DNA from: Candidatus Curtissbacteria bacterium
GTDB taxonomy: Bacteria; Patescibacteriota; Microgenomatia; Curtissbacterales; GWA2-41-24
Direction: 5' to 3'
DNA: 42,201 bases
NCBI GenBank assembly: GCA_024654445.1
Contig: JANLHP010000023.1
Span: forward strand, 1-42,201
Shown here: positions 1 to 42,201 of the stretch, one piece after another
Position numbering within the stretch: the first letter of the stretch is position 1
Layout: every line of letters begins with the position of its first letter
Program-made: the position numbers and the translations under genes
Notes under the pieces: generated by a model
Seen by the model: only the letters and a program-made list of their open reading frames with translations
Databases searched by the model: none
What the model was told of the DNA's origin: nothing

Positions 1-459
1 TTGAAAAGAGTTTCTGCCATCTTTGCCACATTTCTCGCGATCTTCTTATTCGTCGTTCTCCCAGCAAACGCTCAAACTCCACGAACACAAACAATCTGGA
101 CACAATCCGGTGAAGGAGTAAACGTAATTCCATATGTCGAGGGTGGGCGCAGGTGGGCATTTGTAGACTTCGAAAGTAAAGCTTTCAGCAATATTCAATA
201 CGTCTACTTCAACTTTACATATGACCACTCGGGTCCAGGCAAAAAAGGTGGAGTAGAGGGAAGCTTTATTCCTGGCAACGAAACCGTCAAACACTACAAC
301 GGCGTACCATACATCAGAAGAGCTTTGATATTCGGAGCGTGTTCCAGAAATGTCTGTACTTACGAACCCAATCCAAAAAACGTAAAGCTGACGGTTAACA
401 CGAAGATGAAATCAGGCCCAGTCGATCAGTACACAAGAATTCTAAACGTCCCTAACTAA
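1..459 (+). CDS. Small secreted protein of unknown function
   Basis: The reading frame opens with TTG at the first base of the window and gives 152 residues, so the true start could lie upstream. Residues 1-24 form a signal peptide: a basic start (MKRV), a hydrophobic core, and an Ala-rich end with likely cleavage after ANA. The mature part has many aromatic and Gly residues and only two cysteines, in CSRNVC, which could form a small disulfide loop. It looks like a single beta-rich extracellular domain. I recognise no family. It converges with the minus-strand gene that ends at 569. Confidence 0.6.
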   Translation: MKRVSAIFATFLAIFLFVVLPANAQTPRTQTIWTQSGEGVNVIPYVEGGRRWAFVDFESKAFSNIQYVYFNFTYDHSGPGKKGGVEGSFIPGNETVKHYNGVPYIRRALIFGACSRNVCTYEPNPKNVKLTVNTKMKSGPVDQYTRILNVPN

Positions 460-568
460 AAGTCTTTCTCTCTCACTCTTATTGTTCGAGCATAGCGAGA
501 ACTTACCTTAAAGACTATATAATTTTGGCGGTAACTTCTCACTAAAGTTCGAAGAAGAAAAAATTAGC

Positions 569-1147
569 TCAATACTTTTGTAAATCTTCGTTCCCTTGGG
601 AAAATCTTTGTGGAAGGCCGGAAGTATTTGCGGGTCCGACTGCCTGATACGTGCTTTTAACAAAATCGCTAGCAACACCTAAAACTCCTGCTTCTTTTGT
701 GCTCAGGCCGCTCGTATTGACGTCATAACTGGCTTGTCCGCCGGAAACAGTCAGGATTATGTGTCCTTTTCCCGAAGAAGGAACCAGTTTAACTCCTGAT
801 CCAGTTGTTGTGGCTACGAATCCAACCGGATAAGCAATCTTAAACCCCAAAGTGTCGTCCTGAAATACTGAATACCTTGGCACAACGTTCTTCATAGAAA
901 TTCCCTTTTCGGCCTCGTATACCTCCTTCAACTTCTCAATCTCGGCAGAAGGAGAACTTTTACTTACTTGCTCATTTCCACTATCTTTTGTCCCCAAATT
1001 CTTTTGAGCAAAAGCAAGCGCGGCAACGACAATCAGGAAAACTAGTATTACGGAACCAATACTTTTTCTGTTCCTAGGAACAGAATGAATTACTTGAGAT
1101 TCTCGTTTTTTAGCCGTACGACGTCGAGGCTTTACTTTTGCGGCCAT
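569..1147 (-). CDS. Membrane-anchored extracytoplasmic protein, unknown
   Basis: This 192-residue protein has a very basic cytoplasmic N-terminus (about residues 1-28), one transmembrane helix (about 30-47), and then a low-complexity and coiled linker. It ends in a compact domain that begins with FKIAYPVGF. That phrase is typical of small PsbP-like or lipoprotein-like surface domains in CPR genomes, but I cannot assign the family. The ATG at 1147 lies 6 bases after a TATATT hexamer (1154-1159, minus strand), which fits a leaderless transcript. No neighbouring gene suggests a function. Confidence 0.6.
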   Translation of the reverse strand: MAAKVKPRRRTAKKRESQVIHSVPRNRKSIGSVILVFLIVVAALAFAQKNLGTKDSGNEQVSKSSPSAEIEKLKEVYEAEKGISMKNVVPRYSVFQDDTLGFKIAYPVGFVATTTGSGVKLVPSSGKGHIILTVSGGQASYDVNTSGLSTKEAGVLGVASDFVKSTYQAVGPANTSGLPQRFSQGNEDLQKY

Positions 1148-1153
1148 ACTAAA

Positions 1154-1159
1154 AATATA
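1154..1159 (-). promoter_or_regulatory. -10 element TATATT, leaderless spacing
   Basis: TATATT on the minus strand is followed by 6 bases and then the ATG at 1147. A transcript starting about 7 bases after the hexamer would begin at or next to the start codon. The same geometry recurs at many genes in this window. Confidence 0.4.
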
Positions 1160-1208
1160 ACACTAATTTTAAGCCGTTGATATACCCACCTCTCCTTCTC
1201 ATTTTATT

Positions 1209-1355
1209 CTCCCCCGTCATCCTCGCGAAAGCGAGGATCTAGATTCTCGATCTAGTCGAGAATGACAAAGCCTACTTGTGTCATTCTGAGCCTCTCGGCT
1301 GTCACTCTGAGCGCAGCGAAGAGTCTCGAGATAAACTCCGCGAAGGGTCTAGATA
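1209..1355. repeat. Cluster of GTCATTCTGAG-type palindromic repeats
   Basis: The 348-base spacer before hicB holds several related units: GTCATCCTCGCG with the reverse arm GAGAATGAC, then TGTCATTCTGAGCC, then TGTCACTCTGAGCGCAGCGA followed by GAGTCTCGAGA. Inner arms such as CGCGAAAGCG form hairpins. The same consensus recurs at 18887-19029 and inside the ddl coding sequence at 32778-32859. It looks like a REP-like intergenic family. No gene is visible here. Confidence 0.6.
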
Positions 1356-1395
1356 TAATAAGGAAGGCTGTGGAGCGATCTAAGCTTGCCAAATC

Positions 1396-1418
1396 CAAAA
1401 AACAAAAAGCCCTCGAAA
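1396..1418. repeat. Direct repeat flanking hicBA-1, left copy
   Basis: ACAAAAAGCCCTCGAAA, preceded by an A-run, occurs here and again at 1999-2020. The pair brackets the first hicBA module. Alternatively both copies are remnants of the same terminator type, because on the minus strand they read GAGGGC followed by TTTTTGTTTTT. Confidence 0.45.
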
Positions 1419-1446
1419 GACTAAATTTCTAACCCTTTTTTCATAA

Positions 1447-1496
1447 ATGGTCATAGATAGTTAGAGATGTTCAGACATAGTCACAGATAGTATAAT
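1447..1496 (+). promoter_or_regulatory. 10-bp-period repeat array and -10 of hicB-1
   Basis: Units of ATRGTYANAG follow each other at exact 10-base spacing from 1447: ATGGTCATAG, ATAGTTAGAG, ATGTTCAGAC, ATAGTCACAG. They run into ATAGTATAAT, whose TATAAT (1491-1496) is a perfect -10. One helical turn per unit fits cooperative binding of a protein on one DNA face. Autoregulation by the HicB antitoxin is the obvious candidate (inference). Confidence 0.45.
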
Positions 1497-1502
1497 ATGG
1501 TT

Positions 1503-1772
1503 ATGCTGAAACGTTCCGAACAAGTTTCTGAATACGAGCTACCCGTTAAAATCAACGCGCAAAAAGACGGCGGGTATGTTGTTACATGCCCAAAGTGGGC
1601 TGACTGCTTTGCTCAAGGGGACACCATTGAAGAAGCCATTTTAGAAATTACGGCTGTTGCTCAATCCCTTATCGAACTTTATAAAGAAGAAGAGCTTTCA
1701 ATCCCTCTAAAACCTCAGAAAAATAAAAGAGTCAGCAACTCCTTAATTCTGCCTGTTATAGTGGCAGCATGA
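1503..1772 (+). CDS. hicB: HicB-type antitoxin (module 1)
   Basis: HicB antitoxins neutralise the HicA mRNA interferase and often repress their own operon. The protein carries the HicB partial RNase H-like fold signature: a beta hairpin with DGGYVVTCPKWADCFAQGDT, then the helix EEAILEITAVAQSLIELYKEE. Length is about 90 residues, usual for short HicB without a long DNA-binding tail. An ATG also exists at 1497, but it directly abuts TATAAT (1491-1496), so a transcript from that promoter would start near 1503; I therefore prefer the second ATG. The partner hicA follows with a 4-base overlap but is frameshifted. Confidence 0.75.
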   Translation: MLKRSEQVSEYELPVKINAQKDGGYVVTCPKWADCFAQGDTIEEAILEITAVAQSLIELYKEEELSIPLKPQKNKRVSNSLILPVIVAA

Positions 1773-1980
1773 AGCACTATCATATTGAGAAGTAATCAAA
1801 AAAGCTCGCAAAGCTGGCTTCGTTTTTCGTCGAAATACGGGCGGAACGCATGAAATTTGGTGGAACGAGACCAAGCGTAAAACTTGCGTTATTCCTCATC
1901 ACCATGAAATCAAACAGGGAACCCTTAAAAGCATTATTAATCAAATGGGATTATCTGAAGAAGAATTTAAAGATCTTTAA
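1769..1980 (+). pseudogene. hicA: HicA-type toxin, frameshifted
   Basis: From the ATG at 1769 (overlapping the hicB stop) the frame reads MKHYHIEK and hits TAA at 1793. The adjacent frame from 1792 encodes a full HicA-like domain ending at 1980: VIKKARKAGFVFR, then GGTHEIWW with the toxin-type His, then VIPHHHEIKQGTLKSI, then LSEEEF. Inserting a single base near 1792 would restore one continuous ORF of about 70 residues. The downstream frame has no usable start codon. This is a disabled toxin, a sequencing error, or (less likely) programmed frameshifting. The downstream codons still look conserved, so the break is recent or artefactual. Confidence 0.7.
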
Positions 1981-1998
1981 GCAAAATTAACCCTCCCG

Positions 1999-2020
1999 AA
2001 AAACAAAAAGCCCTCGAAAA
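1999..2020. repeat. Direct repeat flanking hicBA-1, right copy
   Basis: Second copy of the element at 1396-1418, located 19 bases after the hicA stop codon. Confidence 0.45.
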
Positions 2021-2040
2021 ATTATAGATCCTCGTCTTCA

Positions 2041-2140
2041 AAAACATCACACTTTATGACATATCACAACATGTGATGTTTTCGTGGCTAAAAAAGTCTA
2101 TATAACATCACAAATTACGGCATATGCGCAATTTGTGATG
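2041..2140. repeat. Tandem ATCACA/TGTGAT palindromes
   Basis: Two imperfectly related inverted repeats lie in tandem. The first pairs AAAACATCACA (2041-2051) with TGTGATGTTTT (2072-2082), 11 of 11, and contains an inner ATCACA at 2063-2068. The second pairs CATCACAAATT (2106-2116) with AATTTGTGATG (2130-2140), 11 of 11, around a central palindrome GCATATGC. Five copies of the ATCACA half-site in 100 bases look like protein-binding sites or a structured RNA. No gene is visible in the 325 bases between hicA-1 and 2306. Confidence 0.5.
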
Positions 2141-2160
2141 AATTCTGAAATCCAGCCTAA

Positions 2161-2237
2161 AGTTCAATATCAGCCTTCGTCTTCGACGAACCTGATATAT
2201 CAGAGGGGCGAAGCGATCTGATGATATAGTTTGAACT
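2161..2237. other. Multi-stem structured element
   Basis: An outer stem AGTTCAA (2161-2167) / TTGAACT (2231-2237) continues as TATCA (2168-2172) / TGATA (2222-2226). It encloses TTCGTC-TTC-GACGAA (2176-2190), the palindrome CTGATATATCAG (2192-2203), and CAGA/TCTG (2201-2220). The fold resembles a branched RNA or a complex repeat. It contains the GGGGCGAAGCGATCT motif seen in other spacers of this window. Confidence 0.4.
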
Positions 2238-2292
2238 AATGAACCAAGGACACAGAGGTTTTTAACAAACTACTTGATTCCTTAGCTCACTT

Positions 2293-2298
2293 TATAGA
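2293..2298 (+). promoter_or_regulatory. -10 element TATAGA, leaderless spacing
   Basis: TATAGA is followed by exactly 7 bases and the ATG at 2306. No Shine-Dalgarno sequence is present. Confidence 0.4.
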
Positions 2299-2305
2299 AT
2301 AATAA

Positions 2306-2524
2306 ATGTCCATGTTAACTGACGACGATGAAAAGAAAATTAGAAGCATCGTAAACGAGGTAGTAGAGACTTCTACCGAGTCAATGAGAGCGTCTCTGGT
2401 GAATATAGAACAAGACCGTAAAATCCTCAAAGACATTTGGGAGTTCGTAAAAGCTCATTCAGTCCAGCTAAAAGACCACGAGGAAAGAATCTCCAGCCTC
2501 GAATCTTCCTCTAAAGTATCCTGA
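2306..2524 (+). CDS. Small coiled-coil protein, unknown
   Basis: The 72-residue product is highly charged and predicted helical throughout. DDEKKIRSIVNEVVETS is followed by a heptad-like C-terminus (LKDHEERISSLESS). Proteins of this type are common, uncharacterised short ORFs in Microgenomates genomes. It has its own -10-like element (2293-2298) with leaderless spacing. It ends directly before the fossil glycosyltransferase promoter at 2525, so it is probably the old chromosomal neighbour of that gene. Confidence 0.5.
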   Translation: MSMLTDDDEKKIRSIVNEVVETSTESMRASLVNIEQDRKILKDIWEFVKAHSVQLKDHEERISSLESSSKVS

Positions 2525-2565
2525 TATAATTCCCCCATCCGAATTGCGTTGGTCCACGACGTCAT
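2525..2565 (+). pseudogene. Fossil promoter and 5' end of a GT4 gene (scar 1)
   Basis: TATAAT at 2525-2530 is followed by 6 bases and then ATC CGA ATT GCG TTG GTC CAC GAC (from 2537), reading (I)RIALVHD. This matches the N-terminal signature of the intact glycosyltransferase at 12421 (KVALVHD). The first codon is ATC where ATG is expected, and similarity stops after about nine codons. It looks like the stranded original promoter and start of the glycosyltransferase gene, cut off by later insertions (inference). The 215 bases that follow, up to the next promoter, hold no gene I recognise. Confidence 0.5.
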
Positions 2566-2767
2566 TCATCAATTACAAAACTGCTCTTCGTGTATAGGTT
2601 AATGATCAAACGTACTTTTCATTAACCTTCGTATTCTTTTATTTGCTTTTCTTCTCAACCAAGGACTCACGTGCTTGTTCCAACCTCCACCGCCTGCTCT
2701 TTGCGCCCATTTCAAATATTTAATGGATAAGCTATGCATAGGTTACATTTTAACATCTAAAAAGTAG

Positions 2768-2773
2768 TATAAT
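2768..2773 (+). promoter_or_regulatory. -10 element TATAAT of hicBA-2
   Basis: AGTATAAT is followed by 7 bases and the hicB-2 ATG at 2781. The context is identical to the hicB-1 -10 (AGTATAAT at 1489-1496). Confidence 0.5.
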
Positions 2774-2780
2774 TCACCTG

Positions 2781-3038
2781 ATGAAAAATCAAAAAGTCAA
2801 AAAAGTATTGAAATATACTGTTGTTTTTGAACCGGCAGAAGAAGGTGGTTATGTAGCGTCCGTGCCTGCTTTGCCTGGTTGTTTAAGTCAAGGCGAATCT
2901 TTTGAGGAAACAACAAAGATGATCAAGGACGCAATTTCCGGATACCTAACTGTTCTTAAAGAAAAGGGACAAGAAATTCCCAAAGAATCTGAAGAGGTAA
3001 TCATCTCCAAAGTCGAAGTCTTTCAACCCAGTGTTTAA
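2781..3038 (+). CDS. hicB: HicB-type antitoxin (module 2)
   Basis: A canonical short HicB of 85 residues. A first beta strand (KYTVVFEP) is followed by EEGGYVASVPALPGCLSQGESFEE and the helix TKMIKDAISGYLTVLKEKGQEIP. It is expected to bind and block the HicA RNase encoded directly downstream. The ATG lies 7 bases after TATAAT, so the mRNA is probably leaderless. It shares fold and motif order with hicB-1 but is clearly diverged, so the two modules are independent acquisitions and not a recent duplication. Confidence 0.85.
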   Translation: MKNQKVKKVLKYTVVFEPAEEGGYVASVPALPGCLSQGESFEETTKMIKDAISGYLTVLKEKGQEIPKESEEVIISKVEVFQPSV

Positions 3039-3266
3039 ATGCCTAAACTCCCAATTGTTATGCCTAACAAAGTTGTTAAGGCACTCAAAAGAGGTGGTTT
3101 TGTAGAAGCGAGACAAACAGGTAGCCATCTTATTTTGTGGCACCCCGATACCAAAAGAATAGTTTCTATTCCAATTCATAGCAAAACCCTTAAAAAGGGT
3201 CTACTTTCAGGGATCATTAAAGAGGCGAATTTAACCCTGGAAGATTTTCTCAAACTTCTCAAGTAA
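3039..3266 (+). CDS. hicA: HicA-type mRNA interferase toxin (module 2)
   Basis: This 75-residue protein has the HicA double-stranded-RNA-binding-like fold. KVVKALKRGGFVEARQTGSHLILWH carries the catalytic His in GSH, then VSIPIHSKTLKKGLLSGIIKEANLTLEDFLKLL follows. It is predicted to cleave mRNA when HicB is lost. The ATG immediately follows the hicB stop codon, so the two are translationally coupled. Its own stop overlaps the ATG of the truncated glycosyltransferase fragment (TAATG at 3264-3268). The module is intact, unlike hicBA-1. Confidence 0.85.
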   Translation: MPKLPIVMPNKVVKALKRGGFVEARQTGSHLILWHPDTKRIVSIPIHSKTLKKGLLSGIIKEANLTLEDFLKLLK

Positions 3267-3340
3267 TGTCTTCTTCTCAACCCAGAATAGCTTTAATACA
3301 TGATGACTTCAATATAGAAGTATTTTTATTTAGGCTGTGA
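3266..3340 (+). pseudogene. Truncated 5' end of a GT4 gene (scar 2)
   Basis: The 24-codon ORF reads MSSSQPRIALIHDDF and then unrelated residues to TGA at 3340. It aligns codon for codon with the intact glycosyltransferase start at 12421 (MLSKQPKVALVHDDF). Over 3278-3311 versus 12433-12466 I count 29 of 34 identical bases, and most differences are synonymous or conservative. Similarity ends abruptly at GATGACTTCA. The ATG overlaps the hicA-2 stop, so this start was once translated from the hicBA mRNA. I read it as an integration scar. Confidence 0.65.
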
Positions 3341-3397
3341 GGATAGGACAATCACATACTAGCAGATGCACGTTTTTTGTCAATAGGTAAGCGCTAT

Positions 3398-4249
3398 TTA
3401 ATCCAAAAATTCAATAAAATTCAGTCCGAATAAGGTTAAACTAAAATCTTTTCCTGAACCTCCGCCTATTGTTGCAGTGTTCACCTTAATGTTCAGGATA
3501 CCTAACGAAGTCAATTCGGCAAGTCTTTCAGTTACTTTCGCTCTCTCGTGGATCTCCCGTGTTTGCGCCCGTTTAAGAGGCTCTGAAGGCCAACCCTCTT
3601 GGTTAGGAATACCGTACTCCTCTTTCACTTTGGGCGTGTCTGGCTTGTAATTATCATAGAGCCACTTTTCCAAAGGACTCCAAAAGGACTCCTGCAATAG
3701 AAGGTGTTCGTGCCACCAGTCTTTACTCCTATCAGGGTGAACTTGTGTATTTTCCGTAACCCTTTCAGTAATTTCACCCTCAATCTTAGGAAGCATCTCC
3801 TTTTTCCAAAAAACCAAAAACTCCAAAGAATCCAGGCTTATTCTCGAGAAACAATCTTGCAATCTTTCCAGTTCATATTTATCTTTCTCTTCACTTTGAG
3901 TATAGCCAAGTATTACTTTTTGCAGAAATTCCTTCTTTGTTTTTAGTCGCTCTTTCAGATAACCATCAAGAAAAACCAAAAAGGCTTTCTTGAAGCCATC
4001 CGTTTTTACAATTTCTTCAGAAAACTCGTCCGGATGTTCATTTATGAACTTGGTTATATCGTTGAGTTCATCCTGATTTGCCGCTAAATAAACACCGTAC
4101 AAGCCTACGGCACTCAATAAAATTGATTCCCAATTAGGATTACCGGCCAGGAAAGAAAGCAAAGGGGGAACTATATTTGGAAAAGCAGAAAAAGACAAAG
4201 CATTTCCCACCCTCTCAACCAACGCTTTTTTAGTAGTAGAAGCCATCAA
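3398..4249 (-). CDS. Hypothetical protein of the island, 283 residues
   Basis: I do not recognise a family. The N-terminal part (about residues 15-60) contains a hydrophobic stretch (NIVPPLLSFLAG, ILLSAVGLYGVYLAA) that could be one or two membrane segments. A charged helical middle follows, with TKFINEHPDEF and an aromatic-rich WWHEHLLLQESFWSPLEKWLYD. The last 80 residues (TREIHERAKVTERLAELTSLGILNI ... FGLNFIEFLD) resemble a small winged-helix or C-terminal helical module. The start is TTG at 4249 or ATG at 4246; a GATAAT hexamer at 4256-4261 supports either. It sits just downstream of recombinase 1 and is probably co-transcribed with it. Confidence 0.55.
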   Translation of the reverse strand: MMASTTKKALVERVGNALSFSAFPNIVPPLLSFLAGNPNWESILLSAVGLYGVYLAANQDELNDITKFINEHPDEFSEEIVKTDGFKKAFLVFLDGYLKERLKTKKEFLQKVILGYTQSEEKDKYELERLQDCFSRISLDSLEFLVFWKKEMLPKIEGEITERVTENTQVHPDRSKDWWHEHLLLQESFWSPLEKWLYDNYKPDTPKVKEEYGIPNQEGWPSEPLKRAQTREIHERAKVTERLAELTSLGILNIKVNTATIGGGSGKDFSLTLFGLNFIEFLD

Positions 4250-4280
4250 GAGAGAATTATCAAGAAAAACAGCAAGATTT

Positions 4281-5234
4281 TCAATTCACCTGTTTTTCTT
4301 TCGGATTGAGAAAGTAGGGTATGCCTAAAGGTTCGTCTGTTATTTCATCTGCATCCGGGAAAATTTTATTGATCGGGTTTTCATCAAAAACGTCTTTTAA
4401 GTCTTCCCCGACCAAGTGTGTATATCTGTTATGGGTTTTAAAACTTGTATGACCCACAGCCTTCATTATTTTCATAGTATCTATATTTGCTTTGTGGCTT
4501 TCTGTAATGAAACTATGCCTAAACGTGTGTAAGTGGATACTTTTGTCATATCCCAAAAGAGCCAATCTTTTTTTAAGTTCATCTCTATATTTTTGAGGGG
4601 AAGCCATAGCGCCTTCCTTCGTAGCAAAAACAAAGTCATAAGGCTTAGCGTTTCGTTCATCAAGCCAACTTCTTAGCCTTCCTCTCATTATTTTTGGAAT
4701 CCACAGTGTTCTGATTTTTCTCCCTTTACCCAAGACCCTAAAAGTATTATTCTCAAAATTCACATCCTGAACCCTCAATCGCAACGCTTCTATGCGCCTA
4801 AGTCCGCATCTACCAAGGAACTCGAAGAAAAAATCATACTCCCTTCTATCGATATAACTGTGATACTTGCTCCAAACTCTTGGGCAGTCCACGATTGCAT
4901 TTATCTGACTGACAGAGAGAAGAATAGGCGAGAAAGGTTCATCCTTCATTGATTTCAAGTACAAGAACAACTCTTCTTTAATAAGTCCTTCGTCAAAAAG
5001 GTATCTAAAAAAACACTTTAATGTGGCAATCGCGGAGTTTACTGTGGCAGGCATACGGCCTTTTTGATAATAATCGATAAACCTATCGTTATTTTTTCTC
5101 GTTATTCTTTTCCGTCTCAACCAACTGCGGTAGTATCGTAGATTATCAGCGTGCCTGCTAATAGTGAGAGGGGACAACCTAATACGTCTTTTGGCATTTA
5201 AAAATCTTTGTATTATTTCTGTTTTTAACTTCAT
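4281..5234 (-). CDS. Tyrosine recombinase / integrase 1
   Basis: A phage-type tyrosine recombinase of about 317 residues. The N-terminal SAM-like core-binding domain (about 1-95) contains LSPLTISRHADNLRYYRSWL. The catalytic domain carries the full active-site set: Arg in GRCGLRRIEAL, Lys in the beta hairpin (VLGKGRKIRTL), HTFRH, Gly-His in AVGHTS, and the nucleophile Tyr in HNRYTHL (about residue 271). I chose the ATG at 5234; a longer frame to 5264 would run through an inverted-repeat region. It is paralogous to recombinase 2 (shared YDFFFE, RNAKP and YTHLV..DLK). Its leader contains strong palindromes. Confidence 0.9.
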   Translation of the reverse strand: MKLKTEIIQRFLNAKRRIRLSPLTISRHADNLRYYRSWLRRKRITRKNNDRFIDYYQKGRMPATVNSAIATLKCFFRYLFDEGLIKEELFLYLKSMKDEPFSPILLSVSQINAIVDCPRVWSKYHSYIDRREYDFFFEFLGRCGLRRIEALRLRVQDVNFENNTFRVLGKGRKIRTLWIPKIMRGRLRSWLDERNAKPYDFVFATKEGAMASPQKYRDELKKRLALLGYDKSIHLHTFRHSFITESHKANIDTMKIMKAVGHTSFKTHNRYTHLVGEDLKDVFDENPINKIFPDADEITDEPLGIPYFLNPKEKQVN

Positions 5235-5288
5235 AATAAAAACCCTCGCCTCGGGGACAGCCAAAACGAGAGTTTTTATTTGTCCCCG
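5235..5288. promoter_or_regulatory. Interlocked inverted repeats before integrase 1
   Basis: AATAAAAACCCTCG (5235-5248) pairs with CGAGAGTTTTTATT (5267-5280), 13 of 14. The loop segment CGGGGACA (5252-5259) pairs with TGTCCCCG (5281-5288), 8 of 8. The two stems interlock, which is the geometry of an H-type pseudoknot in RNA. The element ends right at the integrase start codon, so it could control integrase translation or form part of an attachment or arm site. Confidence 0.5.
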
Positions 5289-5306
5289 ATTTTTGCCTTT
5301 AAAAAA

Positions 5307-5368
5307 AGGACGGTAATTTGTCTAGGCCAGAACAAAAAGTTCTGATTGTCTAGGCAAGTTACCGTCCT
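5307..5368. repeat. Large palindrome with internal direct repeats
   Basis: Outer arms AGGACGGTAA (5307-5316) and TTACCGTCCT (5359-5368) match 10 of 10. The decamer TTGTCTAGGC occurs twice as a direct repeat (5318-5327, 5346-5355). The centre is the hairpin AGAAC-AAAAA-GTTCT (5329-5343). Such architecture is typical of recombinase-binding or replication/transfer-initiation sites. It lies in the 238-base spacer upstream of integrase 1. Confidence 0.5.
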
Positions 5369-5406
5369 ATTGAAAGGGTTTGGAGTTGCTAGGTTATCTA
5401 ATTATT

Positions 5407-5436
5407 ATGTTAAGGGCTGAAATTGTCTCAAGTCAA
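5407..5436 (-). promoter_or_regulatory. Candidate promoter of integrase 1
   Basis: On the minus strand TTGACT (5431-5436) and TAACAT (5407-5412) are 18 bases apart. The -35 context TTGACTTGAGACA is nearly identical to that of the promoter at 6115-6144. A transcript would carry both palindromes in its leader of about 165 bases. Confidence 0.35.
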
Positions 5437-5472
5437 ATTTTTGTAAATCTTCCTAAATAAAAATAGTTTTTG

Positions 5473-5844
5473 CTATTGGCGAGATGAGTTGAACTTAGAA
5501 ATTTTTTCCTCTATTCCATCAATCCTCTTGGTAACATCGGAGGCGTCATAAGCATCTAGCCAACACCTGCTTAAAAATCCCATCGAACTACCAACTTGAA
5601 CGGGTACGCCTCCTGCCCATACACCGTTTATCACCTTTCCTAAAAAGACTTTTACATCCTCCGGTGATTCTATTTTTACATTCTTGCCGTATATACCTCT
5701 AAGACTCCTGTTCTCCCCACCCTTTTGAGAAGCAAATAGGGCATTGTCGGCTTGATCTGGATCGTGACGGAAGCAATAATCCTTGCCTTTTTGCGCAAAG
5801 GCTCTGCATTTTCGGTTATCACCGAGTAACTTTTGACATTTCAT
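5473..5844 (-). CDS. Small protein with N-terminal Cys3His zinc motif
   Basis: The first 30 residues contain Cys3, Cys13, Cys24 and His27 in the pattern MKCQKLLGDNRKCRAFAQKG.DYCFRHDP. This is the short CxxxxxGxxCxxxAxxGxxxCxxH zinc-binding module found in many phage and mobile-element proteins. The remaining 90 residues are unknown. They contain ESPEDVKVFLGKVINGVWAGGVPVQVGSSMGFLSRCWLDAY, predicted helical, and a charged tail. Its ATG overlaps the stop of the upstream gene (TAATG), so the two are coupled. A DNA- or RNA-binding role in the element is likely but unproven. Confidence 0.6.
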   Translation of the reverse strand: MKCQKLLGDNRKCRAFAQKGKDYCFRHDPDQADNALFASQKGGENRSLRGIYGKNVKIESPEDVKVFLGKVINGVWAGGVPVQVGSSMGFLSRCWLDAYDASDVTKRIDGIEEKISKFNSSRQ

Positions 5845-6068
5845 TATTCAGTTTCAATTTTAGGTTCCGGTACGCAAAATATTATTGCTGAAAAGCCTGG
5901 CTGGTCAATGCCTTTTGGCTCTGCCACTTCAATTCTGTTACCGTCTTCTTCTAAATAGAACTTGCCACTTTCTTTGACATAAAAAGGTACTGGCTTAAAA
6001 GGTGTTTGATTAGTGCCCACCAACTTATCAACTTTATTATTAAGTTGTTTAATCTGTGTGGATCTCAT
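5844..6068 (-). CDS. Hypothetical 74-residue island protein
   Basis: No family is recognised. The N-terminus (STQIKQLNNKVDKL) looks like a short coiled coil. The rest (FYVKESGKFYLEEDGNRIEVAEPKG) looks like a small beta-rich domain. It is the first gene of a two-gene minus-strand operon with the zinc-motif protein and is preceded by a good promoter (6115-6144), with a leader of about 40 bases. Confidence 0.5.
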   Translation of the reverse strand: MRSTQIKQLNNKVDKLVGTNQTPFKPVPFYVKESGKFYLEEDGNRIEVAEPKGIDQPGFSAIIFCVPEPKIETE

Positions 6069-6114
6069 ACTACTTAGTTGTTGTGGGGGTACTGTTTATT
6101 TTTTCGCTCACCTA

Positions 6115-6144
6115 ATTATCAGAGGCAGTTCTGTCTTAAGTCAA
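6115..6144 (-). promoter_or_regulatory. Promoter TTGACT-18-TGATAAT
   Basis: On the minus strand TTGACT (6139-6144) is followed after 18 bases by GATAAT (6115-6120), preceded by T. It would drive the genes starting at 6068 and 5844. The -35 flank TTGACTTAAGACA matches the integrase promoter at 12 of 13 positions, which suggests common control. Confidence 0.45.
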
Positions 6145-6154
6145 CTTATTAAGG

Positions 6155-6367
6155 CTATTTAAAGAGATCTTTTAGAGGGACTTTAAGCACTTTAGAAATT
6201 TTTTCCAAAGTATCCGTTGATGGGTTTCGTTCCCCTCGCTCTATGTACCCTACGTAAGCCCTATTGAGGCCGGCCTCTCCGGCAAGATCTTCTTGCGTGA
6301 CACTTTTATCCTCCCGGATCTGCCTGATTCTTTTACCTATTTTTTTAGAAACTGCCGATACTTGCAC
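6155..6367 (-). CDS. XRE-family helix-turn-helix repressor
   Basis: A 70-residue single-domain Cro/C1-type DNA-binding protein: IGKRIRQIREDKSVTQEDLAGEAGLNRAYVGYIERGERNPSTDTLEKISKVLKVPLKDLF. The helix-turn-helix is at about residues 24-45, with the family-typical SxxYVGxIERGERNPSxxTL. The start is GTG at 6367. It is divergent from the membrane-protein operon at 6430, and an inverted repeat between them (6393-6418) is a likely operator. It probably controls cargo or excision genes of the island. Confidence 0.85.
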   Translation of the reverse strand: MQVSAVSKKIGKRIRQIREDKSVTQEDLAGEAGLNRAYVGYIERGERNPSTDTLEKISKVLKVPLKDLFK

Positions 6368-6392
6368 TATGCTTACAGTTTCTTAAAATCTT

Positions 6393-6422
6393 TACTGCCA
6401 GTCGACTTACTGGTAGTATAGA
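6393..6422. promoter_or_regulatory. Operator-like inverted repeat over the 6430 promoter
   Basis: TACTGCCAGT (6393-6402) is inverted relative to TACTGGTAGTA (6408-6418), about 9 of 10 matching, centred near GTCGAC. The right arm overlaps TATAGA (6417-6422), which lies 7 bases before the ATG at 6430. Binding of the divergent XRE protein here would block that promoter (inference). Confidence 0.5.
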
Positions 6423-6429
6423 TTTTGAA

Positions 6430-6804
6430 ATGTTAAGTGAGAAGTTACAACCACATTTTGATAAAAAAACACACATCTATTTTGAGTTTTTGAAAGGTGT
6501 ACTTGTTGGAGGACTCCTGGTATCCGCAATTTTTCTACTTCAGGACTTTACTTGCCTTACAACTGGCTCTTGTGTTGAAGAAGCGAGTATAGGTGAAGAC
6601 CCACAATGTGAAACTGATAACTTTGGTCGCTTTGGAGAAAAAATTAGGAACTGTAATACCGGCTATGACACCCGGATAATTTCACGAGGAGAATACATCG
6701 CAAATAACATCAAGTTTGGTTTCGTAGTTGGCTCTCTAGGGCTTGGAATAATTCTTGGAGGAATTTTAGCGGAAAGAAAAAGAAGAAAAATGTTTTATGA
6801 GTAG
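6430..6804 (+). CDS. Small two-helix membrane protein, unknown
   Basis: The 124-residue protein has transmembrane helices at about residues 20-40 (FLKGVLVGGLLVSAIFLLQ) and 94-113 (FGFVVGSLGLGIILGGIL), separated by a loop with four cysteines (CLTTGSC, QCE, RNC) that may form disulfides outside the cell. It ends in a basic cytoplasmic tail (ERKRRKM). The ATG is 7 bases after TATAGA, so translation is probably leaderless. It is the first gene of an operon of short ORFs and is likely repressed by the divergent XRE protein. Confidence 0.6.
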   Translation: MLSEKLQPHFDKKTHIYFEFLKGVLVGGLLVSAIFLLQDFTCLTTGSCVEEASIGEDPQCETDNFGRFGEKIRNCNTGYDTRIISRGEYIANNIKFGFVVGSLGLGIILGGILAERKRRKMFYE

Positions 6805-7084
6805 TCAAACAAATTTTGAGCAATTTGTTAAAGAACTGTCAGATTTTAGGCAAATATCTGAAACAAAAATTTTACATATGGTCGTGCAAGTCGTTGTCAA
6901 AATGTATCGTTTTTTAACAAAAGATTTGGATGCGGTCGACGTTGTTATTTTAAACAGAGGGAAGACCCAAATCTATAAAGGCAATAATGAAGTATCAGTC
7001 TCAAACAAACACAAAAACCTTATTGTTTGGGCTACCTTTAGATTTTTAGAAAGTAAGGTTTTAGCCAATTTAAAAATAAACTGA
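6797..7084 (+). CDS. Hypothetical 95-residue island protein
   Basis: Overlaps the previous gene by 8 bases, so the two are probably translationally coupled. It is mostly helical at first (NFEQFVKELSDFRQISETKILHMVVQVVVKMYRFLTKDL), followed by a predicted small beta region (VDVVILNRGKTQIYKGNNEVSVSNKHKNLIVWATFRF). No family is recognised. Confidence 0.5.
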   Translation: MSSQTNFEQFVKELSDFRQISETKILHMVVQVVVKMYRFLTKDLDAVDVVILNRGKTQIYKGNNEVSVSNKHKNLIVWATFRFLESKVLANLKIN

Positions 7085-7090
7085 TAAAAG

Positions 7091-7267
7091 ATGGACAACA
7101 CTTGGCTTACGGAAGACCTTAAACAAGACGTTCGCAAACATTTTGAACCTAGGTACAAAAGAAAACTACCGGATTCGGAAGTTGAAGAAATTGCAAAAAA
7201 CTTAACTGAATTTATAGAGCATTACCTGAAATTCAAGTGGAGACAACTAAATACTAAGACAAAATAA
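7091..7267 (+). CDS. Small conserved-looking island protein, 58 residues
   Basis: The frame reads MDNTWLTEDLKQDVRKHFEP followed by RYKRKLPDSEVEEIAKNLTEFIEHYLKF. It is helical and charged. Proteins with this EPRY.R.L...EV..IA.NL pattern recur beside integrases in CPR mobile elements as far as I recall, but no function is known to me. It lies 6 bases after the previous stop and 1 base before the next start, clearly inside an operon. Confidence 0.5.
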   Translation: MDNTWLTEDLKQDVRKHFEPRYKRKLPDSEVEEIAKNLTEFIEHYLKFKWRQLNTKTK

Positions 7268-7268
7268 T

Positions 7269-7445
7269 ATGGTTTCCCGAAAACTGATAGAAGAACTGCA
7301 AAATATAATGAAAGAGGAGTATGGTGCTGATATGACTTATGCGGATGCGGACAGTTTTGGCAATAAACTGGTAAGTTATTTTGGTTTGCTTGCTAAGATA
7401 GATTACGAAAGCAAAAAGAAAGCAAAGGAGTTAAGCAAGAAATGA
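7269..7445 (+). CDS. Hypothetical 58-residue island protein
   Basis: Runs from the ATG at 7269 to the TGA at 7445 and overlaps the next gene by 4 bases (ATGA). It is helical: MVSRKLIEELQNIMKEEYGA, then MTYADADSFGNKLVSYFGLLAKID and a Lys-rich tail. No family is recognised. The tight packing and coding-like residue pattern support it as a real gene. Confidence 0.45.
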   Translation: MVSRKLIEELQNIMKEEYGADMTYADADSFGNKLVSYFGLLAKIDYESKKKAKELSKK

Positions 7446-7630
7446 CAATATCCGTTCCGGAAGCCAGAAAAATGATGGGAAAAGAAGCAAGTAAATACTC
7501 CGACGAGCAGGTGGTGGAAATGGTAGGCACTTTAACTGTTCTAGCCGATTTAGCAATTGATAGTTGGCTTGCTAAAACCCCAAATGAAAGAAAAGATTGG
7601 ATCAAGAAACACGATAATAAGCCTGTTTAA
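7442..7630 (+). CDS. Hypothetical 62-residue island protein
   Basis: MTISVPEARKMMGKEASKYSDEQVVEMVGTLTVLADLAIDSWL is a helical small protein starting in an ATGA overlap. The pattern ARK..GK.A...SDEQ....V..L..L.D is one I associate with short ORFs in CPR mobile elements. It may be a DNA-binding or antitoxin-like protein, but nothing in the sequence proves this. Confidence 0.45.
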   Translation: MTISVPEARKMMGKEASKYSDEQVVEMVGTLTVLADLAIDSWLAKTPNERKDWIKKHDNKPV

Positions 7631-7631
7631 A

Positions 7632-8048
7632 ATGAAAAAACTCTATTTAGACATTGATGGAGTAATTCTTAACAAAGACTTATCACCGGCAAACCATTTA
7701 AAAGAGTTCCTCGAGAGAGTGCTTCCCAAGTATGATGTATATTTTCTTACCACCCACTGCAAAGGTGATGCAGAATATACCTTAAACTACCTCTCAAGGT
7801 TACTAGACCAGGAGATAATTGAACTACTCAAAACTGTGAAGCCAACAACCTTCGACAGGTTAAAAACGGAAGGGATAGATTTTAATTCGGAGTTCATATG
7901 GCTGGACGACTACTTATTCGATTCCGAAATTGCAGAGTTAGAAAAGCACGGGGCTAAGGATTCGTGGATCAAAGCCGATCTGAAAAATGATCCGGATTTT
8001 CTGAAACATTTCATTCAGGGTAGTGTTTCACAAGCCACGCCGTCGTGA
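7632..8048 (+). CDS. HAD-like hydrolase domain protein
   Basis: The ATG at 7632 follows the previous stop by 1 base. The 138-residue product starts with the HAD motif I strand and loop KLYLDIDGVILN (DxDG, both Asp present), then VYFLTTHC (motif II Thr), and ends with FIWLDDYLFDSEIAELEKHG, a motif IV-like acidic pair. This is a minimal, capless HAD fold, similar in style to small mobile-element HADs of the nucleotidase/kinase-phosphatase type. The substrate is unknown. It converges with the nuclease gene and overlaps its end by 34 bases. Confidence 0.65.
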   Translation: MKKLYLDIDGVILNKDLSPANHLKEFLERVLPKYDVYFLTTHCKGDAEYTLNYLSRLLDQEIIELLKTVKPTTFDRLKTEGIDFNSEFIWLDDYLFDSEIAELEKHGAKDSWIKADLKNDPDFLKHFIQGSVSQATPS

Positions 8049-8905
8049 TCTTGGTCTAACTTGTGAGGATCGCTTGAAGGGCCACCTTGCGCGACAAAGA
8101 AAGACTGCGCTTCCGCGTGTGTTGAAAAATCCCCGCAGTCTTTATCGCCACCTGTATAAGTTGATGTTCCAGTAGTTGGTTGCTTTTGAGTTGCCGTTGG
8201 CTTGGGACTAGGTGAAACTTTTGAAGTGCCGGTGGCGGGTGATGGGCTTGCAGTTGAACATTTTCCCCATAAGCCCGATTTATTGCTTTTAGCGTCCTCT
8301 TGAGCCTTTGAAAATACGTCCTGCTTTTTAGTGTCAGGAGGATATGCAGTTGCCTTGGCAAAGCCATCTTTAACTAGAACTTCGTTTACAAAAACATCCC
8401 CAACAAATACGTAACGCAAAAGCCTTTGATACTGGTCAGTTTCTGAAACATCCTTTTCTACCCTTATTTCCTTACCTTCTACTAATTCTCTATTCTTTTG
8501 GGTCGCTTCCTTCGAGTAGCACTCGACAGGCTTGCTTGGATCAGAGGTCTCCGGCGTATCTATGCCTATGTATCTGATCGTTTTACCACCCTCAACTTGA
8601 ATTGTGTCTCCGTCAACTACTTTTGTAACTTTATACTTTTCTTCAACCAGTTCGTTTTGGGCGGGGGAAGCAACTGGCGATTCTTCATTTTGGGTTTCTG
8701 CATCAGACGCAACCTTGTTAGGCGATTCACCGGTTAAACCTATCAATACGAAAAGAATAATCGCTAAAACACCAAAGAATATAGAGAGTCTTTTTCTAGG
8801 GCTATTGCTTCCGGCGGTAAGTCTTAAAAATAAATGCGGCTTTATTAAGCCCACTACTAGAGCAATAGGCGTAAGCATTAGGAGTATCACAAAAAACACG
8901 GCCAT
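8015..8905 (-). CDS. Membrane-anchored thermonuclease with Excalibur domain
   Basis: From the ATG at 8905 the protein has two hydrophobic segments (about residues 1-25 and 40-60). A Ser/Pro/Glu-rich linker follows, then a staphylococcal-nuclease-like domain (KVTKVVDGDTIQVEGGKTIRYIGIDTPET ... QRLLRYVFVGDVFVNEVLVKDGFAKA). After a Pro/Thr-rich spacer comes a C-terminal Excalibur Ca-binding motif (CGDFSTHAEAQSFF ... DQDHDGVACE). The active-site Arg and acidic residues of the nuclease fold are recognisable. It is predicted to cut extracellular nucleic acid at the cell surface, possibly for nucleotide scavenging or element uptake. TATAAT lies about 10 bases before this ATG; the frame extends to TTG at 9022, but the extension is not protein-like. 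Confidence 0.8.
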   Translation of the reverse strand: MAVFFVILLMLTPIALVVGLIKPHLFLRLTAGSNSPRKRLSIFFGVLAIILFVLIGLTGESPNKVASDAETQNEESPVASPAQNELVEEKYKVTKVVDGDTIQVEGGKTIRYIGIDTPETSDPSKPVECYSKEATQKNRELVEGKEIRVEKDVSETDQYQRLLRYVFVGDVFVNEVLVKDGFAKATAYPPDTKKQDVFSKAQEDAKSNKSGLWGKCSTASPSPATGTSKVSPSPKPTATQKQPTTGTSTYTGGDKDCGDFSTHAEAQSFFVAQGGPSSDPHKLDQDHDGVACETLP

Positions 8906-8956
8906 ATTGCTGGTAATTATAGACTCAACACAAATTATAGTAAAATAAAGTCGATG

Positions 8957-8982
8957 CCCACGATTTGTGGGTTTTTTGTTTT
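8957..8982 (+). terminator. Rho-independent terminator-like hairpin
   Basis: CCCAC (8957-8961), a GATTT loop and GTGGG (8967-8971) are followed by TTTTTTGTTTT. It points along the + strand, yet the nearest upstream + gene ends at 8048. A very short RNA from the TATAGTAAAAT just upstream, or antisense transcript termination, would explain it. Confidence 0.45.
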
Positions 8983-9039
8983 TGCACATTAAAAACTGGC
9001 CGGGATAAAACGCCCCTCCCAAATTTTTGGGCTAACTTA

Positions 9040-9094
9040 GCCTAGATCCTCCTCCCGATTTTTTTCTTGAAGAATCGGGCGGGGAGATCTAGGC
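9040..9094. terminator. Long two-part hairpin
   Basis: GCCTAGATC (9040-9048) pairs with GATCTAGGC (9086-9094), and CCCGATT (9054-9060) pairs with AATCGGG (9073-9079), with pairable CTCC/GGGG between. It has a T-rich loop but no terminal T-run. It separates the nuclease gene from the YegP/SIR2 operon and may be a bidirectional transcription barrier. Confidence 0.45.
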
Positions 9095-9116
9095 GGTTTC
9101 CCACTATAAAAATGAA

Positions 9117-9124
9117 GGGAGGTG
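9117..9124 (+). promoter_or_regulatory. Strong Shine-Dalgarno GGGAGGTG
   Basis: GGGAGGTG is close to a perfect anti-SD match, unlike most starts in this window. Its spacing best fits the ATG at 9131 (6 bases) rather than the GTG, TTG or ATG just upstream. Confidence 0.55.
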
Positions 9125-9130
9125 TTGATG

Positions 9131-9304
9131 ATGGTAAGATTTGAAGTCTTCCGAGATAGGGCAGGATATTATCGTTGGCGGCTTGTTGCTGCGAACGGTG
9201 AGATTGTCGCTACTGGCGAGGGTTACGACTCTAAGCAGGGTGCGGCGAGATCCGCCTATCGTATCAAGGAACTTGCTCCAATCGCTTCTGTTATTGAGGT
9301 GTAA
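9131..9304 (+). CDS. YegP/DUF1508-family small protein
   Basis: The 57-residue product (MVRFEVFRDRAGYYRWRLVAANGEIVATGEGYDSKQGAARSAYRIKELAP) is a single YegP repeat: beta strands with YYRWRL.A.NGE.VA.GEGY and a helix. Family members are of unknown biochemical function. The base composition is visibly more GC-rich than its neighbours and it has a strong Shine-Dalgarno site, so it may have been acquired from another lineage. It ends 3 bases before the SIR2-like gene and is probably its operon leader. Confidence 0.75.
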   Translation: MVRFEVFRDRAGYYRWRLVAANGEIVATGEGYDSKQGAARSAYRIKELAPIASVIEV

Positions 9305-9307
9305 GGG

Positions 9308-10348
9308 ATGAGACTCCTTCCCGGTCAGTTTTTTTACAATATGAAATTCGCAGATACATTATTACTAACGGGTGCCGGTTATTCTGCAAACTTCGGCGGA
9401 TTCTTAGGTAGAGAGATGTGGTCTTGGATTTTTAACAATTCCAAATTAAATAATGCCGGCAGTCTAAAGAGAAGTCTCCGCAACAAATTTGACTTTGAGG
9501 CTATTTATTCAGAAGTTTTTGACGAAAGAAGTAACCTACCTTCTCACGAGACGGAAATTTTTAAGGAAGTGGTAAATGAGGCTTATCTCGCTATGGACGC
9601 TGTAATTCAAACAGGATGGGACAACCTTCCCATACATCACGCAGATGCAACTAAGTTTTTAGGTCAATTTATAGAATCGGACGGAGGTACTTGTTTCACC
9701 CTAAATCAAGACCTTGCGATGGAGAAAAGATTTGGATGGAATACTTTTGGGCCGCTAAGCATAAGATATAAGGGCAATTGGGGCAGTTTAGATCTTAATG
9801 ACCTAGATTCAACAGACAAGGTTTTACCTACGGCTGACGAAATTGATAAATACAAAACAGAAGCAGAAAACTCTAGTCGTCGGTACATTAAATTACACGG
9901 CTCTCTCAATTGGATAAGTCAGGATGGGAGTGATAGCAAGGTTATTGGAATCAATAAAATGACCACCATAACCAAAATCCCTCTTCTGAAGTGGTATTTC
10001 GACCTGTTTAAGGAAGCAATTTCTACCGGTGATAAAAGGTTGGTAATAATTGGATACGGCTTTCGAGACGACCACATAAATTCGCTCCTAGCAGAAGCCT
10101 GCGAGAAAAATAACCTCAAGTTGTATATCATTTCTCCAACCGACCCGGTTTCCTTTCAGGAAGATTTACTTTATAGAGGGCAGGGGGCTCTTAGGAGTGA
10201 AGACCCGCTTCGTTCTAAAATTTGGAACGGTGTTTATGGCTACTTTCCGTATAAATTCAGCGAATTATTTCCTAGCCCACAAATAACTTCGAATCCGAAA
10301 CTAGCAGAAATTCACCAAGCGTTATTCTCATCCTTTGCGTTAAATTGA
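9308..10348 (+). CDS. SIR2-like (SIR2_2 family) NAD-binding protein
   Basis: Near the N-terminus is the Rossmann NAD signature LLLTGAGYSANFGGFLG, followed by CFTLNQDLAMEKRF (the TxNxD equivalent), KLHGSLNW (the catalytic-type His) and VIIGYGFRDDHINSLLAEA. This order is that of bacterial SIR2-like proteins, many of which are NAD-depleting effectors of anti-phage systems. It lacks the zinc-binding cysteines of deacetylating sirtuins. The ATG at 9308 follows the yegP stop; the ATG at 9341 is an alternative closer to the first beta strand. The next gene overlaps its stop, so the two form a unit. An NADase role in defence is inference. Confidence 0.8.
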   Translation: MRLLPGQFFYNMKFADTLLLTGAGYSANFGGFLGREMWSWIFNNSKLNNAGSLKRSLRNKFDFEAIYSEVFDERSNLPSHETEIFKEVVNEAYLAMDAVIQTGWDNLPIHHADATKFLGQFIESDGGTCFTLNQDLAMEKRFGWNTFGPLSIRYKGNWGSLDLNDLDSTDKVLPTADEIDKYKTEAENSSRRYIKLHGSLNWISQDGSDSKVIGINKMTTITKIPLLKWYFDLFKEAISTGDKRLVIIGYGFRDDHINSLLAEACEKNNLKLYIISPTDPVSFQEDLLYRGQGALRSEDPLRSKIWNGVYGYFPYKFSELFPSPQITSNPKLAEIHQALFSSFALN

Positions 10349-11175
10349 TGACAAAATTCAAAAAGTATTCAGAGCAACAATTTGCGACTTATCTCGACAA
10401 TTTGGGTTTATATTGGGAATACGAACGTGATTGGGAGGGCAAAAACCCGGACTTCACAATTTATTCGGACATTTCAAAAAAGAGAATTGTTGCCATCGCC
10501 GAGATAAAGGAAATTGATCATACAAAGGGTGAAAAGGAAATCTTAAAGAAAACGAATTTCTTGTCCCGAAGCGGCCATCCCAACACTAGTGAAAGAAAGA
10601 AAATACACGAAGTAAGGGAGCAGTTCAAGGTTGTTAGAAATTATCCCTGTCTTTTAATAATTAAAGACCTTACAGCCCCTCCTAAGCCTCCAATTTTGAC
10701 CCTTGCTTCGATGCTTGGAGACCTATCTATCTCTTTTCCAGTCCGCGTTCCTGGTAAGAAGCCTGTGGGCAAAACATTTAATTTTTTCGGTAAGCAAGGA
10801 AAAATGATTGACCAAAAAGGGAATCGTAAGCAAAACACTACTATTACTGCAATAGGCTATATAGAAACTATTAAACCAGATGTAATTCGGAGTGGATTTG
10901 ACAAAATGATGCCCAAAATTATTAAAGAGATCGGTGGCGTGTCTGATGAAGCACACACAAATCTTTATTTAGAAAAAGCGCAGAAATTGGAGAATAGACT
11001 AACCAAAAAAGGATTTGATCTCGACAAGACCGCTATTGGTGTAAGTTTTACATTAAATCCTTTTCGGAAAAAAAGGTTTCCGAGATCTTTTTTTGCTAAT
11101 AAATATTCGCGTATATTTAGATATTCTCCATCTAAAAGCAGAATATTATTAGATTATGATTGGAGCAAAGTATAG
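10348..11175 (+). CDS. PD-(D/E)XK nuclease-like protein, SIR2 partner
   Basis: The ATG at 10348 overlaps the SIR2 stop by one base (TGATG). Residues 1-60 show a restriction-endonuclease-like core: helix FKKYSEQQFATYLDNLGLYWEYE with Glu25, then NPDFTIYS (Pro34-Asp35), then a strand VAIAEIKEI (Glu52-x-Lys54). The middle and C-terminal parts (to 275) are unknown, with a basic end (NPFRKKRFPRSFF). The PD...ExK spacing fits the family, but no search could be run. It may sense or cut foreign nucleic acid and license the SIR2 protein, or act as an independent effector. Confidence 0.6.
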   Translation: MTKFKKYSEQQFATYLDNLGLYWEYERDWEGKNPDFTIYSDISKKRIVAIAEIKEIDHTKGEKEILKKTNFLSRSGHPNTSERKKIHEVREQFKVVRNYPCLLIIKDLTAPPKPPILTLASMLGDLSISFPVRVPGKKPVGKTFNFFGKQGKMIDQKGNRKQNTTITAIGYIETIKPDVIRSGFDKMMPKIIKEIGGVSDEAHTNLYLEKAQKLENRLTKKGFDLDKTAIGVSFTLNPFRKKRFPRSFFANKYSRIFRYSPSKSRILLDYDWSKV

Positions 11176-11207
11176 ATTAGGCGAAGTTGCCTGGTTTAGT
11201 AGTCATA

Positions 11208-11357
11208 ATGTCTAAAAAACAAAAACTAGCAGAGGAGGAAATTAAAAACTTCACCGAATTTATCGACCTTTTACAGGAAGAGACGGAAAGGCAAAAGCAT
11301 ATGTCCGAAAAGGAAAAAAAGGACAATGCAGTTAAGATGGGGGATATTTATTATTAA
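11208..11357 (+). CDS. Small helical protein beside integrase 2
   Basis: A 49-codon ORF, MSKKQKLAEEEIKNFTEFID followed by LLQEETERQKHMSEKEKKDNA, ends 4 bases inside the convergent integrase gene. It is highly charged and helical. Short ORFs of the EE.KNF.EF.DLL type seem common in CPR islands, but I know no function. Coding is supported by residue pattern only. Confidence 0.4.
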   Translation: MSKKQKLAEEEIKNFTEFIDLLQEETERQKHMSEKEKKDNAVKMGDIYY

Positions 11358-12370
11358 GACTCTCGAAGATGAAGGGTCTTTTGTGCTGGCTCTTTGTCTA
11401 TTTGCACAGGTTTTAAGTTTAACGGGTGGGATTCAATAACATTTTTTAAATCATCAACAACAAGGTGCGTATATTTAAGAGTTGTATTCAGGCTTGCGTG
11501 GCCTACTATTCTAGCAACTTTTAGTGCCGGGGCTTCAGCCTTTATCAACTCTGTAATGAAACAATGGCGAAGCAAGTGCAAGTGGACTCGCTTTTTAATG
11601 CCAAGAATCTTTGCTCTAGTCTTCATCTCATTGATAAAAGTGTGAGCCTCGATCCTTCTACCGTCTTTATGAAAGGACTTAAAAAGAGGCTCTTCCGGTT
11701 TTGCATTGCGGTTTTCTAGCCACTCTTGCAATCTAATTCCTAGTTCAACTGGCATTGGGATGATTCTCGGCTTATTAAATTTTGCCTCTCTAATTCTTAT
11801 TACCATTTCTTCAAAATCTAGGTCTCCGGCGTTTAAATAAACGGTTTCTGACCGTCTCATACCCGTGCAGGCGACAAGTTCAAAGAAAAAGTCGTAATAA
11901 CGCCTGTCTAGGTAATTGTGCCATCTGTCATACTCTCTTGGGCAGTCGATAATTGTTCTGATTTCCGCAATTGTTAGCAAATCAGGGAAAAAAGCCGGTA
12001 ATCTCATAGACTTTATGCAGTGCGAAATGTCGTCGTCTAAAAACCCTTCCTCAAGCCATAGCCACTTCAAAAACTGCTTCATTGAAGAGATTATGGAGTT
12101 CACAGAAGCCGTAGCAAGCCCTTTAGGTTCCCCAAGTCCGTTTGTAGACTTCGAGTCAATGTTTTTGCAATGGAGGATATAGTCGCGAACAGTGTCTTTG
12201 TTTATATGCTTGCAGTCTATAAAATCCGGGAAATGCCGCAAATTGTACCAATTTCGCTGGATTGTCTTCTCACTCATACCACGATAGCGGTAAAAATCGA
12301 AGAATCTGACCAAAAATCTATCGATTTGTGATTTTTTCGCTATTCTGCCCCTTTTTCTGCCCGATAACAT
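11354..12370 (-). CDS. Tyrosine recombinase / integrase 2
   Basis: A 338-residue phage-type integrase. The N-terminal core-binding domain spans about 15-115 (RGMSEKTIQRNWYNLRHFPDF ... SVNSIISSMKQFLKWLW). The catalytic domain contains CTGMRRSET (Arg 172), HLLRH (His265, Arg268), VGHAS (His291) and the nucleophile KYTHL (Tyr300). It resembles integrase 1 in architecture and motifs. It lies at the right edge of the island, 50 bases from the glycosyltransferase start that carries the proposed recombination core, which is the usual position for an integrase beside its attachment site. Confidence 0.9.
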   Translation of the reverse strand: MLSGRKRGRIAKKSQIDRFLVRFFDFYRYRGMSEKTIQRNWYNLRHFPDFIDCKHINKDTVRDYILHCKNIDSKSTNGLGEPKGLATASVNSIISSMKQFLKWLWLEEGFLDDDISHCIKSMRLPAFFPDLLTIAEIRTIIDCPREYDRWHNYLDRRYYDFFFELVACTGMRRSETVYLNAGDLDFEEMVIRIREAKFNKPRIIPMPVELGIRLQEWLENRNAKPEEPLFKSFHKDGRRIEAHTFINEMKTRAKILGIKKRVHLHLLRHCFITELIKAEAPALKVARIVGHASLNTTLKYTHLVVDDLKNVIESHPLNLKPVQIDKEPAQKTLHLRES

Positions 12371-12420
12371 ATAATAAATTGACTAGAATGGTCACTTTTG
12401 CAACCATATTTAACTAAATT

Positions 12421-13548
12421 ATGCTATCCAAACAACCCAAAGTAGCGTTAGTACACGATGACTTCATCCAAAAAGGTGGGGCGGAAAGCCTTTTCGCGAC
12501 AATCGCCATAATCTGGCCGGAAGCGCCTATCTACACATCTCTGGTTAACTGGAAAAAAATCCCCAAATCAATAGAAAAAAAACGCGTTAAAACGTCTTTC
12601 TTGCAAAAAATCCCCTTCGCGATCAAACTTTACAAAGGTTTTTTGCCACTTTTCCCGTTTGCCTTCGAAAGCTTCAACTTTTCAAAATACGACATTGTAA
12701 TCTCTTCAACTACGCGTTTCGCCAAAGGAATCGTAACTGGACCCAACACAGTCCACGTTTGTTACATAAACAGTACTCCAAGGTTTCTCTGGGATAAAAA
12801 AGCCACGAATCAATATTTGCCCGAATGGTTAATGTTTCTTGCGACACCAGTTACAAACCAACTCAAAAAATGGGACAAAGCAGCAAGCAGTAGAGTGGAC
12901 TTTTACATTGCAAATTCCCATAACGTGCAACACAATATTAAAAGAATATACGGGCACGAATCAGAAGTCATTTACCCTTTTGCCGACCTAGATTATTTCA
13001 AATTGCCAAAAGTGCACAACTGGGAGCTCAAAAGCAAAGATTATTACTTAATAGTCGCAAGGCTTGTTAAGTGGAAAAGGGTCGACATTGCGATAAAAGC
13101 AGCCCTTACGCTGAATGCGAATTTAATAATAGTAGGCACGGGTCCAGACGAAAAGAGGCTAAAAAAACTAGCCGGAGGCAACCCAAAAATCGAATTTATC
13201 GGCAGAGTTAACAGGAAAAGGTTAAGAGAGCTTTACCAGAATGCGCAAGCTCTCATTATGACCCAAAAAGAAGATTTTGGAATCTCGGCGGTCGAAGCCC
13301 AAGCCTGCGGCACGCCAGTAATTGCCTACAAACACGGAGGTCAAGCCGAAATCATAATAGATAAGGAAAGCGGCGTATTTTTCGAAAAACAGACCAGAGA
13401 CTCACTCCAAGATGCAATTCTTGCTCATTCTAAGGTAAAATGGACAAGACCTAAGATTCGCAAAAACTCCCTTCGCTTTTCAAGAGAAGTTTTTGTTTCT
13501 AAAATCAAAAAACAGGTAGAATCAGTTTATGCCTCAACAAGACAGTAA
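12421..13548 (+). CDS. GT4-family glycosyltransferase
   Basis: A GT-B fold glycosyltransferase of 375 residues. The N-terminal KVALVHDDFIQKGGAESLFATIA is the acceptor-side signature. The C-terminal donor domain begins near DYYLIVARLVKWKRVDIAIKA, then VGTGPDEKRL, and has the EX7E motif in EDFGISAVEAQACGTPVIAYKHGGQAEII. It probably transfers a sugar (mannose is plausible given the GMP synthase next door) to a lipid-linked glycan at the cytoplasmic face. Two truncated 5' ends of the same gene type lie at 2525 and 3266. Its 3' end overlaps the manC start by 20 bases. Confidence 0.85.
   Translation: MLSKQPKVALVHDDFIQKGGAESLFATIAIIWPEAPIYTSLVNWKKIPKSIEKKRVKTSFLQKIPFAIKLYKGFLPLFPFAFESFNFSKYDIVISSTTRFAKGIVTGPNTVHVCYINSTPRFLWDKKATNQYLPEWLMFLATPVTNQLKKWDKAASSRVDFYIANSHNVQHNIKRIYGHESEVIYPFADLDYFKLPKVHNWELKSKDYYLIVARLVKWKRVDIAIKAALTLNANLIIVGTGPDEKRLKKLAGGNPKIEFIGRVNRKRLRELYQNAQALIMTQKEDFGISAVEAQACGTPVIAYKHGGQAEIIIDKESGVFFEKQTRDSLQDAILAHSKVKWTRPKIRKNSLRFSREVFVSKIKKQVESVYASTRQ
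12433..12466. repeat. Right copy of the proposed att core in the GT4 5' end
   Basis: These bases inside the glycosyltransferase gene match 3278-3311 at 29 of 34 positions, with the last ten (GATGACTTCA) identical. Similarity runs from the start codon to about codon 15 in both copies. This is what recombination at a core within the 5' end of the gene would leave. Confidence 0.5.
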
Positions 13549-14638
13549 CGAGCTTAAAATAGTCCTTTTTTGCGGCGGTTCGGGAACCAGAATGTGGCCA
13601 GCTAGCCGCAAGGAAAAACCAAAGCAATTCCAACCACTTGTAGGAGAAACATCGATGTTTCAGCAAGCGATGACCAGGATCAAAAAAGGCTTCCCCATAA
13701 AAGACGTCTTTGTTATAACAGGCAGGCAGTATGTCGGCCTCGTAATGCAGCAAGAACCCGATCTTCCCCTCGAAAACGTAATTATTGAACCCGAAATGCG
13801 AGACACTCTCGCTGCCGTTGGTTACGCGGCCGCGGTTCTCGACAAAAAGTTCGACAACCCGATCGTAGCTTCTCTTTGGGCAGCCGACCATCTTGTTAAA
13901 AACGGCGACGAATTCATAAAAGCTCTAAAAGTCGCCCACGACTACGCTAAAGAAACAGGCAAAATCGTCTCTGTTGACGTAAAGCCCACTTATCCCAACA
14001 CCCATGTCGGCTACATTCAAGTTGGCAAGATGCTCAAAAAAATTAATGGCATTGCGATATTCGAATACGTTAAGCAAATCGAAAAGCCCGACCTTAAAAC
14101 AGCTAAAAAATACGCAAGCTCTTGGGAATTTCTTTGGCACGCCGGCTACAAAGTTTGGCATTCGCAGCAAATGCTCGCCCTCTACAAGACTCATACACCA
14201 AAGGTCTACGCTGGCTTAAAAGAGATCCAAGAAGCTTGGGGAACAGATAAACAAGAAGAAGTTATCAGAAAAGTTTACCCCGATCTCGAAAAAGATTCCG
14301 TAGATTATGCGATCCTCGAAAAGCTCGACCCTAAAGAAATCGTTGTGCTTTCAGCCGACATTGGCTGGTCGGATATCGGTGCCTGGAATATTCTAAAAGA
14401 TGAACTTTCTGATCTTCCTCAGGATAACGTTATTAAAGGTGAAGTAATAGACGTTGATAGCCATGATTCTCTAATTTATTCGACAGCTCCAGACAAGATA
14501 GTTGCAACAATTGGCTTAAACGAAGTTATTGTAGTCGACACCCAAGATGCTCTTTTAGTTTGCGCAAAGGACAGAATCTCGGACATCAAAAAAGTAGTAG
14601 AAAAATTGAAAGAAGCGAAAAAAGACAAGTATCTCTAA
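13529..14638 (+). CDS. manC: Mannose-1-phosphate guanylyltransferase
   Basis: Makes GDP-mannose from GTP and mannose-1-phosphate. The N-terminal nucleotidyltransferase signature FCGGSGTRMWPASRKEKPKQF is complete (residues about 13-33), followed by VFVITGRQY, ASLWAADHLV and VDYAILEK, with the family-typical WSDIGAWNIL at about 285. At 369 residues it is the short form without the fused phosphomannose isomerase domain. TAGAAT lies 6 bases before the ATG, and the start overlaps the end of the GT4 gene. It fits a mannose-containing surface glycan pathway. Confidence 0.88.
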   Translation: MPQQDSNELKIVLFCGGSGTRMWPASRKEKPKQFQPLVGETSMFQQAMTRIKKGFPIKDVFVITGRQYVGLVMQQEPDLPLENVIIEPEMRDTLAAVGYAAAVLDKKFDNPIVASLWAADHLVKNGDEFIKALKVAHDYAKETGKIVSVDVKPTYPNTHVGYIQVGKMLKKINGIAIFEYVKQIEKPDLKTAKKYASSWEFLWHAGYKVWHSQQMLALYKTHTPKVYAGLKEIQEAWGTDKQEEVIRKVYPDLEKDSVDYAILEKLDPKEIVVLSADIGWSDIGAWNILKDELSDLPQDNVIKGEVIDVDSHDSLIYSTAPDKIVATIGLNEVIVVDTQDALLVCAKDRISDIKKVVEKLKEAKKDKYL

Positions 14639-14741
14639 AATTAACCTGATTTCTAATTGACCTAATTTCTAACTAATGACCCAATTCAAAAATTAAAAAA
14701 TTGGCATTTGATTAAAAATTAAAAATTAAAAATTTTCCAAT
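14639..14741. repeat. AT-rich intergenic repeat type
   Basis: The spacer contains TTCTAATTGACCTAATTTCT, AATGACCCAATTC and runs of ATTAAAA. Similar text recurs at 24098-24178 (CTAATTGACCTAATC, AATGACCAATTAAAG) and, in part, at 41311-41419. It appears to be a dispersed intergenic family of this genome. Confidence 0.4.
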
Positions 14742-15392
14742 ATGCTATACAATACACTCAAACGTGCCCTTGATATTTTTGGCAGTTCAGTCGCGCTGAT
14801 CATTTTTTCTCCCATAATTATTCTTGTTGTGATACTAATTAAGCTCAATTCTAAAGGCCCTATATTCTACACACCGACAAGAGTCGGACGAGATGGCAAA
14901 CCCTTCGGCATGTTGAAATTCAGAAGCATGAAAATGTACGAGATTGACGGCAAATTAGTTCATGCTGAAAAGTACTTAAGATCTAACCCCAAACTTATGA
15001 AAGAGTATCAAAGAAACAGCTACAAACTCAAAAACGACCCAAGGATTACACCTATCGGTAAATTTTTAAGAAGATTTTCCTTTGATGAGCTCCCGCAACT
15101 TATAAACGTTTTAAAGGGCGATATGTCGCTCGTTGGACCAAGAGCTTATCAAGAGGACGAGCTTGAACACCAACAAAGGGTATACCCCGAAACCGTCAAA
15201 TACGTTAAAATAATCCTAGAGAGAAGGCCCGGCGCCTCTGGTCCTTGGCAGGTCGAGGGACGTTCTTTTATTAACTTTGACAAACGGGTAAAAATGGACG
15301 CCGAATATATTAAAAGAAAGTCCATAGCGTACGATATTTGGATCATTATAAAAACTCCCATTTCGATGATTACCGGAAAAGGCGCTATATGA
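14742..15392 (+). CDS. Undecaprenyl-phosphate sugar-1-phosphate transferase
   Basis: A bacterial sugar transferase (PF02397 type) of 216 residues, the monotopic phosphoglycosyl transferase class that starts glycan assembly on the lipid carrier. One membrane-inserted hairpin is at about residues 8-33 (ALDIFGSSVALIIFSPIIILVVILI). The catalytic core follows: GRDGKPFGMLKFRSMKM, then FLRRFSFDELPQLINVLKGDMSLVGPRAY with the catalytic Asp-Glu pair, and RPGASGPWQVEGRS. It lacks the N-terminal four-helix domain of WbaP. The neighbours suggest it initiates the same glycan that ManC and GT4 build. Confidence 0.88.
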   Translation: MLYNTLKRALDIFGSSVALIIFSPIIILVVILIKLNSKGPIFYTPTRVGRDGKPFGMLKFRSMKMYEIDGKLVHAEKYLRSNPKLMKEYQRNSYKLKNDPRITPIGKFLRRFSFDELPQLINVLKGDMSLVGPRAYQEDELEHQQRVYPETVKYVKIILERRPGASGPWQVEGRSFINFDKRVKMDAEYIKRKSIAYDIWIIIKTPISMITGKGAI

Positions 15393-15536
15393 TAATTTTC
15401 AATTTACTTTTGCGAAGCAAAACTTCGCAAGATTAATTCGAAATTTCTAATGAAATCTAAATGTTTTAAAAATTAAATTTGATAAGAAAATATCTAACGA
15501 TATTTTGAAAGAATTGATTAAAAATTCAAAAGAAGT
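15393..15536. other. Spacer with two perfect hairpins
   Basis: TTGCGAAG-CAAAA-CTTCGCAA (15410-15430) and AAAATATC-TAAC-GATATTTT (15487-15506) are both 8-bp perfect stems. The first may end the sugar-transferase transcript, but it lacks a T-run. Confidence 0.4.
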
Positions 15537-17351
15537 ATGAGAAGAAGACTAACTATAATTATTCTCCTGGTCGTCGTAATACTAGGAATTTTTGCGATTT
15601 TGACAGCAATTTCTGCAAGACGTGCCGCGAAAACCGCCAGACAAGCAGTTAGCGCATTGCAGCTTCAGGATCTCGATGCCAGCAAAGCCTATTTAAAAGA
15701 CGCTAAAAGCCAGTTTCAAACCACACAAAAGTTTTTGATAGTATTTACGCCACTAAGAGTAATTCCGTTAGTCGGATGGTATGTGGCTGACGCTCAAAGA
15801 GGCGTAAATGCCGCAGTTCACGGTATGGACGCTGCTATTACTTTGACAGACGCGATCACCCCATACGCCGACGTGTTGGGATTAAAGGGCGAAGGAACCT
15901 TCCTTGGGGGAACAGCTCAAGAGAGACTCGCAAGCGCGGTCGAAACACTATCGCTTGTTTCCCCTCAGCTCGACCAAGTAGGTGAAGATTTGCAAAAGGC
16001 AAGAAAAGACGTCGACAAAATCGAACCCTGGCGCTATCCAAACTTCCTTCCTGGCAGACCAGGGGAAAAAGTAGCCCTAGCAAGAACTACAGTCGACCAG
16101 CTCGAATCACTAATTGTCGACACCAAACCGCTTCTCGAAGTTCTACCCCAGATAATGGGCCAGGACGCGGAAAGAAAGTATCTCGTTCTTTTCCAAAACG
16201 ACAAGGAGTTGAGGCCTACAGGAGGGTTCATAACAGCATACGCCGTCTTTAGGGTAAACAAAGGCTTAATCGAATCAGAAGCTTCCGACGACATATACAA
16301 ACTCGACAACACGCTGCTCAAAAGAATACCCGCGCCGGCGCCGATACAGCAATACTTAAACGTCAACACGCTCAATCTTCGTGATTCAAATCTTTCACCA
16401 GATTACAAGCTTTCAATGAATGAATTTAAAACGCTCTACGATTCAACTTCGGACCCCAAAGAAATTGACGGCATAATCGCGCTTGATACTCACTTCGTCG
16501 TAGAAATGATGAATGTTTTGGGACCAATAGACGCGTACGGCACAACGTTCACGACCGAAATTGACCCCGATTGCCAGTGTGCTCAGATAATTCACGAACT
16601 CGAAAAATACGCGGACCAGCCTGTTTCGTACGAACGTGGTTCCAGAAAAGACATTATTGGAGTTTTAATGAAGCAAATGATGGACAAGGCATTTAACGCT
16701 CCAAAATCCACATGGCCGAAACTTCTTGAAACAACAGTGGATTCGCTCAGGCAAAAACACCTTTTGTTAGAGTTCGAAACCCCCGAAACTCAGAAGGCAG
16801 TAGAAAGAGTTAATTTTGCGGGCAGGCTTCACGAATACGACGGCGATTACTTGCACATTAACGAATCCAATCTTGGCGGAGCAAAATCCAATCTTTATAT
16901 CGAAGAAAAAGTTAAACAGAAAGTAGAAAAAGGCAAAGATGACAACATCACTAAAAAAGTGACTATCGAGTATAGGTATCCAAGAAGAATGGATAACTGT
17001 AATTTGGAGAGAAAAGGCGGGCTTTGTTTGGCGGGTATCTACCGTGATTGGATCAGAATCTATGTGCCAAAAGGATCAACTCTTGTAAGCTCTTCCGGAA
17101 CAGAGGTTGCGCTGACCGCGTCGGAAGACCTCGGCAAAACAGTGTTTGAGGGCTTCTTTACGCTAAGGCCAGAAGGAACCGCCAAAATCGAACTCGAGTA
17201 TACAGTTCCTATCAAGCCGGATGGCGATTACAAACTCCTTATCCAAAAGCAGCCCGGTATCGAAGGCCACACCTACGAAGTCGACGCTTTCGGCAAAAAG
17301 CAAAAAGCCTTCCCCCTCGACACGGACAAAGAGCTCGTCGTCAAACACTAA
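15537..17351 (+). CDS. DUF4012 membrane-anchored surface protein
   Basis: A 604-residue protein with one N-terminal transmembrane helix (residues 5-24) and a long extracytoplasmic part. Residues about 25-190 are helical. The DUF4012 core follows, with YLVLFQNDKELRPTGGFITAYAVFRVNKG, DIYKLDN and a Cys pair in DPDCQC. The C-terminus is a beta-rich domain (VTIEYRYPRRMDN ... EGFFTLRPEGTAKIELEYTVP). DUF4012 proteins are frequent next to polysaccharide genes in CPR and Gram-positive bacteria; the function is unknown, possibly glycan attachment or export. It ends 7 bases before the HAD gene. Confidence 0.82.
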   Translation: MRRRLTIIILLVVVILGIFAILTAISARRAAKTARQAVSALQLQDLDASKAYLKDAKSQFQTTQKFLIVFTPLRVIPLVGWYVADAQRGVNAAVHGMDAAITLTDAITPYADVLGLKGEGTFLGGTAQERLASAVETLSLVSPQLDQVGEDLQKARKDVDKIEPWRYPNFLPGRPGEKVALARTTVDQLESLIVDTKPLLEVLPQIMGQDAERKYLVLFQNDKELRPTGGFITAYAVFRVNKGLIESEASDDIYKLDNTLLKRIPAPAPIQQYLNVNTLNLRDSNLSPDYKLSMNEFKTLYDSTSDPKEIDGIIALDTHFVVEMMNVLGPIDAYGTTFTTEIDPDCQCAQIIHELEKYADQPVSYERGSRKDIIGVLMKQMMDKAFNAPKSTWPKLLETTVDSLRQKHLLLEFETPETQKAVERVNFAGRLHEYDGDYLHINESNLGGAKSNLYIEEKVKQKVEKGKDDNITKKVTIEYRYPRRMDNCNLERKGGLCLAGIYRDWIRIYVPKGSTLVSSSGTEVALTASEDLGKTVFEGFFTLRPEGTAKIELEYTVPIKPDGDYKLLIQKQPGIEGHTYEVDAFGKKQKAFPLDTDKELVVKH

Positions 17352-17358
17352 CAAAGGA

Positions 17359-18180
17359 ATGAATCCAGAACGAGCGTGGCTATTTGATGTTGATGGCGTG
17401 ATAACCAATCCGGAGCAAAAAATAGTCACCGAACCGCAAATTATTGATGAAATAGCAAAACGACTGCAAGATGGTGAACCTGTCGCTCTTGTTACCGGTC
17501 GCTCTTTGGACTTTATGAAAGAAAGAGTGATAACGCCTCTCAGGGGAAAAGTAAACGTAGGGGGCCTGCAAAATTTTCTAGCAGTCGGTGAGAAAGGTGG
17601 AGTATGGATAACATACGATGAAAACGGCCAAGAAAATGAAACAGTCGACGTAAGCATTACGGTACCACAAGAACTTCAAGACGATGTTAGAGCTCTAATG
17701 GAAAGCGAGTTCTCAGAACTTATGTTTTTCGACAGCACTAAAAGAACCATGATTTCAACCGAAATGAAAGACGGCGTAAGCCTTGAGGATTATCACAAGC
17801 AACAGGGAAAGCTAAATGGGAGGTTAGAAGAATTAGTTCAAAAATATGGGCTCTCGGACGACCTTGAAGTCGACACCACAACGATTGCAACCGATATCCA
17901 AAACAAACACGTGGGTAAAGATTTTGCCGCAAGACGCGTACTTTCTTGGGTTCAGGAAAGAGGGATTAACCCACAAATGTTTATTACTCTTGGCGACAGT
18001 AGAAGCGACATTCCTATGGCCCAAGAAGTTCACAATCAGGGGAAAGCTGTAACACTTGTTTTTGTAGGTAAAGAGGACGACAAAAAACACGTCCGAGACA
18101 TGAAATTGCCGTTTCGAGTTGTAACCTCTCAAGAAAATTACGAAAAGGGAACCTTAGAGTATCTTTCTTCTCAAGATTAG
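17359..18180 (+). CDS. HAD-IIB phosphatase / phosphomannomutase-like
   Basis: 273 residues from the ATG at 17359, which follows an AAAGGA Shine-Dalgarno. HAD motifs: WLFDVDGVITNPEQK (motif I, DxDG), VALVTGRSLDF (motif II), a C2-type cap, then NKHVGKDFAARRVLSWV (motif III Lys) and FITLGDSRSDIPMAQEV (motif IV GDxxxD). This is the type IIB architecture shared by eukaryotic-type phosphomannomutases, sucrose-phosphatases and trehalose phosphatases. Next to manC, a role in supplying mannose-1-phosphate is attractive but unproven. A longer frame from 17221 would overlap the DUF4012 gene and is unlikely. Confidence 0.75.
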   Translation: MNPERAWLFDVDGVITNPEQKIVTEPQIIDEIAKRLQDGEPVALVTGRSLDFMKERVITPLRGKVNVGGLQNFLAVGEKGGVWITYDENGQENETVDVSITVPQELQDDVRALMESEFSELMFFDSTKRTMISTEMKDGVSLEDYHKQQGKLNGRLEELVQKYGLSDDLEVDTTTIATDIQNKHVGKDFAARRVLSWVQERGINPQMFITLGDSRSDIPMAQEVHNQGKAVTLVFVGKEDDKKHVRDMKLPFRVVTSQENYEKGTLEYLSSQD

Positions 18181-18221
18181 CTTTACCCAGGTGATAAAAT
18201 ATAAGAAAGCTTGCGGTCCTC

Positions 18222-18247
18222 GTCACATTCATGTAACTGAACGTGAC
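18222..18247. promoter_or_regulatory. Inverted repeat before the DUF5678/retropepsin pair
   Basis: GTCACATTCA (18222-18231) and TGAACGTGAC (18238-18247) match 9 of 10 around a 6-base loop, flanked by GGTCC and GGGCC. It may be an operator or a leader hairpin of the two-gene unit. Confidence 0.35.
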
Positions 18248-18295
18248 TGCGGGCCTAAAGAGCGCTTGTTTTTTCGCTAAAGCTCAAATATAGGC

Positions 18296-18487
18296 ATGAA
18301 ACCAATAGATTTAACTAAAGTTCTAAAAGGACACACAAGCGGCTGGGTTGCACTTTCCCCGGATTACAAAAAAGTAGTCGGCTACGGCAGAACACTTAAA
18401 TCGGCTTCCCGAAGAGCCGAAGCTGAAGGTTTTAAAAATGCAATCTTCATGCGCGCTTTCAAAAAATACCGCCCTATGGCTGTATGA
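18296..18487 (+). CDS. DUF5678 small protein
   Basis: The 63-residue protein (GHTSGWVALSPDYKKVVGYGRTLKSASRRAEAEGFKNAIFMRAF) matches the short DUF5678 pattern: WVALS...VVGYG.TL..A...AEA.G. These proteins are typically encoded directly upstream of retropepsin-like proteases, as here with an ATGA overlap. The function is unknown; a regulator or substrate of the protease is possible. Confidence 0.7.
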   Translation: MKPIDLTKVLKGHTSGWVALSPDYKKVVGYGRTLKSASRRAEAEGFKNAIFMRAFKKYRPMAV

Positions 18488-18879
18488 AGTTCCCTTACTA
18501 TAAATTAGGTCCCGACTTACTTCCCTGGATAGAGGCAAAAATAAAAAACGAAGACAAAGAAAAAACGTTTATCTTTCTTGTCGATTCTGGCGCCGACTAC
18601 AGCATCTTCGGTCCAGAAATCGCCGAATTTTTAGAAGTAAACATTAAAAAGGGAAGACGCATTAAAACAGGTGGCTTGGGAGGTTCCGCTAACACGTATT
18701 ACTTTGAAGACATAGAAATTGACGTAGGCGGAGAAAGCTTCCCAATAATTGCCGGTTTTATTAAGGACAGAGTAATGGATGGTCAAACTGCAGGCATTTT
18801 AGGCAGGCAAGGCTTCTTCGATTATTTCAAAGTTTGCATCGACGAAAAAAACGCCGAAATCAATCTCGAACCTCGATAA
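18484..18879 (+). CDS. Retropepsin-like aspartic protease
   Basis: A single-lobe aspartic protease of 131 residues. FIFLVDSGADYSIFG holds the catalytic Asp34-Ser35-Gly36 triad. Hydrophobic strands follow (ISTYYF-like flap region with GGLGGSANTYYFEDI), and ILGRQGFF is the psi-loop Gly motif of the family. As in retroviruses, activity would need a homodimer. No signal peptide is present, so it is cytoplasmic. It is coupled to the DUF5678 gene by a 4-base overlap, and this pairing is a recurrent but uncharacterised module. Confidence 0.8.
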   Translation: MKFPYYKLGPDLLPWIEAKIKNEDKEKTFIFLVDSGADYSIFGPEIAEFLEVNIKKGRRIKTGGLGGSANTYYFEDIEIDVGGESFPIIAGFIKDRVMDGQTAGILGRQGFFDYFKVCIDEKNAEINLEPR

Positions 18880-18886
18880 GTGTCAT

Positions 18887-19029
18887 CCTGGAGGGAGTGA
18901 AACGATCGATAAGCAAAGCTTTTCTTCGAATAGGATCTGTTTGAGATTCTATTTCGAGCTTGCGAGAAACAAGCTCCCTTCTTTCTCAAAGAGAAATACG
19001 TTCTCGTATCGCTTCGCTCCAGAATGACA
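18887..19029. repeat. Composite intergenic palindromic repeats
   Basis: The 309-base gap before recO starts with TGTCATCCTGGAGGGAGTGA and ends its first block with TCGCTTCGCTCCAGAATGACA, inverted arms of the GTCATTCTGAG family. Between them, CGAGCTTG (18955-18962) and CAAGCTC (18970-18976) form a hairpin that recurs before ftsL (24179-24203). No gene is visible. Confidence 0.55.
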
Positions 19030-19143
19030 TGCCTTTAGCAACTTCGACTTCGTTCTGTAACGCGGACATAGTTAATCGGTTTAGGAAGCTAGTTACGTTT
19101 TACGTTAAACGTCTCGAGCATCGTTACCGTAAACCTCTTCCGT

Positions 19144-19179
19144 CTTGATCCTTGATACATGACGCTTGATACTTGATAC
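19144..19179 (+). repeat. CTTGATA heptamer array in the recO promoter
   Basis: Heptamers CTTGATC, CTTGATA, CATGACG, CTTGATA, CTTGATA follow without gaps and run straight into the -10 TACAAT at 19177-19182. The array may be an operator or a simple tandem repeat. Confidence 0.5.
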
Positions 19180-19182
19180 AAT
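19177..19182 (+). promoter_or_regulatory. -10 element TACAAT of recO
   Basis: TACAAT is followed by 6 bases and the recO ATG at 19189, the leaderless spacing seen throughout the window. Confidence 0.4.
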
Positions 19183-19188
19183 AGTTAT

Positions 19189-19812
19189 ATGTACCAGCGC
19201 ACAGAAGCAATAGTGCTTAGGCGCCGAAATTTCGCAGAAGCAGACAGAATAGTCACCTTTTATACTAGAGATTTTGGCAAAATTACAGCGATTGCAAAAG
19301 GCGTCCGCAGACCCAGATCTAGAAAAGCAGGACACTTGGAACTTGGCAATTGGTGCAAAGTATTTGTAGCTCGTGGCAGAAACCTGGATCTTTTAACAGA
19401 AGTCGAACTGAAACAATCTTTTGGAATTGCCGACTTTACGGAAGATAAAGCAAACAGAATCTATCACCTCTTGGAAATAGTCGAAAGCCTAACACCAGAA
19501 GCACAGAGAAATCAGCGCGTTTATTTCCTCCTGCTGGCCTTTTTAAAAGAAATTCAAGACAAAGAAGATTTTAATTTAATATCAAGCGTTTTCAAGATCA
19601 AAATTCTCTCAAGCCTTGGATTCTTCTCTACCAAATCACTCGGCGAATCAAAAACAAAAGACGTTATTGCGATACTCGAAAGCGAGAACCTAAAAACTAT
19701 AAGAGATCACGTAAATCTTTCCGCAGATTCACATTTGAAACTTATGTCGTTTCTTGATAGCATAATTGAAAACCTCACTCAAACCAAACTTAAAACAGCA
19801 AAATATCTATAA
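19189..19812 (+). CDS. recO: DNA repair protein RecO
   Basis: RecO loads RecA onto SSB-coated single-stranded DNA in the RecFOR pathway. The N-terminal OB-fold signature is clear: TEAIVLRRRNFAEADRIVTFYTRDFGKITAIAKGVRRPRSRKAGHLELGNWCKVFVARGRNLDLLTEVE. The C-terminal helical part follows. At 207 residues it is shorter than the usual 240-250 and lacks the four-Cys zinc motif found in some RecO proteins, consistent with a reduced form. It carries its own promoter. Confidence 0.85.
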   Translation: MYQRTEAIVLRRRNFAEADRIVTFYTRDFGKITAIAKGVRRPRSRKAGHLELGNWCKVFVARGRNLDLLTEVELKQSFGIADFTEDKANRIYHLLEIVESLTPEAQRNQRVYFLLLAFLKEIQDKEDFNLISSVFKIKILSSLGFFSTKSLGESKTKDVIAILESENLKTIRDHVNLSADSHLKLMSFLDSIIENLTQTKLKTAKYL

Positions 19813-19833
19813 GTTGAAAAACGAGACTAAATC

Positions 19834-20673
19834 ATGAATGCATCCAGGCGGACCTACATCATTGCAGGAGTAAGCATATTCTTAATTATGGTCGCGGTTT
19901 ACTTCTTATTTATTTTCAACAAGGGCGCCAAAAAGCTCAAAGCAGACGACAGTGAAGGTGAAGTGAAGGAAATAACAGAGCTGAAAGCCGACCAAAAGCC
20001 CTTCGTTACGCTTACTCCGACTTCAGACGGCGCGGAAATAATAATTTCAATCGAAAATATGTCTTACTTCGACAATATGGAGTACGAGCTAACTTATCTT
20101 GCAGATAACCCAACAATTAGGGGCGAAAAATTGACGAGGGGCGCAACCGACGTCAACATCAACACTAAAGACGCAAAATATAAAAAATCTCTTCTGTTGG
20201 GGACTGCCTCACGGGGAACAAGAAGTCCAGATACAGGAGTTGCAGACGGAAAGCTCACGCTGCATCTATTCAAAGATGAAACAGAGTATCGCTCGGAAAC
20301 AACTTGGGATTTATATCAAGTTGGAGCGACAGCAGGAACTACCAAAGACAGGACTGGAAACTTCACTATCGAGATTCCCAAACTAGTTAAAGCGTACTGG
20401 CTAATCGTTGCAGACACTGTAGGCGTTCCGCCTAACCCCCAGGGGTTTGAAGCAAGCGATGTGAGAACTCCGGTTTATGGTACATTTTCTGTTGCTCCCG
20501 AATTCGCAAAACCTGTAAACGTCACAATTAAGGCAGAGGGTGAGAGTCCAAAGTTGTACATTTACGACCATCAAAACACTACCTGGAGTGACGCAAATAG
20601 CGAGTATTCGAGTGGAGCCTTAAGCGCAACTACAGGTAAATTCGCGACTTTCGTCGTTGTCTCTCCAAAATAG
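19834..20673 (+). CDS. Membrane-anchored extracytoplasmic protein, unknown
   Basis: The 279-residue protein has one N-terminal transmembrane helix (residues 8-28, IIAGVSIFLIMVAVYFLFIF), a charged linker, and then beta-rich extracellular domains (ITISIENMSYF.N-type strands, YELTYLAD, TLHLFKDETEYRSETTWDLYQVG, and a final Ig-like stretch ending TTGKFATFVVVSP). I recognise no family. It starts 21 bases after recO and ends 12 bases before the glycyl-tRNA synthetase. Confidence 0.6.
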   Translation: MNASRRTYIIAGVSIFLIMVAVYFLFIFNKGAKKLKADDSEGEVKEITELKADQKPFVTLTPTSDGAEIIISIENMSYFDNMEYELTYLADNPTIRGEKLTRGATDVNINTKDAKYKKSLLLGTASRGTRSPDTGVADGKLTLHLFKDETEYRSETTWDLYQVGATAGTTKDRTGNFTIEIPKLVKAYWLIVADTVGVPPNPQGFEASDVRTPVYGTFSVAPEFAKPVNVTIKAEGESPKLYIYDHQNTTWSDANSEYSSGALSATTGKFATFVVVSPK

Positions 20674-20679
20674 TACAAT
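20674..20679 (+). promoter_or_regulatory. -10 element TACAAT of glyQS
   Basis: TAGTACAAT overlaps the stop region of the previous gene and lies 6 bases before the synthetase ATG at 20686. Confidence 0.4.
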
Positions 20680-20685
20680 ATTCCC

Positions 20686-22011
20686 ATGGCCGAGAAATCT
20701 GAATCAAATTTAATGGAAAAAATTGTTTCCCTCGCAAAGCGCCGAGGGTTCGTTTATCCCGGCTCTGAAATTTATGGCGGCCTGGCCGGTACCTGGGATT
20801 ACGGCCCGCTTGGGGTCGAGCTTAAAAATAATATTAAAAGGAATTTTTGGCAAAGTATGGTTTACGACCGAACGGATGTAGTCGGACTCGACGCTGCGAT
20901 TCTGATGAATCCAAAAGCCTGGGAAGCATCTGGTCACGTCAAAGCTTTTGCCGATCCGCTTGTTGAATGCAAAGTTTGCCATGAGAGGTTTCGTCAGGAC
21001 CAGGAAGACGAGATAAAAGCCCACGAAGCAAGCCATAAAGACAAGAAAGTCGAGTGGACGGAGCCAAAGCAATTTAATCTTCTAGTCGAAGCCAAGCTGG
21101 GGGTTGTCGAAGGCGAAAAATCAAAAGTTTATCTCCGAGGAGAGATCACACAAGGGGTCCACGTCAACTTTAAGAACGTTCTTGACTCTACCCGTACGCA
21201 AATTCCCTTCGGTATCGCCCAAATTGGTAAGGCTTTTAGAAATGAAATCACACCTGGTAATTTCATTTTCCGGTCCCGCGAGTTCGAACAAATGGAGCTT
21301 CAATTTTACGTCAAACCCGAAGAATCAGAAAAATGGTATAACTATTGGAAAGAAGAACGAATGAAATGGTATCAAGACCTCGGGATCAGCAAAGAAAAAT
21401 TGAGATTTCGTCAACACGCAGAAGATGAGCGAGCTCATTACGCGAAAGACGCCTGGGATATTGAATATGATTCCCCTTTTGGTTGGAAGGAGTTCGAAGG
21501 TATACACAATAGAGGAGACTGGGATCTTTCTCAGCACCAAAAGCATTCTGGCGTTAGCATGGAATACTTCGACCAGGAGAAAAATGAACGATATTTGCCA
21601 TGGATTATAGAAACTTCCGGAGGAGTAGACCGCGCGACCCTCTTCCTTCTAATAGATGCATACACCAAAGACGGTGAGCGAGTGTATCTAAAACTAAACC
21701 CCAAGCTCGCGCCTTATAAAGCAGCCGTTTTTCCTCTCCTTGCAAACAAGCCCGATCTTGTTAAAAAAGCTAGGGAAATCTACTCAGAACTCAAAACTCA
21801 CAACTCATTACTCCCTATTGCCTGGGACGATAGGGGAAACATTGGCAAACGCTACTTTTCTCAAGACGAAATCGGCACACCATACGCAATCACCGTAGAT
21901 TTCCAAACTCTTGAGGATAACATGGTAACCATCAGAGATCGCGATACTGCAAAACAGGAAAGAATAAAAGTAGAAAATCTCAAAGAAGAACTTTTAAGGC
22001 GGCTTCAGTAA
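20686..22011 (+). CDS. glyQS: Glycyl-tRNA synthetase (alpha-2, class II)
   Basis: Charges tRNA-Gly. This is the single-chain dimeric form: SLAKRRGFVYPGSEIYGGLAGTWDYGPLGVELKNNI at the N-terminus, an insertion with a CxxC pair (VECKVCHERF), motif 2 FRNEITPGNFIFRSREFEQMELQFYV, and motif 3 region ETSGGVDRATLFLLIDAY. The C-terminal anticodon-binding domain is complete (APYKAAVFPLLANKPDL ... YAITVDFQTLEDNMVTIRDRDT). At 441 residues it is close to the Gram-positive and archaeal length. It is not the alpha2-beta2 glyQ/glyS type. Confidence 0.93.
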   Translation: MAEKSESNLMEKIVSLAKRRGFVYPGSEIYGGLAGTWDYGPLGVELKNNIKRNFWQSMVYDRTDVVGLDAAILMNPKAWEASGHVKAFADPLVECKVCHERFRQDQEDEIKAHEASHKDKKVEWTEPKQFNLLVEAKLGVVEGEKSKVYLRGEITQGVHVNFKNVLDSTRTQIPFGIAQIGKAFRNEITPGNFIFRSREFEQMELQFYVKPEESEKWYNYWKEERMKWYQDLGISKEKLRFRQHAEDERAHYAKDAWDIEYDSPFGWKEFEGIHNRGDWDLSQHQKHSGVSMEYFDQEKNERYLPWIIETSGGVDRATLFLLIDAYTKDGERVYLKLNPKLAPYKAAVFPLLANKPDLVKKAREIYSELKTHNSLLPIAWDDRGNIGKRYFSQDEIGTPYAITVDFQTLEDNMVTIRDRDTAKQERIKVENLKEELLRRLQ

Positions 22012-22035
22012 GACAAAAACCTGACAATTTGCTTG

Positions 22036-22065
22036 TTGACTTGATCAAACAGTAAAGTCTATGCT
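22036..22065 (+). promoter_or_regulatory. Promoter TTGACT-18-TATGCT
   Basis: TTGACT (22036-22041) and TATGCT (22060-22065) have 18-base spacing. The start codon at 22074 is 8 bases after the -10, so the transcript would be leaderless or nearly so. Confidence 0.5.
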
Positions 22066-22073
22066 GAAGTTAG

Positions 22074-22439
22074 ATGACTTCCGAAGTGGCAACAGAAGTT
22101 AGACCTTTAACTTCTAAACGGTTCATCACTGCCTTAGCAAATGGAGAGCAAGAACTCTCAGAAGAAGGTCGGGCATTATTTAGATTTGTTTTAGCTTCAT
22201 ATATAATCGACAGTCATCATGCCAACTCCACTTTTTCAGCCTCTCAAGAGCATCTCGCCCAAATAGAAGAAATCAGGCGTACAACCTGTAATCAACTTGA
22301 GCTGCACGATTACCCACACGAAGAAGTAATAACCATTTTCGACGAAGTAAGCCTTAAAACTGGCCGAAATGTCTTAGGACTAAGATCGCCAGCGTTTAAT
22401 GTTTTCGGACCAGATTCGTTCGAATTAAGCGCTAAATAG
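22074..22439 (+). CDS. Hypothetical 121-residue protein
   Basis: A soluble, mainly helical protein. The text ELSEEGRALFRFVLASYIIDSHHANSTFSASQEHLAQIEEIRRT contains several His residues and a hydrophobic helix. The C-terminus (GLRSPAFNVFGPDSFELSAK) looks unstructured. I recognise no family. It has its own recognisable promoter and sits between glyQS and the dcw cluster. Confidence 0.5.
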   Translation: MTSEVATEVRPLTSKRFITALANGEQELSEEGRALFRFVLASYIIDSHHANSTFSASQEHLAQIEEIRRTTCNQLELHDYPHEEVITIFDEVSLKTGRNVLGLRSPAFNVFGPDSFELSAK

Positions 22440-22460
22440 AAAAGACACTTGCTGCCCAAG

Positions 22461-22565
22461 ATGCCCAATAATTCGCCGTTTTTTAACCTAATCTTCGTTG
22501 TTGTCAGCGTTATTATCTCTGTTATTATTTTCCTCTCCATAATCTTTTTCCAGGTAGCCCCATAA
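22461..22565 (+). CDS. Candidate 34-residue single-pass membrane microprotein
   Basis: The ORF reads MPNNSPFFNLIFVVVSVIIS and then VIIFLSIIFFQVAP. It is almost entirely one hydrophobic helix with a polar N-terminus, the profile of small membrane proteins. It has no convincing Shine-Dalgarno site or -10. The AT-rich composition could give a hydrophobic frame by chance, so support is weak. Confidence 0.3.
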   Translation: MPNNSPFFNLIFVVVSVIISVIIFLSIIFFQVAP

Positions 22566-22613
22566 TTTCTTTTACTCACATCACCGTGGCTAGTTTGCCT
22601 CCATTTTAGGGGG

Positions 22614-22667
22614 TTGACAGGAAGGCTCAATATGGTGAAAAATGGTTATAGATGGTGATTATTGGTG
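22614..22667 (+). promoter_or_regulatory. MraZ-type operator upstream of mraZ
   Basis: Pentamers TGGTG (22633-22637), TGGTT (22643-22647), TGGTG (22653-22657) and TGGTG (22663-22667) are spaced exactly 10 bases start to start. Known MraZ proteins bind TGGGN direct repeats separated by 5 bases upstream of mraZ; here the geometry is the same with TGGTN. A TTGACA (-35-like) lies at 22614-22619. The arrangement indicates autorepression of the dcw operon. Confidence 0.65.
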
Positions 22668-22745
22668 AATCACCATTTTTAATCTCCTGATAGCAACAGT
22701 GCTGCCCGGGAGGACCCTGCAAAAAGTGGGGAAAGGTGTAAGGAA

Positions 22746-23144
22746 ATGTTTCTGGGCAGCTATAGACCTTCATTCAACAATTTAACTCGAAGGATCGCTT
22801 TACCGAAAAAAATACGTGACTATCTTGCGACAAGTGAAGTTATTCTATCTTTCGGCTTCGAAAAATGCATTTTCGGCTTCGATATCAAAACTTGGGAAAA
22901 AGAGTCTGAAAAAAGGCTTGGAGACCCCATTACAGAACGAAGCGCTCGGGATGTTCGTCGTTTCTTTTTCTCCTCAGCCAAGCATATCAGACTTGACTAT
23001 CAGGGCCGCCTTGTCATTCCTAGCGATTTACTGGACTATGCAAAGATCCAAAAGCCAGTAATAGTTGGAGCCGGAGATCATTTCGAAATCTGGGAAGAAG
23101 AAAGCTGGGGAGGAGAGATAAGGAGGCTCCAAAAGGTAAAGTGA
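22746..23144 (+). CDS. mraZ: Transcriptional regulator MraZ
   Basis: The first gene of the dcw cluster, a DNA-binding repressor with two AbrB-like swapped-hairpin domains. The first repeat is at about residues 4-50 (GSYRPSFNNLTRRIALPKKIRDYLA ... LSFGFEKCIFGFDIKTWE). The second (residues 75-125) is SAKHIRLDYQGRLVIPSDLLDYAKIQKPVIVGAGDHFEIWEEESW, with the conserved DxxGRxxxP pattern. Length (132) is slightly below the usual 143-152. AAAGGTG lies 6-7 bases before the ATG, so a Shine-Dalgarno site is used here, with a leader of roughly 80-100 bases downstream of the operator. Confidence 0.93.
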   Translation: MFLGSYRPSFNNLTRRIALPKKIRDYLATSEVILSFGFEKCIFGFDIKTWEKESEKRLGDPITERSARDVRRFFFSSAKHIRLDYQGRLVIPSDLLDYAKIQKPVIVGAGDHFEIWEEESWGGEIRRLQKVK

Positions 23145-23206
23145 TTTTGATTCGTTCGCAGACACGTCGAAAAACGAAAAGGTCTGCTTGCTTATGTAAA
23201 CTTGAA

Positions 23207-24097
23207 ATGACAAGGCCGAGGCCTTATCAGGCCTCGGAAGTTTATCACAAGCCTGTACTTTTACAAGAAGTAATAGATTTTTTAAACCCAAAAGCTGGTA
23301 CTAGGTTTATCGACGCGACCTTAGGCGGAGCAGGACACGCACAGGAGTTAACTAAAAGAGGAGCGGAAGTTCTAGGAATAGACCGAGATCCGGATTCACT
23401 TGAGTTTGCAAGATCAAAGCAAATACCAGCGTTAACGATTGAAAGAGGCAATTTTGCGGACATTGGCGAAATTGCAAAAAGATCAGGGTTTGACCAAATA
23501 GACGGAATACTTTTCGATCTGGGAGTATCCAGCAACCAGCTGGATAACGCACAACGGGGGTTTAGCTTTACAAAAGAAGGCCCCTTAGACATGAGGATGG
23601 ACCCAAATTTAACTGTTAGAGCATCTGACATTATTAATAATTTTGATGAAAGGAGACTGAGTGAAATCTTTAAGACGTATGGTCAGGAAAAGTTTAGTCG
23701 GTCAATTGCTAATGCTATTTGCAGCGCCCGTCAAGTAGGACCAATTGAAACGACGACAGAACTGGCTGAGATTGTAAAAAGAGCGATACCTAGAGGTGTA
23801 AGAAGAGAAAAAATTCATAAGGCAACACGAACGTTTCAGGCGTTAAGAATAGTAGTAAATAGCGAACTTTTAAATTTAGAACAAGCTTTACCGCAGACGC
23901 CAGATCTAATTAGACCGGGAGGCCGATTGGTAGTTATTAGTTTTCACTCGCTTGAAGATGCAATAGTCAAACGATTCTTCAAGCAAGAAAAACAATTTAA
24001 AATCTTGACAAAAAACCCAATCGGCCCCCAAGACGAAGAAATAGAAGAAAATCCGCGCTCAAGAAGCGCCAAACTCCGAGCCGGAGAAAAGATATAA
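23207..24097 (+). CDS. rsmH: 16S rRNA (cytosine1402-N4)-methyltransferase RsmH
   Basis: Methylates C1402 of 16S rRNA using SAM. Clear motifs: YHKPVLLQEVIDFL, FIDATLGGAGHAQELTKRGAEVLGIDRDPD (SAM loop), DGILFDLGVSSNQLDNAQRGFSF, GPLDMRMDP, and GGRLVVISFHSLEDAIVKRFF near the C-terminus, ending at RSRSAKLRAGEKI. I chose the ATG at 23207, which puts the HxPVLL motif at the family-typical distance. A GTG at 23141 overlapping the mraZ stop would add 22 residues that resemble repeat-derived sequence. A perfect 8-bp GC hairpin (23216-23237) sits just inside the gene. Confidence 0.92.
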   Translation: MTRPRPYQASEVYHKPVLLQEVIDFLNPKAGTRFIDATLGGAGHAQELTKRGAEVLGIDRDPDSLEFARSKQIPALTIERGNFADIGEIAKRSGFDQIDGILFDLGVSSNQLDNAQRGFSFTKEGPLDMRMDPNLTVRASDIINNFDERRLSEIFKTYGQEKFSRSIANAICSARQVGPIETTTELAEIVKRAIPRGVRREKIHKATRTFQALRIVVNSELLNLEQALPQTPDLIRPGGRLVVISFHSLEDAIVKRFFKQEKQFKILTKNPIGPQDEEIEENPRSRSAKLRAGEKI

Positions 24098-24255
24098 AGA
24101 AAATTAAAATTGGTCTAATTATTCTAATTGACCTAATCAATGACCAATTAAAGAATTAGTAATTAAAAAATTATTTTTCGAGCTTGTCGAGAAAAACAAG
24201 CTCTGCTTATTCAAAGAAAAGCTCTGCTTATTCAGAAATTAGAAATTTTCAGATT
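24098..24255. repeat. Repeat-rich spacer before ftsL
   Basis: AT-rich text of the 14639-14741 type is followed by the hairpin CGAGCTTGT / ACAAGCTC (24179-24203) and a tandem pair of AAGCTCTGCTTATTC. Related tandem AAGTTTTGCTTAYT units are found at about 26690-26725. The region is in frame with ftsL and could be mistaken for a 24-residue N-terminal extension. Confidence 0.5.
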
Positions 24256-24573
24256 ATGCTGCCCGTATCTGATTACAAAATAATAACGCAAGAAAAAAAC
24301 AACAACTTTAGCCTCATAGGTAGAGTCAAGGTTAAATTAGTTGTCGTTTCCGCCTGTCTATTAGCTGTGCTTGTGTTTGCTCAGCTCATTTTTGCAAACA
24401 ACTTGGCAACTGACGGCAAAAGACTTTCAGAAGTAAACAGAAAGATATCCGAGCTCGAAGCTCAAAATGTTACATTGAGAGCCGAAATTGCAAAAGAATC
24501 TTCGCTCGCCAACCTTTCCAAAAAAGCACAGGCGATGGGCTTCGGTACTCCCTCAAACATAATCGTTCCATAG
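24256..24573 (+). CDS. ftsL: FtsL-like cell division protein
   Basis: A 105-residue bitopic protein. After a short cytoplasmic N-terminus, one transmembrane helix lies at about residues 29-49 (LVVVSACLLAVLVFAQLIFA). A periplasmic-side coiled coil follows (KRLSEVNRKISELEAQNVTLRAEIAKESSLANLSKKAQAMGF), the FtsL/DivIC pattern. FtsL bridges FtsQ and DivIC-type partners and activates FtsWI. Assignment rests on topology and position between rsmH and ftsI, since the sequence family is poorly conserved. I chose the ATG at 24256 because the upstream in-frame part is repeat sequence. Confidence 0.75.
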   Translation: MLPVSDYKIITQEKNNNFSLIGRVKVKLVVVSACLLAVLVFAQLIFANNLATDGKRLSEVNRKISELEAQNVTLRAEIAKESSLANLSKKAQAMGFGTPSNIIVP

Positions 24574-24577
24574 GCGG

Positions 24578-24583
24578 TAAAAT
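24578..24583 (+). promoter_or_regulatory. -10-like TAAAAT before ftsI
   Basis: TAAAAT is followed by 7 bases and the ftsI ATG at 24591. It may be an internal promoter in the dcw operon. Confidence 0.3.
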
Positions 24584-24590
24584 AGTAACA

Positions 24591-26330
24591 ATGGACAGAA
24601 TAGGAGTCTTAAAGATCGTCATCTTCTTTGTGGCTGCGGTAATCGTTGCAAGATTTTTCTATTGGCAATTCCTTTCCGACATCGCACAAGCAAACAACAT
24701 TTCAACTAGCCAAGACGAAATTCCCGCAGAACGAGGACAGATATTCGCAAGCGACAATTTCCCGATAGTCGCCAACCAACAAGCCTTTCTACTTTTTGCG
24801 AAGACTCGGGAGATAGAAAATCCGCAAAAAGCAGCCAAAGAACTCGCGCCTTTTTTGATATCTGAAAAATACGCCACAGGTGAAGCGAACTTAAACGATG
24901 ACGAAAAGAAAGAAAGAGACGCTGAAATTGAAGCAAAAGAAAAAGAAGTAGAAAAGTCCCTTACAAACACAAGCTTGTCATGGGTACAGCTCGGCAGGAA
25001 AATCTCTCTTGACATTAAAGGGAAAATTGAAGGCAAGTCTATTAAAGGCCTCGGTTTTGAAAGGGACGAAAAGAGGCTTTATCCGGAAGCTTCGATGGCT
25101 GCTCAACTATTAGGCTTTGTGGGTTCTGACAAATTCGGCAACGACACAGGATACTTTGGACTCGAAGGATTTTATGATAGACGTCTTCGGGGCAAGCCCG
25201 GAAGGTTAGGGCAGGAGAGTGACCCCATGGGACTGCCGATCCTCGTTGGAAACTATCGCGCCATCAGGCCGGAAAAGGGCTCTTCCCTCTATCTAAGTAT
25301 AGACAGAACAATTCAGTTTATCGTCGAGCGCAATTTAAGACTCGCAACCGAAAAATATGGCGCCAAAGACGGAACAGTAATAATCGCCGACCCAAAAAGT
25401 GGACAAATAATTGCAATGGCAACTTATCCGACCTACGAACCTGCTCTTAGAGCCGAATTTGACGAAAAACTATATAAGAATCCGGCGGTTGCCGATACTT
25501 ACGAGCCTGGATCTACCTTTAAGTTGATAACGATGGCAGCAGCTATTGATTTATCCCTCGTCGAGCCAAATACAAAATGCGACGTCTGTTCTGGCCCGCG
25601 CCAAATTTCAGGTTACGAAATATCTACTTGGAATAAAAAGTACTATCCCAATTCGACAATGACAGAAGTAATTCAACATTCTGACAACGTTGGCATGACA
25701 TTTGTTGCTGAAAAGTTAGGCGTCGAGAAATTCACAAGCTACATCAAAAGGTTTGGATTTGGAACTCAAACGGGAATAGGCCTACAGGAAGAATCACCAG
25801 GAAATATAAGAGGCCAAGACGAGTGGAGGCCCATCGATCTCGCAACGGCTTCTTTTGGACAGGGAATCGCCGTCACGCCCATCCAGATGGTGCAAGCAGT
25901 ATCTGCAATCGCCAATGGAGGAGAATTAATTGCACCCTCTCTAGTCACTAAGATTAAAGATGGCGACAAAGAAGAAGTGGTGAATCCAAAAGACAAGAAG
26001 AAGGTAATTTCTCCCAAGACAGCCGCCCTCATTACCGAAATGATGGTCAACGCCGTTGAAAACGGAGAAACAAAAGCCTTTGTCCCTAAAGGTTATAGAA
26101 TCGCTGGTAAAACTGGAACCGCGCAAATTCCAGTCTCTGGGCACTACGACCCAAACAAAACAATTGCCAGTTTTATTGGATTTGCTCCCGCGAACGACCC
26201 TCGCTTTGTCATGTTGGTCCGTTTTACAGAACCTTCCTCGTCACCATTTGGTTCCGAAACTGCAGCGCCAACATTTTTCAAAATCGCGGGAGAAGTATTT
26301 AACTATTTGGGAATTGCATCTTCACAATGA
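24591..26330 (+). CDS. ftsI: Septal peptidoglycan transpeptidase (FtsI/PBP2-class B)
   Basis: A class B penicillin-binding protein that cross-links septal peptidoglycan. An N-terminal membrane anchor (residues 6-25) is followed by the dimerisation/pedestal domain with AERGQIFASD, and then the transpeptidase domain. The active-site Ser308 is in GSTFK, SDN at 364-366, and KTGTA at 507-511. GYFGLEGFYDRRLRGKPG is the linker motif of the family. Length 579 is normal. An acidic/Lys-rich insertion occurs at about residues 100-125. It works with the FtsW encoded at 38436. Confidence 0.93.
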   Translation: MDRIGVLKIVIFFVAAVIVARFFYWQFLSDIAQANNISTSQDEIPAERGQIFASDNFPIVANQQAFLLFAKTREIENPQKAAKELAPFLISEKYATGEANLNDDEKKERDAEIEAKEKEVEKSLTNTSLSWVQLGRKISLDIKGKIEGKSIKGLGFERDEKRLYPEASMAAQLLGFVGSDKFGNDTGYFGLEGFYDRRLRGKPGRLGQESDPMGLPILVGNYRAIRPEKGSSLYLSIDRTIQFIVERNLRLATEKYGAKDGTVIIADPKSGQIIAMATYPTYEPALRAEFDEKLYKNPAVADTYEPGSTFKLITMAAAIDLSLVEPNTKCDVCSGPRQISGYEISTWNKKYYPNSTMTEVIQHSDNVGMTFVAEKLGVEKFTSYIKRFGFGTQTGIGLQEESPGNIRGQDEWRPIDLATASFGQGIAVTPIQMVQAVSAIANGGELIAPSLVTKIKDGDKEEVVNPKDKKKVISPKTAALITEMMVNAVENGETKAFVPKGYRIAGKTGTAQIPVSGHYDPNKTIASFIGFAPANDPRFVMLVRFTEPSSSPFGSETAAPTFFKIAGEVFNYLGIASSQ

Positions 26331-26345
26331 TACAATCAAAATCAA

Positions 26346-26621
26346 ATGGATTTAATTTTTAACAGTTACACTCACTTGTCTCCGGCAACCGGTTTACTTT
26401 TTCTCCTAATTACACTTTGGTCAATGTTTTGGAAAGGAGTTGCACTTTGGCACGCTGCAAATCTCGGCCAAAAATATTGGTTTATCGCGATGCTGATTTT
26501 AAACACTCTCGGAATCTTAGAAATTATTTTCCTTTTCAAATTTGCAAAGAGAAAAATGACAGTAGCGAAACTCCGCAGTGACGTACAAAGCTTCTTCCGA
26601 AACTTATCCTCAAAAAGCTAG
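26346..26621 (+). CDS. DUF5652-like small membrane protein
   Basis: A 91-residue protein with two transmembrane helices (about 15-32 and 45-65): LFLLITLWSMFWKGVALWHAANLGQKYWFIAMLILNTLGILEIIFLFKFAKRK. The WKG.ALW.AA..GQK.WF...LI.NT.GILEI pattern is that of the DUF5652/PLDc_N-like small membrane proteins found widely in CPR bacteria. TACAAT lies 9 bases upstream of the ATG. Function is unknown; its place after ftsI suggests an envelope role. Confidence 0.7.
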   Translation: MDLIFNSYTHLSPATGLLFLLITLWSMFWKGVALWHAANLGQKYWFIAMLILNTLGILEIIFLFKFAKRKMTVAKLRSDVQSFFRNLSSKS

Positions 26622-27036
26622 AGTCATCTTCAAGTAAAAATAATTAACGCTTAATTTTGCTTTAGACCCGCAGTCGAAGACAAGGATCGCAAGTTTTGCT
26701 TACTCGTAGAGAAGTTTTGCTTATTGCATTAGAACTATAAGTAGTGCTAAATTTAAATTAAGCCCCGCCCTGCCGCGTAGAGTTTGGTTTTTTAACTCAA
26801 AATTAGCATTTCCTATTGATACTTAAGACGAAAAATTGAGTCCATTGACCAGGTACCTTAAGGGTCCTGTTTGGGCTATTCTAGTGGCTATTAGTCTCAG
26901 TTTTGAGTCGTTAGCGCTAAAGGAAGACATCTGCCAAAAGGGGATCAGCTGAGGTTGACTTGTCTACTGGTCCGAAGTCTTTGACATTAACCCATAGTTC
27001 ATGGGATAATGCCTTCTTCGGATCATTCGTAACTTA
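26622..27036 (+). ncRNA. Structured noncoding locus, candidate small RNA
   Basis: The 475 bases between 26621 and murE hold no ORF. The 3' part folds well: CCGAAG (26972-26977) / CTTCGG (27016-27021) encloses ATTAACCCAT (26986-26995) / ATGGGATAAT (27001-27010), 9 of 10, and is followed by a terminator. Upstream, ACTCAAAA can pair with either a nearby TTGAGT or a later TTTTGAGT, and a near-palindrome surrounds CCTTAAGG. I see no tmRNA, RNase P, SRP or T-box signature. The 5' end is not defined; the first 100 bases are repeat-like. Confidence 0.45.
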
Positions 27037-27059
27037 GCCGCCCGCGCGGCTTTTCTTTT
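27037..27059 (+). terminator. Rho-independent terminator
   Basis: GCCGC (27037-27041), loop CCGC, GCGGC (27046-27050), then TTTTCTTTT. It separates the upstream noncoding transcript from the murE promoter (TATAAT, 27082-27087). Confidence 0.75.
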
Positions 27060-27081
27060 AGAAAAACACTGCCCAGTCAAG

Positions 27082-27087
27082 TATAAT
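27082..27087 (+). promoter_or_regulatory. -10 element TATAAT of murE
   Basis: A perfect TATAAT follows the terminator and lies 9 bases before the murE ATG at 27097, so the leader would be at most 3 bases. Confidence 0.5.
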
Positions 27088-27096
27088 CAAGAATAC

Positions 27097-28287
27097 ATGT
27101 GGCAAAAAATTAAAAACATTTACCACCTACTTCAAGCATTTACAGCTGCGGTTTTTTTTAGATTCCCTTCCAAAGATTTAGTAATAATTGGTGTAACGGG
27201 AACCGACGGAAAAACAACAACCGTCAATATGATTTACCATATCCTCAAAGAAGATGGCAAGAGAGTTTCTATGGTCTCTTCAGTTGGCGCAAAAATCGGA
27301 AGTAGTGATACCGACACAGGTTTCCATGTATCAACACCGTCTTCTTGGAATGTTCAAAGGTTAATCAACAACGCCAAGTCCGCCGGCAGTGAATTTTTCG
27401 TTATGGAAGCAACGTCTCATGGGCTGGACCAAAACCGGCTTGCCTTTGTTAACTTTACCGTTGCTGTTTTAACAAACATCACAAGCGAACACATGGACTA
27501 CCACAAGAACTTTCCAAATTACGTGAGCGCAAAGTCGAAACTTTTTAAAAATGTAAAATTTTCCGTCCTCAACGTGGACGATAAATCGTACAATGCCGTC
27601 AAAAAAAACGCGGACGGCAAAGTGATTTCCTATTCTCTTAAAAACAAAGGTGACTACAATTTAAAAAACTTACCGCTAAGCCTTACTGTCCCTGGCGACT
27701 ACAACCTGCACAACGCGCTTGCTGCGTCGTCTGCTTGCATCGCGCTCGGTCTATCAAAGCAGCAGGTTACCAAAAGTCTTAAAACATTCGCTGGCGTGAC
27801 CGGAAGGATGCAAGAGGTAAAACTTGGACAAGACTTCAAAGTCTTTATCGACTTTGCCCATACGCCGAATTCGCTAGGGAAAGTCTTAACTCACCTTAAT
27901 TCGACTAAGAGCCAAGGAGAAAAACTCGTCGCTGTTTTTGGCGCGGCAGGTCAAAGAGATAGAACGAAACGAAAGACTATGGGGGAAGTTGCGGACAAGA
28001 TCGCCGATGTCATAGTTCTGACATCAGAAGATCCAAGAGATGAAGATCCCGAAGAAATTGCCAAAGAGATTGCCGCTGGAATTAAAAATAAAAAAATGGG
28101 CAAAGATTTATTTATTGTTAAAGACAGAAAAGAAGCAATCGAGAAAGCCGTTGACCTTGTAAAACCCGGAGACATTATTGGGATATTTGGCAAAGGCCAC
28201 GAAAAGAGTTTCAGTGTTGGAGGCCACGAACTCCCTTGGGACGACGTTGAAATTGCAAGTGAAATAATAAAAAGGAAAATTAAATGA
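27097..28287 (+). CDS. murE: MurE-like Mur ligase, N-terminally trimmed
   Basis: Adds the third stem-peptide residue to UDP-MurNAc-L-Ala-D-Glu. The P-loop GVTGTDGKTTT starts at residue 32, then MEATSHGLDQNRLAFVNFTVAVLTNITSEHMDYH, DFAHTPNSL, FGAAGQRDRTKR, and EDPRDEDP at 311-318. That last motif replaces the DNPR of diaminopimelate-type MurE but keeps the Arg that reads the DAP carboxylate, so meso-DAP is the likely substrate (inference). At 396 residues it lacks about 90 residues of the N-terminal UDP-binding domain. It shares an ATGA overlap with the next gene. Confidence 0.85.
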   Translation: MWQKIKNIYHLLQAFTAAVFFRFPSKDLVIIGVTGTDGKTTTVNMIYHILKEDGKRVSMVSSVGAKIGSSDTDTGFHVSTPSSWNVQRLINNAKSAGSEFFVMEATSHGLDQNRLAFVNFTVAVLTNITSEHMDYHKNFPNYVSAKSKLFKNVKFSVLNVDDKSYNAVKKNADGKVISYSLKNKGDYNLKNLPLSLTVPGDYNLHNALAASSACIALGLSKQQVTKSLKTFAGVTGRMQEVKLGQDFKVFIDFAHTPNSLGKVLTHLNSTKSQGEKLVAVFGAAGQRDRTKRKTMGEVADKIADVIVLTSEDPRDEDPEEIAKEIAAGIKNKKMGKDLFIVKDRKEAIEKAVDLVKPGDIIGIFGKGHEKSFSVGGHELPWDDVEIASEIIKRKIK

Positions 28288-30269
28288 AAAACTTTGCGGT
28301 TATAATTCTGGCAGCAGGTCTTGGCAAAAGGATGAAATCCGAAACACCCAAGGTTTTGCATAAAGTCGGAGAAAAGCCAATCATCATAAGAAGTCTAGAG
28401 GTGGTCGAAGCAATAGCTCCAGAGGAAATTATCGTTGTCACTAGCCCCACAAATAACGAACTTATTAAAAGCGAAGTAGGACAGTCTTCTTTACTTGCCG
28501 TGCAGCAATCACCAAAAGGTACCGCAGACGCAGCAGCCGCCGGGCTGAAAGAGACGAGAGAGGGTATAGAAAACGTGGTTATCTTGTATGGAGACGACAC
28601 CGCATTTTACAGACCAGCAACAATTACAGAAGTAATAAAAGATCACGAAGAAAACAAAAATGACATCACATTCGTCACCTTAGACAGCGAAAAGCCGACA
28701 GGTCTTGGACGGATTGTCAGAGAAGGCGGCAAGGTGAAAACGATAGTCGAAGAAAAAGACGCGACAGAAGCAGAGAAAAAAATCACCGAAATAAACGACG
28801 GCATTTACGTTTTTAACAGAGATTGGATCCAAGAAAACATTGGAAAACTCGAGCCTTCAGGCGCAACAGGCGAACTTTACATTACCGACTTAATAAGTAT
28901 GGCGCTTTCCCAAAACAAAAAAGTTGACGCTTATAAGCTCGATGATCAGTCGCAGTGGCACGGAATAAATACTCCGGAAGAATTGGAAGCAGCGGCAAAT
29001 AAAAATCAACTTAAAATCCATATTATGGGAGCAGCGGGAGCCGGTGCCGCGGCAGTCGCCGGTATCGCGGCGGAAAACGGCTTCGATGTTTCTGGTTGCG
29101 ATTTAAATCCGGATTCTGCATACACTCAAAACCTCAAAGTAAAAATAGAAAAAGGCCACAGCCCGGAGCACCTTAAAGATATCGGGATTCTTATCACTTC
29201 CCCGGCGGTGGAAAAATTAGACCCCGACAACGAAGAAATTAAAGCGGCGCGCGAGCAAAATATTCCGGTTATGAGTTGGCAAGAGTTTCAAGGAAAATAT
29301 TTGCAGAGAGGGAAGTTCGTTATAACTGTCGCTGGCGCCTATGGCAAATCTACAACAACCGCGATGATTGCCAAAATCCTAACAGACGCGGGAGTTGACC
29401 CGACCGTCGAAATCGGCGCCAAGGTAATTGAGTGGGGAGCAAACTTCAGAGTGGGTAAGTCCAAGTACTACGTCTGCGAATCCGATGAATATAACAATAA
29501 CTTCTTACACTACAAACCGGATATCGCCGTCATTTTAAATCTTAACTGGGACCATCCAGATTTCTTCAAATCTAAGGGTGATGTTGTATCTGCTTATCAA
29601 AAATTCGTGTCACAAATAAAAATCGGCGGGCGCTTAATTACATCCAACGAAACGTTATTTAAGGATCTTGTTCCCTACACATCTGCACGTACAGAGGAAG
29701 TAACAGATTTTGGGGATCTAAACCTTTCTATAATTGGAGATTTTAGAAAGGAGAATGCGAACGCGGCACTTACCGTTGCGGAGATTCTCGGTCTAAACAT
29801 TACCCAAGCAGTTAAGTCAGTAGAAAGTTTTAAAGGACTTGGAAGAAGACTTGAAGAAAAGGGTAGAGTCGGAAACGCAATTGTTTACGATGATTATGCC
29901 GTCCAGCCTTACACAATTAAATCGACCGCCGACGCGCTGGCCGACAAATATCCGGATAAAAAAGTAACTTTGGTCTTGGAACCTCATACCTTTTCGAGAA
30001 TTAACACTTTCTTTGAGGACTTTGTAAAAAGTTTAAAAGAATCAAAGGTCCACGAAATCCTAATTACCGAAGTTTATGCCGCGAGGGAAAAAGGTGATAA
30101 AATAGTTCTTTCAAAGAAGCTCGCAGAGGCTGTCGGCACAAAAGCGAAGTTTACTGGCTCTGTGGAAGAAACTGCCCTATATATAAAGAAGGATATTAAT
30201 ACTTACGACGTCATTCTTTCCATGGGAGCGGGTAACTCGTATATGCTTTACGATTTGCTTAAATCCTAA
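28284..30269 (+). CDS. murC: Fusion: GlmU-type uridylyltransferase and MurC ligase
   Basis: Two enzymes in one 661-residue chain. Residues 1 to about 240 are a GlmU N-domain: ILAAGLGKRMKSETPKVLHKVGEKP, GTADAAAAGL, LYGDDTAF (Asp104), GLGRIVREGGKVKTIVEEKDAT and INDGIYVFN. It would make UDP-GlcNAc from GlcNAc-1-P; the acetyltransferase left-handed helix of GlmU is absent. Residues from about 243 are MurC: IHIMGAAGAGAAAVAGIA, a P-loop GAYGKSTTT at 351-359 (usual GTHGKTTT), ESDEYNNNFLHYKP, NLNWDHPD, and LEPHTFSRI. It adds L-Ala to UDP-MurNAc. The first and fourth steps of the route thus share one protein. There is no frameshift or internal start that would split it. Confidence 0.88.
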   Translation: MKNFAVIILAAGLGKRMKSETPKVLHKVGEKPIIIRSLEVVEAIAPEEIIVVTSPTNNELIKSEVGQSSLLAVQQSPKGTADAAAAGLKETREGIENVVILYGDDTAFYRPATITEVIKDHEENKNDITFVTLDSEKPTGLGRIVREGGKVKTIVEEKDATEAEKKITEINDGIYVFNRDWIQENIGKLEPSGATGELYITDLISMALSQNKKVDAYKLDDQSQWHGINTPEELEAAANKNQLKIHIMGAAGAGAAAVAGIAAENGFDVSGCDLNPDSAYTQNLKVKIEKGHSPEHLKDIGILITSPAVEKLDPDNEEIKAAREQNIPVMSWQEFQGKYLQRGKFVITVAGAYGKSTTTAMIAKILTDAGVDPTVEIGAKVIEWGANFRVGKSKYYVCESDEYNNNFLHYKPDIAVILNLNWDHPDFFKSKGDVVSAYQKFVSQIKIGGRLITSNETLFKDLVPYTSARTEEVTDFGDLNLSIIGDFRKENANAALTVAEILGLNITQAVKSVESFKGLGRRLEEKGRVGNAIVYDDYAVQPYTIKSTADALADKYPDKKVTLVLEPHTFSRINTFFEDFVKSLKESKVHEILITEVYAAREKGDKIVLSKKLAEAVGTKAKFTGSVEETALYIKKDINTYDVILSMGAGNSYMLYDLLKS

Positions 30270-30313
30270 ATGCCAAAAGGACCTATGACAGGGTTGCACC
30301 CTTAAAGAACTGT

Positions 30314-30319
30314 TAGAAT
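30314..30319 (+). promoter_or_regulatory. -10-like TAGAAT before murB
   Basis: TTAGAAT is followed by 7 bases and the murB ATG at 30327, in a 57-base gap after the fusion gene. Confidence 0.35.
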
Positions 30320-30326
30320 AAGCTAA

Positions 30327-31331
30327 ATGGATAACGTCACTAAATTAAAAGAAATTCTTGGGCCGTTAAGGGTTCGCGAAAACGAGCCTCTTTCTCAGCA
30401 CACATACTTCAAAATCGGGGGGCCCGCAAGGTTATTTTTCGAAGCAACCAACGTCGAAGACTTAAAACTCGCCCTAACTACAGCTTTCGATCTCAAGATC
30501 CCATATGTTGTTCTCGGCGGTGGCGCGAATGTTCTCGTTTCCGATAAAGGTTTTGACGGCCTCGTCATCAAGAACAGGGCGCAAGGAGTAAAACTAGTTG
30601 ATATCAAAGGGACAATAGGCAAAAACGGCACCGGCGTAAAAAGCGCGAACATTTGGGCAATTTCTGGGACTTTGATGAACCAACTTGCCCGCTTTAGCAT
30701 CGATCAAGGCCTAGAGGGGATTGAGTATTTGCTTTCTGTTCCGGGAACTGTCGGAGGAGGCTTAAAAATTAATGCCCACTACGAAGTTGAAAAGGGAGAA
30801 TTTGTTGGCGACAAACTAGTTTCAGCGGCAGTCTTCGATCCAAAAACGGGAGAGGTCATAACTCGCGAAAAAGATTATTTTGAATTTTCGTATGATCACT
30901 CGAAAATTCAAGAAACGGGAGAAATTGTGCTCGAGGCGATATTCCAGCTCGAAAGGTCACAAGATCCTCAAGGCTTGTGGCAAAGAGCTATGGACAACGT
31001 AAAACGCAGAAACGAAGAGCAGCCGGTGGGAATTGCTTGTTCCGGGTGTATTTTTAGAAACATTGCAAACGAAGACGCGATGCGGCTCGCGACGCCAAAT
31101 TTGACTACATCAACAGGCTATATTATCGACAGCCTTGGCCTCAAAGGAACAAAAGTCGGTGGCGCAGAAGTCTCCCAGCACCACGCCAACTTCATACTAA
31201 ATACGAACCAAGCAACGGCAGCTGACGTGCTAGAATTAATTAAGCTCATAAAAACAAAAGCCAAAGAAACTTTAGGCCTAGATTTAAAAGAAGAAATATT
31301 TTTAATTGGAGATTTGACAAATGAAGTTTGA
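30327..31331 (+). CDS. murB: UDP-N-acetylenolpyruvoylglucosamine reductase
   Basis: An FAD enzyme that reduces enolpyruvyl-UDP-GlcNAc to UDP-MurNAc. FAD-binding part: HTYFKIGGPARLFFEATNVEDL and VVLGGGANVLVSDKGFDGLVI, then SVPGTVGGGLKINAHYEVEKGEF. Substrate part: NVKRRNEEQPVGIACSGCIFRNI, where a Cys occupies the general-acid position that is Ser in E. coli MurB, and LGLKGTKVGGAEVSQHHANFILN. The C-terminal Glu region is present. At 334 residues it is of type II size. Its end overlaps murA by 11 bases. Confidence 0.92.
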   Translation: MDNVTKLKEILGPLRVRENEPLSQHTYFKIGGPARLFFEATNVEDLKLALTTAFDLKIPYVVLGGGANVLVSDKGFDGLVIKNRAQGVKLVDIKGTIGKNGTGVKSANIWAISGTLMNQLARFSIDQGLEGIEYLLSVPGTVGGGLKINAHYEVEKGEFVGDKLVSAAVFDPKTGEVITREKDYFEFSYDHSKIQETGEIVLEAIFQLERSQDPQGLWQRAMDNVKRRNEEQPVGIACSGCIFRNIANEDAMRLATPNLTTSTGYIIDSLGLKGTKVGGAEVSQHHANFILNTNQATAADVLELIKLIKTKAKETLGLDLKEEIFLIGDLTNEV

Positions 31332-32577
31332 AATCGAGGGAGGCCATAAGCTTTCCGGAAAAATAAAAATAGCAGGCAACAAAAATTCGGTCTTGCCGAT
31401 TATGACGGCGTGTCTCATGACCGAAGAAGAATGTGTCCTTGAAAACGTTCCAGAAATTTCCGATGTTAATGTTATGGCTCAACTTATGGAATTGGCTGGC
31501 GCCAAAATAGAAGGCGTCGGGACCTCAAGGCTCACAATTAGCTGCAAGAACATTAAACCAACAAGTTTTCCGATGGAACTCACAGAAAAACTCAGAGCAG
31601 CGGCACTACTTCTTGGGCCAATGCTTGCAAGGGTCGGCGAGGTTACCCTGGGTTACCCTGGTGGTGACATCATAGGGAGGCGTTCCCTGGACACCCATAT
31701 ACAAGCGCTCGAAGAAATGGGCGCTCGAATTGAAAAGAAAGATGACTCTTACGTCGCAAGCTCCAAAGAACTCAAAGGCCGAGAGATCTTCTTAAGCGAA
31801 GCGTCTGTAACCGCGACAGAAAACGCGATTATGGCAGCGGTTACAGCAAGCGGCGAAACCAAAATTAAAAGGGCAGCATCTGAACCCCACGTTGTTGACC
31901 TTTGCGAGTTCTTAATAAAAATGGGCGCGGAAATCACAGGAGTTGGTTCAAACGTTCTAATAATACGGGGAACAAAAAACCTCAGCGGTGCTACTCACAG
32001 CATTCGACCGGATCATATCGAAGTAGGTACTTTTGCGATTCTTGGCGCGGTAACAAAAGGAACCTTAGAAATGTCGCCAATCATAAAAGAAGACATCGAC
32101 ATGATTCTTCTGACACTCGACAGTTTTGGCGTTGATTACAAAATAGAAGAAGACATCATGACCGTCAAAGAATCAAAGCTTGTTGCTCCGCAAAAAGTAG
32201 TAACCGACGTTTGGCCAGGCTTCCCGACAGACCTCATGGCCCCGACCATCGTGCTCGCGACACAATCCGAAGGTGTAACGCTTCTTCACGATTGGATGTA
32301 CGAATCGCGTATGTTTTTTGTAGACAAACTTCTTTCGATGGGAGCAAAAGTAGAAATTGCGGATCCTCACAGGGTCCTTGTTTATGGGCCGACAAAACTC
32401 AGCGCTCAACGCCTCGACACTCCAGATATTCGAGCAGGCGTCGCTTTAGTAATTGCAGCCCTCGCGGCGGATGGTAAAAGCGAGATTTACAGAGCGGAAC
32501 TAATAGAGCGAGGTTACGAAAATATTACAGAGCGGCTTTCCGCGATTGGCGCCAAAATAAAACGCTCCACCGAGTAA
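31321..32577 (+). CDS. murA: UDP-GlcNAc 1-carboxyvinyltransferase with Asp active site
   Basis: Transfers enolpyruvate from PEP to UDP-GlcNAc, the committed step of murein synthesis. It is complete at 418 residues with AGNKNSVLPIMTACLM (catalytic Lys-Asn at 21-22), LRAAALLLGPMLAR, ASVTATENAIMAAV, RPDHIEVGTFAI and WPGFPTDLMAP. The active-site loop reads GYPGGDIIGRRSLDTH: Asp116 replaces the usual Cys115 (E. coli numbering). The same Asp is known from mycobacterial, chlamydial and Borrelia MurA and makes the enzyme insensitive to fosfomycin. The start overlaps murB. Confidence 0.95.
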   Translation: MKFEIEGGHKLSGKIKIAGNKNSVLPIMTACLMTEEECVLENVPEISDVNVMAQLMELAGAKIEGVGTSRLTISCKNIKPTSFPMELTEKLRAAALLLGPMLARVGEVTLGYPGGDIIGRRSLDTHIQALEEMGARIEKKDDSYVASSKELKGREIFLSEASVTATENAIMAAVTASGETKIKRAASEPHVVDLCEFLIKMGAEITGVGSNVLIIRGTKNLSGATHSIRPDHIEVGTFAILGAVTKGTLEMSPIIKEDIDMILLTLDSFGVDYKIEEDIMTVKESKLVAPQKVVTDVWPGFPTDLMAPTIVLATQSEGVTLLHDWMYESRMFFVDKLLSMGAKVEIADPHRVLVYGPTKLSAQRLDTPDIRAGVALVIAALAADGKSEIYRAELIERGYENITERLSAIGAKIKRSTE

Positions 32578-32581
32578 CATA

Positions 32582-33655
32582 ATGGCAAAAAAGATTAAAG
32601 TCGCTGTTCTGATGGGCGGCAAATCTCCCGAACACGAAATCTCTTTGATGTCGGGTCGGGAAGTTGTAAGCCATCTTGATCCCAAAAAATACGAAATTCT
32701 CCCAGTAATTATTTCCAAAGATGGATCTTCATGGCAACTCACGTCTCCCGCAAAGCTCCTTAACTCAAAACGAGACTCTGTCATTCTGAGGCGAAAGCCG
32801 AAGAATCTAGAGACTCTTCGCTACGCTCAGAGTGACAATCGAGAGGTTCAGGATGACAATTCTTACCACGTCTTGAAAGATAACGGAATAGACATTATAT
32901 TCATCGCGATGCATGGTCCGTATGGCGAAAACGGAACTATCCAAGGGTTTCTCGAGCTTTTGGGAATTCCCTACACTGGCTCTGGAGTACTAGCTTCAGC
33001 CCTGGCCATGAACAAGCTCAAGTCACGAAAAATATTTGAGGCCGAAGGACTAAACGTCCCCAAAACAGTCGTTCTCAAAAAAGGAGACGGCCTAGACGCT
33101 GTTTGGGAAAAGCTAAAGCCACCGGTTTTCGTCAAACCCAATAGCCAAGGTTCCTCCGTCGGTACATTTCGTGTAAACAACAAAAAAGATCTCGAAAAAT
33201 CCGTCCGCTTAGCTCTCAAACTGGATACAGTTTGCCTTGTCGAAGAATACCTACCTGGCATCGAAATTACATGCACCGTTCTTGGCAACGATAAACCAAA
33301 AGCTCTTCCGCTCGTCGAAATCGTTACCAAAAGAGATTTTTTTGATTACAAAGCAAAGTACACGGAAAACCTTACAGACGAAATCGTCCCCGCCCGAATC
33401 TCAAAAATCCTTTCGGAAAAAGCAACCGAAGCCGCTATAAAATCATATCTCGCTCTTGGCTGCCGCGATTTTGCCAGAGTCGACATCATAATAAAAGAAA
33501 ACAAAGTTTACATTCTCGAACTCAATACAATTCCTGGCCTAACCCCCGTTTCCCTCTTTCCCAAGGCAGCAAAAGCTGCGGGCATTACTTACGGACGACT
33601 TATTGATAAAATAATAGAGTTAGCCCTAAAAAGATATGATTCTCAAAAACTTTAA
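32582..33655 (+). CDS. ddl: D-alanine--D-alanine ligase with repeat-derived insert
   Basis: Makes D-Ala-D-Ala for MurF. ATP-grasp motifs: VLMGGKSPEHEISLMSGREV at the N-terminus, IAMHGPYGENGTIQGFLELLGIPYTGSGVLASALAMNK, VFVKPNSQGSSVGTFRV, VEEYLPGIEITCTVLG, RVDIIIKENKVYILELNTIPGLTPVSLFPKAA. At 357 residues it carries an insertion at about 65-93 (DSVILRRKPKNLETLRYAQS and following) whose DNA matches the intergenic GTCATTCTGAG repeat. The insert precedes the conserved HGxxGENG loop and keeps the frame open. The 3' end overlaps alr by 20 bases. Confidence 0.92.
   Translation: MAKKIKVAVLMGGKSPEHEISLMSGREVVSHLDPKKYEILPVIISKDGSSWQLTSPAKLLNSKRDSVILRRKPKNLETLRYAQSDNREVQDDNSYHVLKDNGIDIIFIAMHGPYGENGTIQGFLELLGIPYTGSGVLASALAMNKLKSRKIFEAEGLNVPKTVVLKKGDGLDAVWEKLKPPVFVKPNSQGSSVGTFRVNNKKDLEKSVRLALKLDTVCLVEEYLPGIEITCTVLGNDKPKALPLVEIVTKRDFFDYKAKYTENLTDEIVPARISKILSEKATEAAIKSYLALGCRDFARVDIIIKENKVYILELNTIPGLTPVSLFPKAAKAAGITYGRLIDKIIELALKRYDSQKL
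32778..32859. repeat. GTCATTCTGAG palindromic repeat inside ddl
   Basis: GTCATTCTGAG (32780-32790) is inverted as CTCAGAGTGAC (32826-32836) and again as TTCAGGATGAC (32847-32857). CGAAGAATCT and AGACTCTTCG form an inner hairpin at 9 of 10 positions. The same consensus forms the intergenic clusters at 1209-1355 and 18887-19029. Here it is read in frame as about 28 codons of ddl. Confidence 0.65.
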
Positions 33656-34772
33656 ACGCGTTTTCGGCAAAAACTATTATCCCCTCAACAAAATCACTGT
33701 TTCAAAAACAGCCCTAGTTAATAACTACAAAGTTCTCCAATCATTCGCGCCCGAAATTCAATTAGCGCCGGTTCTTAAAAGTAATGCTTACGGTCACGGT
33801 CTTGTCTTAACCGCCAAAATCGCCGACCAATTAGGTGCTCCGATGCTTTGCGTCGACAGCATCTACGAGGCGTATGAGCTTTTAAAAGCAAAAATTAAGA
33901 CGCCAATTCTAATCATGGGCTACATCAACCCCCAAAACCTCAAAGTCAAAAAACTCCCATTTTCTTACGCGGTTTTCGATATTTCCCAGCTTGAAGTGAT
34001 CAACAAACACCAAAAAGGCGCGGAAGTTCACTTAAAAGTCGACACTGGCATGCACAGGCTTGGCATCCCAATGGACGAACTCTATCAGTTTGTAGAGAAA
34101 GCAAAAGAATTAAAAAATGTAAATATCACTGGTCTTATGTCTCACATCGCGACCCCGGAAGAACCAAAGGGTGTACAAACCAAAGGCCAAATAGCTAACT
34201 TTAGAAAGGCAATTCAAGTTGTAGAATCAGCCGGTATTAATCTAAAGTGGAAACACCTCGCGGCGTCTGAAGGTGTTGTCAGACTCGGGAGTGGAATTTC
34301 CAAAATCACAAATATGGCTAGGGTTGGCAATTCTTTTTACGGCATGGATCTGACAGGTTATGTTCCAGATTTAAAGCCAGCTCTTAGGCTTACTTCGCAA
34401 ATTGTCCAACTTAAACCTCTTGTAAAGGGCGACAAGGTAGGCTATTCGGGGACATTCACAGCACAAAAAGACGTTAAACTCGCGCTACTTCCCATTGGGT
34501 ATTTCGACGGCATTGACCGTAGGCTGTCAAACAAGGGAATAGTAACCGTAAGAGGCCACGCGTGCCCAATTGTGGGTATCGTTAGCATGAATATAACGAC
34601 AATTGACGTGACTGGTGTTAAAAACGTCAGAGTGGGGGACGAAGTAGTAATCTACTCAGACGACCGGAACGGCCCAAATTCAGCTCAAAGCGCAGCAGAA
34701 ATTTGCAAAACTCGCGCCTCCGAACTCCTCGTCCACTTATCTCCGATTTCAATAAGAAGGGAAGTAGTATAA
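33636..34772 (+). CDS. alr: Alanine racemase
   Basis: A PLP enzyme giving D-Ala for Ddl. The cofactor Lys is in APVLKSNAYGHG (about residue 48). Then VDSIYEAYELLKAKIKTPILIMGY, EVHLKVDTGMHRLGI (conserved Arg), KWKHLAASEG, MARVGNSFYGMDLTG, and the second catalytic Tyr in GDKVGYSGTF. The C-terminal beta domain has GYFDGIDRRLSNKG and IVSMNITTIDVTGV. Length 378 is normal. It is translationally overlapped with ddl, so D-Ala supply and use are co-expressed. Confidence 0.93.
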   Translation: MILKNFKRVFGKNYYPLNKITVSKTALVNNYKVLQSFAPEIQLAPVLKSNAYGHGLVLTAKIADQLGAPMLCVDSIYEAYELLKAKIKTPILIMGYINPQNLKVKKLPFSYAVFDISQLEVINKHQKGAEVHLKVDTGMHRLGIPMDELYQFVEKAKELKNVNITGLMSHIATPEEPKGVQTKGQIANFRKAIQVVESAGINLKWKHLAASEGVVRLGSGISKITNMARVGNSFYGMDLTGYVPDLKPALRLTSQIVQLKPLVKGDKVGYSGTFTAQKDVKLALLPIGYFDGIDRRLSNKGIVTVRGHACPIVGIVSMNITTIDVTGVKNVRVGDEVVIYSDDRNGPNSAQSAAEICKTRASELLVHLSPISIRREVV

Positions 34773-34807
34773 ACCCATAATAGTTTGCTTTATGCCCAGG
34801 ACAAGAA

Positions 34808-34813
34808 TATAAT
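34808..34813 (+). promoter_or_regulatory. -10-like TATAAT before murF
   Basis: TATAAT is followed by 10 bases and the ATG at 34824. It argues for that ATG over the in-frame TTG at 34785. Confidence 0.4.
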
Positions 34814-34823
34814 TCAAAACTTA

Positions 34824-36026
34824 ATGTTAAAAGCAAACGTTTACGGTGAAATTAAAAATTGGAAAAAGCCTCTACACAAAATCAGGGCTAATTCCGCCAA
34901 GGCATACCTAAACCTACTTCCGAACATACAGATAATCGGAATCACGGGCAGCGTGGGTAAAACGCTCACCCAAAACGCCATAGACGCAGTCCTTTCCCAA
35001 AAATTTAAAACCCGAAAAGGCAACGACAACCTAGACCCTACATTTAGAATTCCCAAGACTCTCTTAGAGGCCAAGCCTTGGGATCAAAAGTTAATTCTTG
35101 AATATGGAGTCGAGCATCCACTCGACATGGACTATTACCTAAAAATAGTAAAACCCGATATTGCAGTTGTTCTTTCTGTTTCTCCAACTCACACTAAATA
35201 CTTTGGTGGACAAGAAGGAGTCTATAACGAGAAAGTTAAACTCGTTAAAGCCTTAAGCAAAAGTGACGTCGCAATTCTTAACGCAGACGACCCAAACGTT
35301 GCCAGGATGGCAAACGAAACAAACGCGAAAGTTAAGTGGTTTGGTGAAAACGCAAAAGATTCCGTTAAAATCTCCCATTACACTCAAAGCCTACAAGGCG
35401 CGAAATTCAGGCTTCATTTTCAAGGACAAAAAGCAACAGTGTCTTGGAAGATTCTGGGTAAACACCAACTTACATCAGCCTACGCCGCAGCCGCGGTCGG
35501 AATCCAAACTGGTGTAACCTTAAAACAAATCGCAAAAGGACTTTCGCAAGCAAAACCCCCGGAACATCGTCTCAATTCAGTTTTTACTAAAGGGGTAAAA
35601 ATAATAGACGACACGTATAACTCCTCGCCTCTTGCTGCTGGCAAGTCCATCGAAACATTAGTCGAGGTCGCAAAGGGTAAACCCAAAATTGCCGTCCTCG
35701 GAGAAATGAAAGATCTTGGCACAATTAGTAAAAGCGCGCACGAAGAGTTAGGCAGACAAATTGCAAAAACGACGATTAACTATTTATTTACAATCGGCAA
35801 AGTCGCGGACGAAATTGGGGTAGCAGCAAAAGCAGCCGGATTTGGCGGTAAGATCATTAGCGTCCAAACCACCAAAGAAGCGATCGAAAAAATCAAGGAA
35901 GTTACAACTCCAAGAACCGTGATCCTCGTCAAGGGTTCCCGCCACGCCCATTTAGAACGAATCGTAAAAGGCCTATTGCGTCAGTCCACAAAAATTAACT
36001 GTTACCACTGCGGAACTCTAAGCTAG
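34824..36026 (+). CDS. murF: MurF-like Mur ligase, N-terminally trimmed
   Basis: Adds D-Ala-D-Ala to the UDP-MurNAc tripeptide. P-loop GITGSVGKTLT at residue 39, then KLILEYGVEHPLDMDYYLKIVKPDIAVVLSVSPTHTKYFG, AILNADDPNVA, GKHQLTSAYAAAAVGI, HRLNSVFTKGVKIIDDTYNSSPLAA, AVLGEMKDLG and VLVKGSRHAHLE. All ligase core motifs are present, but the usual N-terminal substrate-binding domain (about 80-100 residues) is reduced to about 35. I use the ATG at 34824; TTG at 34785 would add 13 residues. Its position after ddl and alr supports MurF over other Mur ligases. Confidence 0.85.
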   Translation: MLKANVYGEIKNWKKPLHKIRANSAKAYLNLLPNIQIIGITGSVGKTLTQNAIDAVLSQKFKTRKGNDNLDPTFRIPKTLLEAKPWDQKLILEYGVEHPLDMDYYLKIVKPDIAVVLSVSPTHTKYFGGQEGVYNEKVKLVKALSKSDVAILNADDPNVARMANETNAKVKWFGENAKDSVKISHYTQSLQGAKFRLHFQGQKATVSWKILGKHQLTSAYAAAAVGIQTGVTLKQIAKGLSQAKPPEHRLNSVFTKGVKIIDDTYNSSPLAAGKSIETLVEVAKGKPKIAVLGEMKDLGTISKSAHEELGRQIAKTTINYLFTIGKVADEIGVAAKAAGFGGKIISVQTTKEAIEKIKEVTTPRTVILVKGSRHAHLERIVKGLLRQSTKINCYHCGTLS

Positions 36027-36050
36027 TTCCTGTGGTATCCTAAAACAAAG

Positions 36051-37082
36051 ATGGCGCAAATACTTGCTTTAATTCTAATTTCCTTTTTCGCAATCAGCAT
36101 TCTTCTTGTTCCGTTCATCAACCTTCTTTACAGAATTAAATTTCAGCGTCAAGACCAAAAGACGAGAGACATGTTTGAAGCACGAACTCCAATTTTCGAC
36201 AAACTCCACAGGCACAAAGCTGGTACCCCAATGGGGGGTGGTGCCCTCATCATTCTGGTCGTCACTGCCCTCTATTTATTAGTCGTCTCGTCTATCGAGT
36301 TTTTTGGCATAGAGCGCACCTCTCTTTATCCTTACGAAAAAGAAGTAACAGTTCTGCTTTTTACTTTTATTTCTTTCGGCCTCATTGGTCTTTACGACGA
36401 TATAAGAAAAACGTTCGGTTTTGAAAGGTCCAAGTTTTGGGGCTTGAGATTTCGCCACAAGATTCTACTTCAAGGAATTTTGGCGCTTGCTGTTTCTATC
36501 CTGCTTTACGGCTATCTAGGTATTGATATTTTAAACGTCACCTTTTTTGGCATCTTAGATCTTGGTGTTTTGTATGTGCCTTTTGCCGCTTTCACAATAG
36601 TCGCCTTTACAAACGCCGTTAATATTTCAGACGGCTTAGATGGTCTTGCCTCGGGATTGCTTCTAATTAGCTTAATCGCTTTTTTGATCATGTCCGCATC
36701 CATTGTCGACACGACACTTTCCACTTTTTTGGGTCTTTGGATTGGCGCATTGATCGCGTTTTTGTACTTCAATGTTTGGCCCGCCAGAATCTGGCTCGGC
36801 GATGTTGGCGCATCTTCTTTTGGAGCAACGCTTGCCGTTATTGGCCTTTTGATGGGCAAACCCCTCGCTCTTGGTATTATTGGCGGGATATTTGTCGTCG
36901 AAGCTACTTCCTCACTCCTGCAACTTCTTTCTAAAAAATATAGAGGCAAGAAACTATTCGACGTTGCCCCCATTCATTTGTGGCTTCAGAATAAAGGGTG
37001 GGAAGAACCTAAAATTGTGTTCAGGTTTTGGCTTGCTCAAACGATACTCGCGGTTTTTGGCCTTTGGCTCGCTTTCTTCTAA
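36051..37082 (+). CDS. mraY: Phospho-N-acetylmuramoyl-pentapeptide transferase
   Basis: An integral membrane enzyme that makes lipid I from UDP-MurNAc-pentapeptide and undecaprenyl phosphate. About ten transmembrane helices. Conserved motifs: GTPMGGGALII, LIGLYDDIRKTFG (Asp116-Asp117), FTNAVNISDGLDGLASG (Asp194/197), WPARIWLGDVGASSFGA (Asp251) and APIHLWLQNKGWEEPKIVFRFW. The last corresponds to the MraY-specific PxHHHxE..GW motif, but here HHH is His309-Leu-Trp. Length 343 is normal. Divergence at the His motif is notable because it borders the uridine and inhibitor-binding region. Confidence 0.92.
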   Translation: MAQILALILISFFAISILLVPFINLLYRIKFQRQDQKTRDMFEARTPIFDKLHRHKAGTPMGGGALIILVVTALYLLVVSSIEFFGIERTSLYPYEKEVTVLLFTFISFGLIGLYDDIRKTFGFERSKFWGLRFRHKILLQGILALAVSILLYGYLGIDILNVTFFGILDLGVLYVPFAAFTIVAFTNAVNISDGLDGLASGLLLISLIAFLIMSASIVDTTLSTFLGLWIGALIAFLYFNVWPARIWLGDVGASSFGATLAVIGLLMGKPLALGIIGGIFVVEATSSLLQLLSKKYRGKKLFDVAPIHLWLQNKGWEEPKIVFRFWLAQTILAVFGLWLAFF

Positions 37083-37085
37083 GCT

Positions 37086-38426
37086 ATGACAACTGGCAAA
37101 AAAATATTAATTTTTGGCCTGGGTAAAGAAGGCGCATCGGCCGCAAGGTATCTCCAAAGCAAAAACGAAGTTACAGTCGTTGACCAAAAGCCCAAAGAAG
37201 AAATTAACCAAGATTTCTTAGAAGGCATTGACAGCGTCAGCTTCCATACCGAAACAGACCTTCCCGAAAATGAAAATTTCGGCCTAATTGTCAGATCTCC
37301 AGGCGTTCGCCCAGACAATAGCACAATCCGGAAACTGACAGCAAACGGAGCACAGCTGACATCCCCGACACAAATATTTTTTGAAGAGTCCCCCGCCAGA
37401 ATAATTGGCGTCACAGGGACAAAAGGAAAAGGGACAACATCGACATTAATTTACGAGATGTTAAAAACCGAAGGTGAAGACGTCCATCTCGCGGGCAATA
37501 TCGGAACCCCAATGCTCGACATACTGCAGAATCTTTCCACAAAAAGTGTCGTTGTTCTCGAACTCTCAAGTTTCCAACTCGTGGATCTTACTAAAAGCCC
37601 TCACATAGCAGTCGTTTTAATGATCACGTCAGAACACCTCAACTGGCACACGGACGAAGGCGAGTATCAGGAAGCTAAAACATCGATTGTTAAATTTCAG
37701 ACAGAAGGCGACTTTGCAGTTGTTAACGACGACTTCGAAGCATCAAAATCATTTTCCCAAAAAACCAAAGCAAAAGTTCTTTTCTTCTCGACTAAAAAGT
37801 CGACAAACGGAACTTACCTAGAGGGGAACAACTTAGTCTCCGCTTCAAGAGGAAAAATAATAGGCGCGAACGAAGTTCTGCTCCCCGGCCCTCACAATAT
37901 TCAAAACGCGCTCGCAGCAAGCGCGGCAGCAGAACTAATGGGCATAAGTAGTGAAAATATCGCAAGCGTTCTAAAATCCTTCAAGGGTTTAAAGCACAGA
38001 CTACAACTGATTAGAGACGTAGATGGAGTTAAATATTACAACGATTCATTTTCGACAACACCCGAAACAACAATTGCTGCAATTGAAGCTTTCGATGAAC
38101 CTAAAATTCTAATACTTGGAGGTTCATCCAAAAATTCAAACTTCAAAAGCCTTGCCCAAAAAATTCTCTCCACACCTTCAATCAAGGCCTTAATCTTTAT
38201 AGGCACAGAAGCTGAAACAATCAAAAAAGCGATTTCCCAGGAAGGCACGTTTGGCGGCAAAATCCAAGAAGGCCCAAAAAGCATCGAAGAAATAGTAGAA
38301 GCAGCTTATAATCTCGCCGAAAGCGGCGACATAGCTCTACTTTCCCCCGCGTGCGCTTCTTTCGATATGTTTAAAAATTACGAAGACAGGGGCGAGCAGT
38401 TCATAAAAGAAGTCGAGAAGTTGTAA
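37086..38426 (+). CDS. murD: UDP-N-acetylmuramoylalanine--D-glutamate ligase
   Basis: Adds D-Glu to UDP-MurNAc-L-Ala. The N-terminal Rossmann domain (KILIFGLGKEGASAARYLQ; VRSPGVRPDN) is complete, the P-loop is GVTGTKGKGTTSTLI at about residue 108, and VVLELSSFQLVDL and ITSEHLNWH follow. The C-terminal domain has HRLQLIRDVDGVKYYNDSFSTTPETTIAAI, ILGGSSKNSNF and LSPACASFDMFKNYEDRGEQF, a textbook MurD ending. Length 446 is normal, so MurD, unlike MurE and MurF here, keeps its N-terminal domain. Confidence 0.94.
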   Translation: MTTGKKILIFGLGKEGASAARYLQSKNEVTVVDQKPKEEINQDFLEGIDSVSFHTETDLPENENFGLIVRSPGVRPDNSTIRKLTANGAQLTSPTQIFFEESPARIIGVTGTKGKGTTSTLIYEMLKTEGEDVHLAGNIGTPMLDILQNLSTKSVVVLELSSFQLVDLTKSPHIAVVLMITSEHLNWHTDEGEYQEAKTSIVKFQTEGDFAVVNDDFEASKSFSQKTKAKVLFFSTKKSTNGTYLEGNNLVSASRGKIIGANEVLLPGPHNIQNALAASAAAELMGISSENIASVLKSFKGLKHRLQLIRDVDGVKYYNDSFSTTPETTIAAIEAFDEPKILILGGSSKNSNFKSLAQKILSTPSIKALIFIGTEAETIKKAISQEGTFGGKIQEGPKSIEEIVEAAYNLAESGDIALLSPACASFDMFKNYEDRGEQFIKEVEKL

Positions 38427-38435
38427 ACTTAAGTC

Positions 38436-39554
38436 ATGGTAGGCAGCCCTGCGCGTCTTTCTGGAAGAAGACTCCAGATCGACATCCCACTTATTGCGGT
38501 CGTTATTTTCTTGCTTTTCTTTGGTTTGGCGATGATCTACGACGCCTCGGTAGTTGCTGCCTACAGAGATTTCAACGACCAGCTGTATTACTTTAAAAAT
38601 CAGCTCGTTTGGGCCAGCCTGGGCACAATAGCGCTCGCCTTTTTTTCTTTTTTCGACTACCACAAAATTACCAAATACGCCCCTTTTATCTTCGGCCTCG
38701 CGCTCGTTGCTCTAATAGTTGTTTTGATCCCGGGCATCGGTTCCAAAGTTTATGGAGCACGCAGGTGGATTACAGTCGCAGGCTTTACCTTTCAGCCTTC
38801 TGAATTTGCGAAACTCGCCCTCATTGCCTACCAAGCGTCGATTCTTGCCAAATTCCAGGCGTACAAAATGAGACTGCTGGATGTTGCCTACGTTATGTTC
38901 CTGCCAGCGTTTATCATGATCGCGCTCGTGATCTTGGAGCCTGATCTGGGCACCGCACTCATTTTTATTGCCATTTCGACTGCGATGTACTTTATTGCGA
39001 ATGGCCCGATCTGGCATTTCTTGATGCTGATCCCTCCATTTGCACTAGCTGCAGTCATTGCCGTAATTACCCAGCCGTACAGAATTGAAAGGCTCAAAAC
39101 TTTTCTCGACCCAACATACGACCCTCAAGGCTCGTCTTATCAAATCAACCAGATATTAATTTCTCTGGCAAATGGCGGTGTATTTGGCGTTGGCATTGGA
39201 GGCTCCAGAGGCAAATTCGACTTTATTCCCGAAGTTCACTCTGATGCGATTTTTGCTGTTGTTGCAGAAGAACTCGGGTTCGTTGGCGCAATGGTTATTA
39301 TAGCCCTCATGCTTTTCTTGATTCTAAGGGGGATTTCCGTTATAAAAGCAGCACGTGACATGGAAGGAAGAATACTCGCTGGCGGAATTTGTTCTCTTCT
39401 GGCAGCCCAAACGTTTTTAAATTTGGGTTCAATCGTCGCGCTCGTTCCACTAACCGGAATACCTCTGCCCTTTATTTCCTACGGCGGTTCGTCGCTTTTA
39501 ATCACAATGATTTCAATTGGCATATTAGTTAATATAAGGAGGCAATCCAGATGA
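38436..39554 (+). CDS. ftsW: Septal peptidoglycan glycosyltransferase FtsW
   Basis: A SEDS-family polymerase of lipid II that pairs with FtsI. About ten transmembrane helices in 372 residues. Signature regions: ARRWITVAGFTFQPSEFAKLALI, LEPDLGTALIFIAIS, GSSYQINQILISLANGGVFGVGIGGSRGKFDFIPEVHSDAIFAVVAEELGF (containing the catalytic acidic loop) and PLTGIPLPFISYGGSSLL. The dcw position between murD and murG favours FtsW over RodA. Its stop overlaps the murG start (ATGA). Confidence 0.92.
   Translation: MVGSPARLSGRRLQIDIPLIAVVIFLLFFGLAMIYDASVVAAYRDFNDQLYYFKNQLVWASLGTIALAFFSFFDYHKITKYAPFIFGLALVALIVVLIPGIGSKVYGARRWITVAGFTFQPSEFAKLALIAYQASILAKFQAYKMRLLDVAYVMFLPAFIMIALVILEPDLGTALIFIAISTAMYFIANGPIWHFLMLIPPFALAAVIAVITQPYRIERLKTFLDPTYDPQGSSYQINQILISLANGGVFGVGIGGSRGKFDFIPEVHSDAIFAVVAEELGFVGAMVIIALMLFLILRGISVIKAARDMEGRILAGGICSLLAAQTFLNLGSIVALVPLTGIPLPFISYGGSSLLITMISIGILVNIRRQSR
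39536..39542 (+). promoter_or_regulatory. Shine-Dalgarno AAGGAGG of murG
   Basis: A perfect AAGGAGG lies 8 bases before the murG ATG, inside the end of ftsW. It shows that the ribosome uses an anti-SD for genes internal to operons, in contrast to the leaderless-type starts of many first genes. Confidence 0.7.
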
Positions 39555-40645
39555 AAAAGATCGCAATAACAGGTGGTCACTTCACCCCCGCGCTCGCCCT
39601 CATTGAAACGTTGGGGAAAAACGACGGCGTCCAAATATTATTTTTTGGAAGAAAGCACGCGACAGAAGGGAATAGCACAACGTCCGTCGAATACGACCAA
39701 ATATCAAAAAGAAATATAAAGTTTATAGAAATTACCACCGGCAGACTGCAGCGAAAATTCACAAGGTACACGATACCCTCACTCTTAAAGATCCCGATAG
39801 GCCTTTTGCAAAGCACGTTTTATCTCTTAAAGGAAAGGCCAAATGTCATCGTCTCGTTCGGGGGTTACCTCTCCGTGCCAGTAGTTTTTATAGGGTCGTT
39901 AATCGGAATTCCAATAATTTCTCACGAACAAGCATCCATCCCTGGTCTCGCGACTAAAATTAACTCGATCTTCACCCAAAAATTATTTCTCACTTGGCTG
40001 CAAACCAAAAAGTTTTTTGAAGAAGATAAAATCGAAGTTATCGGTAATCTAAACCGTAAATTGAAAGGTGATACTTCCGACAAGAATCTGGAAAAATTCT
40101 TAAGTCGAGAAGGCAAGCTTATTTTTGTCATGGGCGGTAACCAAGGCTCTCATTTTTTAAACGAAATAATATTCGAACTAGTTGATAAAATGTCCAACAT
40201 CAACTTCCTTCATCAAGTTGGAACCACAAATTTCGCAGGGGACCTTGACCGAAGCAAAAAAATAAAGAAGGATAATTATTTTGCACTCGATTATCTTGGA
40301 TCCAGCGATTTCGCGGCGAGCATCAAAAATGCGGATCTTGTGATAAGCCGTTCAGGCGCAAACACCGTTTGGGATCTTGGCTTACTTGGCAAAGTCTCGA
40401 TTTTAGTTCCACTACCGATTGCAGCTGGCAACGAACAATTCCACAATGCCAAAATCCTAGAAAAAGCGGGCTCCGCAGTTATCCTTTCACAGAAAAGTTT
40501 AACTACAGATCAACTGGAAGAAGAAATCAAAAACGTTTTTAAAAACTTTGAAAAATACCAAAAAGAAGCACAGCAGTTTTCAAAAACGCTTCCCCAAGAC
40601 GCCACAGAAAAATTTGCGTCGTACGTTTTAGAATCAGCAACCTAA
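39551..40645 (+). CDS. murG: Lipid II synthase MurG
   Basis: Adds GlcNAc to lipid I at the inner membrane face. A GT-B fold: TGGHFTPALALIETL (G-loop 1), VIVSFGGYLSVPVVFIGSLIGIPIISHEQASIPGLATKI (HEQ..PG motif), VMGGNQGSHFLNEII (G-loop 3) and ADLVISRSGANTVWDLGLLGKVSILVPLPIAAGNEQFHNAKIL (UDP-GlcNAc site). Length 364 is normal. The usual GGTGGH start is shortened to TGGH, and the NHQ motif is NEQ. Confidence 0.9.
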   Translation: MKKIAITGGHFTPALALIETLGKNDGVQILFFGRKHATEGNSTTSVEYDQISKRNIKFIEITTGRLQRKFTRYTIPSLLKIPIGLLQSTFYLLKERPNVIVSFGGYLSVPVVFIGSLIGIPIISHEQASIPGLATKINSIFTQKLFLTWLQTKKFFEEDKIEVIGNLNRKLKGDTSDKNLEKFLSREGKLIFVMGGNQGSHFLNEIIFELVDKMSNINFLHQVGTTNFAGDLDRSKKIKKDNYFALDYLGSSDFAASIKNADLVISRSGANTVWDLGLLGKVSILVPLPIAAGNEQFHNAKILEKAGSAVILSQKSLTTDQLEEEIKNVFKNFEKYQKEAQQFSKTLPQDATEKFASYVLESAT

Positions 40646-40650
40646 ATTTT

Positions 40651-41310
40651 ATGATTAAAAAAGCTGCCCTCACCTTAATTTCTATCCTCGTTATTTCTTT
40701 TCTTACTTATCAGCTCTTTTTAATTCGAAGTATAGAAGTAAGCTCGAATAACTGTATAAAAGTTGATGACGTCGACCTTAAAGGAAAGTTAGTTTTTACA
40801 GTCCAAGAAAAATCTCTCGAAAAAACTCTAGCGGAAAGGTTTACATGCGCGACGGAAGTGAAAGTCGAAAAAAAATATCCCTCAAAAATTAAAATCACAA
40901 CAACTTCACCCTCCGCAGTCTTAAAAGTCGAAGGAACAAATCTTCAAATCGACGAACTTGGGCTCGTCACAGAAGGCGCAGCAAACAATCTGCCCACGCT
41001 CTTTGTCGCCTCAAAAGCGGCGCTCGCGCCAGGTGCAAAAACCCAAGACGAAACGGTTTTAACCGCGGCCGCTCTTGCAAAATTCCTTCAAAAAAGCGAC
41101 TTTGACATGCAGAATTTAAGAGTCATCGACCAAAATGAAATCGCGGCTTACGACGCAGGTCAAACAATGGTAATTTTCTCCACAAAAAAGCCTGCAGGCG
41201 AGCAGGTTGACTCTTTACAGCAAGTCTTGGCTAAGGCTAGAATAAAGGGCGATAAAATTGCTAAAATTGACTTACGCTTCGATAAACCAGTAATAACTTA
41301 TCGTCAATGA
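40651..41310 (+). CDS. ftsQ: FtsQ-like division protein with POTRA domain
   Basis: A bitopic protein of 219 residues: short cytoplasmic start, one transmembrane helix (about 5-25), a POTRA-like domain (IRSIEVSSNNCIKVDDVDLKGKLVFTVQEKSLEKTLAERFTCATEVKVEKKYPSKIKITT), and a beta domain ending KIDLRFDKPVITYR. In divisome models FtsQ recruits FtsL and FtsB-like partners to the septum. The two Cys in the POTRA part (SNNCI and FTCA) could form a disulfide. The assignment is supported by position between murG and ftsA. Confidence 0.82.
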   Translation: MIKKAALTLISILVISFLTYQLFLIRSIEVSSNNCIKVDDVDLKGKLVFTVQEKSLEKTLAERFTCATEVKVEKKYPSKIKITTTSPSAVLKVEGTNLQIDELGLVTEGAANNLPTLFVASKAALAPGAKTQDETVLTAAALAKFLQKSDFDMQNLRVIDQNEIAAYDAGQTMVIFSTKKPAGEQVDSLQQVLAKARIKGDKIAKIDLRFDKPVITYRQ

Positions 41311-41419
41311 ATACATCAACTTTAAGTATCTACCATTTTCCAATTTCCAATTTCCATTTAATTAATAATCAATTTGCAAATTAGAAAATCAATGGCAAAT
41401 GGAAAATTGAAGCTCATTT
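41311..41419. repeat. AT-rich spacer with inverted repeat before ftsA
   Basis: CAATTTCC is repeated in tandem, and the arm CAATTTCCATTT is inverted as AAATGGAAAATTG near the ftsA start. It belongs to the AT-rich spacer type of 14639-14741. No -10 with leaderless spacing is evident. Confidence 0.4.
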
Positions 41420-42201
41420 ATGACTAAAGATAAAGTAGTAGTCGGCATCGACGTCGGCTCTTCAAAAGTAACCACCTTAATCGGCGTCGTGCAGGAAGAG
41501 TTGGCGATCAACATCATTGGAGTTGCAACAAGTCCAAGCAAGGGTTTGCGAAAAGGCCAAGTCGTAGACATAGACGAAGCTGTCAGCAGCATCACGCAGT
41601 CTCTCGAAGCCGCGGAGAGAATGGCTGGCTATTCGGTCGGTACCGCATTTGTTTCTGTCGATGGGACACACATCGAATCTCAAAATTCCAAAGGAGTTGT
41701 TGCTGTTGGTAATCAAAACGGAGAAATAACCCAGGAAGACGTCTTAAGAGTAGTCGAAGCCGCCCGCGCGATCTCGCTTCCTTCGACCAAGGACATTCTC
41801 CACGTTATTCCAAGAAACTTCATTGTCGATTCTCAAGCCGGTATCAAAGACCCTGTCGGCATGACCGGAGTAAGATTGGAAGTCGAAACTCACATCGTAA
41901 CGGGCGCGGCAACCGCACTTCGAAATATCGTCAAATGCATCGGCCAAGTCGGAATAGACGTCGAAGGCCTCGTTTTTTCCGGAATCGCATCTTCTTATTC
42001 GGTACTTACCGACACCGAGAAAGAATTAGGAGTCATACTTGTCGACTTTGGCGGTGGAACAACAGACGTGACCGTCTTTACAGACGGCGCGCCAGTTCAC
42101 AGCAGCGTTTTACCCGTTGGTGCAAGAAACGTTACTAACGATTTGGCGATTGGTCTTCGAATCTCTCTTGAATCCGCGGAAAAAATAAAACTCGCCCTTT
42201 C
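41420..42201 (+). CDS. ftsA: Cell division protein FtsA (3' truncated by window)
   Basis: An actin-like protein that tethers FtsZ to the membrane. The window holds the first 260 residues: phosphate-1 motif VVVGIDVGSSKVTTLIG, a 1C domain with SKGLRKGQVVDIDEAVSSI and SVDGTHIESQNSKGVVAVG, IPRNFIVDSQAGIKDPVGMTGVRLEVETHIVTG, and the phosphate-2 motif VILVDFGGGTTDVTVF. The C-terminal part and amphipathic helix lie beyond 42201, where ftsZ is expected to follow. Confidence 0.93.
   Translation, partial: MTKDKVVVGIDVGSSKVTTLIGVVQEELAINIIGVATSPSKGLRKGQVVDIDEAVSSITQSLEAAERMAGYSVGTAFVSVDGTHIESQNSKGVVAVGNQNGEITQEDVLRVVEAARAISLPSTKDILHVIPRNFIVDSQAGIKDPVGMTGVRLEVETHIVTGAATALRNIVKCIGQVGIDVEGLVFSGIASSYSVLTDTEKELGVILVDFGGGTTDVTVFTDGAPVHSSVLPVGARNVTNDLAIGLRISLESAEKIKLAL

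Follow-up and report, generated by a model that had tools for sequence, protein, structure and literature searches.

A single uninterrupted reading frame in the peptidoglycan gene cluster of a Candidatus Curtissbacteria bacterium joins the uridylyltransferase part of GlmU (GlmU-N) to MurC, both of them essential for making the wall, and, judged from sequence comparison, this pairing is real and conserved. We consider it probable that the gene encodes a bifunctional enzyme that would keep the GlmU-N and MurC reactions in a fixed ratio and place, and that it goes back to one ancestral fusion in Curtissbacteria. The N-terminal half would convert GlcNAc-1-phosphate and UTP to UDP-GlcNAc and thereby catalyse the opening, nucleotide-sugar step of the pathway. 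The C-terminal half would be the cell's MurC, attaching to UDP-MurNAc an amino acid that is probably L-Ala. The likely effect would be the 1:1 production and co-localisation of pathway entry and first ligase, beside murB and murA. We infer both activities, the single translated product and any benefit, and what the fusion gains the cell is a guess on our part.

The window, by which we mean the whole 42,201-nucleotide stretch analysed, corresponds to contig 23 in a MAG of 1.04 Mb with a completeness of 96.7%. The fused gene lies on the plus strand and runs from an ATG at 28284 to a stop ending at 30269 (28284..30269), encoding 661 amino acids according to its translation and profile matches. 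At the base composition found here, a stop-free run of this length would arise by chance with a probability of about 4e-19. The stop codon of murE (27097..28287, plus strand) overlaps the start of the fusion by 4 bp (ATGA), and murB (30327..31331, plus strand) and murA (31321..32577, plus strand) follow, succeeded by ddl, alr, murF, mraY, murD, ftsW, murG, ftsQ and ftsA. The mur/fts cluster in the window is complete, several of its gene names being sequence similarities judged by eye. The initial annotation had described one unbroken 661-codon frame, made up of a GlmU N-domain with no acetyltransferase domain and a full MurC, with murB and murA next in line, and each of these points was borne out. 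A small DUF5652 protein (26346-26621) sits between ftsI and murE.

Profile searches placed the two halves end to end. Residues 5-245 match the GlmU model TIGR01173 (201.7 bits, E 1.9e-59, profile positions 2-240 of 452), and residues 244-660 match the MurC model TIGR01082 (313.7 bits, E 2.4e-93), the latter score lying below the curated NCBIfam cut-off of 335.1; Pfam and PDB sequences agree with NCBIfam on both halves. An AlphaFold2 model (m54a0449e828a), built from six sequences, reached a mean pLDDT of 85 and a pTM of 0.66, which leaves the arrangement of the two halves towards each other uncertain. In a Foldseek search this single model matched both MurC (1p3d, HiMurC, the best match, E 3.5e-31) and GlmU (3spt, E 4.1e-22). 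At the junction, the model and an alignment of relatives place a helix (residues 231-243, 28974..29012, plus strand) that runs straight into the first MurC strand (residues 244-248) without a linker. A missed stop or frameshift between residues 235 and 250 had been named as a possible flaw, but the junction is open in 11 other genomes with intact fusions and also lies inside contig pieces of two further genomes of the family, and we thus exclude a sequencing or assembly error. In the junction alignment, 8 of 11 relatives have no in-frame ATG, GTG or TTG among the 25 codons that precede MurC. This speaks against an internal start that would yield a separate MurC, and one polypeptide is the likely product.

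We then looked at the distribution of the fusion in the family of the window (f1; 15 genomes), which comprises Candidatus Curtissbacteria, tiny uncultured bacteria to which the named relatives at 54-59% identity belong. GlmU-N::MurC is present in 14 of the 15 genomes. In 12, the window included, it occupies one intact frame at 51-59% identity; in G009 and G012 it is broken by contig ends only, with pieces that cross the junction. None of the 14 has split the pair again, and the f1 fusion is monophyletic in both trees (100/98 for GlmU-N, 100/100 for MurC). No second GlmU-N or second MurC was found elsewhere in the MAG of the window. An N-terminal fusion on MurC is in fact found in all 15 genomes, G013 alone having a different N-terminal part: its MurC, which nests inside the f1 clade, carries an RmlA/archaeal-GlmU-like nucleotidyltransferase (~240 aa) and a HAD hydrolase (~190 aa) instead of GlmU-N. 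This protein is spread over two pieces (L059:1-1868, contig 82, and L114:3-1007) whose overlapping MurC parts read identically, and which probably represent one gene of about 866 aa. No other GlmU-N was found in G013, and the combination of nucleotidyltransferase, HAD hydrolase and MurC was not seen elsewhere in 351 genomes of the class.

The GlmU-type uridylyltransferase domain (residues 1-245, 28284..29018, plus strand) was delimited by TIGR01173, by alignment to E. coli GlmU and by PDB fold matches. It carries the LxxGxGxRM...K signature as LAAGLGKRM at residues 9-17 plus K23. In E. coli numbering, R18, K25, Q76, G81, T82, Y103 and G104 are kept, as are D105, N227, G140, E154, N169, Y197 and T199, which we take to be the Mg2+ and sugar-site residues. 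The claim that all motifs of the N-domain are present thus holds for the catalytic residues; relative to E. coli, two positions differ (H84 to D and T170 to D), both changes being common in relatives. The match ends at residue 245, and the C-terminal left-handed beta-helix (LbH) acetyltransferase half is absent from the fusion. Within f1, three relatives carry S or D in place of N227, and two have V instead of T199 (G006, G007, G008 and G010 being the members concerned). These substitutions count against our main reading and, along with the replacement of this part in G013, could mean that the GlmU half is an inactive remnant or scaffold, with UDP-GlcNAc supplied by another nucleotidyltransferase. 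We regard this as very unlikely, given that the window protein and most relatives retain all the catalytic residues listed, and that the genome's remaining nucleotidyltransferases resemble, mostly by eye from sequence, the RmlA, GalU, HddC-GmhB, CDP-glucose, CMP-sugar and mannose-1-P types. Identities within f1 (59% for MurC, 48% for GlmU-N) are like those in family f3, most of whose members are unfused (57% and 46%), and the GlmU half is thus not decaying unusually fast, which rules out a loss of selection on it.

The identification of the N-domain as GlmU, on which the initial annotation rested, is well founded, with GlmU models scoring far above RmlA-type and other sugar nucleotidyltransferase models. 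We nevertheless considered that the domain might act like MurU on MurNAc-1-phosphate, which would render the two halves consecutive steps of a salvage route, and the nucleotidyltransferase and HAD hydrolase of G013 do recall MurU and MupP. This appears exceedingly unlikely, as the best score is that to GlmU, the GlcNAc-site residues G140, E154 and N169 are kept, AnmK was found in none of the 15 f1 genomes, and murA and murB are present; moreover, UDP-GlcNAc is required and GlmU-N is the only candidate domain of its kind that was found. The profile matches of the fusion protein included no MurU-specific model, and a mycobacterial recycling preprint that mentions both GlmU and MurU shows no MurU activity of GlmU (PMC13041923). 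A broader version, in which the fused nucleotidyltransferase would feed MurC locally, possibly with UDP-MurNAc from salvaged MurNAc-1-P, and in which the G013 protein would be the fuller salvage form, we judge highly unlikely; if true, it would let a reduced-genome bacterium build its wall from scavenged sugars.

The initial annotation had asked for a separate acetyltransferase and another GlmU; neither was found in the MAG, and the acetyltransferase does exist in the family. Stand-alone GlmU C-terminal (LbH) acetyltransferases of ~200 aa, located away from the mur cluster, are encoded in 3 of the 15 f1 genomes, G002, G009 and G011 (L162:1836-2450, L163:4251-4840 and L164:5688-6296), and were not found in the other 12, the window MAG included. 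GlmU is thus split in Curtissbacteria, and its two halves sit in separate places; the acetyltransferase half would already have been separated before the fusion. Elsewhere in the class, other families encode a 420-aa protein that combines a nucleotidyltransferase with LbH and lies within or close to the mur cluster. GlmS scored over its cut-off in 10 of the 15 f1 genomes, and de novo amino-sugar synthesis is thus not missing from the family as a whole. In the window MAG itself no GlmS was found, which, like the lack of GlmU-C there, bears on the supply of GlcNAc-1-P and is a point against the bifunctional reading. The PurF-like glutamine amidotransferase match of most relatives is also missing from this MAG, and a gap in the MAG is therefore possible.

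The MurC half (residues 244-660, 29013..30263, plus strand) comprises all three domains, as indicated by TIGR01082, the Pfam families Mur_ligase, Mur_ligase_M and Mur_ligase_C, and the fold match to 1p3d. Of seven residues that we take to be invariant in Mur ligases (K130, E174, H199, N293, N296, R327 and D351, E. coli numbering), six are kept, as is the PH..SR motif, while every f1 genome has R in place of N293. The P-loop reads GAYGKSTTT at residues 351-359 (29334..29360, plus strand) instead of GTHGKTTT, as originally noted, and the translations extend this divergence to the whole family (GTHGK to GAYGK, that is H128Y/W, with small variants). In the alignment, residues 536-542 (29889..29909, plus strand) read DDYAVQP where E. 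coli MurC has DDYGHHP, a change of H354 and H355 to VQ that is also f1-wide, the second position varying. The loss of N293, H354 and H355 and the score under the NCBIfam cut-off likewise weigh against our main reading. The f1-wide substitutions, that in the P-loop included, could point to a shifted specificity (e.g., Ser or Gly for L-Ala) or to altered nucleotide binding, which would be compatible with a bifunctional enzyme. His348 of Haemophilus influenzae MurC, equivalent by motif to E. coli H354, is one of those presumed to interact with the amino acid being added (PMC3060825). On balance such a shift seems unlikely, given the residues that are kept, and a MurC from Shapirobacteria (L031) also has V at the H354 site, so this may be tolerated drift. 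An independent GlmU-N::MurC fusion in f3, described below, keeps GTHGK and has none of the f1 changes; the odd P-loop is thus specific to f1 and not a consequence of fusion.

To place the fusion in a wider context, we compared the arrangement of these genes across the class. In unfused relatives, murE, glmU-N and murC are adjacent, overlapping by 4 bp or separated by a small gap (G022, G129, G040, G137 and G347), and glmU-N and murC are unfused, often overlapping neighbours in f3, f9 and f30. The same domain order, sought at the suggestion of the initial annotation, was found in f1 and in one f3 genus (g274; G364 and G373), whose fusions nest inside unfused f3 in the trees, and sequence relationships thus indicate that GlmU-N::MurC has arisen at least twice. 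No further such fusion was found in the phylum among the matches listed, in a sample of 380 genomes. Families f17 and f13 have this GlmU-N joined to the C-terminus of MurE, with MurC mostly next or close (L061 1757-3784, and further loci L062, L063, L064, L065, L066, L067, L068, L069, L085 and L086). Several f17 genomes encode MurC::MurB (L062 1583-3847, L063 2397-4532, L065 5334-7526 and L086 1919-4054), and G301 encodes an 881-aa MurC::MurD (L070 3449-6094). Since relatives keep murE, glmU-N and murC adjacent or overlapping, read-through along a conserved gene order appears to account for the fusions. In Curtissbacteria this would have happened once, in the ancestor, by loss of the stop between overlapping glmU-N and murC. 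HAD hydrolase genes were also seen next to genes for GlmU-N or a nucleotidyltransferase, within or close to the mur clusters of two other families, f18 and f17 (L090:3267-3938 and L161:2974-3408).

These observations lend strength to a rival explanation in which the fusion is neutral: a stop was lost between overlapping neighbours, the halves work independently, and nothing was gained. GlmU-N has apparently been fused at least three times to whichever gene was its neighbour (MurC in f1 and in g274, MurE in f17 and f13), and the MurC::MurB and MurC::MurD proteins show that the class joins mur genes readily. On the other side, the pair has never been split again in the 14 f1 genomes at 51-59% identity, and the replacement nucleotidyltransferase of G013 is still joined to MurC, hinting that the linkage itself has been kept. 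The swap in G013 is, from its sequence, the best hint that a sugar nucleotidyltransferase on MurC matters. We regard a neutral fusion as a strong rival and a real possibility, if a somewhat doubtful one.

The bifunctional reading leaves the question of how the two activities would be connected, for which channeling or dosage matching had been suggested. Dosage matching is plausible, with only this GlmU-N and only this MurC found in the genome and one polypeptide the likely product. Channeling is without support, the two steps being separated by MurA and MurB, both unfused. Direct channelling would need MurA and MurB docked to the fusion so that intermediates derived from UDP-GlcNAc pass to MurC; the position of murB and murA immediately 3' of the fusion, in an order kept in relatives, would suit this, but two unfused enzymes intervene and MurG also needs UDP-GlcNAc, and we hold it to be quite improbable. 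That GlmU-N is joined to MurE elsewhere points to neighbour read-through or co-localisation and not to a hand-over to MurC.

A GlmU-MurC or MurE-GlmU fusion, or work on Curtissbacteria peptidoglycan, was not found in the open-access literature, subscription papers and database annotations being outside the scope of the search. GlmU (UDP-GlcNAc diphosphorylase/GlcN-1-P acetyltransferase) shares the N-terminal uridylyltransferase fold and catalytic residues with the fusion, which has MurC where GlmU has its C-terminal left-handed beta-helix acetyltransferase. The MurB/MurC fusion of Verrucomicrobium spinosum, which complements mutants of E. coli in murB and in murC, is similarly a lineage-restricted single reading frame combining MurC with another Mur-pathway enzyme, but its partner, at the C-terminal end, catalyses the step directly before MurC (PMC4803751). 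MurC-Ddl of Chlamydia trachomatis is a bifunctional MurC protein for non-consecutive steps, but with Ddl at the C-terminus and without a nucleotidyltransferase (cited in PMC4803751). In Bordetella, MurE-MurF also unites two Mur enzymes in one polypeptide, but these are successive ligases connected by a linker of ~20 residues, without a sugar-nucleotide enzyme (PMC6420597). GlmU-N::MurC extends the few known fusions of cell-wall enzymes by an apparently unreported partner pair, in which sugar activation is combined with the first Mur ligase. The natural series of unfused, twice MurC-fused, MurE-fused and GlmU-swapped forms allows a direct test of whether Mur-pathway fusions are functional or reflect read-through of a fixed gene order.

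Elsewhere in the window, a SIR2-like protein (9308-11175; PF13289 and PADLOC SIR2 models) overlaps a 276-aa ORF without a family match. The two are flanked by two phage-type integrases (4281-5264 and 11354-12370), and this stretch is a possible defence or mobile island.
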